Assembly: GCA_001828595.1 (NCBI GenBank)
Contig: MHZA01000059.1
Span: 1-32,809 of the forward strand
Length of the DNA stretch: 32,809 nt
Origin: Planctomycetes bacterium RIFCSPLOWO2_12_FULL_40_19
Lineage (GTDB): Bacteria; Planctomycetota; Brocadiia; Brocadiales; Scalinduaceae
Direction: 5' to 3'
Positions 1-32,809 of this stretch are shown piece by piece; position 1 is the stretch's first letter, and the number at the start of each line of letters is the position of its first letter. Below the pieces are notes generated by a model. It did not search any database and was not told where the DNA came from. It saw only the letters and a list, made by a program, of their open reading frames with translations. The position numbers and the translations under genes are program-made.

Positions 1-609
1 GTATTTGATCACGTCACTAATAGCCACCGGCTGGCATTTATTTCTTGCCTGACGTGGAAAAGGAATAACGGGAAGTCTTTTCACAAGATATTGCATAATC
101 TCATAAGAAGCGCTCCCTTTGCCGACAATAACAGCAGCGCGGAGAACGGTTACTGGCGTCTTCCCTTTTTTTAATTCTCTGGACACCTCAATACGATTGC
201 AAAGATGAGATGAAAGAGAACTCCTGATATCTCCAAGACCTCCCAAATAAATTAGTCTTTTAACGTGTTTCTCCTCCGCAGCCTTTCTAAAGTTAGCAGA
301 TGCTTTAATATCTGCAGCTTCAAAACCTTTAGATCCCAGACGCATGGAATGAATCAGGTAATAAGCAGTATCAATCCCGTCAAGAGCAGATTTCAGGCGC
401 TCTTCATTCAAGGCATCCGCCACCGCTACTTCAGCCCCTGTCCATCGGCTTATGTGCACGGCAGACGTTTTCCTTAACATTACTCGAACCTTATATCCTC
501 TTGCCAATAATTCAGGGACTAATCTGCCTCCAACATGCCCTGAAGCACCCGTAACCAAAATGGTACCGACTTGCGAGAGAGGCTTTGAGGATAAATCACA
601 GCAAAACAT
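1..609 (-). CDS. NAD(P)-binding SDR/YbjT-like protein, partial (C-terminus off the left edge)
   Basis: The reverse strand is open from an ATG at 651 or 609 to base 1 with no stop, giving about 203 to 217 residues. Near the N-terminus is a Rossmann dinucleotide-binding motif, ILVTGASGHVGGRLV (GxxGxxG), followed by a typical beta-alpha run (GYKVRVMLRK) and the segment LIYLGGLGD. This pattern belongs to the atypical short-chain dehydrogenase / NAD(P)H-binding (YbjT, DUF2867-like) proteins; the substrate cannot be told. I prefer the ATG at 609 because AAGGAAG lies 7-8 bases upstream, while the ATG at 651 has no clear ribosome site. The missing C-terminal part would show whether a DUF2867 domain follows. 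No neighbour links it to a pathway; the next gene is about 420 bases away. Confidence 0.8.
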   Translation of the reverse strand, partial: MFCCDLSSKPLSQVGTILVTGASGHVGGRLVPELLARGYKVRVMLRKTSAVHISRWTGAEVAVADALNEERLKSALDGIDTAYYLIHSMRLGSKGFEAADIKASANFRKAAEEKHVKRLIYLGGLGDIRSSLSSHLCNRIEVSRELKKGKTPVTVLRAAVIVGKGSASYEIMQYLVKRLPVIPFPRQARNKCQPVAISDVIKY

Positions 610-651
610 CTCTTCTTCCTTACATGTATTGGTAATCGAATAGTTAATCAT

Positions 652-1069
652 CTTGACTTAATTATACCAAACCATTCTCATAGCAAAAGTCGACTCGCTC
701 AATAGCTTATGGCAATTCAAACATTATGTAATTAATGAGGCTGACTTGAAGTGTTATGTGAAATGGAGCAGCAAATATTATTAAATTAGTAGCGGAAACC
801 TTTTAGGTTTCCATCTCCTCGTGCTGACTGACAATTTTAGATCAATGTTTACATCGAGTTGATCCCATGACTGAGGGAGGGTTGCCCGCCCCAGCCCGAC
901 CCGTCCCCGCCAGAAAGACGTGTCGGGCTGGCGAACGGATTCATCCGGGCGGGCATGATCGTTCTGGCGGGTGCCAAGTCTTTCGGGCAGGAAGATCTCT
1001 GCTACAAACAAAACAACCAAAGTATTCTGTACTCATTAAAGCCATAGCATATACCAGGATTCTTAGTCA
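652..1069. other. Intergenic region with a GC-rich palindromic repeat
   Basis: No convincing gene lies here. The left half is ordinary AT-rich spacer. The centre (about 882-990) is a GC-rich palindromic repeat listed separately. Open frames across it on both strands are products of the repeat's base composition. Confidence 0.6.
882..990. repeat. GC-rich dispersed palindromic repeat, copy 1
   Basis: This stretch is far richer in G and C than its surroundings and is built from overlapping inverted repeats: CCCGCCAGAA at 907-916 against TTCTGGCGGG at 962-971, AGCCCGAC at 892-899 against GTCGGGCT at 922-929, and GCCCGCC near 884 against GGCGGGC near 948. A 16-base word (TGTCGGGCTGGCGAAC, 921-936) recurs inverted at 28907-28922, and GTTCTGGCGGG (961) recurs at 28938. 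It is therefore a member of a dispersed family, not a single terminator. Confidence 0.75.
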
Positions 1070-2239
1070 CTATTCCTTTTCCCCACCTATACATTTTCTA
1101 ATACATTTTGAAAGTTCATTCTTAACTGCATTATCTATTTCAAGAAATGATATTCCTATGTCATACTGGCTGGAACTGAATTTCTCAACACGAACAACAG
1201 TCCCTGCAACCAATAATGGCTTCTCAGCGATACCAGTGGGTATCCGGAGTCGTACTTTAGTATTCATATCTATCGGATAATTGTTCTCAAAAAGAATTCC
1301 ACCCGTGCTCATATCTTTGCTGGTTGCTTCCAGGACTTCATTATCATCTTTGGAATCAACTACACGAACCTGAATATCAGTGATAAAGTCTACACGCATG
1401 TAATGTCGTTTGTTCTCGGAGAAAACAATAATATTATTTTTACCTTCTTCCTTAGCCCTGTAAACAGCAATATCAGCATTTTTTATCAGGCTTTCTGTAT
1501 CGGTGGCGTCTATAGGAAAGGTTGCCAAGCCTCCGCTAATAGTCACACTGATGTTTTGACCTTCATATTCATGTTTTGTTTCTTCCACTTTTTTACGGAT
1601 TCTCTCTCCCAACACAAGAGCGTTAACTTTCCCTGTTTCCGGCAGCACAACCACAATCTCCTCCCCTCCATATCGTACAGCAATATCTATAGTCCTTATT
1701 TCACCCATAACTATCCCGGCTACATGCTTTAAAGTTTCATCACCAGCCAAATGTCCAAAGGTGTCATTTATCTTTTTAAAATCATCAAGGTCAAAAAATA
1801 GAACAGACAGTTCCAGCCCATAACGAGTAGCACGATCTGTTTCCCGTAAAAACATATCATCAAAAGTACGCCGTGTATAAAGACCTGTAAGGCTGTCGTA
1901 TTTTAAAGAATCGAGCGCTTCCTCAAATACACGAATCTCAATCACTATGGGATTCGTCATGTCTTTACTGATTGAACAAAAGTAGTCACATATCGCCGTT
2001 CTCAGATTGATATTCCTGCCCAGCGCTTTACTAATGCTGTTTCGATGAGAGATAATTTGTTTCCAGTAATCTTCAGCCTTATCAGATGTTAAATCAAAAT
2101 GTGTTAAGACACTGAAAATGACTTGATATGCCTCACTACCTCCTTCTTCGATGATGCAATTAAGCTCCGAGATAAGTTTATCATCATCAAAAGAGAAATT
2201 ATCTAAGCATTTCAATACTGACTCTCGTATTAATTCCAC
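1070..2239 (-). CDS. Diguanylate cyclase with C-terminal PilZ domain (GGDEF-PilZ)
   Basis: This 389-residue protein should make cyclic di-GMP from two GTP and also bind it. Residues 1-110 are an unassigned, probably helical sensor region without membrane segments. A GGDEF domain spans about 112-275, with DSLTGLYTRR at its start, DLDDFKKINDTFGH, and the active-site signature as GGEEI near residue 190. RTID lies five residues before it and matches the RxxD inhibitory site, so product feedback is expected. A PilZ domain follows (about 278-385), with RHYMR (RxxxR) and DMSTGG (D/NxSxxG), the two c-di-GMP-binding motifs. The start is GTG, chosen because a very strong AGGAGGTG sits 7 bases upstream. 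It is monocistronic by spacing. Both enzyme and effector motifs look intact. Confidence 0.92.
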   Translation of the reverse strand: MELIRESVLKCLDNFSFDDDKLISELNCIIEEGGSEAYQVIFSVLTHFDLTSDKAEDYWKQIISHRNSISKALGRNINLRTAICDYFCSISKDMTNPIVIEIRVFEEALDSLKYDSLTGLYTRRTFDDMFLRETDRATRYGLELSVLFFDLDDFKKINDTFGHLAGDETLKHVAGIVMGEIRTIDIAVRYGGEEIVVVLPETGKVNALVLGERIRKKVEETKHEYEGQNISVTISGGLATFPIDATDTESLIKNADIAVYRAKEEGKNNIIVFSENKRHYMRVDFITDIQVRVVDSKDDNEVLEATSKDMSTGGILFENNYPIDMNTKVRLRIPTGIAEKPLLVAGTVVRVEKFSSSQYDIGISFLEIDNAVKNELSKCIRKCIGGEKE

Positions 2240-2551
2240 GAATACACCTCCTGTATATTATAGTTTGGGAAATTAACAAAGTATCTTGCCTGAAATATTA
2301 CCAGTCTGGATTTGTTGTCAACACATTAATCAAATTTTATGTAATTCTTTACTATTCCAGTAACGGTTTCTTGCTTACGCTAATAAAAGAAGGCTTATAT
2401 TATCATTTAGCGATGGATACTATGTCTGTGTAACAAGATATTTCAGCAAACTACAGGAATCTAACGGCTTATAGTAGATATGTAAAATATTAAAAGCAAG
2501 TGGAAAAATGATTTATGGGCCCAGAAATTCTTGGCACCCTTTCAATCTGTT
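2240..2551. other. Intergenic, no feature seen
   Basis: AT-rich spacer between two minus-strand genes. A TTGACA word on the minus strand (near 2317) has no TATAAT at usable distance, and the TATAAT-like word near 2258 is too close to the ribosome site of the GGDEF gene to be its promoter. Nothing else is supported. Confidence 0.5.
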
Positions 2552-3259
2552 TTAGTAATCAATCAGCCTGAAGAAATTCGAGCAGAATTGTTTTGCCTGA
2601 GCCTTGTAATTCTCAGATTTTGCCTTCGTTTCAGAAATAATCCGGTCAGGGTCTACTATACCCTTTAAAGAATTGACCTCGTTTTTATAGGCATCCATCC
2701 ACTGATAAATCATTTCATCAGTCACTTCAACATGAAACTGCAGACCATAAATATTGTTGCCAATTCTAAACGCCTGATTTGGACAAAGTTCTGATTCGGC
2801 AAGTTTAACAGCTCCATCTGGAATATCAAACGTATCGCCATGCCATTGAAACACATCAACCTCTACCGGAAATTCCTGAAACAGAGGATCACTGGAGCCG
2901 TTCTTATTCAGCGATATTTTAAACCAGCCTATCTCCTTTTGAGGAGCTTTTTTTACAATTGCCCCTTTTGCCTTGGCAATTAATTGAGCGCCAAGGCAAA
3001 AACCCAATGTTGGCAATCCTTTTTCTATAACTTCTTTTAAAAACTCGTCTTCCTGTTTAAGAAAAGGATATTTATCCTCTTCATATACGTTCATTGGTCC
3101 TCCGAGTACAATAACTGCAGAGGTATCAGAAAGGGAATCTGGTAAAGGTTCACCGTTAAAGATGTCGATTACGTGGTATGGGATGCCACTGCCATCTAAG
3201 AAATCACCGATTGTACCCGGCCCTTCTATGTCAATATGTTTAATTATTATTACTTTCAT
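2552..3259 (-). CDS. Class I glutamine amidotransferase domain protein (GMP-synthase-like)
   Basis: The 235-residue protein is a stand-alone class I glutaminase. The nucleophile elbow is GFCLGAQL with Cys88, and the partner pair sits in GLQFHVEVT with His176 and Glu178, completing a Cys-His-Glu triad. VLGGPMNVYE is the oxyanion-strand segment typical of the GATase1 group related to the GuaA amidotransferase domain. These proteins often act on unknown amide or glutamyl substrates; no synthetase partner is next to it. The ATG overlaps the 3' end of thiC by 20 bases in a different frame, so translation is probably coupled. Whether it has anything to do with thiamine synthesis is not shown by the sequence; gamma-glutamyl hydrolase or transferase roles are possible. 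Confidence 0.88.
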   Translation of the reverse strand: MKVIIIKHIDIEGPGTIGDFLDGSGIPYHVIDIFNGEPLPDSLSDTSAVIVLGGPMNVYEEDKYPFLKQEDEFLKEVIEKGLPTLGFCLGAQLIAKAKGAIVKKAPQKEIGWFKISLNKNGSSDPLFQEFPVEVDVFQWHGDTFDIPDGAVKLAESELCPNQAFRIGNNIYGLQFHVEVTDEMIYQWMDAYKNEVNSLKGIVDPDRIISETKAKSENYKAQAKQFCSNFFRLIDY

Positions 3260-4523
3260 CTGCTACTTTAAACACACAGAATTCAGCGCACATTGAGCAT
3301 ACGTCAACATTCTGAGGTGTGCCTTTCTCTCTGATTTTTCTTGCGTGCGACGGATCAATACATGTGGAGAATTGCCCTTCCCAATCGCGCTTTCTCCTGA
3401 GCTGAGACATAGTTCTGTCCCATTCCCACGCTGATTTTATACCCTTGGCTATGTCGGCGGCATGTGCCGCAATCCTTGTCGCAATAACACCGTCATGCAC
3501 ATCATCAGGCTTTGGCAGGCTCAGATGTTCTGTGGGTGTGACGTAACACAGGAAATCAGCTCCTGCAGATGCTGCGATAGCGCCGCCTATGGCAGACGTG
3601 ATATGATCGTATCCCGGCGCAATATCTGTCACAATCGGCCCAAGGACATAGAAAGGCGCGCCTTTACAAAGCTCTTTTTGCATCTGGACTTGTGACTGAA
3701 TCTGATTAATGGGGACATGCCCGGGGCCTTCCACTATTACCTGCACATCCGCATCCCACGCCCTTTGAGTAAGCTCAGCCAATACATTCAATTCATACAC
3801 CTGCGCCCTGTCAAACGCATCCGCCAAAGCGCCAGGCCTTAAAGCATCTCCCAGACTCAAGGTCACGTCATATTCATATGCAATAGATAATATTTCATCA
3901 TACTTTTCGTAAAGAGGATTTTCTTTGTTGTGAAAAGACATCCAATCTACAAGAAAAGAACCTCCCCTGCTTACCACACCGCATATTCTTTTATCATCTA
4001 TCAAATGCTTCAAAACTCCCCGTGTTGCGCCGCAATGAACCGTAATAAAATCAATCCCATCCTCGCAATGACGCTTTATCGCATCAAGCATACTCTTTGC
4101 AGTCATATCTCTAACGGAATGTTTATGCTTCACAGCATCAACCGCAGCTTCATAGATTGGCACACTGCCTATGGTTATCGAACAATTTTCCATTATCTTC
4201 CGTCTGATTGCCCGAAGGTCTCCGCCTGTGCTGAGATCCATTACTGCATCCGCCTGCGCTTCTTCTGCTGCACGGAGTTTCTTTAACTCTTCATCCACAC
4301 TATGATAGTCGGTTGAAGTGCCAATATTTGCATTAACCTTAGTTCTGAGTCCGCTGCCTATACCGCAGATTTTCTTTAACGTATGTTTCTTGTTACGTGG
4401 AATCACAACCTTTCCTTCAGCTATATTTGACCTTAAGGTTTCGGCATCGCAGTCCTCAAGCTGTGCAACCAGTTTCATCTCAGGCGTTATTTTGTTTAAC
4501 CTTGCTTGTTTTAACTGCGTCAT
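3240..4523 (-). CDS. thiC: Phosphomethylpyrimidine synthase ThiC
   Basis: ThiC is the radical-SAM enzyme that rearranges aminoimidazole ribotide into hydroxymethylpyrimidine phosphate for thiamine. The 427-residue protein is the short bacterial form without the long N-terminal extension. Family hallmarks are visible along its length: SVPIYEAAVDAVKH, FITVHCGATRG, SRGGSFLVDWM, EGPGHVPINQI, LGPIVTDIAPGYDHITSAIG and the C-terminal cluster motif CSMCAEFC (CxxCxxxxC), which binds the 4Fe-4S cluster. The ATG follows a GGAG about 10 bases upstream and lies 32 bases after the stop of the pseudouridine synthase gene. No TPP riboswitch fold is recognisable in that short gap, so the usual thiamine control of thiC, if present, is not local. 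The 3' end overlaps the amidotransferase gene. Confidence 0.97.
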   Translation of the reverse strand: MTQLKQARLNKITPEMKLVAQLEDCDAETLRSNIAEGKVVIPRNKKHTLKKICGIGSGLRTKVNANIGTSTDYHSVDEELKKLRAAEEAQADAVMDLSTGGDLRAIRRKIMENCSITIGSVPIYEAAVDAVKHKHSVRDMTAKSMLDAIKRHCEDGIDFITVHCGATRGVLKHLIDDKRICGVVSRGGSFLVDWMSFHNKENPLYEKYDEILSIAYEYDVTLSLGDALRPGALADAFDRAQVYELNVLAELTQRAWDADVQVIVEGPGHVPINQIQSQVQMQKELCKGAPFYVLGPIVTDIAPGYDHITSAIGGAIAASAGADFLCYVTPTEHLSLPKPDDVHDGVIATRIAAHAADIAKGIKSAWEWDRTMSQLRRKRDWEGQFSTCIDPSHARKIREKGTPQNVDVCSMCAEFCVFKVADESNNN

Positions 4524-4555
4524 TTATGTTTTCTCCAACTTTCTTTTCAAAGATA

Positions 4556-5278
4556 TTAACTGTGAACAGCCAGTGAGCATAGACTCTCAACCTCCACCTT
4601 GCTTAACCGCCTGTATTTTCCAACCTTTAGGTTTTGACTCAATTTCAGGGGTCCTATTTTAATCCTTTTCAGCGAGACTACCGGATGGTCTATTTGTGCA
4701 AGTATGCGTCTGATTTCTCTGTTTTTACCTTCTCTGAGCACTAACTCCAGGATACTATGTTTGTGTTTTCTATACACAACTTTTACCCTGGCCGGTGTAG
4801 CCTTGCCTTCTGAAATCCAAATTCCCCGTTTAAGAACCAGTATTGACTCATCAGTTACTCTTCCTTTAACTTCTACCATGTATGTTTTTTCAATCCCGTA
4901 TCTTGGATGAGAAAGCAGGTTTGCCAATTCACCATCGTTAGTTATTATTATAAGCCCCTCACTCTCTTTATCCAGCCGGCCTACAGTATATATTCTTTGC
5001 TCTATGTTGCTCAGTAAATCTATGGCCCTGGGATCTCTTGAGCCTTCAACATTTGTGCATACAAATCCTCTGGGTTTATTGAGAAGATAATATATCTTCT
5101 TCTGCCTTTTTATTGGCTCGCCGTCACAATAAATACTGTCCTTAATTGGGTCTGCCATTTGACCCAGCTTTGTAATACGCTTACCATCAATTGTCACACG
5201 TCCGGAGACTATTAAGCTTTCACATTTACGCCTGGAGCCAAGCCCTGCCTGTGCCATAATCTTGTGGAGTCTTTCCAT
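4556..5278 (-). CDS. rluB: RluB/RsuA-family pseudouridine synthase
   Basis: This 240-residue enzyme isomerises a uridine in ribosomal RNA. An S4 RNA-binding domain fills residues 2-60 (MERLHKIMAQAGLGSRRKCE start, then RVTIDGKRI). The catalytic domain begins at YYLLNKPRGFVCT and carries the catalytic aspartate Asp103 in VGRLDKESEGLII. The later motifs THPRYGIEKTY-like (SHPRYGIEKTYMV) and LREGKNREIRRIL are standard for the RsuA/RluB/E/F group. The short length without an extra tail fits RluB, which modifies 23S rRNA helix 89, but RsuA or RluF specificity cannot be excluded from sequence alone. It sits in a minus-strand run with truA, the tRNA-binding protein and thiC; the gap to the upstream gene is 62 bases. 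Confidence 0.93.
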   Translation of the reverse strand: MERLHKIMAQAGLGSRRKCESLIVSGRVTIDGKRITKLGQMADPIKDSIYCDGEPIKRQKKIYYLLNKPRGFVCTNVEGSRDPRAIDLLSNIEQRIYTVGRLDKESEGLIIITNDGELANLLSHPRYGIEKTYMVEVKGRVTDESILVLKRGIWISEGKATPARVKVVYRKHKHSILELVLREGKNREIRRILAQIDHPVVSLKRIKIGPLKLSQNLKVGKYRRLSKVEVESLCSLAVHS

Positions 5279-5340
5279 GATTTGTTTTACTGAATAAATA
5301 AGGCCGAATCCACCAATAATAGATTAATTCATACTAATTA

Positions 5341-5664
5341 TTATTGTACCCTGGAACCAGGCTTTACGTCTTTCTCTGTGGTAAGCAGGACAACTTTATC
5401 GTCGTCCCTTGCAGCAAGGAGCATTCCCTGGCTTTCCACACCCCTTAAAACCACCGGGGCAAGATTATTAATAACAATGATTTTCCTGCCAACAAGCTCC
5501 TCTGCACTATAATGATTCTTTATGCCTGCCACCAGTTGTTTCTCACCATCCCCTGTATCAATCTTTAATACAAGCAATTTGTCTGCATTCGGGTGTTCTT
5601 CGACTGCCTTTATCTCTGCAACCCTTAAGTCTATCTCGGAAAAATCTTGAATACTAATTGTCAT
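5341..5664 (-). CDS. tRNA-binding domain protein (MetG beta-subunit / Trbp111-like)
   Basis: A 107-residue single OB-fold protein of the EMAP-II/Trbp111 type. The segments IDLRVAEIKAVEEHPNADKLLVLKID, VAGIKNHYSAEELVGRKIIVINNLAPVVLRG and ESQGMLLAA are the standard landmarks of this fold, which binds the outside corner of tRNA. In many bacteria it is the C-terminal dimerisation domain of methionyl-tRNA synthetase; here it is encoded alone, as in organisms where the beta subunit is a separate gene. The main MetG gene is not in the window. Its position between two RNA-modification enzyme genes (truA upstream, the pseudouridine synthase downstream) fits a tRNA role. CsaA is a related alternative but normally lacks this exact motif order. 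Confidence 0.9.
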   Translation of the reverse strand: MTISIQDFSEIDLRVAEIKAVEEHPNADKLLVLKIDTGDGEKQLVAGIKNHYSAEELVGRKIIVINNLAPVVLRGVESQGMLLAARDDDKVVLLTTEKDVKPGSRVQ

Positions 5665-5757
5665 TATAATGCCTCTGCATCGTCATTAAAATCCATATTT
5701 TGAATGGTTTATAATCTTAACAAATGCCTTTCTTGATTAGCAAGCTAAAACTCTACA

Positions 5758-6489
5758 TTAATACTTAACCCTTAAAAGGCATAACCCATTTGCAGGAACA
5801 GTATTCCCCGCCTTTGATCTTATCCCGGATTTTACTGTTTTCTTAAATTCTTTTATTGTCATCTTCCCCCTGCCGACCTCAAGCAGTGTTCCAACAATTG
5901 CCCTGACCATTTTATACAGAAACCCGTCTGCCTCAATGGTAAACAGCAAATATTCCCCTTTCTTCTTGATCTCCAGCTTCTTTATAGTTCTTACACTGCT
6001 GATAACGTCTGATTTGGATTTGAATGCGCTGAAATCATGCCTGCCTATTAAGGCGTTTGACGCCTTTTGCATCTTCTCAATATCTAAAGCTGTACTATAA
6101 TAATGACAATATTTCCTGCCGATTGCGTTTCTGGTAACGTTGTTTAAGATCGTGTAACGGTAAACCTTAGATCTTGCGCTGTATCTGGAATGAAACTTCT
6201 CCGGCACTTTTTTAGCAGATTTAACTACGATATCTTTAGGGAGGTAGAAATTAATTGCCTGAACTAAATTATAGATTGGAATATTTGATTGCGTCTTAAA
6301 ATTAGCCACCTGACCAATTGCGTGAGTACCGGCATCTGTCCTGCCTGAACCATGAAGCGTTATCTTTTCATTAACGACTCTTTCTATAGCCTTACTAAGC
6401 GTCTGGTGAATTGTTTTACCATTCTTCTGCTGCTGCCAACCGGCATAATTCGTACCATCATACTCTATAACAAGTTTTATATTGTTCAC
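5758..6489 (-). CDS. truA: tRNA pseudouridine(38-40) synthase TruA
   Basis: TruA converts uridines 38-40 in the anticodon arm of tRNAs to pseudouridine. The protein starts NNIKLVIEYDGTNYAGWQQQ, the family N-terminus, and has the catalytic aspartate Asp52 in GSGRTDAGTHA. Later landmarks are FHSRYSARSKVYRY, HDFSAFKS and FLYKMVRAIVGTLLEVGRGK. I chose the GTG at 6489 because it gives the usual short N-terminus and has a GGGA about 8 bases upstream; an in-frame TTG at 6504 would add five residues (about 248 in total). It heads the run truA - tRNA-binding protein - pseudouridine synthase - thiC - amidotransferase, all minus strand with gaps of 93, 62, 32 and -20 bases, so these are plausibly one transcript. 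Confidence 0.95.
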   Translation of the reverse strand: MNNIKLVIEYDGTNYAGWQQQKNGKTIHQTLSKAIERVVNEKITLHGSGRTDAGTHAIGQVANFKTQSNIPIYNLVQAINFYLPKDIVVKSAKKVPEKFHSRYSARSKVYRYTILNNVTRNAIGRKYCHYYSTALDIEKMQKASNALIGRHDFSAFKSKSDVISSVRTIKKLEIKKKGEYLLFTIEADGFLYKMVRAIVGTLLEVGRGKMTIKEFKKTVKSGIRSKAGNTVPANGLCLLRVKY

Positions 6490-7038
6490 GAGAAATTCCC
6501 ACAAGTGGTAACAACACTGTTCATTGCAATATCAAAAACAGCACTGTTTAAAGAGTGACTAATGAATTGCGAATTTAGCGAGGATTAAAAGAGGGGTGTG
6601 TGGCGGCGAAGCTACCCAGATAAACCCAAAACTGGATAATTTACAATCAAGGCTTTTCCCCGACACCAACACCCCTTTATAATAATATCTCAACGTCTAT
6701 GATTTTAAGAAACAGTTTAGATGAGGCTTACCGAATGGACAACCTGTCATTTCATGAAAAACAAGATCAAGAATAACCTCTCCGCCCAGGCACACACACC
6801 TGACAAACCCCTGTAACCCTTCGGGTTTTGCCTTATTCTATTTGCTGCCTATTTATTTGTCAACCATGAAAAAACATCAGATTAATGATTTTATACCAGA
6901 AAGACACCGACTAAAAGATTATTTTCTTTTGCCACGAATTGCAAGATTTGAAGAGGGGGCAGAACAAATCACAATAAACATAATGAAGTGTTAAATGACC
7001 GGAAGACCATACGGTGATGATAGATTTACAAAAAATAC
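6490..7038. other. Intergenic region, mostly unexplained
   Basis: Divergent spacer between truA and the DUF1566 gene. A GGGGTGT word near 6592 is complementary to ACACCCC near 6668, which could bring the ends of a 90-base segment together, but I cannot match it to a known RNA family. Near 6815-6835 AACCC-TTCG-GGTT forms a small UUCG hairpin followed by only a weak T-rich tail. A 42-codon open frame at 6866-6994 has no ribosome site and I do not call it. Confidence 0.4.
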
Positions 7039-7066
7039 TTGCCTATTTTCATCGTAAGCTTATAAT
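7039..7066 (+). promoter_or_regulatory. Sigma70-like promoter before the DUF1566 gene
   Basis: TTGCCT, a 16-base spacer and a perfect TATAAT (7061-7066). The expected start of transcription is near 7073, only about six bases before the ATG at 7079. The gene would then be read from an almost leaderless message, which fits the lack of any ribosome-binding sequence before the ATG. Confidence 0.5.
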
Positions 7067-7078
7067 TTAAATCTGATT

Positions 7079-7687
7079 ATGAAAAAATACTTAACAATAC
7101 ACATCTTAACCATATCACTTATATTCTTTTCAACTCCAATTATACAATCTGGAGAAAAATCAGGCGTAAACCTGCGTCCATATTATAAAGAACTGTCTGT
7201 GCCTCAGGTACATGAAATACCGAATGTCGCAATACGTAAAAAGGAGAAATGGGGATTTTATGGACATAGCACAATTGATCACGGTTTTCATCTGAAAACA
7301 ATCAATGATGATAAGGTTGTAGTAGACCCGGCCACTAGCCTGATGTGGCACCAGTCGGGTTCTGATAAATATCTGAGTTGGAAAAGAGCAAAGAAGTGGA
7401 TAGAAGATTTGAATAAAAAAGGTTATGCAGGATTTCAAGACTGGAGATTGCCCACTGTGGAGGAAGCGGCGTCATTATTAGAATCAGACAAAAAAAATGG
7501 TAACCTGCATATAGACCCTGTATTTGACAAGAAACAATGGAGCATCTGGACATGCGACAGTCACATCTCTGATGACAGTCTTTCTTTAAATGGCGCATGG
7601 CGTGTTTCCTTCAGCGATGGCACCGTAACCTGGAGCAGCAACAGCTACGACTTATTCTATATCCGTCCGGTACGTTTAAACAAGTGA
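7079..7687 (+). CDS. Secreted DUF1566 / Lcl C-terminal domain protein
   Basis: A 202-residue exported protein. Residues 1-24 form a signal peptide (MKKYLTIHILTISLIFFSTP). The C-terminal half, from about residue 80, shows the DUF1566 / Lcl_C pattern: VVDPATSLMWHQSG, WKRAKKWIEDLNKKGYAGFQDWRLPTVEEAASL, IWTCDSH, and a closing WRVSFSDGTVTW followed by YIRPVRL. This fold resembles formylglycine-enzyme or C-type-lectin-like domains and is common in surface or periplasmic proteins; in Legionella Lcl it binds glycans. The ligand here is unknown. The gene stands alone: truA is divergent, and the next gene has its own promoter. A short GGGGG/CCCCC hairpin lies just after the stop (7690-7715) but lacks a T-run. 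Confidence 0.85.
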   Translation: MKKYLTIHILTISLIFFSTPIIQSGEKSGVNLRPYYKELSVPQVHEIPNVAIRKKEKWGFYGHSTIDHGFHLKTINDDKVVVDPATSLMWHQSGSDKYLSWKRAKKWIEDLNKKGYAGFQDWRLPTVEEAASLLESDKKNGNLHIDPVFDKKQWSIWTCDSHISDDSLSLNGAWRVSFSDGTVTWSSNSYDLFYIRPVRLNK

Positions 7688-7744
7688 AAGGGGGCAATAA
7701 ATATGTCCCCCGCGATTGAGATAATATTAATACACATTATATAA

Positions 7745-7773
7745 TTGACATCTTTTAAAAGGTTTGTTATCCT
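7745..7773 (+). promoter_or_regulatory. Sigma70-like promoter for the M50-like/ogt pair
   Basis: Perfect TTGACA (7745-7750), a 17-base spacer and TATCCT (7768-7773). Transcription would start near 7780. That leaves a 47-base leader to the ATG at 7827, which has AGGA in front of it, and argues that translation begins at 7827 and not at the TTG at 7897. Confidence 0.55.
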
Positions 7774-7826
7774 GCAAGGCCATCAGTTAAAATTACATTA
7801 AATTAATAAAAAGTAAAACCAGGAAA

Positions 7827-7856
7827 ATGATTACACTTTTTTTTCGTACTATATAA
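7827..7856 (+). other. Likely true start of the M50-like gene, out of frame across a T8 run
   Basis: An ATG at 7827 preceded by CCAGGAAA opens a frame that reaches a stop after nine codons (7854-7856). It crosses a run of eight T (7837-7844). Removing one T joins this start to the downstream M50-like frame, giving MITLFFVLYKLYPRNTGSPE followed by TVYLAFAFG without a stop. This is either a sequence error, a disabling mutation, or a slippage site that switches or tunes expression. Confidence 0.55.
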
Positions 7857-7896
7857 ACTTTATCCAAGAAATACAGGGAGTCCTGAAACGGTATAC

Positions 7897-8640
7897 TTGG
7901 CTTTCGCTTTCGGTTTTATTGTGATTGTGTTCACAAGCTTCGGCATTGAAAAGCTATGGTCGAAGTCTATAAACGTAAAAGCCGTCAGGCTCCTTCTTTT
8001 CCCCGGCGCCGTAATACACGAACTCAGCCATGCCTTTATATGCCTGATTACCGGTACTACCATAAAAGAGCTGAATATATTTAAACTTGAGAACGGCAGT
8101 ATACAATACGACAGGCCGAAAGTCCCATTCCTCTTTGATTTCTTTATAGCAACATCTCCTATCTTCGGCTGCGCTTTCATCCTGATACTAATCTCCATAA
8201 TCCTGGGAAATCCCATTCGCATAAGTGAATCCTTACCTAATGAAATGACATTTTCGATCAAGATAGTATTTGATTATGCAAAAAACTTCCTGGACATGAT
8301 ATGGCTAACGCTCAATGCATTCTGGAAGAGCGGTTTTCATAGTATAAGTTCTATTACATTTATAATAGCATCCATCATTTTCACTGTATCCATGGCGCCA
8401 CACAAAAGCGATATAAAGTATATAGTGCTGGGCTTTATCATCCTGGGTGCTGCTTTATTCACCCTGGAGAGGTTTGGGATATCTCTGCTGAGTTATAAAT
8501 GGTGGGATAAAGCGTTAGACGACTCGTGGAGAATACTCACTTACGTCATTTCAATATTGCTGACCATCCTCTTTATATCTTCCATAATAATTGGCATGAT
8601 AAAGGGAGTAAGACTGACTTTTGGTCATAAAAGTGGATGA
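7897..8640 (+). CDS. Membrane zinc metalloprotease, M50-like (HExxH)
   Basis: The intact frame encodes 247 residues, read here from a TTG, with at least five hydrophobic segments. A zinc-site HELSH (His41, Glu42, His45) lies within LFPGAVIHELSHAFICLITG, the arrangement of site-2-protease-like M50B family members; SMAPHKSDIKY later in the chain offers an aspartate as third ligand. It probably cuts or chaperones membrane proteins within the inner membrane; the substrate is unknown. The TTG start has no ribosome site, and 22 sense codons lie open upstream of it, so the real start is more likely the ATG at 7827 reached by a one-base shift in a T8 run. The stop overlaps the ogt start as ATGA, implying coupled translation. 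Confidence 0.72.
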   Translation: MAFAFGFIVIVFTSFGIEKLWSKSINVKAVRLLLFPGAVIHELSHAFICLITGTTIKELNIFKLENGSIQYDRPKVPFLFDFFIATSPIFGCAFILILISIILGNPIRISESLPNEMTFSIKIVFDYAKNFLDMIWLTLNAFWKSGFHSISSITFIIASIIFTVSMAPHKSDIKYIVLGFIILGAALFTLERFGISLLSYKWWDKALDDSWRILTYVISILLTILFISSIIIGMIKGVRLTFGHKSG

Positions 8641-9137
8641 CAGACATAATCCATTACTCCTGCCTGGATTCTCCATTCGGCCCTGTCTTTGCGGCAAAAA
8701 CCATTAAGGGCGTATGCCTTGTCAGCCTTTCAAAGATTTCCGAGGCCAAATTTCAATCACTTCTAAGAAAGAGGTTCCGGAAAGATGCAATCAGAGACGA
8801 CAGAAAACTAAAGAATGTCATTCATGAGCTATCCGATTACTTTAATGGCAATCGGGTAAATTTCAAATCTCTTTTGGATTTAAGTATTGGAACAGGATTC
8901 CAGAAAAAGGTTTGGATGAAGGTCAGTGAAATACCGTATGGAGAGTTGAGAAGTTATAAATGGATTGCCAATGAAATAGGCAATCCGGATGCGGTCAGGG
9001 CAGTTGGAAATGCAGTCGGGGAAAACCCCGTACCTCCGATAATACCCTGCCACCGGGTAATACGTTCAGACGGAAACCTTGGCGGATTCTCTTCCGGAAT
9101 TGCACTAAAAAAGTGGCTCTTGAAATTAGAGAAGTAA
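8637..9137 (+). CDS. ogt: Methylated-DNA--protein-cysteine methyltransferase
   Basis: A 166-residue suicide repair protein that takes the alkyl group from O6-alkylguanine or O4-alkylthymine in DNA onto its own cysteine. The active site IIPCHRVIRSDG has the acceptor Cys138; the helix-turn-helix region contains IPYGELRSYKWIANEIGNPDAVRAVGNAVGENP, with the arginine finger in the AVRAVGNA segment. The N-terminal domain (residues 1-80) is the degenerate ribonuclease-H-like part. Length and motifs are those of Ogt/MGMT without an attached AdaA regulatory domain. The ATG overlaps the previous stop by four bases (ATGA), so it is translated with the M50-like gene although no shared function is known. 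Confidence 0.95.
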   Translation: MTDIIHYSCLDSPFGPVFAAKTIKGVCLVSLSKISEAKFQSLLRKRFRKDAIRDDRKLKNVIHELSDYFNGNRVNFKSLLDLSIGTGFQKKVWMKVSEIPYGELRSYKWIANEIGNPDAVRAVGNAVGENPVPPIIPCHRVIRSDGNLGGFSSGIALKKWLLKLEK

Positions 9138-9197
9138 TACCTGCCAAACATATATCAGACAGACTGGGAAATAAAATCTGTATAAGGGTTTGAAAAC

Positions 9198-9290
9198 TGG
9201 CGGAGAGGCCGGGATTCGAACCCGGGGTCCCACTAGCAGCAGGACAATGGGTTAGCAACCCACCGCTTTAAGCCGCTCAGCCACCTCTCC
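9198..9290 (-). tRNA. tRNA-Ser (GCU anticodon)
   Basis: Read on the minus strand: acceptor stem GGAGAGG pairing with CCTCTCC, anticodon stem-loop GGGTTGCTAACCC with anticodon GCT, a long variable arm as expected for serine tRNA, and the T-arm GGGTTCGAATCCC. The discriminator is G and CCA is encoded. Confidence 0.95.
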
Positions 9291-9330
9291 AAATGATATA
9301 GTTTAAAACACTTCCATTTTTGATTTAATT

Positions 9331-9422
9331 TGGCGGAGGGAGTAGGATTCGAACCCACGGTCCCGATTCCTCAGGACTGCAGTTTTCAAGACTGCCGCCT
9401 TCGTCCACTCGGCCATCCCTCC
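9331..9422 (-). tRNA. tRNA-Ser (UGA anticodon)
   Basis: Minus strand, 40 bases upstream of the other serine tRNA. Acceptor GGAGGGA against TCCCTCC with one wobble, anticodon loop CTTGAAA with anticodon TGA, a long variable arm, T-arm GGGTTCGAATCC, discriminator G and encoded CCA. The two genes form a tandem pair that together read AGY and UCN serine codons. Confidence 0.95.
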
Positions 9423-9508
9423 TGTAATATACGCTTTTCACTATCCGGGCCACTCAAATCGAGAAGGGCCGGACAAGGACGTGCCTTAATACTTGTGCTC
9501 TATGTTAT

Positions 9509-9916
9509 TTATATGTTTTCCCACTTACAGACTTCTTCCAGAACCGTCTTAGCCACATATATTGGTGTGTTGCCCTGCATGGCCAAAGCGATGGCGTCAC
9601 TCGGCCTTGAGTCAATCTCCAAAGTGTTGCCGTTCTTACTTATGATTATTTTAGCATAAAAAGTATTATTTTTTAGATCACTTATCTCCACTCTCTCAAT
9701 GCCCCCGCTCAACTGCGTTATCACATTTGAGAGCAAGTCATGTGTAAGCGGCCTTGGCGTTGGAATATCTTTAACAGCTCTATCAATAGCCCATGCTTCA
9801 TGCAAGCCTATAACAATAGGAAAACTTCTTTGACCGCCTTTTTCTTTAAGAACAATTATCTGATGGTCGCTAGTTTCAGATATCATTATCCTTGATAATT
9901 CCATGTGAACCATCAC
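9509..9916 (-). CDS. Bifunctional nuclease (BFN / DUF151) family protein
   Basis: A 135-residue protein with the full BFN domain: a start region ELSRIMISETSDHQIIVLKEKGG, then FPIVIGLHEAWAIDRAV, RPLTHDLLSNVITQLSGGIERVEI, TFYAKIIISKNGNTLEIDSRPSDAIALAM and TPIYVAK. Plant and bacterial relatives degrade DNA and RNA or act in stress response; the bacterial role is poorly known. This copy is short, with no C-terminal UVR domain as found in some relatives. A GTG at 9916 and an ATG at 9913 are both possible; GAGGG lies seven bases before the GTG. It is monocistronic on the minus strand, with divergent uppP about 290 bases away. Confidence 0.9.
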   Translation of the reverse strand: MMVHMELSRIMISETSDHQIIVLKEKGGQRSFPIVIGLHEAWAIDRAVKDIPTPRPLTHDLLSNVITQLSGGIERVEISDLKNNTFYAKIIISKNGNTLEIDSRPSDAIALAMQGNTPIYVAKTVLEEVCKWENI

Positions 9917-10122
9917 GGCATTTCCCTCTCAATTTATCCGTAATACTACAAAAATTCTAACATACAAGGTATCATTGTCAACATTATTTTGAATACGCAA
10001 AAGTAAACCACACTAAAAACTGGAAATGTATCAGCCCCCATTCCACGTGTGTTTTTTACCTCACGCATAAGGCAGATTTTCTTCCTATCGAGGCATAAAT
10101 CAAGGCATCAAGGCAAAATTTA

Positions 10123-10151
10123 TTGACACTAAATATAGCGATTGATATACT
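10123..10151 (+). promoter_or_regulatory. Sigma70-like promoter for uppP
   Basis: Perfect TTGACA (10123-10128), 17-base spacer and TATACT (10146-10151, five of six). The predicted start near 10158 gives a leader of about 50 bases to the uppP ATG. Confidence 0.62.
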
Positions 10152-10206
10152 TTAGCATCCTTATTACCTGCCACAAATTGGTCAATATTAGTAATATCCC
10201 AAGTAA

Positions 10207-11028
10207 ATGTTAATAAAATCAATAATACTGGGCGCAATACAGGGCTTAACAGAATTTCTGCCGATCAGCAGTTCCGGTCATATTGTAATCTTCAAAAGTT
10301 TTCTAAATATAGAAACCCAGGGCGTTATTTGGGAAATATCATTACACTTCAGTACGCTTTTGGCTATCATTGGAGTTTTCCACAAGGATATATTTATGAT
10401 TTTAAAAAGTGTTTACCCGTCTTTTAAAAAGTTAATCTCTGGTGAAAGCATTACTAATATCTTTAAAAACGACATTCATACCCGCCTCTTTTTTCTTATA
10501 ATAATCGGCACAATACCTACAGTCATCATAGCATTTTCCTTTAGAAGCACATTCGAGAGCCTTTTCAATAAGCCGGTGGCAGTGGGATATATGCTGCTCG
10601 TAACCGGTACCGTACTCTGGTTTACCAAATATAGTTTAAGGGCAGATGGTAATAAAAATAATTTAGGTATTCTTGATGCCTTGATAGTCGGCGCCGTACA
10701 GGGACTTGCAATTACCCCCGGAATATCACGTTCAGGCACAACAATCGCCGCCGCCACTTTCAGGGGAGTTGATAGAGAAACCGCCGCCAGATTTTCCTTT
10801 CTACTGGTGATACCCGCGATTCTCGGGGCAATGGCAATGACGGCGAAAGACACTATTACGCTCAAAAATGGAGAAATTTCTTTTCTCATAATCGGGAGTG
10901 TCGTAGCCGCAATAACCGGTTACATCTCCCTGCGCATATTGATAAAAATCGTTACCAACGGGAAACTACATCTTTTCTCTTATTACTGCTGGCCTGTCGG
11001 GTTGCTTGCAATCCTTTTTCTCCTATGA
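10207..11028 (+). CDS. uppP: Undecaprenyl-diphosphatase UppP (BacA)
   Basis: A 273-residue polytopic membrane enzyme that removes one phosphate from undecaprenyl diphosphate to recycle the lipid carrier for peptidoglycan and other glycans; loss raises bacitracin sensitivity. Both signature regions are present: GAIQGLTEFLPISSSGH at the N-terminus, with the conserved glutamate and serine run, and VQGLAITPGISRSGTTI in the middle, with PGISRSG. About eight membrane helices are visible, the last ending in YYCWPVGLLAILFLL. No strong ribosome site precedes the ATG, but a good promoter lies upstream. Its stop overlaps the start of a truncated CPBP-protease frame as ATGA, so the two were once, or still are, co-translated. 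Confidence 0.96.
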   Translation: MLIKSIILGAIQGLTEFLPISSSGHIVIFKSFLNIETQGVIWEISLHFSTLLAIIGVFHKDIFMILKSVYPSFKKLISGESITNIFKNDIHTRLFFLIIIGTIPTVIIAFSFRSTFESLFNKPVAVGYMLLVTGTVLWFTKYSLRADGNKNNLGILDALIVGAVQGLAITPGISRSGTTIAAATFRGVDRETAARFSFLLVIPAILGAMAMTAKDTITLKNGEISFLIIGSVVAAITGYISLRILIKIVTNGKLHLFSYYCWPVGLLAILFLL

Positions 11029-11156
11029 ATGATTATCTGACTCGTTCAAGAAATCTGCCGAAAAGCTTTCTTTTCATTCTGCCCATTTTAGTCTTTTATG
11101 AGATTGGCATAATCTTATACGGTTCAGAAACACAAAACACTGCGGACGGCTGCTAA
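11025..11156 (+). pseudogene. Truncated CPBP-family intramembrane protease (N-terminal remnant)
   Basis: A 43-codon frame starts at an ATG overlapping the uppP stop (ATGA). Its product, beginning MNDYLTRSRNLPKSF and continuing LFILPILVFYEIGIILYG then SETQNTADGC, resembles the N-terminus of CPBP (Abi/CAAX-protease-like) membrane proteins: a short basic leader, SRxLPxSxLFxLPxLxxYE and the (R/Q)NTAD segment just after the first helix. The frame then stops, with no EExxxR or other catalytic motifs following. A palindromic repeat element begins about 55 bases later, so deletion or insertion has probably removed the rest. It could instead be a functional small membrane peptide, but that is less likely. 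Confidence 0.55.
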
Positions 11157-11210
11157 ATCGCTCAAATTAGGTAGAAATTTATGTTAAAATTTGTAATAAT
11201 ATTCAGAAAT

Positions 11211-11267
11211 GTAGGGTGTATTGTCATGCCTAAGGCAGATTCGCCGTGGCGAACAATACGCCCCTAC
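11211..11267. repeat. Hairpin repeat with GTAGGG ends
   Basis: The ends form an imperfect inverted repeat (GTAGGGTGTATTGT against ACAATACGCCCCTAC) and the centre is a second palindrome, TCGCC-GT-GGCGA. A 23-base stretch (11233-11255) recurs exactly at 31060-31082, so this is one copy of a mobile-like dispersed hairpin and not just the uppP terminator, although it may serve as one. Confidence 0.72.
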
Positions 11268-11311
11268 GGAAACAAATTTAACAGGCAATGGCAAAATGGG
11301 GTATCATTTAA

Positions 11312-11938
11312 ATGGAAAACATAATAGTAGGCATTACGGGAGCTAGTGGCGTAGTTTATGGGCAACGGCTTTTGCAGGCTTTAAGCGATAAACCATATTC
11401 TGTTCACTTAATTGTATCAGAAGCCGCTGTAAAAGTGATAGAAAGTGAATTAAATCTCTCCTTAAACCTGAATGACTTCGACATCAGCAAATTTATAGAT
11501 AGAAAAGACCACTGTGTAACATATCACCACATAACAGATATTGCCGCATCCATCTCAAGCGGTAAATTAAAAACCAGGGCAATGATTATAGCGCCATGCA
11601 GTATGAACACCCTCTGTGCAATAGCAAATGGGATTGCATCAAATCTTATTCAGCGCGCCGCCAGTGTAACTTTGAAAGAGGGAAGAAAATTGATCGTAGT
11701 ACCCCGTGAAACCCCATTAACGCCAATTCATCTGGAAGGTATGTTGAAATTGTCAAAGGCACAAGCTTGTATTCTACCTGCTATGCCAGGATACTACCTC
11801 AATCCGACAACTATAGATGACCAGATAGACTTCATAGTAGGAAAGATTCTCGGCCATATTGGCATAGAATATCTGCCGTATACGAAAAAAGGCTATGGCG
11901 AATGGGATTACCTGAGTTCAGAATTGATGATTACATAA
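11312..11938 (+). CDS. ubiX: Flavin prenyltransferase UbiX
   Basis: UbiX joins dimethylallyl phosphate to FMN to make the prenylated flavin used by UbiD-type decarboxylases. The 208-residue protein shows the family landmarks: VGITGASGVVYGQRLLQAL at the N-terminus for FMN binding, IIAPCSMNTLCAIANGIASNLIQRAA in the middle, PRETPLTPIHLEGMLKLSKAQA and the proline-glycine AMPGYYLNPTTIDD loop. Length is typical (about 190-210). No ubiD partner is in this window; the next gene, 42 bases on, is sppA. It probably starts the plus-strand run ubiX - sppA - hybrid kinase - cobT - cinA, where gaps are 42, 74, about 5 and 33 bases. Confidence 0.96.
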   Translation: MENIIVGITGASGVVYGQRLLQALSDKPYSVHLIVSEAAVKVIESELNLSLNLNDFDISKFIDRKDHCVTYHHITDIAASISSGKLKTRAMIIAPCSMNTLCAIANGIASNLIQRAASVTLKEGRKLIVVPRETPLTPIHLEGMLKLSKAQACILPAMPGYYLNPTTIDDQIDFIVGKILGHIGIEYLPYTKKGYGEWDYLSSELMIT

Positions 11939-11980
11939 GCCGGCAATATGTAGATAATTACCATAAAATTTAAATTCATT

Positions 11981-13045
11981 ATGGATGACAATAATAAAAA
12001 AAGCAGGGTAGGTTTCTGGATTGCAACTTCACTGGCAATATTCTTTTTTCTTTGTTGTGTAGTGTTATTATCTTCGCTGATGGGGCTTCTCATAATAAAG
12101 AGCGCTCTTTCACCACATGAGAAAGAAGGAAAAATAGAAAAACTAGCTGAAACCGTAATAGAAGGAACAGGCGCCGACAAAATACTTATAATCCCCATAA
12201 ATGGCATTATTACAGCGCAATCATCCAGAAAACTTTTCCAGGAAACGCCAAGTATCGTTGACAGCGTGAAACAGCAACTTGAGCAGGCGCGTGATGATAA
12301 TGGTGTAAAAGCTGTGATATTGGAAATCAACAGCCCTGGCGGCGGAATAACAGCAAGTGATATAATTTATAAAGAAATCCTGGAATTCAAAGAAAAGACA
12401 AATAAAAGAATAATAGTCAGTATGCAGGACGTTGCGGCATCAGGCGCTTATTATATTTCGGCTGCCGCTGACAAAATCATCTCTCATCCAACGACAGTTA
12501 CCGGAAGTATAGGTGTAATCATGCCTCTTATTAATATAGCTAATCTGGTAGAAAAATATGGTATTGAAGATACTTCTATAAAATCAGGAAATATGAAGAG
12601 TATAGGCTCGCCGCTAAAGAAGATGTCAGACGAGGAGAAAAAGGTTTTACATGACATAGTTTACGAAATGTATACAAGATTTTTGAATGTTATTGCAGAT
12701 GGCAGAAACATGAAAATAGAAGATGTCAGGAAATTGGCTGATGGTAGAATCTATACCGGAAAACAGGCACTGGAAAATGGTCTGGTGGATCAACTGGGTT
12801 ATATAGATGATGCGATCACTTTAGCCAGGGAGATAGCAGGTTTAAAGGATGCAAAAATTATAAAATACAAAAGAACTCTTAATCTGGCGGAAATCTTTGC
12901 AGGCTCAATGGATAATTTATTTGGTAATCGTACAGTCACGATTGGCATACATGCCTCAGTAACAGATGATGATTCCCCAAGATTTATGTATTTATGGACA
13001 GGATACCAGCAAAATTATCTCTTCAAATGGCCCGCATTTAATTGA
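11981..13045 (+). CDS. sppA: Signal peptide peptidase SppA (family S49)
   Basis: A 354-residue inner-membrane serine protease that degrades cleaved signal peptides. One N-terminal membrane anchor (residues 11-38) is followed by a single S49 domain, as in the short Bacillus/archaeal type and not the doubled E. coli protein. The nucleophile is Ser154 in DVAASGAYYISAAAD and the general base is Lys205 in SGNMKSIGSP; the spacing of about 51 residues is as expected. INSPGGGI and TTVTGSIGVIM are the usual substrate-groove segments, and DGRIYTGKQALENGLVDQLG closes the domain. The region after residue 300 is a short, variable tail. It lies 42 bases after ubiX. Confidence 0.95.
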   Translation: MDDNNKKSRVGFWIATSLAIFFFLCCVVLLSSLMGLLIIKSALSPHEKEGKIEKLAETVIEGTGADKILIIPINGIITAQSSRKLFQETPSIVDSVKQQLEQARDDNGVKAVILEINSPGGGITASDIIYKEILEFKEKTNKRIIVSMQDVAASGAYYISAAADKIISHPTTVTGSIGVIMPLINIANLVEKYGIEDTSIKSGNMKSIGSPLKKMSDEEKKVLHDIVYEMYTRFLNVIADGRNMKIEDVRKLADGRIYTGKQALENGLVDQLGYIDDAITLAREIAGLKDAKIIKYKRTLNLAEIFAGSMDNLFGNRTVTIGIHASVTDDDSPRFMYLWTGYQQNYLFKWPAFN

Positions 13046-13119
13046 AAATCCACAAATCATAATTTCCAAATATCCACAATAAATAGTTGTTAAAGACCTG
13101 ACCGATAAAATTATTTAAA

Positions 13120-16100
13120 ATGAAGACAGAAGGCTTACAAACAAAACAGAAAGATCGTAAACGATCTTCAGGACTAGGACTGGTGAAACAGTTGATAATA
13201 CTGGCATTAATCCCTGCCCTGATAGTGGGTGGATTCATGTCAATTCTTCTGTTTCATGAACTGGATTCGAAGAAACAGGCTGATCAGATCAGGAGCATTG
13301 CTGACTATATGGTGGCAGCCAACCAGGTTGTTCACCAATTGCAAAAAGAGCATGGTGCATCAGCCGGATACATCGCTAGTAATGGAAATAGTATGACCGA
13401 CATAATGGAGAAACAAAGGCATCTTACAGACAAATATTATACTGTTTTGGAAAAGAACATAAAATCATTGGATATGGGAAAATTAGGCTACAAGTTTGCC
13501 AGGCGACTCAATACTTCCTCAAGAAATCTTTGGAAACTGCCTTCTATCAGGGAAAAGGTTAAATTATTGTCAATTGAGAAGAAAGAAGCTAATGAACTCT
13601 ACTTCGAAATGATAAGAGATATCATAGGAACATTTCAGGAAGCAAGTATAATTGTTAAGAATTCTAAACTTTCATTCCCATTTACTGCCTTCGTCAATTT
13701 CATCATGGCCAAAGAAATGGTTGCTGCAGAAAGAGCAATAATGATGGGTTTTGCAGCCGAAGATAAACCCGTCACCCAAATAGATATGCACAGATGGATG
13801 CAGGTATCAAAAGGACAGGATGCATTACTCGCAGCGTTTAAGTACCAAATGACCGAGGACATACTGAAAGAGTTTCGCACAAAATCAAGCGAAGCCAACA
13901 TTAAGGATATAATAGATATACGTATGCAAATCAGTAAAAACCTTGATAAAGGAAAGTTCGGGCTGAAACCGGAGTATGTATTTGCCGCCACAACAAGACG
14001 AATAGACGACCTGAAAAAGGTTGAAGATGCCCAACTCCAGGAGATTCTTAAGAATGCAACTAAATTATCCGCCGAGAAAATGGTTTCTGTCATCACTTAC
14101 ACCGGGATGACTGGCGGGTCAACAGTGGCAATGTTTATATTGTGTTTCCTTATTACGCAAAGCATAACTGGACCGATCTCCATGCTGTCAAAAGCAGCTA
14201 AACGTGTCGCAGAAGGGCAACTAGATCATAATATTGAAATAAAATCCAAAGGTGAAATAGGTGAATTAGCAGATAGCTTTAATGACATGCTTTCCAACTT
14301 GCGTTTGACTACGGAAAAAAACAATGCCCATAACTGGCTCAAATCCGGCCAAATGGAATTGAATGTGAGAATGCGCGGTGAACAGGATATTAAAACATTG
14401 GGTAAAAACATCATTGGCTACCTTGCCGAATACCTGAACACACAAGTCGGAATACTATATATGTCCGGTAAAAATAACCTTCTTAAACCTATAGGCAGTT
14501 ATGCATACGCACAGCGGGAAAACACATCGGGTGGATTCATGCCAGGTGAGGGTCTGGTAGGTCAGGCCGCAATGGACAAAAAACATATCCTTATTACAAA
14601 TTGTCCGGATAATTATATCAATATTAATTCCGGGCTGGGAGACGCCGCCCCGAAAAACATCCTGATATTCCCGTTAATATTGAATAACGCAGTAAAAGGT
14701 GTTGTCGAACTTGGATCCTTCCACGAGTTTTATGATACTCATCTAACTTTCCTGGAACAGGTTGCGGAGAGCATTGCTGTCGCCATGAATACTGTAGAAT
14801 CCAGAGAACAAACTGAAGAACTTCTTGAACAAACAAAGCAACAGGCAGAAGAACTCCAGGCACGTGAAGAGGAGCTTCGTCACAGTAATGAAGAGCTTGA
14901 AGAAAATGCCAGGGCCTTAAGAGAATCCGAATCAAGATTGCAGGCACAGCAAGAAGAACTTCGCCAGACCAACGAGGAACTTGAGGAGCAAAAAGAAGAT
15001 GTAGAAAGAAAGAATAAGGAATTGGAATATGCCAGAAAGATTATTGAAGAAAGGGCGCAAGACTTAGAATTAGGCAGCAAATATAAATCTGAATTTCTGG
15101 CCAATATGTCTCATGAGCTCAGAACGCCCTTAAACAGCATACTCCTTTTATCTAAACTTCTTGCAGATAACAAGGACGGTAGTATGTCAGAAGATCAGGT
15201 GGAATCGGTTCAATCAATTTATTCTTCCGGCAACGATTTGCTGGAACTCATTAACGATGTGCTGGATCTCTCCAAAGTAGAGGCTGGAAAGATGGAACTC
15301 CAATTAGATAATATGTATTTACGAGACTTTTGCAACGGTATGAAGCGAATTTTTCAGCCAATTGCCAATGAATCGAATATCAGCTTGAATGTAGATATCG
15401 CAGAAGGATTACCCGAATACATACTTACAGACGAACAAAGGGTTGAGCAGATTGTAAAAAACTTCCTTTCCAATGCATTTAAATTTACGTCCAAAGGAAG
15501 CGTCTCTTTATACATAGGCCGTCCAAACAAATCATCAGACAATGTAACCGATTTGTCAGAAAGTGAATTAGACTCTGCCAGGACTATTTCAATTTCCATT
15601 ATTGACACGGGGATAGGGATTCCTGAGGAAAAGCAGAAATTAATATTTGATGCCTTTAAACAGGCAGACGGTACTACAAGCAGGAAATATGGGGGAACCG
15701 GACTTGGACTCTCCATTTCAAAAGAACTTGCAAAATTACTTAAGGGTAAAATTCACATGAAAAGTACGCATGGCAAAGGAAGCGCCTTTACACTCTATCT
15801 CCCTGAAACATTAGAATTAGAACCGGAAACCAAAACAAAAGAACCGTTTTCGGCGACATCACCTTTTAAACCAGAGGCAGAAACGGTCTTCAGTAAACAA
15901 TCGGAAATACAGACCAGCCGAAAAGAGATAGAGACAGACATCAAAGACGATAGAAAAACAATTTCAGCCGAGGACCAATCTATCCTTATTATAGAGGATG
16001 ATCCTAAGTTCCTGAAAATCCTCAGGGATTTAACACGTGAACATGGCTTTAAATGTCTGGTAGCAGGAGATGGGAAAACAGGTCTTCAATTTGCGGATTA

Positions 16101-17142
16101 TTACAAGCCGAGTGGTATAATCCTGGATGTCAGCCTTCCCGGTATCAGCGGGTGGAGTGTTATGGCAAGACTTAAGGATAACCCCGAAACCCGTCATATT
16201 CCTGTACATTTCATATCAGCATCTGACAATAAAATTGATGCCAAAAAAATGGGGGCGATAGATTACGTAACAAAACCCGTGAGCCCGGAGGCAATTAATC
16301 GGGTGTTTGACAAACTTAATAAAGTAATATCAAAGCCTGTAAAAGACCTTCTAGTAGTGGAAGATAATTCGGAACATGCAAAATTAATATCCAAAATTGT
16401 CGGCATCGGAGATGTGAGGACTACGATCGCCTTAACCGCCGCAGAAGCTTATAATCACGTATTATCCGGAAAGTTTGACTGCATAGTTTTAGACATCAGC
16501 CTTCCGGACATGTCAGGTGTGGATTTGCTCAGTAAGATCAGAAGCAATGAAAATATCCCTCAACTCCCTGTTATTGTCTATACCGGTAGAGAACTTACGA
16601 ATCAAGAAAAGAAAATAATAGACGAATATGCAGAATCAACCATTGTTAAGGGAAAAGGTTCACATCGAAAACTCCTTGCCGAGACAACATTGTTTCTCCA
16701 CCGTGTGGAAGCAAACCTTCCTGAAACGCAACAAAAGATCCTTAGAATGATTCATGACAAGGAAACGGTTCTGGCAGACAAAAAGATACTGGTAGTAGAC
16801 GATGACATGCGAAATGCTTTTTCAATCAAAAAAATTCTCGAAGATAAAGGCATGAAGGTATTAGTAGGAAAAAATGGCAAAGAAAGTTTGGCAAGCCTGA
16901 GCAATAATCCGGATATCAATCTAGTGTTAATGGATATTATGATGCCTGAAATGGATGGATACACGGCCATAGGAGAAATCAGGAAACAGGATCGTTTTAA
17001 AGGTCTCCCTATAATTGCTCTAACAGCAAAGGCAATGAAGGGAGACCGTGCTAAATGTATTGAAGCAGGCGCCAATGACTACCTGGCAAAACCATTTGAT
17101 ATTGACAGGTTGTTTTCAATGTTGAGAGTATGGCTGTATTGA
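13120..17142 (+). CDS. Hybrid sensor histidine kinase: NIT-like sensor, HAMP, GAF, HisKA, HATPase, three receiver domains
   Basis: A 1340-residue membrane kinase. In order: TM helix about 22-45; a periplasmic all-helical region about 55-315 with QKEHGASAGYIAS and AAERAIMMGF, the marks of nitrate/nitrite-sensing (NIT) domains; TM helix about 328-348; HAMP about 349-400; GAF about 420-555; a long glutamate-rich coiled coil (565-655); HisKA with the phospho-acceptor His665 in FLANMSHELRTPLN; HATPase with NFLSNAFKFT, DTGIGIPEEKQ and GGTGLGLSI; then three receivers with phospho-aspartates near 1003 (ILDVSLPG), 1125 (VLDISLPD) and 1272 (LMDIMMPEMDG). The middle receiver has VKG in place of the usual K-P switch. 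There is no HPt or DNA-binding output, so a separate phosphotransfer partner is needed. cobT follows almost directly. Confidence 0.93.
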   Translation: MKTEGLQTKQKDRKRSSGLGLVKQLIILALIPALIVGGFMSILLFHELDSKKQADQIRSIADYMVAANQVVHQLQKEHGASAGYIASNGNSMTDIMEKQRHLTDKYYTVLEKNIKSLDMGKLGYKFARRLNTSSRNLWKLPSIREKVKLLSIEKKEANELYFEMIRDIIGTFQEASIIVKNSKLSFPFTAFVNFIMAKEMVAAERAIMMGFAAEDKPVTQIDMHRWMQVSKGQDALLAAFKYQMTEDILKEFRTKSSEANIKDIIDIRMQISKNLDKGKFGLKPEYVFAATTRRIDDLKKVEDAQLQEILKNATKLSAEKMVSVITYTGMTGGSTVAMFILCFLITQSITGPISMLSKAAKRVAEGQLDHNIEIKSKGEIGELADSFNDMLSNLRLTTEKNNAHNWLKSGQMELNVRMRGEQDIKTLGKNIIGYLAEYLNTQVGILYMSGKNNLLKPIGSYAYAQRENTSGGFMPGEGLVGQAAMDKKHILITNCPDNYININSGLGDAAPKNILIFPLILNNAVKGVVELGSFHEFYDTHLTFLEQVAESIAVAMNTVESREQTEELLEQTKQQAEELQAREEELRHSNEELEENARALRESESRLQAQQEELRQTNEELEEQKEDVERKNKELEYARKIIEERAQDLELGSKYKSEFLANMSHELRTPLNSILLLSKLLADNKDGSMSEDQVESVQSIYSSGNDLLELINDVLDLSKVEAGKMELQLDNMYLRDFCNGMKRIFQPIANESNISLNVDIAEGLPEYILTDEQRVEQIVKNFLSNAFKFTSKGSVSLYIGRPNKSSDNVTDLSESELDSARTISISIIDTGIGIPEEKQKLIFDAFKQADGTTSRKYGGTGLGLSISKELAKLLKGKIHMKSTHGKGSAFTLYLPETLELEPETKTKEPFSATSPFKPEAETVFSKQSEIQTSRKEIETDIKDDRKTISAEDQSILIIEDDPKFLKILRDLTREHGFKCLVAGDGKTGLQFADYYKPSGIILDVSLPGISGWSVMARLKDNPETRHIPVHFISASDNKIDAKKMGAIDYVTKPVSPEAINRVFDKLNKVISKPVKDLLVVEDNSEHAKLISKIVGIGDVRTTIALTAAEAYNHVLSGKFDCIVLDISLPDMSGVDLLSKIRSNENIPQLPVIVYTGRELTNQEKKIIDEYAESTIVKGKGSHRKLLAETTLFLHRVEANLPETQQKILRMIHDKETVLADKKILVVDDDMRNAFSIKKILEDKGMKVLVGKNGKESLASLSNNPDINLVLMDIMMPEMDGYTAIGEIRKQDRFKGLPIIALTAKAMKGDRAKCIEAGANDYLAKPFDIDRLFSMLRVWLY

Positions 17143-17147
17143 TTGTT

Positions 17148-18203
17148 ATGAAACTTTTAAATCAAACAATAGAAAATATCGAGGAAGTCTCTATAGATTC
17201 AGATGGAAATATAAGAAACAGATTAAATAAATTAGCCATTCCTTCCGGAAGTCTTGGACGACTGGAAGAATTTGCAACCATTTACGCCTCGATAAAAGGA
17301 TCAACAGATGTGTCAATAAAACACAAAGTTGTTTTTACAATGGCTGGTGATCATGGAGTCGCCGATGAAGGAGTGAGCGTTTTCCCACAAGAAGTAACCA
17401 GGCAGATGGTGAAGAACTTTCTTGATGGCGGAGCGACTATAAGTGTTTTCGCACGACATGTAGGCGCAAGGGTTGTTGTAGTTGATTGTGGCGTAAAGGC
17501 TGATTTTGAACCTGTTGAGGGATTGAAGATTAAAAAAGTAGGTTACGGAACCGGTAATATTGCACGCGAGCCCGCAATGTCCAGAGAACAGGCGATAAAG
17601 TCTCTGGAAGGAGGCATAGAAGTTCTAAACGAGGAACTCTGTAGTGGTTTGGACATTGTGGCTACTGGAGACATGGGCATAGCTAACACAACACCCAGTA
17701 GCGCTATAATTGCATGTTTAACAGGGGTTGACGTAAGTAAAGTAACCGGAAGAGGCACCGGTTTAGATGATGAGGGTATAGAAAAAAAGATCCGTATTAT
17801 CAAAAGGGCGCTAGATGTTAATAAACCTGATCCGTCAGACCCGATAGATGTTCTTTCAAAGATAGGTGGATTTGAAATAGGCGGTATAGCAGGCCTATGT
17901 CTCGCCGCTGCCAGTCACAGGATACCGGTATTGATTGACGGATTTATCTCTACCGCTGCCGCACTAATAGCATGTGCCATAGAACCTAAGGTAAATAACT
18001 ATCTCATATCATCTCATACATCCGCAGAAAATGGCCATAAAGTCGCACTGGAGAAATTGGGAAAGAAGGCAATCTTGGATCTTAATTTAAGGCTCGGAGA
18101 AGGTACAGGCGCAGTACTGGCGATAAGTCTGATTGAAGCTGGTGTAAAAATCCTCACAGAAATGGCCACTTTTACCGAAGCGGGAGTCACCATGCCTTCA
18201 TGA
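17148..18203 (+). CDS. cobT: Nicotinate-nucleotide--dimethylbenzimidazole phosphoribosyltransferase CobT
   Basis: CobT activates the lower-ligand base of cobalamin by moving ribose phosphate from nicotinate mononucleotide to dimethylbenzimidazole or a similar base. The 351-residue protein carries LAIPSGSLGRLEEFA, TMAGDHGVADEGVSVFPQEVT, the long GDMGIANTTPSSAI loop, GFISTAAALIA and the catalytic-glutamate region LRLGEGTGAVLAI near the C-terminus. I start it at the ATG at 17148, five bases after the kinase stop; an ATG at 17130 would add six residues and overlap that gene. Tight packing with the hybrid kinase suggests shared transcription. No other cobalamin gene is close, so the enzyme could be used for remodelling imported corrinoids. 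Confidence 0.96.
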   Translation: MKLLNQTIENIEEVSIDSDGNIRNRLNKLAIPSGSLGRLEEFATIYASIKGSTDVSIKHKVVFTMAGDHGVADEGVSVFPQEVTRQMVKNFLDGGATISVFARHVGARVVVVDCGVKADFEPVEGLKIKKVGYGTGNIAREPAMSREQAIKSLEGGIEVLNEELCSGLDIVATGDMGIANTTPSSAIIACLTGVDVSKVTGRGTGLDDEGIEKKIRIIKRALDVNKPDPSDPIDVLSKIGGFEIGGIAGLCLAAASHRIPVLIDGFISTAAALIACAIEPKVNNYLISSHTSAENGHKVALEKLGKKAILDLNLRLGEGTGAVLAISLIEAGVKILTEMATFTEAGVTMPS

Positions 18204-18236
18204 ATGAAATGTGGCAGGGAAACACCTAAAACATAT

Positions 18237-19502
18237 ATGAAAATAGAAATAATTTCTGTTGGCTCAGAACTTGTGTGTGGTCAAATCGGAGATTTAAATG
18301 CGCCATTTGCAGCATCAAAACTAACAGAACTTGGCCTCGATGTTATAAATCAAACAATTGTAGGTGATAATCCTCAAGATTTAAGACTTGCGCTTCAAGT
18401 GGCTTCAGAAAGGGCAAATCTGATTATAATAACAGGAGGATTAGGGCCTACGATGGATGATATTACCAGGGAAACCGTTGCCGATTTCTGTAATGTTAAA
18501 TTAGCAACAGATGATAATTCCGTAAATCATATTAAAAGCTTAGTAAAGACCGTACACAGCCGGAAGTATACTAATAACGTAAAACAAGCGATGATACCGG
18601 AAGGAGGCATTGTCATCCATAACCCGACAGGAACAGCTCAAGGCTTTCTTATAAACGTCTCTCGGTCTAACATTATTTGCCTGCCCGGTGTTCATACGGA
18701 AATGACATTAATGTTTGAGAATTGGGTTATTCCATACATACTTCGTGAAGCAGGAGAGAGAAAAAAACGATGTACAAGAGTAATTAACACATTTGGAATG
18801 TCAGAATCTATACTTGATGAGAAAATCAAGAAAATAATTCAACCCGATGAGCATTTGTCTTACAGCACGCTTGTAAATGATGGCATAGTTTCCATACGTA
18901 CCACAGTAAGCAATGTAGAAGAAGGCAAAGCAATCTCTATACTTAATGAGATTGAAGAAGAAATTTGCAGGGAGTTGGGAATATTTGTTTTTAGTAAAGG
19001 CGAAGATACCCTTGAAGGCGCTATTTCAAGACTTTTAAAGAAACAGGCCGCAACATTGGCAGTCGCTGAGTCCTGTACCGGAGGGCTGGTTTCAAATCTA
19101 TTGACAAATGTCCATGGCAGTTCGGACTTCTTTTCTGGAGGAATAGTTTCTTACAGCAATAAGTCAAAGCAAGATATACTCAACGTTTCAGAAGAACTTA
19201 TTGAGGAATATGGGGTAATAAGTGCAGAGGTTGCAAAAGCAATGGCTTCCGGCGTAAGAGAACGCATACAGGCCGATATAGGATTGGCTGTTACCGGAAT
19301 AGCCGGACCTGCCGGTATTGAGGAAGGAATTGACCAGGGGAAACCTGTAGGGCTGGTTTTTGTCGCAACCTCGATAAAAGGATATCTGGAATGTAAAGAG
19401 TATCGCTTTTTCGGCTCAAGAATAGATATAAAAAGACGTGCTGCAAATGCAGTATTAAATACATTAAGATTATGTTTATTGGAGAAAGCAGCAAGATACT
19501 GA
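18237..19502 (+). CDS. cinA: CinA family protein (MoCF-like domain plus nicotinamide-nucleotide amidase domain)
   Basis: About 421 residues. The N-terminal MoCF/COG1058 domain begins KIEIISVGSELVCGQ and contains IIITGGLGPTMDDITRE and CLPGVHTEM; this half hydrolyses ADP-ribose in studied relatives. The C-terminal CinA domain has LAVAESCTGGLVSNLLTNVHGSSDFF, GGIVSYSNKSK and AVTGIAGPAG, the motifs of PncC, which deamidates nicotinamide mononucleotide and so recycles NAD breakdown products. The ATG at 18237 gives the normal family start; an in-frame ATG at 18204, right after the cobT stop, would add eleven unusual residues. Being beside cobT, which uses nicotinate mononucleotide, is suggestive of pyridine-nucleotide economy but may be chance. 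Confidence 0.94.
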   Translation: MKIEIISVGSELVCGQIGDLNAPFAASKLTELGLDVINQTIVGDNPQDLRLALQVASERANLIIITGGLGPTMDDITRETVADFCNVKLATDDNSVNHIKSLVKTVHSRKYTNNVKQAMIPEGGIVIHNPTGTAQGFLINVSRSNIICLPGVHTEMTLMFENWVIPYILREAGERKKRCTRVINTFGMSESILDEKIKKIIQPDEHLSYSTLVNDGIVSIRTTVSNVEEGKAISILNEIEEEICRELGIFVFSKGEDTLEGAISRLLKKQAATLAVAESCTGGLVSNLLTNVHGSSDFFSGGIVSYSNKSKQDILNVSEELIEEYGVISAEVAKAMASGVRERIQADIGLAVTGIAGPAGIEEGIDQGKPVGLVFVATSIKGYLECKEYRFFGSRIDIKRRAANAVLNTLRLCLLEKAARY

Positions 19503-19529
19503 AAAAACGTGTTAATTTGTCCTGCCGTT

Positions 19530-19661
19530 TTACGTATTCAATTTTTGTCCCTTTGCTCTGCGTCTATTAATTATTGCTCTTCCACCTTTTGTTCTCATCC
19601 TCTTGCGAAAACCACACATTCTGACTCGTTTAATTGAACTTTTTCTGATTTTTACTTTCAT
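19530..19661 (-). CDS. rpmH: 50S ribosomal protein L34
   Basis: A 43-residue basic protein on the minus strand, short enough to be missed by length-filtered gene finding. It begins [20 protein letters not shown] and continues [19 protein letters not shown], matching the L34 pattern (S-x-x-KR-x-R-x-x-GFR-x-RM-x-TK-x-GR-x-x-x-x-RR-x-KG). AAGGA stands about nine bases before the ATG. In most bacteria rpmH sits between dnaA and rnpA; here cinA converges on it from the left and an HU-type gene diverges on the right, with no rnpA downstream, so the usual origin-linked order is broken. The normal N-terminal KRTYQPS is replaced by KVKIRKS, as in some deep lineages. Confidence 0.88.
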
Positions 19662-19893
19662 AAAATTCTGTCCTTTGCTGAATAATAGTTTTTTCTAATG
19701 GGCTACCTTAGCAGATTTCTGTCGCATATACAAAACAAAACCCGTTTGATTACACAATTTAAATACTGATTAGCCAGTCCCCGAAAATATAAGCATTGCA
19801 TAAAAACCCCAATTTTATAAAATGATACATATTTGTCAAACAAAAGATATTTTTCTAGAGAAAAATACTTTAAATAAAAGTCATAAAATCATA
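19662..19893. other. Divergent spacer between rpmH and the HU gene
   Basis: AT-rich upstream region for both genes. On the minus strand TTGACA (19834-19839) with TATAAA (19814-19819) could serve rpmH, but the 14-base spacer is too short for a confident promoter call. Nothing else is supported. Confidence 0.4.
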
Positions 19894-19922
19894 TTGACAT
19901 AAGTACTTAGACTTGATAGCAT
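19894..19922 (+). promoter_or_regulatory. Sigma70-like promoter for the HU-family gene
   Basis: Perfect TTGACA (19894-19899), 17-base spacer and TAGCAT (19917-19922, four of six). A leader of about 58 bases would follow, ending in a strong ribosome site. Confidence 0.48.
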
Positions 19923-19986
19923 GTTTCAACATAAAAGCTTTGTATAAAATTGTAAATGGCTTTCACAAAAGAAAGGAGTGAAGTAA

Positions 19987-20295
19987 ATGCAAACTACTAC
20001 AAAGAGAGATTTGTGTGAGAAGATAGTTCGAAAAACTAACAATTCGCAACTGTTAGTCAAAGAAACGATCCAAATGTTTCTGGACAGGATCGTTCAGGAA
20101 TTATCACAAGGCAACCGGATAGAATTGAGAGATTTCGGTGTTTTTGAGGTAAAGCAAAGAGCGGCAAGGAAAGCAAGAAATCCCCGTACAGGAGAAGAAG
20201 CTTATGTACCTGCCAAAAATGTTGTTGTTTTTAAGGTGGGGAAATTAATGAAAGAAAAAGTAAACAATAACTCTAATCCAGAAGTTTCGCCCTAA
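19987..20295 (+). CDS. HU/IHF-family DNA-binding protein
   Basis: A 102-residue nucleoid protein that bends DNA as a dimer. The helical N-terminal half (TTKRDLCEKIVRKTNNSQLLVKETI) leads into VQELSQGNRIELRDFGVFEVKQRAARKARNPRTGE, where ARNPRTGE is the beta-arm tip of the family, and VVVFKVGKLMKEKV closes the fold. A short Asn/Pro-rich tail follows. The sequence RIELRDFGVFEV is shared by HU and IHF, and the name cannot be settled further without comparison. The ATG has AAAGGAGTG seven bases upstream. It is transcribed alone from its own promoter, divergently from rpmH. Confidence 0.95.
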   Translation: MQTTTKRDLCEKIVRKTNNSQLLVKETIQMFLDRIVQELSQGNRIELRDFGVFEVKQRAARKARNPRTGEEAYVPAKNVVVFKVGKLMKEKVNNNSNPEVSP

Positions 20296-20489
20296 AATTA
20301 GAAAATCATACCACGGAAAGTAGCTTCAGGATATTTTACTCTAACTAATACAATAATAGTTAGTATCATATATAATATTTGACGATTTCTAGTAAGTTAA
20401 ATATTTCTCTTAACCCCATTCTATAACACATCCAATCCACACTAAATCAAACGGATTATAACCATCCTTAATTCTCATCTGGAAGGAAA

Positions 20490-20753
20490 ATGAAAGAACA
20501 CATCGTCAGTTATATACAAAACAAGGGGGCGGAAATTGTACGCCTGGCAATCGAACTGATTGATGCCAACACCGTTGATAATAAGGGACAAATGGCTTCC
20601 ATGTTGGCACTGGCAAAACTTTTAAAAGACAACGAATCAAAACTTAATGGTAGTTTATTATTAATTGGCGCATCTGATGAGGAAAAAGGCATTATAGCGG
20701 TGGATTTGACCCTGGCGATGAAGATCAATCGCATGTTGCAAACGAATCTATAG
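20490..20753 (+). CDS. Small hypothetical protein (87 aa)
   Basis: I do not recognise this protein. It starts at an ATG with GGAAGGAAA just upstream. The product is soluble-looking, with a probable helix-rich N-terminal part (EHIVSYIQNKGAEIVRLAIELID), a middle MASMLALAKLLKDNES helix, a short beta-like LLLIGASDEEKGII and a last helix AVDLTLAMKINRMLQTNL. There are no cysteines, membrane segments or known motifs. It stands alone 190 bases after the HU gene and 240 bases before the next small gene. The amphipathic repeats and good ribosome site argue that it is real. A regulatory or accessory role is possible, but nothing in the sequence shows one. Confidence 0.5.
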   Translation: MKEHIVSYIQNKGAEIVRLAIELIDANTVDNKGQMASMLALAKLLKDNESKLNGSLLLIGASDEEKGIIAVDLTLAMKINRMLQTNL

Positions 20754-20855
20754 CGATAAAAGAGTTGATAGATTTTGGAAAGATAATGGGTCTTGTAACT
20801 TTCGATATACTTAAATAATTAGCTTTTAAATTTCTTGAGAAAAACAAAAATCGTC

Positions 20856-20883
20856 TTGACTATGATTCTATGAAATATATAAT
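20856..20883 (+). promoter_or_regulatory. Near-consensus sigma70 promoter for the 60-aa protein gene
   Basis: TTGACT (20856-20861), a 16-base spacer and a perfect TATAAT (20878-20883). The start of transcription would be near 20890, about 100 bases before the ATG at 20991. Confidence 0.6.
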
Positions 20884-20990
20884 TTGACTACAACTGGAAC
20901 CGAAATACAAGAGTATGTATTTCACATCAGAAAAACTTTTTGAGCTTCATAATTAAAGTTTTGTTTTTGCAGTTTAAAAAGGAGCAAAAG

Positions 20991-21173
20991 ATGGTTTCCA
21001 ATTTTATGGTGCATGTAAACAAGAGTTTTAAAAAAATTGAAAGGTTGGCTTTTTTAAAAGAAAGATATAAAAAGCTTATATTAGAACCTAGAAAAGAGAT
21101 AGAATACGAGATAGAAAAAGACTTAATAGAAGAAGAAAGCATCGAGGACTCAAATGTTGAATGTTTTCATTAA
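20991..21173 (+). CDS. Small charged hypothetical protein (60 aa)
   Basis: Starts at the ATG at 20991, chosen because AAAAGGAGC lies six bases before it; an upstream frame opening at 20940 would add 17 residues but has no ribosome site. The product is highly charged: a basic amphipathic first half (KSFKKIERLAFLKERYKKLI) followed by an acidic tail (EKDLIEEESIEDS) ending in VECFH. No family is recognised. Length, charge layout and a strong promoter and ribosome site suggest a real small protein or a translated regulatory leader; the tRNA Pro-Arg-His cluster is 300 bases downstream. Confidence 0.48.
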   Translation: MVSNFMVHVNKSFKKIERLAFLKERYKKLILEPRKEIEYEIEKDLIEEESIEDSNVECFH

Positions 21174-21482
21174 TAAAATGATTAGATTTAAAGTTTTCAA
21201 ATTACGCAATTACTCTAAATCACTCCTAATCAGATATAATGCTTCTAACACCATTCATAAATAGTGATGAAGTATTTATAATTCACCATTCTTTTTTCTT
21301 GAAAAAACTTCTCCTTTTTTATATTTTAGTTTAGGTACAATAGATACGCAATAAGCTAATATACACTGAAGAATTTTCAAGTAGAAGCGAATCTATGATA
21401 AAAGAAAAGTTCTTAAAATCCGGCAAAGGACGTCAAATCAGGGGAAAACTCTTTAAACAAAGTTTTGAAGAATAGAAAAAGT
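21174..21482. other. Intergenic, upstream of the tRNA cluster
   Basis: AT-rich spacer. A TTGAAA...TATATT pair (21299-21325, spacer 15) is a weak candidate promoter for the tRNAs. A 26-codon frame at 21395-21475 has only a poor ribosome site and I do not call it. Confidence 0.4.
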
Positions 21483-21558
21483 CGGGGCGTGGCTCAGCTT
21501 GGTTTAGAGTGCCTGCCTTGGGAGCAGGAGGTCGCTGGTTCGAATCCAGTCGCCCCGA
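21483..21558 (+). tRNA. tRNA-Pro (UGG anticodon)
   Basis: Acceptor CGGGGCG pairs with CGCCCCG; anticodon stem CCTGC/GCAGG encloses the loop CTTGGGA with anticodon TGG; T-arm GGTTCGAATCC. The discriminator is A and CCA is not encoded. It is the first of three tRNAs in a row. Confidence 0.95.
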
Positions 21559-21580
21559 TCATTTTTAAATAATCGTAAGA

Positions 21581-21654
21581 GCGCCAGTAGCTCAGATGGA
21601 TAGAGCATCAGATTTCTAATCTGAGGGTCGGAGGTTCGAATCCTCCCTGGCGTA
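21581..21654 (+). tRNA. tRNA-Arg (UCU anticodon)
   Basis: Acceptor GCGCCAG pairs with CTGGCGT, the last pair being a G-U wobble; anticodon stem CAGAT/ATCTG with loop TTCTA and anticodon TCT; T-arm GGTTCGAATCC. CCA is not encoded. Confidence 0.94.
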
Positions 21655-21673
21655 TGTTGTCAATTCTTAATAT

Positions 21674-21748
21674 GGTGAGTGTAGCTCAGTTGGTTAGAGC
21701 ACCAGATTGTGGTTCTGGGGGCCGGGGGTTCGAATCCCCTCACTCACC
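21674..21748 (+). tRNA. tRNA-His (GUG anticodon)
   Basis: Acceptor GTGAGTG pairs with CACTCAC. An extra G at 21674 opposite C at 21748 is the G-1:C73 pair special to histidine tRNA. The anticodon loop TTGTGGT holds GTG. CCA is not encoded. Confidence 0.95.
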
Positions 21749-22145
21749 CTTCCTTCCTCTTAACATCTTCTATTTCCTTAATTCACTATAAAGGACTATA
21801 GTGAAATGATATTGTAAATTGCTCAGGGTTTTCTAAACATCTGGATTCACAAGGATATTACATGCCCGCCAAAAGATGTGTCAATATGATGATGTATGAC
21901 AATCTGCGATGGATGTTTCCACTATTCATGCTATTAGAACATTCTCAGTAATCGGAATGTACAGGGATATAAAAAGAGGGATTTGATGAAGAAAAGGTAA
22001 GAAGGTATTTTCATGGTCATGGTAAACTGGCAGTAATCTGCAGATCAGTTATATTTTTGACATGAGAACGGTCACCGAATTTCAACCAGTGGCCGCTTGC
22101 TTTTATATGGTTTGCCTCTCAACAGAAACACTCTCAACCTGCATA
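21749..22145. other. Intergenic, no feature seen
   Basis: The 3' flanks of the tRNA cluster and of the PEP-CTERM gene meet here. I see no open frame with a ribosome site, no clear terminator with a T-run and no repeat. Confidence 0.5.
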
Positions 22146-22895
22146 CTACTTGCACTGCTGTTTTTTTGACCGTCTATACTTTCTCCTCAAGTATACACTG
22201 CCTAATCCGGCAATGCCGATTCCGAGGAGTCCGATAGTTGCAGGTTCTGGAACTGTCGGTGGTGGAGGTGCTTCCAGAGTCTCGAAAAAATCTATTGAAA
22301 GATCTGCTGCCACTACTATAGTCTGAAGAGAAAGACTTATTGCATTTACTAAACTAAAATCTACATTGAGAGCGTTTGTAAAAGTATTGAACTCGAATAC
22401 GTTTTGGCCAATGTTAGCACCAGCTAAGAGCTTGGTGGCAATATCTCCACCTGTATCTGTAATAATTACTGTAAGGTCAACAGCTCCTAATAGATCCATA
22501 GAAACCAGTTCAATCCCAATAGAGTCTGCACCTAAAGCCGTCAAGTCCACACCGCCAAGGCCGAAACCATTCGCATCCCACTTAACCACTGCCGAGCTTA
22601 GATTCCCAAAGTCATTACTCAGTGTTAGTACCCCATCTGGATTACCAGGCTTAGGAAGCACCGCAAGTGTAGAACTCAAACCCCCCGATACGCTCGTGAT
22701 CTCCATTGTACGGAACCCACCAATGGACTCACCCGGCGCTGTCGTCACGGTGACAGGACCTGGTGCAGAATTTGACACAAGTTGAAATGTAGTATCAAAC
22801 GTGTCGATCGTTATCGCCCTGGCACTTTCCGTCATTGTCAAAAAACTAACTGCAAGTGCCATCACAAAAACAAGCACCCCATGTTTATTCTTCAC
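22146..22895 (-). CDS. PEP-CTERM sorting-domain protein
   Basis: A 249-residue exported protein. Residues 1-27 are a signal peptide ending SARA. The C-terminus is a full PEP-CTERM tripartite tag: VPEPATIGLLG, a hydrophobic helix (GIGIAGLGSVYL) and a basic end RRKYRRSKKQQ. Such proteins are handled by an exosortase, usually for the cell surface or matrix; none is in this window. The middle 190 residues are rich in Thr, Val, Leu, Gly and Asp and probably form a beta-sandwich; I cannot assign a known domain. A proline run (APPPPTVPEP) links it to the tag. The GTG start has AAGGAGGA six bases upstream, and a perfect consensus promoter lies about 80 bases further up. Confidence 0.9.
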   Translation of the reverse strand: MKNKHGVLVFVMALAVSFLTMTESARAITIDTFDTTFQLVSNSAPGPVTVTTAPGESIGGFRTMEITSVSGGLSSTLAVLPKPGNPDGVLTLSNDFGNLSSAVVKWDANGFGLGGVDLTALGADSIGIELVSMDLLGAVDLTVIITDTGGDIATKLLAGANIGQNVFEFNTFTNALNVDFSLVNAISLSLQTIVVAADLSIDFFETLEAPPPPTVPEPATIGLLGIGIAGLGSVYLRRKYRRSKKQQCK

Positions 22896-22977
22896 TTGTA
22901 TCCTCCTTCATAATTGTCAATTACAAGAAAATTTGGGGTCACTTTAAGGTTACTTAAGAAAACTTACTATGAGCAAT

Positions 22978-23006
22978 ATTATAAAAGAAAGTTCCCACAA
23001 TGTCAA
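22978..23006 (-). promoter_or_regulatory. Perfect consensus sigma70 promoter for the PEP-CTERM gene
   Basis: On the minus strand TTGACA (23006-23001), exactly 17 bases, then TATAAT (22983-22978): both boxes match the consensus completely. Transcription should start near 22971 and give a leader of about 75 bases. Confidence 0.72.
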
Positions 23007-23250
23007 GCCAATAGTTACATCTATAAATAATTTTGTTGGTTTATTTGCCAAAACCGCTAAGCAGTTGTAAAATAGAGAATTATGTCATGGATTATCTTGG
23101 CTCCGGCATGACCTGTATTATCATAAGTGCCAATAATATTGGGAGATAAGTCGTTTTAGATATCCGTTTTAGAGATCAAGGTATGTTTAAATTCCGAAGG
23201 AAAGCCTGATTGCAAAGAAATTATCAAGTCTTTGATAGGAAACAATTAAT
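23007..23250. other. Short spacer, no feature seen
   Basis: Spacer between the promoter of the PEP-CTERM gene and the end of the zinc-ribbon gene. No terminator with a T-run or open frame is supported. Confidence 0.45.
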
Positions 23251-23559
23251 TTAATCTAAAATTGGGCGGTTTTCGTCATGTGAAAGTTCTAAATCATCAG
23301 GAAAATAGGAGGAGATGGAATCCTGTTCGCCTAAAGGTTCTGAACTTACATAATATGAGTTCAATGCTATTTCTTCATTTATTAAACTACATTCCTCACA
23401 TATACGATTATAAGGGCCCTGGCTAAGAAACTTTTCTTCACATTTCAAACATGGTCTCTTTTTCTGGAATTTGATTTTGTTAGTATCACAATACTCAGGC
23501 ACATCTCTTAAGATGCTTCTTTTTCCGTCTGGTTTTGAGTGGCAATGATTATTTCCCAT
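23251..23559 (-). CDS. Small zinc-ribbon-like hypothetical protein
   Basis: A 102-residue soluble protein. RPCLKCEEKFLSQGPYNRICEECS (split as CLKC near residue 37 and CEEC near residue 54) gives a CxxC...CxxC set likely to hold one zinc, in a form seen in small putative transcription or nucleic-acid-binding proteins. The N-terminus is basic and His-rich (NNHCHSKPDGKRS), the second half acidic (DDLELSHDENRP). The ATG at 23559 is supported by a very strong AAGGAGGTG seven bases upstream. It is not clearly in an operon. The layout suggests a DNA- or RNA-binding regulator, but the target is unknown. Confidence 0.68.
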   Translation of the reverse strand: MGNNHCHSKPDGKRSILRDVPEYCDTNKIKFQKKRPCLKCEEKFLSQGPYNRICEECSLINEEIALNSYYVSSEPLGEQDSISSYFPDDLELSHDENRPILD

Positions 23560-24098
23560 TGGTATTCACCTCCTTCAAACATTTTGATTCACCGCTAGTA
23601 AATCCCGCAACTATTATACCTTTCTTAACTTGTTATGTTTTACTCTTTTATGTTGTTTAAGCAGGCATACTTAGATCAACAATAAACCTGGAAAAACTAT
23701 TAACGCTTATATTATATACGCCTCATTGTTGGACATATATTCATTTTCTAAGTCAAAAGTGTCCAGTTACAAGAGCAGAAAGAAAACAATGATTAAATGT
23801 CTTATAAGTCATCTCTATATAATCGGCCAATGTTCTTAAATCTTTAATTATAATTTATGTTGCCGGCATTAGAAGCGGTTTGTGATTTGAAATCAGGGAA
23901 TTAAGAAGTGAAGGAAATGGATGTAAAGACGGGTTATTATATCTCAGATTTACCACCTGATTACGATTGATATGTAAGGAATATCCTGCAAAATAGTCAA
24001 ATCTATGCTTCCTGAAACAAACGGGTTCTAATTTCGTCTAATAAGCGACCCCATATTTCATAAATCTCACTGGTCTGCATAGGAAGGACTGAGCCTGG
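23560..24098. other. Intergenic, no feature seen
   Basis: About 540 bases of AT-rich DNA without a frame that has both a start with a ribosome site and more than about 30 codons. It may hold decayed coding sequence or the promoter of the zinc-ribbon gene, but nothing specific is supported. Confidence 0.45.
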
Positions 24099-25085
24099 TT
24101 ATTTTATGCTGCTGAGATTTGTTTTCTCTGTCACATTCGGTTTTGTTTCGGGATTTGGACCCGCGCTATTATTGCTTTTTGCCTGTTCAATCAAATCAAG
24201 TTTAGTTTTGTCGTAGTCTGAATTAGTGATGAAGTTTTCGTGCCGTAGAATGTTGAGTTCACGAAGTTTCTCAGCAATATTTATCTTGTGTTTGGTTTTA
24301 TTTATGTAGTCTTCTTCCAGCAGATATGTATAATTTGTATCAAAACCTAATTTTTCGACACACTTTTCCGAGACAACGTCCGCAACTTCTTCCATCTGTT
24401 CCTTAAGATATTCTGGAACAGTATAAGCCAAGTCAAGAAAGCCTTCCGTATCAGTTCCTATCGCTATCCTGGCCTCAACAATATCTCTCCATATAACTGT
24501 TCCTTCTGATGCCGTGGTCATCTTAACATCAATCTTGAGGGAGGCATATGGATCAGAGAAAACCCCGGGGTCTTTTATACCATATGATATTATGCCGATC
24601 TCAAATATTGTATCAACGTCCAGTTCGGTACCTATCTTCTCATAGTCTTTGGAATCTTTATCTTTTTTCTCCAATAGTTCCCAGATATTCTGGTTTTTCG
24701 TAATATCTTCCTGTGGGACAACATGGAAATAGGAGCACAGTTGGAGTTTGGTGTTGAGTTTTTCGCATAATATCTCACCAATGTTCAAGTCAAAAATCAT
24801 ATCGTTAAAGACTCTAATGTCTTCTTTCTTTGCAGATTGATGGGCTAATTGCATAAGTATCTGTGGTACAATTGCAGGGCCTGCCATCAATGTCGAAAGG
24901 AACATATCATCATTTCTAATATTTACAAACATTTCCGGATTCTCGGTATAATACAGGAGCGCCACTTCATTAACGTACTTAGAGTACTCTTTTTTGTATG
25001 GTACTTGCGAAATATCGGTAGTTTGACAACCTACAAAAATTAACAAGGATAATATAATAAAATAGACATAACGCTTTTTTGACAT
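24099..25085 (-). CDS. Probable lipoprotein with SHOCT-like C-terminus
   Basis: About 328 residues. Residues 1-20 (MSKKRYVYFIILSLLIFVGC) form a signal with a possible lipobox ending at Cys20, though Phe at -3 is not ideal. I prefer the ATG at 25085, with AGGTG nine bases upstream, over an in-frame GTG at 25097. The body contains a mixed alpha/beta stretch around LDVDTIFEIGIISYGIKD and TVIWRDIVEARIA, similar in feel to envelope lipoproteins that compute a stress or assembly state, but I cannot name the family. Near the end, LRELNILRHENFITNSDYDKTKLDL resembles the SHOCT short helical hairpin. It lies downstream of the PDZ/TPR gene across a repeat-bearing gap and may be the last gene of the VWA envelope locus. 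Confidence 0.7.
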   Translation of the reverse strand: MSKKRYVYFIILSLLIFVGCQTTDISQVPYKKEYSKYVNEVALLYYTENPEMFVNIRNDDMFLSTLMAGPAIVPQILMQLAHQSAKKEDIRVFNDMIFDLNIGEILCEKLNTKLQLCSYFHVVPQEDITKNQNIWELLEKKDKDSKDYEKIGTELDVDTIFEIGIISYGIKDPGVFSDPYASLKIDVKMTTASEGTVIWRDIVEARIAIGTDTEGFLDLAYTVPEYLKEQMEEVADVVSEKCVEKLGFDTNYTYLLEEDYINKTKHKINIAEKLRELNILRHENFITNSDYDKTKLDLIEQAKSNNSAGPNPETKPNVTEKTNLSSIK

Positions 25086-25154
25086 CTGGTAAAGCACCTA
25101 TTCAGGTATTTGTGAATACCTGATTTATTCAACAACAATAGCTTAAGATGGCAG

Positions 25155-25300
25155 GTTAAGCGCCAAAGGCGCCCGCCCGGCAATCAGACTGTGTCACATT
25201 TACAAAAAACACATTCAATACGTTCAGAATGCCGGGAAGCGAAGAGTAAGAATAACAAAAAGCCCTTTTCAGGATAAGATGCCGCCTCAAGAGGCGGGAA
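25155..25300. repeat. GC-rich palindromic repeat cluster
   Basis: Between the lipoprotein and PDZ genes are a GCGCC-AAA-GGCGC hairpin (about 25158-25170), a CCCGCCCGG segment and a perfect CCGCCTC-AA-GAGGCGG palindrome (25282-25297) followed by GGAATGACA. These are fragments of the same GC-rich repeat style seen elsewhere in the window. Confidence 0.55.
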
Positions 25301-25320
25301 TGACAATTCTATGCTACTTG

Positions 25321-26118
25321 TCATTGATAAATTCTAACACTATTCTTTTGTGGTTCTGAAAGTGTTTCTAAATTATAGGCATCTATATTGTTCAGACTCT
25401 TTTCTATTTCCTGCAGATTTGTCAGGATCACATTTAGATAGTCCTCATTCTGAGTCTTTTCATGGCATCCGGCATAGAACTTAATAGACTTTCTATAATT
25501 TCTTACGCCTTCCTTAACGTCTCCATTTGACACATAATAATTACCCAATTCATGGTAGGCATTGGCAATCTGGAGGGCAGTATCTATGGATTCAGGTTGA
25601 TAATGTAGTCCATTGAAAAGATAATTTATAGCTTTATTGTAATTAGCCTCCTTTGCTTTAGAGTCGTTTCTTCCCGGACGTTTTAATGACATGTTGCCTT
25701 TGCCAACCCAGTATTCATATGGTGAATTTGTCAAACCCTGTGGAAGTTCAGTGGGTTTCGTTACCTTTTCCTTCCAATGCTGATAAATTGGAACACTATA
25801 AATCTTTATGGTTGCATCATAATTAACCCCTTCTCTGAGAATAACCAGGGACACTTCGACTTTATTATCCTTCACCTCTCTTGATATTTCCACATAGTCT
25901 TCCAATTTCTTTATTTTCTTACCGTCTATTTCAAGGACTATGTCGCCAATCCTTAACCCAGCATCAAGACCAGGACTCCCTGACTGCACCCCAACAACCT
26001 TTATACCATCTTTGGTTTCCGAGAAAATCAAACCCGAAAATATTGCTTGTGCATGGCATGGAGCGGCATAGACACTCAAAGACATGATTGTTATAAAGAA
26101 AAGAATATATAATCTCAT
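25321..26118 (-). CDS. Periplasmic PDZ-domain protein with TPR-like C-terminal region
   Basis: A 265-residue exported protein. The signal peptide covers residues 1-23 (FITIMSLSVYAAPCHA). A PDZ domain follows (about 28-108): GIKVVGVQSGSPGLDAGLRIGDIVLEIDGKKI is the classic carboxylate-loop to helix run. After a linker, residues 160-230 have helix pairs (YNKAINYLFNGLHYQPES, TALQIANAYHELGNYYVSNGD, GVRNYRKSIKFYAG) that look like degenerate TPR units. There is no protease catalytic domain, so it is a binding or scaffold protein. It sits 140 bases downstream of the second VWA gene, same strand, and probably works with that membrane complex in the periplasm. The ATG at 26118 has AGGA about 12 bases upstream. 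Confidence 0.85.
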   Translation of the reverse strand: MRLYILFFITIMSLSVYAAPCHAQAIFSGLIFSETKDGIKVVGVQSGSPGLDAGLRIGDIVLEIDGKKIKKLEDYVEISREVKDNKVEVSLVILREGVNYDATIKIYSVPIYQHWKEKVTKPTELPQGLTNSPYEYWVGKGNMSLKRPGRNDSKAKEANYNKAINYLFNGLHYQPESIDTALQIANAYHELGNYYVSNGDVKEGVRNYRKSIKFYAGCHEKTQNEDYLNVILTNLQEIEKSLNNIDAYNLETLSEPQKNSVRIYQ

Positions 26119-26257
26119 GATATTTTAGTTCCTCGCTATGGCACAAAGGTTACAAATTATTTACAATACACATAATAACCCAATAGATTCCCGATGCAGA
26201 GGCTGAGCCCTCGTTTCTGTTTTGTGGCTACGTTATAGTATTTTGCCTGATGCCGTA

Positions 26258-28879
26258 TTATACCACCTGTCTATTAAATTTCCTTACTGCAATGTCGATG
26301 ATGAACAGGATAAGCGCCAGTGGGATTAAATAGCTTGCAAAATCCCTGGCAATTATTATCTCCTTTTCCTCAACTAATATATCTTCCTTTTCTGGATTAT
26401 ACTCACCACCCGTAATCTCTGCAATATTTTTAAGATACGAAACATTATTGCCTTGAGCCGAATATTCAGGCGGCTTTGCAGCTACCTTCTCGGGAACTAT
26501 TAACCCTTTTGTCATTAAATCTATAACCTTTCCACCCTTTACCCTGGATATTCTCAGATTATAAGCGCCGGGATTAATATCTTTCAGTTCTGTAGAAAAT
26601 CTCTTTGGCGCAACCGGCTTCAGGGTAAGTTTCCGGCCATTACCGGCAAACTCAGGTGATAATAAGCTGACTTCCAGCTTTGTATCATCCGCTACTTGAT
26701 AGGTTGACTCTATCAATAGGGATATTGAATTATCATCGGTTTTGATCTTTATATCATAATCGGCTTTAGATATATCCCTCATAGACCATCGCACGACTTG
26801 AGACCAGAATTTGTTAAACATTGACCAGTTAATCCATTTTGATGACCATCGTGCATTTGCATCCGACGCATAAACGACTACTTTGCCAAGACCATATCTC
26901 CAATTCGCCAGGATAGGGTCCGTCTTCCCCATTATGTTTGTTATCAATGGAACTTCAACCTTTTCTTTCGCTTCAGTTATGGTATGCCCTTTAAGCGGTG
27001 GGAATTGTTTTTCATAAATACCTTTCAATATCTGGCTTTCCTGGTTGATTTCCGGGTAAAAATGCTCTTCATGAAAGTCTGATTGTGATACAAAAAATTC
27101 CGAGTCTTTTATTATTAATCTCGGCAGTGTTATTATGTCCGTTATCTGATAAAATTGTCCTTTTGTTTTCTCTGCTATATCCTGCAATAGTTTTGTATTT
27201 ACGAGCCACGATCCAAGTGCAACGGTTGAAACCGTCACATTTGCCTGCTGAAGCCTGCTGATTAATTCGTTATAGTGATAAAAAATAGACCTTGTGTTCC
27301 CATCGGAAAGCAAGATTACGTGGTTTACCTTAGAATCTTTTTTCCTGAGTTGTTGATAAGCGGCATCCATAGCAGGAAATATGTCCGTCCCGCCATCTGC
27401 ATTTAACATACTCAGTTTTCTTATAATTTCCCTCTTGGCTTCTTCATTAGGTTTGAGTTCAACGATTGTGTATGGCATGGTGTCAAATGCTATAATACCA
27501 AAATTGTCATTTGCTTTCAGTTGCTTGATCAATTCAATCGACGCCTTTTTGGCAAATAGCATCTTCTTACCCAACATACTTCCCGATTTGTCTATAATTA
27601 AGATTAGGGAAAGTCTTGTTTTCTTTTCTTCTTTTGGCGGTTCGCCACCTATTATCTTAACCGGCAGGATTTCTTCTATTTTAGTGCCTGAGTATCCGCC
27701 TTCAGCCGTAATGTTAGCGCCACACGTCATCACAAACCCGCCTCCATAATCCTTCACGTATTTTTCTATCAACGCCATCTGTTCATCGCTTATAGAATCT
27801 CTTGAAACATTAGAAAAGATTATACTGTCATATTTGAGATATTCCTGCAGAGTATCCGGTATCTGGCCTGGGGTTTTTATCTCTACGGCAATTGTTTTAT
27901 CTTCCAGCGCTTCAGGTAAATACATTTTCTCTTTTTCGGCTCCATTTATATATAACAGCCTTGTCTTACCTGAAACATTTACAAACGAAACCTTACTATT
28001 ATTTTCTTTATCTTTATCGAAGCTGGTATCTTTGATGGCTAAATCTGCATTAAACTTCAAAAATCCTTTTTCTTCGCTTCTGTACGGTACCTCAAATACA
28101 TTTATACCACTTTTAAATTCTGTATCCCACTCTTTCAAAAGATCGTCTTTCTCATGAAGTCTGAGATTGCCCTTGATTGCGCTGTCGTTTCTGTTTTCAA
28201 TTACCACTTTTACGTTAAACATTTCACCTTCACTTATTTCTTTAGGAGCGATGATTTTTTTTATTAAAACCTCACTCTCCTTTTGAGGAGGAGGAGATGC
28301 GGTAAAAATCTTGACATCATTGTTAGCAGCCATTGTGGCGGCCTTTAAGACTTCGCCCAGGTTCTGGTTTCCATCCGAAAGAAGAACAATCATTTTTGAA
28401 GAATCTTCGGGCATAATACCAAGTGTGGCCATTATTCCACCTGCAATATCTGTTCTATCGGTAGTGATGTTTGATTCTGCAATCTTTCCATATATATCTT
28501 CCAACTTTAAATCTTCCGTGAGGGTTGGCGTGATAACCCTGGTTTCGCCACCAAAGATTACCAACCCTTTCTTGATTTTCCTACCCAACCCGGTTTTTAC
28601 GTCTTTCACATAGTCCCACATCCATTCCCTGCCTTCCCGGGTGATACTGTCAGACACGTCCACTAAGAATACTGCGCTGATTTCACGTTTCGACTTTTCC
28701 TTCCAACTGAATCCTGCCAGCACAAAGACTATAAGTATAAATATGAAAGTGCGCAAAAATGTCGAAAGAAGGATCCTCGCAACCGATAAACGCTTATAAC
28801 CAAAGATTGCCGTTATCCAGAAAACCGGCAATGCGTACAAAAGCTTCAGATAATCAGGGTTTGTAAATAAATATTCCAT
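26258..28879 (-). CDS. Large membrane protein with two VWA domains and a glutamine-amidotransferase-like middle
   Basis: An 873-residue protein. Two N-terminal membrane helices (about 12-30 and 38-57) are followed by a first VWA domain with a MIDAS-type DVSDS (Asp74, Ser76, Ser78) and ending in MIVLLSDGNQN. Next come an Ig-like region (200-290) and a ThuA/GATase-like Rossmann region (330-400, YDSIIFSNVS to DYGGGFVMTCGAN) without a clear catalytic Cys. A second, complete VWA domain (about 425-600) has DKSGSM, the threonine in GGTDI and HVILLSDGNT. A beta-rich part and a final helix (about 845-865) close it. The family is widespread in Planctomycetota and other groups, usually with MoxR ATPases; its exact role is unknown. 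A repeat of about 75 bases separates it from the upstream VWA gene. Confidence 0.88.
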   Translation of the reverse strand: MEYLFTNPDYLKLLYALPVFWITAIFGYKRLSVARILLSTFLRTFIFILIVFVLAGFSWKEKSKREISAVFLVDVSDSITREGREWMWDYVKDVKTGLGRKIKKGLVIFGGETRVITPTLTEDLKLEDIYGKIAESNITTDRTDIAGGIMATLGIMPEDSSKMIVLLSDGNQNLGEVLKAATMAANNDVKIFTASPPPQKESEVLIKKIIAPKEISEGEMFNVKVVIENRNDSAIKGNLRLHEKDDLLKEWDTEFKSGINVFEVPYRSEEKGFLKFNADLAIKDTSFDKDKENNSKVSFVNVSGKTRLLYINGAEKEKMYLPEALEDKTIAVEIKTPGQIPDTLQEYLKYDSIIFSNVSRDSISDEQMALIEKYVKDYGGGFVMTCGANITAEGGYSGTKIEEILPVKIIGGEPPKEEKKTRLSLILIIDKSGSMLGKKMLFAKKASIELIKQLKANDNFGIIAFDTMPYTIVELKPNEEAKREIIRKLSMLNADGGTDIFPAMDAAYQQLRKKDSKVNHVILLSDGNTRSIFYHYNELISRLQQANVTVSTVALGSWLVNTKLLQDIAEKTKGQFYQITDIITLPRLIIKDSEFFVSQSDFHEEHFYPEINQESQILKGIYEKQFPPLKGHTITEAKEKVEVPLITNIMGKTDPILANWRYGLGKVVVYASDANARWSSKWINWSMFNKFWSQVVRWSMRDISKADYDIKIKTDDNSISLLIESTYQVADDTKLEVSLLSPEFAGNGRKLTLKPVAPKRFSTELKDINPGAYNLRISRVKGGKVIDLMTKGLIVPEKVAAKPPEYSAQGNNVSYLKNIAEITGGEYNPEKEDILVEEKEIIIARDFASYLIPLALILFIIDIAVRKFNRQVV

Positions 28880-28892
28880 AATTTAAGTTAAA

Positions 28893-28967
28893 AGCGCCTA
28901 CCCCAGTTCGCCAGCCCGACAAACTGCCTGAAAGCCGTTCTGGCGGGAGCAGGCGAGTAGACGCTTA
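28893..28967. repeat. GC-rich dispersed palindromic repeat, copy between the VWA genes
   Basis: The ends are inverted repeats, AAGCGCCTAC (28893-28902) and GTAGACGCTT (28958-28967), and the interior carries two words shared with copy 1 (the 16-base word at 28907-28922, inverted, and GTTCTGGCGGG at 28938). It fills nearly all of the 102-base gap between the two VWA genes. Confidence 0.78.
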
Positions 28968-28981
28968 ATTTCGTAAGACCA

Positions 28982-30970
28982 TCAGGCAGTACCTGCCCTC
29001 AATTTCTTATAATACAACAGCCATTCAAGCAAAAGAATAAATGGCACAAGCAGGAGAAGGTACTTGCCGAACTCTGTTTTTTTGTCTTTTATGAGTGTAA
29101 GCGCTTCCTTTTCTTCAAATTTGAGTTCTGTATCATCCGTTAATTCCGGCATAATCCTGGACTCCTCTTCATCAAAAAGATTTGCCACAAATCTATCTTT
29201 GAAATCAGCGCCGGAAATCTCATATTCTCCAATGTAATCTATCTTGTTAAACACAAAAGGGTCTTCAGCATCGCCTTTGACATCATATTTCAGTATCTCT
29301 CGCTGAGGATTTAATATTTGAATATTATCTTTTAAGACGAAGTTCGGTCTGTATTGTCCGCCGGTTAATAACTTATTATGATCTTCCACTTCATACGGAT
29401 TCAACCATTGAATTATATTAAGCGTTATAATCAGTATCCGCAGATTCTCCGATTTTGAGAAATCAAAATCACTCAGGTCAAAACCCAGTGTTACTACCTT
29501 CTTTCCTGCATACTGACCGGCATAGGCAATAGGAGAATCTTTCAAACCATCCGATACCTTTATTAAAGCTGTTGACCAATCCGGAGGTTCCATTGTGAGT
29601 GAGCTCCTTATGTTTAAATCATCCAGATTATGTAAATGCATCATAGTAGGATGTGTGTTGTCCCAGTCGAGTATCTCTACATTTGATACCATGCCGTATT
29701 TTGGAAACAGTATACTGCTGAAATTATTACTTTCTTTCCCGCCTGCCCGCCCGTCTACGCCGTTCGGACGGGTACCTATTCGGGCAGGTACGCCTTTTGC
29801 CTGCGAATTCAAGGCGGGCAGATACGGAATGATATATAATGAATTTATGCCGGGACTTTCATCAGGAATAAATTCGTGGAAAATTGCAACATCATAATCC
29901 TTTACAGCTTCGGGTTCATACCCGGATATGTCAATCCTGGTTAATTTTATCCGACTGGTACCTTGCTCTATCTTCTCCAGTTCATCCTGTAACCTGTAAT
30001 CGTTTGAAACCAATAAAATGTTGATGGGTTTTATTTCATTTATTATTGCGTATGCAGTATTATCAACAGAAAGAAAATCATCCGTCTCTATCCTGGCTTT
30101 TAAGATGCCGGATGTGCTGAGGTTTTTCACCCTTACTGTCTTCTGCTTATCACCTGCTAACTCTAATTCTTCTTCCTTTATGATTTCATCGTTCAGGAAA
30201 ACACTTAATTTAACATCTTTGTTATCATCCGAATAATTTTTGATAGTCACATAAACCTCACGCTCTGTGTAATCTTTAAACATATCCTGATATACGTCCA
30301 GCGACGAAATGGCAACGTTTGCAGATTTCTCCCCGTATCTGATAAATTTAATGTTTCCCGGTTTTTGTCTGGTAATGTTTATCGAAGATGGCGACTGGTC
30401 AGTTAACACATACATCTCGCCTCTTTCAACGGTTTTCAGGAAAGATATGCCGAGGACTACGCCTTCATCCAGATTTGTCCCTGTATCCCTGGGTATTAAG
30501 TCGTTAATTGTTTTGTTTAACTTGTGCTTGTCTTCAGTAAAGTTACAGGCAATCCTGGAAGAATAATCTGCGGAAATAACCATCATCTTATCCCATTGCT
30601 TCAGCTTATCAACCATTTTAAGCGCTTGAGACCTTGCCTGGTCAAAACGTGACCCTTTATCTTCAGAAGTTTGCATACTTGCGGAGGAGTCAATGACGAG
30701 GATGACATTCTTTCCTGAAATATTTATTATGTTGGACTTGAGGTATGGGTGTGCAAGAAAAAAAATCAGAATCAGTATCAGAATTATTTGTAGTAAAAAA
30801 AGCAAATCTATCCTGAACAACCTGCTCCGCACAACATCTTCTTTTAGCACACTCCAGGGTATGATACTCGGCACAGCAACTATATATTTCTTTTTACTGA
30901 GGAAATATATCAGTACCACCAGTGCAATTAACGCTAAATATCCAAATGCCAGTAAATTTATAAAACCCAT
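28982..30970 (-). CDS. BatA-like membrane VWA protein
   Basis: A 662-residue protein with the BatA-type N-terminus: a helix at 6-25, LFRIDLLFLLQIILILILIFFLAHPYL as a second helix (51-77), then a VWA domain starting at VILVIDSSASM with MIDAS residues Asp94, Ser96, Ser98 and the TGT near 155. A CARDB-like beta domain (210-300) and a GATase-like Rossmann segment (315-500) follow; the protein ends with a helix (LLLLVPFILLLEWLLYY) and a basic tail. It is probably the partner of the downstream double-VWA protein. A repeat element is read in frame at about residues 382-410, adding some 28 Gly, Pro, Ala and Arg-rich residues. Such genes usually follow moxR and a DUF58 gene, but the upstream side here holds repeats and a different block. 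Confidence 0.88.
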   Translation of the reverse strand: MGFINLLAFGYLALIALVVLIYFLSKKKYIVAVPSIIPWSVLKEDVVRSRLFRIDLLFLLQIILILILIFFLAHPYLKSNIINISGKNVILVIDSSASMQTSEDKGSRFDQARSQALKMVDKLKQWDKMMVISADYSSRIACNFTEDKHKLNKTINDLIPRDTGTNLDEGVVLGISFLKTVERGEMYVLTDQSPSSINITRQKPGNIKFIRYGEKSANVAISSLDVYQDMFKDYTEREVYVTIKNYSDDNKDVKLSVFLNDEIIKEEELELAGDKQKTVRVKNLSTSGILKARIETDDFLSVDNTAYAIINEIKPINILLVSNDYRLQDELEKIEQGTSRIKLTRIDISGYEPEAVKDYDVAIFHEFIPDESPGINSLYIIPYLPALNSQAKGVPARIGTRPNGVDGRAGGKESNNFSSILFPKYGMVSNVEILDWDNTHPTMMHLHNLDDLNIRSSLTMEPPDWSTALIKVSDGLKDSPIAYAGQYAGKKVVTLGFDLSDFDFSKSENLRILIITLNIIQWLNPYEVEDHNKLLTGGQYRPNFVLKDNIQILNPQREILKYDVKGDAEDPFVFNKIDYIGEYEISGADFKDRFVANLFDEEESRIMPELTDDTELKFEEKEALTLIKDKKTEFGKYLLLLVPFILLLEWLLYYKKLRAGTA
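29738..29822. repeat. Palindromic repeat element inside the BatA-like coding region, read in frame
   Basis: Nested inverted repeats: CCCGCCT (29738-29744) with AGGCGGG (29812-29818), CCTGCCCG (29742-29749) with CGGGCAGG (29781-29788), and CCCGTC (29750-29755) with GACGGG (29767-29772). CGCCTGCCCGCC also occurs at about 31107. On the coding strand the element gives PALNSQAKGVPARIGTRPNG and then VDGRAGGK, unlike the sequence on either side, and keeps the frame open. Confidence 0.75.
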
Positions 30971-31006
30971 ATAAATTAGGTTGCCTTCGGCAGCAACTTA
31001 TTACGC

Positions 31007-31140
31007 CACTACGGAGTGCATTGACCGTGTCAATGCTGTTATGCCACAGGCCGTGCCTGAGGCAGATTCGCCGTGGCGAACAGATTTATTGTGGTAACCA
31101 TCGTCACGCCTGCCCGCCAAGCGTTCGGGCGGGGACGATG
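31007..31140. repeat. Hairpin repeats upstream of the VWA locus
   Basis: Two elements lie side by side. The first (about 31041-31100) contains the 23-base word shared exactly with the hairpin at 11233-11255. The second (31105-31135) is GCCTGCCCGCC-AAGC-GTTCGGGCGGGG, a strong hairpin sharing CGCCTGCCCGCC with the element inside the BatA-like gene. Confidence 0.68.
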
Positions 31141-31163
31141 TACTCCAAAACTTATTGTCTTGA

Positions 31164-31469
31164 CAACTTTGAAATTCCTATACATTAAATTAGGTTGGGT
31201 TTTAAAAGGCAAAAACCCAATAGTTCGATAAACTCATTATGCTGAGCTTGTCGAAGCACTACTTAGCCATTCTCTGTCATTCCCGCCCGCCAGAATGAGT
31301 ATCGGGCTGGCAATCTGTTGAGCCTGCCTGTGCCAATCACGGCAGACAGGCGGGAATCTAGAATTATCATTACAAGGACAATTAGACTCCCATTCCCCGA
31401 TCTGGATCGAGGACAGGTTTCATGGGAATGACATAAGGCAACATTGAAATTCCTATATAATTAAATTAG
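31164..31469. repeat. Direct repeats flanking a palindrome-rich segment
   Basis: A roughly 28-base sequence, CAACTTTGAAATTCCTATA then CATTAAATTAG (31164-31192), returns with few changes at 31438-31469. Between the copies are a 9-bp TTGGGTTTT/AAAACCCAA hairpin (31195-31220), a TTCGATAAACTC...GCTTGTCGAA element (31224-31258), and a CATTCCCGCC...GGCGGGAATC palindrome (31279-31360), then an imperfect CCCAT...ATGGG-type element to about 31433. The segment looks like nested repeat insertions. Confidence 0.6.
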
Positions 31470-31564
31470 CTCTCTTTTCTATTATATTTGCTGCTCAAAA
31501 AATCAACTAACTCATAGAATATCCTTCATCATGTGCATAATTCGATACAAATGATATATTCCTA

Positions 31565-31593
31565 TTGACATAATAACTTAAGAAATATATGTT
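31565..31593 (+). promoter_or_regulatory. Candidate promoter for the right-hand plus-strand block
   Basis: Perfect TTGACA (31565-31570), 17-base spacer and TATGTT (31588-31593, four of six). TTGACATA at 31565 is mirrored by TATGTCAA at 31608-31615, so the start region is flanked by an inverted repeat that could be an operator. Confidence 0.42.
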
Positions 31594-31654
31594 TACAACA
31601 ATAATAATATGTCAAACATCTGTATTATATTACCGTGTTTAGGTAGTCTGATCT

Positions 31655-31867
31655 ATGCCGCCAGGTCTCAAGGCGTTGAATCTATCGTACATTCAGCATA
31701 TCTTGGACCGCTATGCAGCTCCCGGGTTGTCCGGTTGCGTTCGCTTCTTGGTTCAAAGGATGCCCTTGCGATGGAGAAAGAAGGATCTTTATCTACAAAC
31801 TGGCGATCTGTTTGTGATCGCTCAGAAAATTGAGGAACAAAAAGGTGGCGAAGGAGTTTCCAGGTAA
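31655..31867 (+). CDS. Small hypothetical protein, 70 aa (uncertain)
   Basis: An ATG frame directly after the candidate promoter. The product begins MPPGLKALNLSYIQHILDRY and ends in a charged stretch (QKIEEQKGGEGVSR); I do not recognise it. It has only AGG about 10 bases upstream. Its 3' end overlaps the start of the next frame by 23 bases, which would allow coupled translation. It could be a true small gene, the tail of a broken gene, or chance in this GC-richer block. Confidence 0.3.
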   Translation: MPPGLKALNLSYIQHILDRYAAPGLSGCVRFLVQRMPLRWRKKDLYLQTGDLFVIAQKIEEQKGGEGVSR

Positions 31868-32809
31868 AAATAGTCTGTGTCTATGTGGTAGTGGGAAGAA
31901 GTATAAGCACTGTTGCTGGTTGAAGCGCGAGGGACAGCAGCCTGCTGTAGCGATGCGCTTGGGTAGTCCACGTTTCACGGCAGCGTATTGGATGATTCTC
32001 GATTATCTCGTCGTGCCTGCTGGCATTGTGTGGTTGTCGTTTGAGCCGAATTATGCTCACGGGTTCATAGACTACTTTGAAGCGGGTCAGTACCTGGCGC
32101 CAATCAATGGGATTTTTCATGGCGAAATTCCTTATCGGGATAGCTATACCGCATTTGGTCCGTTGTTTCTGTATGTTCCCGCCGCCTGTATGGCACTGTT
32201 CGGAAAGACGCTTGCTACGTTGATCGCGTACTTCCATTTCGCATGGATCTTTAGCATGGTAGTCGTGTATCTAGTCGGGTGTTTGGCATGCCGCACTCGA
32301 TTGTTCCGGTACGCCATTCCCCTGGTGACTCTGGTTGAGGTGTTCCATCCGTTCTGGTCATCTCGATGGGGGGCGGCGCGCGTCGGAGTGGGACTGGCGA
32401 TGCTCGCGGGCTTGATCCAGTATGTCAGAACTGGAAATGCGCGAATCCTCCTATGGGCAGGTATCGTGTCTGGTTTGGGGCTATTGTACAGTACAGAGCT
32501 TGGCGTCTTGTCTGTGGTCTCCGCAGGAGCTTTGGTGTTGTGGATGTTGCTGCACAGACAGCGGACGATTCGTGGTATGTTGCGTGATGGCTGGTGGTAC
32601 GTGGGTGGTGTACTATTGATTTTGCTGCCGTTCGGGATGTACTTCGCCAGCAAAGGAGCGTTGATTCCGTATCTTCGTACCGCCCTCTGGGATATGCCTG
32701 TGCACCACATGTCGGTGTGGGCGCAGCCAAATACTCGTTCGTTCCTCGTTGAGTTCAGGGAAGCGTCTAATTTGTTCGTGTTTCTTCAAGGGGATACGTT
32801 CAAGATATA
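31845..32809 (+). CDS. SEC-C motif fused to a polytopic glycosyltransferase-like membrane protein, partial (runs off the right edge)
   Basis: An unbroken frame from GTG at 31845 to the window end, over 320 residues. Residues 9-24 are a SEC-C zinc motif, LCLCGSGKKYKHCC (CxC...CC), as at the end of SecA. From about residue 42 the protein is a multi-spanning membrane protein: helix YWMILDYLVVPAGIVWLSF, then a periplasmic loop with YFEAGQYLAPINGIFHGEIPYRDSYTAFGPLFLYV, then further helices. EAGxxLxxxxGxxPYRDxxxxxGPLF matches the first large loop of lipid-sugar-dependent membrane glycosyltransferases (GT39/GT87/PMT-like, GT-C fold). The GTG has GAGGA nine bases upstream. Local GC is clearly higher than in the rest of the window. 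The SEC-C plus GT-C arrangement is unusual; I found no frameshift that would explain it away. Confidence 0.68.
   Translation, partial: MAKEFPGKNSLCLCGSGKKYKHCCWLKREGQQPAVAMRLGSPRFTAAYWMILDYLVVPAGIVWLSFEPNYAHGFIDYFEAGQYLAPINGIFHGEIPYRDSYTAFGPLFLYVPAACMALFGKTLATLIAYFHFAWIFSMVVVYLVGCLACRTRLFRYAIPLVTLVEVFHPFWSSRWGAARVGVGLAMLAGLIQYVRTGNARILLWAGIVSGLGLLYSTELGVLSVVSAGALVLWMLLHRQRTIRGMLRDGWWYVGGVLLILLPFGMYFASKGALIPYLRTALWDMPVHHMSVWAQPNTRSFLVEFREASNLFVFLQGDTFKI

Follow-up and report, generated by a model that had tools for sequence, protein, structure and literature searches.

Short palindromic modules, probably mobile, inserted in coding frames of a Scalindua-like anammox bacterium and its close relatives

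The BatA-like gene and its insert

The window, meaning the whole 32,809-nucleotide stretch of DNA analysed here, is contig C59 of a MAG (genome G000; 2.12 Mb, 174 contigs). Features of interest are listed in Table 1. The gene under study encodes a protein with an N-terminal BatA domain, plus VWA. Its nearest public relatives are from 'Candidatus Brocadiaceae bacterium Hainich-H41-bin245-1' (93% aligned identity; hereafter G002) and Candidatus Scalindua. Hence, the genome comes from an anammox bacterium similar to Scalindua. An Rfam scan of the whole window returned tRNAs only, and no known RNA family covered the element. Separately, GC content rises to 0.49-0.57 over the last ~950 bases of the window (31850-32809), from ~0.32-0.47 directly before them, and AT skew is strongly negative there. 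This stretch resembles a membrane protein gene, is unlike the rest in character and may be foreign or the product of a misjoin.

Table 1. Coordinates of the BatA-like gene, its insert and related repeats in the window
Feature	Position	Strand	Basis
BatA-like VWA protein gene, host of the insertion	28982..30970	-	ORF of 662 aa; Pfam VWA_2, VWA, BatA
Insertion, 51-bp composite: 24-bp outer module A enclosing 27-bp module B	29738..29788	.	Empty-site comparison, G002/L031 and L032-L034
Outer module A, left arm CCCGCCTG	29738..29745	+	Query that collected 132 A-type copies
Inner module B CCCGCCCGTCTACGCCGTTCGGACGGG, adjoining left arm of A	29746..29772	+	A-only 24-bp copies elsewhere without B
Outer module A, loop TACCTATT and right arm CGGGCAGG	29773..29788	+	Loop recurs in most 51-bp copies
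Native coding flank, earlier taken as element	29789..29822	-	Gapless alignment to G002
Composite copy, same repeat vocabulary: C-type module 906-931 (CCCGCCAG..CGGGCTGG) and TTCGGGCAGG	891..991	.	
Intergenic C-type module CCAGCCCGAC..TTCTGGCGGG, between two VWA genes	28911..28947	.	
C-type module, 25 bp	31286..31310	.	

An earlier note, made from the window's sequence alone, had described a palindromic repeat within an uninterrupted coding frame. This was borne out. The same note placed an 85-bp element at 29738-29822, but 29789-29822 aligns to the sister genome, G002, without gaps and the inserted DNA is 51 bp long. Similarly, the ~28 added residues proposed (382-410) shrink to 17, namely residues 395-411 (PARIGTRPNGVDGRAGG, read on the minus strand); residues 382-394 (ALNSQAKGV...) are native because they too align to G002 with no gap. 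Two nested inverted repeats, rather than three, lie in the insert, with outer arms at 29738-29745 and 29781-29788, and inner arms at 29746-29753 and 29765-29772. The supposed third, extending to 29822, falls in the aligned flank, whose length is unchanged. Note that, within this flank, 29801-29822 has diverged from G002 into CTGCCCGCCTTGAATTCGCAGGC, at constant length and as if by templated mutation. The new sequence partly mimics the repeat and accounts for the supposed third pair.

Deleting 29738-29788 joins the flanks as GGCGTAAAAGAAAGTAATAA, which is identical to G002 minus a 24-bp insert of its own. The site in G002 reads GGCGTAAAAG[CCCGCCTGGACCTATTCGGGCAGG]AAAGTAATAA, where the bracketed central part is that insert. 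This 24-bp copy sits 4 bp from the G000 insertion point, in the opposite orientation. Since the two genomes give the same sequence once their own inserts are removed, the insertions are different and 4 bp apart. We infer that the G000 and G002 lineages took separate insertions, the 51 bp landing in G000 after the split. A single inversion was considered as the cause of the difference. However, the flanking AAAG lies on different sides in the two genomes, and inversion would yield CTTT; two insertions fit better. No target duplication was seen in this empty-site comparison.

The relatives lack the inserted residues, and no homologue shared them when the alignment proposed in the earlier note was run. 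Twelve other genomes of the family have a BatA-like ORF with neither the G000 nor the G002 insert. The ORF is 1935 nt, stop excluded, in seven of them (G001, G005, G009, G011, G012, G013 and G016), differs from this by small indels in G006, G007, G010, G014 and G015, and is 1959 nt in G002. The 51-bp BatA insertion itself is known from one MAG assembly. Folded as single-stranded DNA, the 51-mer outperforms 200 of 200 dinucleotide shuffles on both strands (z of -2.6 and -3.3). In the same test, isolated 24- and 27-bp modules formed weak hairpins, no better than their shuffles.

The repeat family and its copies within genes

The element is dispersed and shared with other repeats, as the earlier note had proposed, and searching the genome recovered many further copies. 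There were 51 BLAST matches in G000 (E<=0.1; up to 100% identity over 53 bp). The 10-mer TTCGGGCAGG occurs 146 times, compared with 3 for the reversed control. We read 96 clusters in G000, about 7 of them inside genes, and further in-gene copies were found in G001 and G002. The clusters consist of modules, 24-27 bp long, with imperfectly complementary 8-bp ends. Module A is 24 bp (CCCGCCTG-N8-CGGGCAGG); its commonest loop, TACCTATT, makes up the entire loop of 41 among 132 A-type copies. Module B is 27 bp (CCCGCCCG..CGGACGGG) and module C is 26-27 bp (CCAGCCCG..CTGGCGGG). Modules also nest. The 51-bp unit of the window has B directly behind the left arm of A; A also occurs within A at CCTA^TTCGGG, and C within B at CCCGTC^CG. 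Insertion of a 27-bp B-type module into an A-type copy is seen directly by comparing loci L030 and L150. A second dispersed repeat, TGCCTRAGGCAGATTCGCCGTGGCGAACA, is present in the window as two copies with 97% identity (11227-11255 and 31054-31082).

We searched this genome and 38 relatives, requiring a match at E<=0.001. Apart from this genome, 16 Scalinduaceae genomes were covered and 15 of them had a match (16 with this genome included); at the same threshold, 0 of 22 genomes from other Brocadiales families did. Copy numbers per genome are lower bounds, the census covering loci fetched around matches in MAG assemblies.

In total, we counted 14 in-gene insertion events, of unequal strength, with both BatA events, and AddA site 1 and its nested copy, each counted. 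In MurG, G000 and G002 share a 24-bp insert that 11 relatives lack. With this insert, the residues of which contain NRFKPARIGTGGK (e.g. PARIGTGG), the protein still passes the TIGR01133 equivalog cut-off. At AddA site 1, G002 has one 24-bp copy and G000 has a second 24 bp exactly within it (CCTA^TTCGGG); the other genomes compared have no copy there. AddA site 2 holds a near-consensus 24 bp in G001 and G002, and is empty, and scarless, in G000, G009 and G011. Possibly decayed copies occur there in four further genomes: those in G004, G010 and G012 are equal in length to the 24-bp copy, and that of G007 is longer and contains a nested, B-like part. The pattern (L155, L154, L240, L243, L244, L241) reflects either an old insertion, precisely lost, or repeated insertion at one site. 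The two genomes are reciprocal in AddB: G000 has 51 bp at GATCGTT^CTCACC, where G002 is empty, and G002 has 24 bp at CTTA^TAGAGA, where G000 is empty. Duplication of a TA target was rejected for the latter, as the empty G000 site, CTTATAGAGA, already carries both TA.

A family-4 glycosyltransferase (GT4) has a 135-bp composite in G000 and a clean empty site in G002. At the same position, G001 contains a different palindromic insert, CTGTCTGCCGTGCCGGCACAGGCAGG (L161), which suggests a further repeat family tolerated in coding sequence, and a hotspot for insertion. The L030 protein gained a 27-bp B-type module in G000, within an older insertion common to G002. Copies in an IS4 transposase, a histidine kinase and a sigma-54 response regulator of G002 were counted without empty-site comparison. 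The copy at the N-terminus of L093 is a weaker case, its G002 ortholog being cut by a contig end. We left out other N-terminal cases (L009, L023, L098, L114 and L200), where the element is probably upstream of the true start, and 10-bp matches within ORFs L065 and L094, which could arise by chance. We conclude, from these sequence comparisons, that genes of this anammox bacterium, or of its close relatives, have received the repeat a dozen times or more, by whole codons and with the gene still readable each time.

Reading frames, host proteins and target choice

Each of the 14 in-gene inserts has a length divisible by three and contains no stop. The probability that every length is a multiple of three by chance is about 0.07 (12 events). 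Alone, this is weak evidence because lengths of 24, 27 and 51 bp are common everywhere, including outside genes. Checking whether in-gene copies keep one reading frame, as the earlier note had envisaged, gave the opposite answer: five of the six frames are in use (-1, +3, +2, +1 and -2), and a single frame for the element was rejected. The consensus carries stops in the -2 frame; the in-gene copy read in that frame at L210 (DLPEWVPVR...) has lost them.

The host genes are under purifying selection. Between G000 and G002, dN/dS is 0.16 for BatA, 0.21 for MurG, 0.13 for GT4, 0.24 for both AddA and AddB, and 0.37 for L030. AlphaFold2 models place the BatA insert in a loop (residues 388-414; pLDDT<50) with well-predicted segments either side. 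The MurG insert is modelled, with moderate confidence (mean pLDDT 71), in a loop leading from helix 144-149 to strand 163-166. The predicted placement in loops agrees with tolerated surface additions. The inserted residues are presumably translated, and the insertions would be neutral for fitness.

Target choice is non-random and each insertion adds the module alone. Among 56 non-nested sites, 38 have T at position -2 (p=8e-9) and 34 have T at +1 (p=3e-6). Of 12 in-gene targets, 9 show C at -4 and 10 show T at -2, giving a loose CNTN^ preference. Exact empty sites, compared between sister genomes, revealed no target duplication. The IS200/IS605 family is not known to make target duplications. 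A short preferred target with no duplication agrees with single-strand transposition by Y1 (HUH) enzymes, as described for IS200/IS605 (PMC6006769).

Three Y1 genes in this genome, on contigs C18, C137 and C168, exceed the cut-off, two RAYT-like and one IS200 TnpA-like. Where a genome has no RAYT match, or a single weak one, it has 0-3 copies of the element and other genomes have 1-27 (p=0.006), where the counts are lower bounds and the association is confounded with general repeat richness. We considered the repeats flanking RAYT genes as a source of the element. Those examined are different repeats, of GTAG type where clear, rather than A modules, save one case in G009. A tally of flanks for 132 copies found no fixed GTAG or CGTC foot. 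The G009 exception (contig C7, L255) is a RAYT gene between 214-bp direct repeats, 97% identical, at 1246-1459 and 1981-2194. Each holds GTAG-type repeats and an A+B composite. The locus is possibly a REPtron that carries A+B modules along, and the modules may be hitchhiking. The mobilising enzyme is probably a Y1 transposase, judging from these gene and target patterns. That it is specifically a RAYT or the TnpA is a tentative assignment, to which we give somewhat less than even odds.

Explanations and known systems

We favour, at a probability of roughly 0.8, a family of short mobile palindromic modules that insert whole, without target duplication, and are translated in tolerant loops. Insertion, frame, nesting and empty sites are demonstrated by the comparisons above. 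Mechanistically, modules A, B and C would insert at loosely CNTN^ targets, each event adding the module only. The hairpin loops of older copies would often serve as targets, and the modules would therefore nest. Most modules have lengths divisible by three, and five of six frames lack stops. An insertion into a gene would therefore usually add a harmless, translated loop, rich in Pro, Gly and Arg. Such additions, of 8, 9 or 17 residues, would persist at surface loops that tolerate them. On this basis, one A+B composite would have landed in the disordered BatA loop after the split from G002. The modules would be mobilised in trans; the enzyme would be a Y1/HUH transposase, similar to IS200 or RAYT, that works on hairpins of single-stranded DNA.

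Short, GC-rich hairpins within genes are the right sort of object to go untranslated, either bypassed by the ribosome or cut from the RNA, and bypassing of inserted nucleotide blocks has been reported for mitochondrial genes of Magnusiomyces (PMC5009743). However, skipping does not need multiples of three, yet 14 of 14 lengths are, and the L210 copy, in a frame that should contain stops, has lost them. Furthermore, the Magnusiomyces blocks break the frame (PMC5009743) and the present inserts do not. We consider this very unlikely. An assembly artefact, resulting from repeat-driven misjoins in a fragmented MAG, is slightly less credible again. While there are 174 contigs, several ending at or near repeats, and runs of N at some loci, the insertions are exact, in frame and set between orthologous flanks; those in MurG and AddA recur in G002, a separate assembly. 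Least probable is expansion in situ, or low-complexity drift, of a variable loop that resembles the repeat by chance or convergence. The site is indeed a variable, disordered loop, with small indels in other genomes. Even so, the 51 bp are near-identical to dozens of dispersed copies, with the 10-mer excess noted above, and clean, nested 24-bp steps separate the sister genomes. The dispersed copies and exact empty sites refute drift.

A further proposal, that the modules are REP partners moved by resident RAYTs, is a narrower form of the mobile-module explanation, and its probability overlaps. The presence of two RAYTs, the low copy number of RAYT-poor genomes and the G009 RAYT flanked by A+B copies point this way, as does insertion at a short target with no duplication, which fits IS200/IS605 single-strand transposition (PMC6006769). 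Conversely, the modules have no fixed GTAG or CGTC foot and the repeats flanking RAYTs are different sequences, of GTAG type where clear. We regard this version as possible, at around one chance in three. Returning to mobile modules in general, a bolder and more doubtful version is a self-nesting anammox system, in which 24-27-bp modules, coding-compatible through their lengths and stop-poor frames, target hairpin loops, including their own, and can also be precisely lost, as may have happened at AddA site 2. If true, proteins would grow and shrink by whole-codon steps, 8-9 residues at a time, and a dedicated single-strand transposase, not one using GTAG tags, would be at work.

The earlier note considered a coding-tolerant repeat notable outside Rickettsiales. 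In-gene, in-frame REPs have been published for Verrucomicrobia, Thauera, Xanthomonas and others, often in recB or uvr genes (PMC3733652); hence, in-gene palindromes beyond Rickettsiales are not new as such. Searches of open-access papers found nothing relevant on palindromic repeats in Scalindua or anammox bacteria. As far as we found, what is new is the family in anammox Planctomycetota, its untagged modules, the stepwise nesting in AddA and the reciprocal exact empty sites. In-gene, in-frame palindromic elements are now extended to anammox Planctomycetota, with unusually clean comparative cases, including reciprocal empty sites and one insertion caught within another in AddA. Such cases make the movement of the elements, target use and protein tolerance testable. 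They also advise caution, as extra loops rich in Pro, Gly and Arg in Scalindua proteins may be derived from repeats rather than functional.

Several known systems are similar. GTAG/CGTC REPs, known from many phyla, are like our modules in being 20-40-bp palindromes in genes; clustered copies encode 20-82 residues and recBCD-type repair genes are often hit, as AddA and AddB are here (Di Nocera 2013, PMC3733652). Unlike those REPs, our modules have no fixed foot tetranucleotide, and the portions of PMC3733652 consulted do not describe insertion of one module into another with exact empty sites. REP/RAYT systems (REPtrons, REPINs) and IS200/IS605 TnpA resemble the present case in their short, imperfect, high-copy hairpins, Y1 genes, short target preference and lack of visible target duplication. 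Unlike REP/RAYT, the repeats flanking RAYTs here are another family. The MITEs ERIC, YPAL and Correia/NEMIS are likewise non-autonomous, and in-frame fusions of MITEs to genes are known in enterobacteria and Neisseria (PMC2229807). However, these are ~100-200 bp long and mostly have target duplications (PMC2229807); our modules are far shorter and have none. The Rickettsia palindromic elements (RPE-1 to RPE-7) are dispersed palindromes that lie in frame in many unrelated genes and are translated as extra residues; related species likewise carry different elements at, or close to, one site (PMC3767692; PMC2229807). As for RPEs, copies occur between and inside genes, the frame is preserved and homologues have empty sites. 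RPEs are ~100-150 bp and belong to Rickettsiales, while the modules are 24-27 bp (51-bp composites), nested, read in five frames and from Planctomycetota (Scalinduaceae). The RPE-like family proposed in the earlier note thus stands for in-frame insertion, additional in-gene copies and clean empty sites, but probably not for descent. The family works like an RPE, as a functional analogue, and is set apart by length and host.
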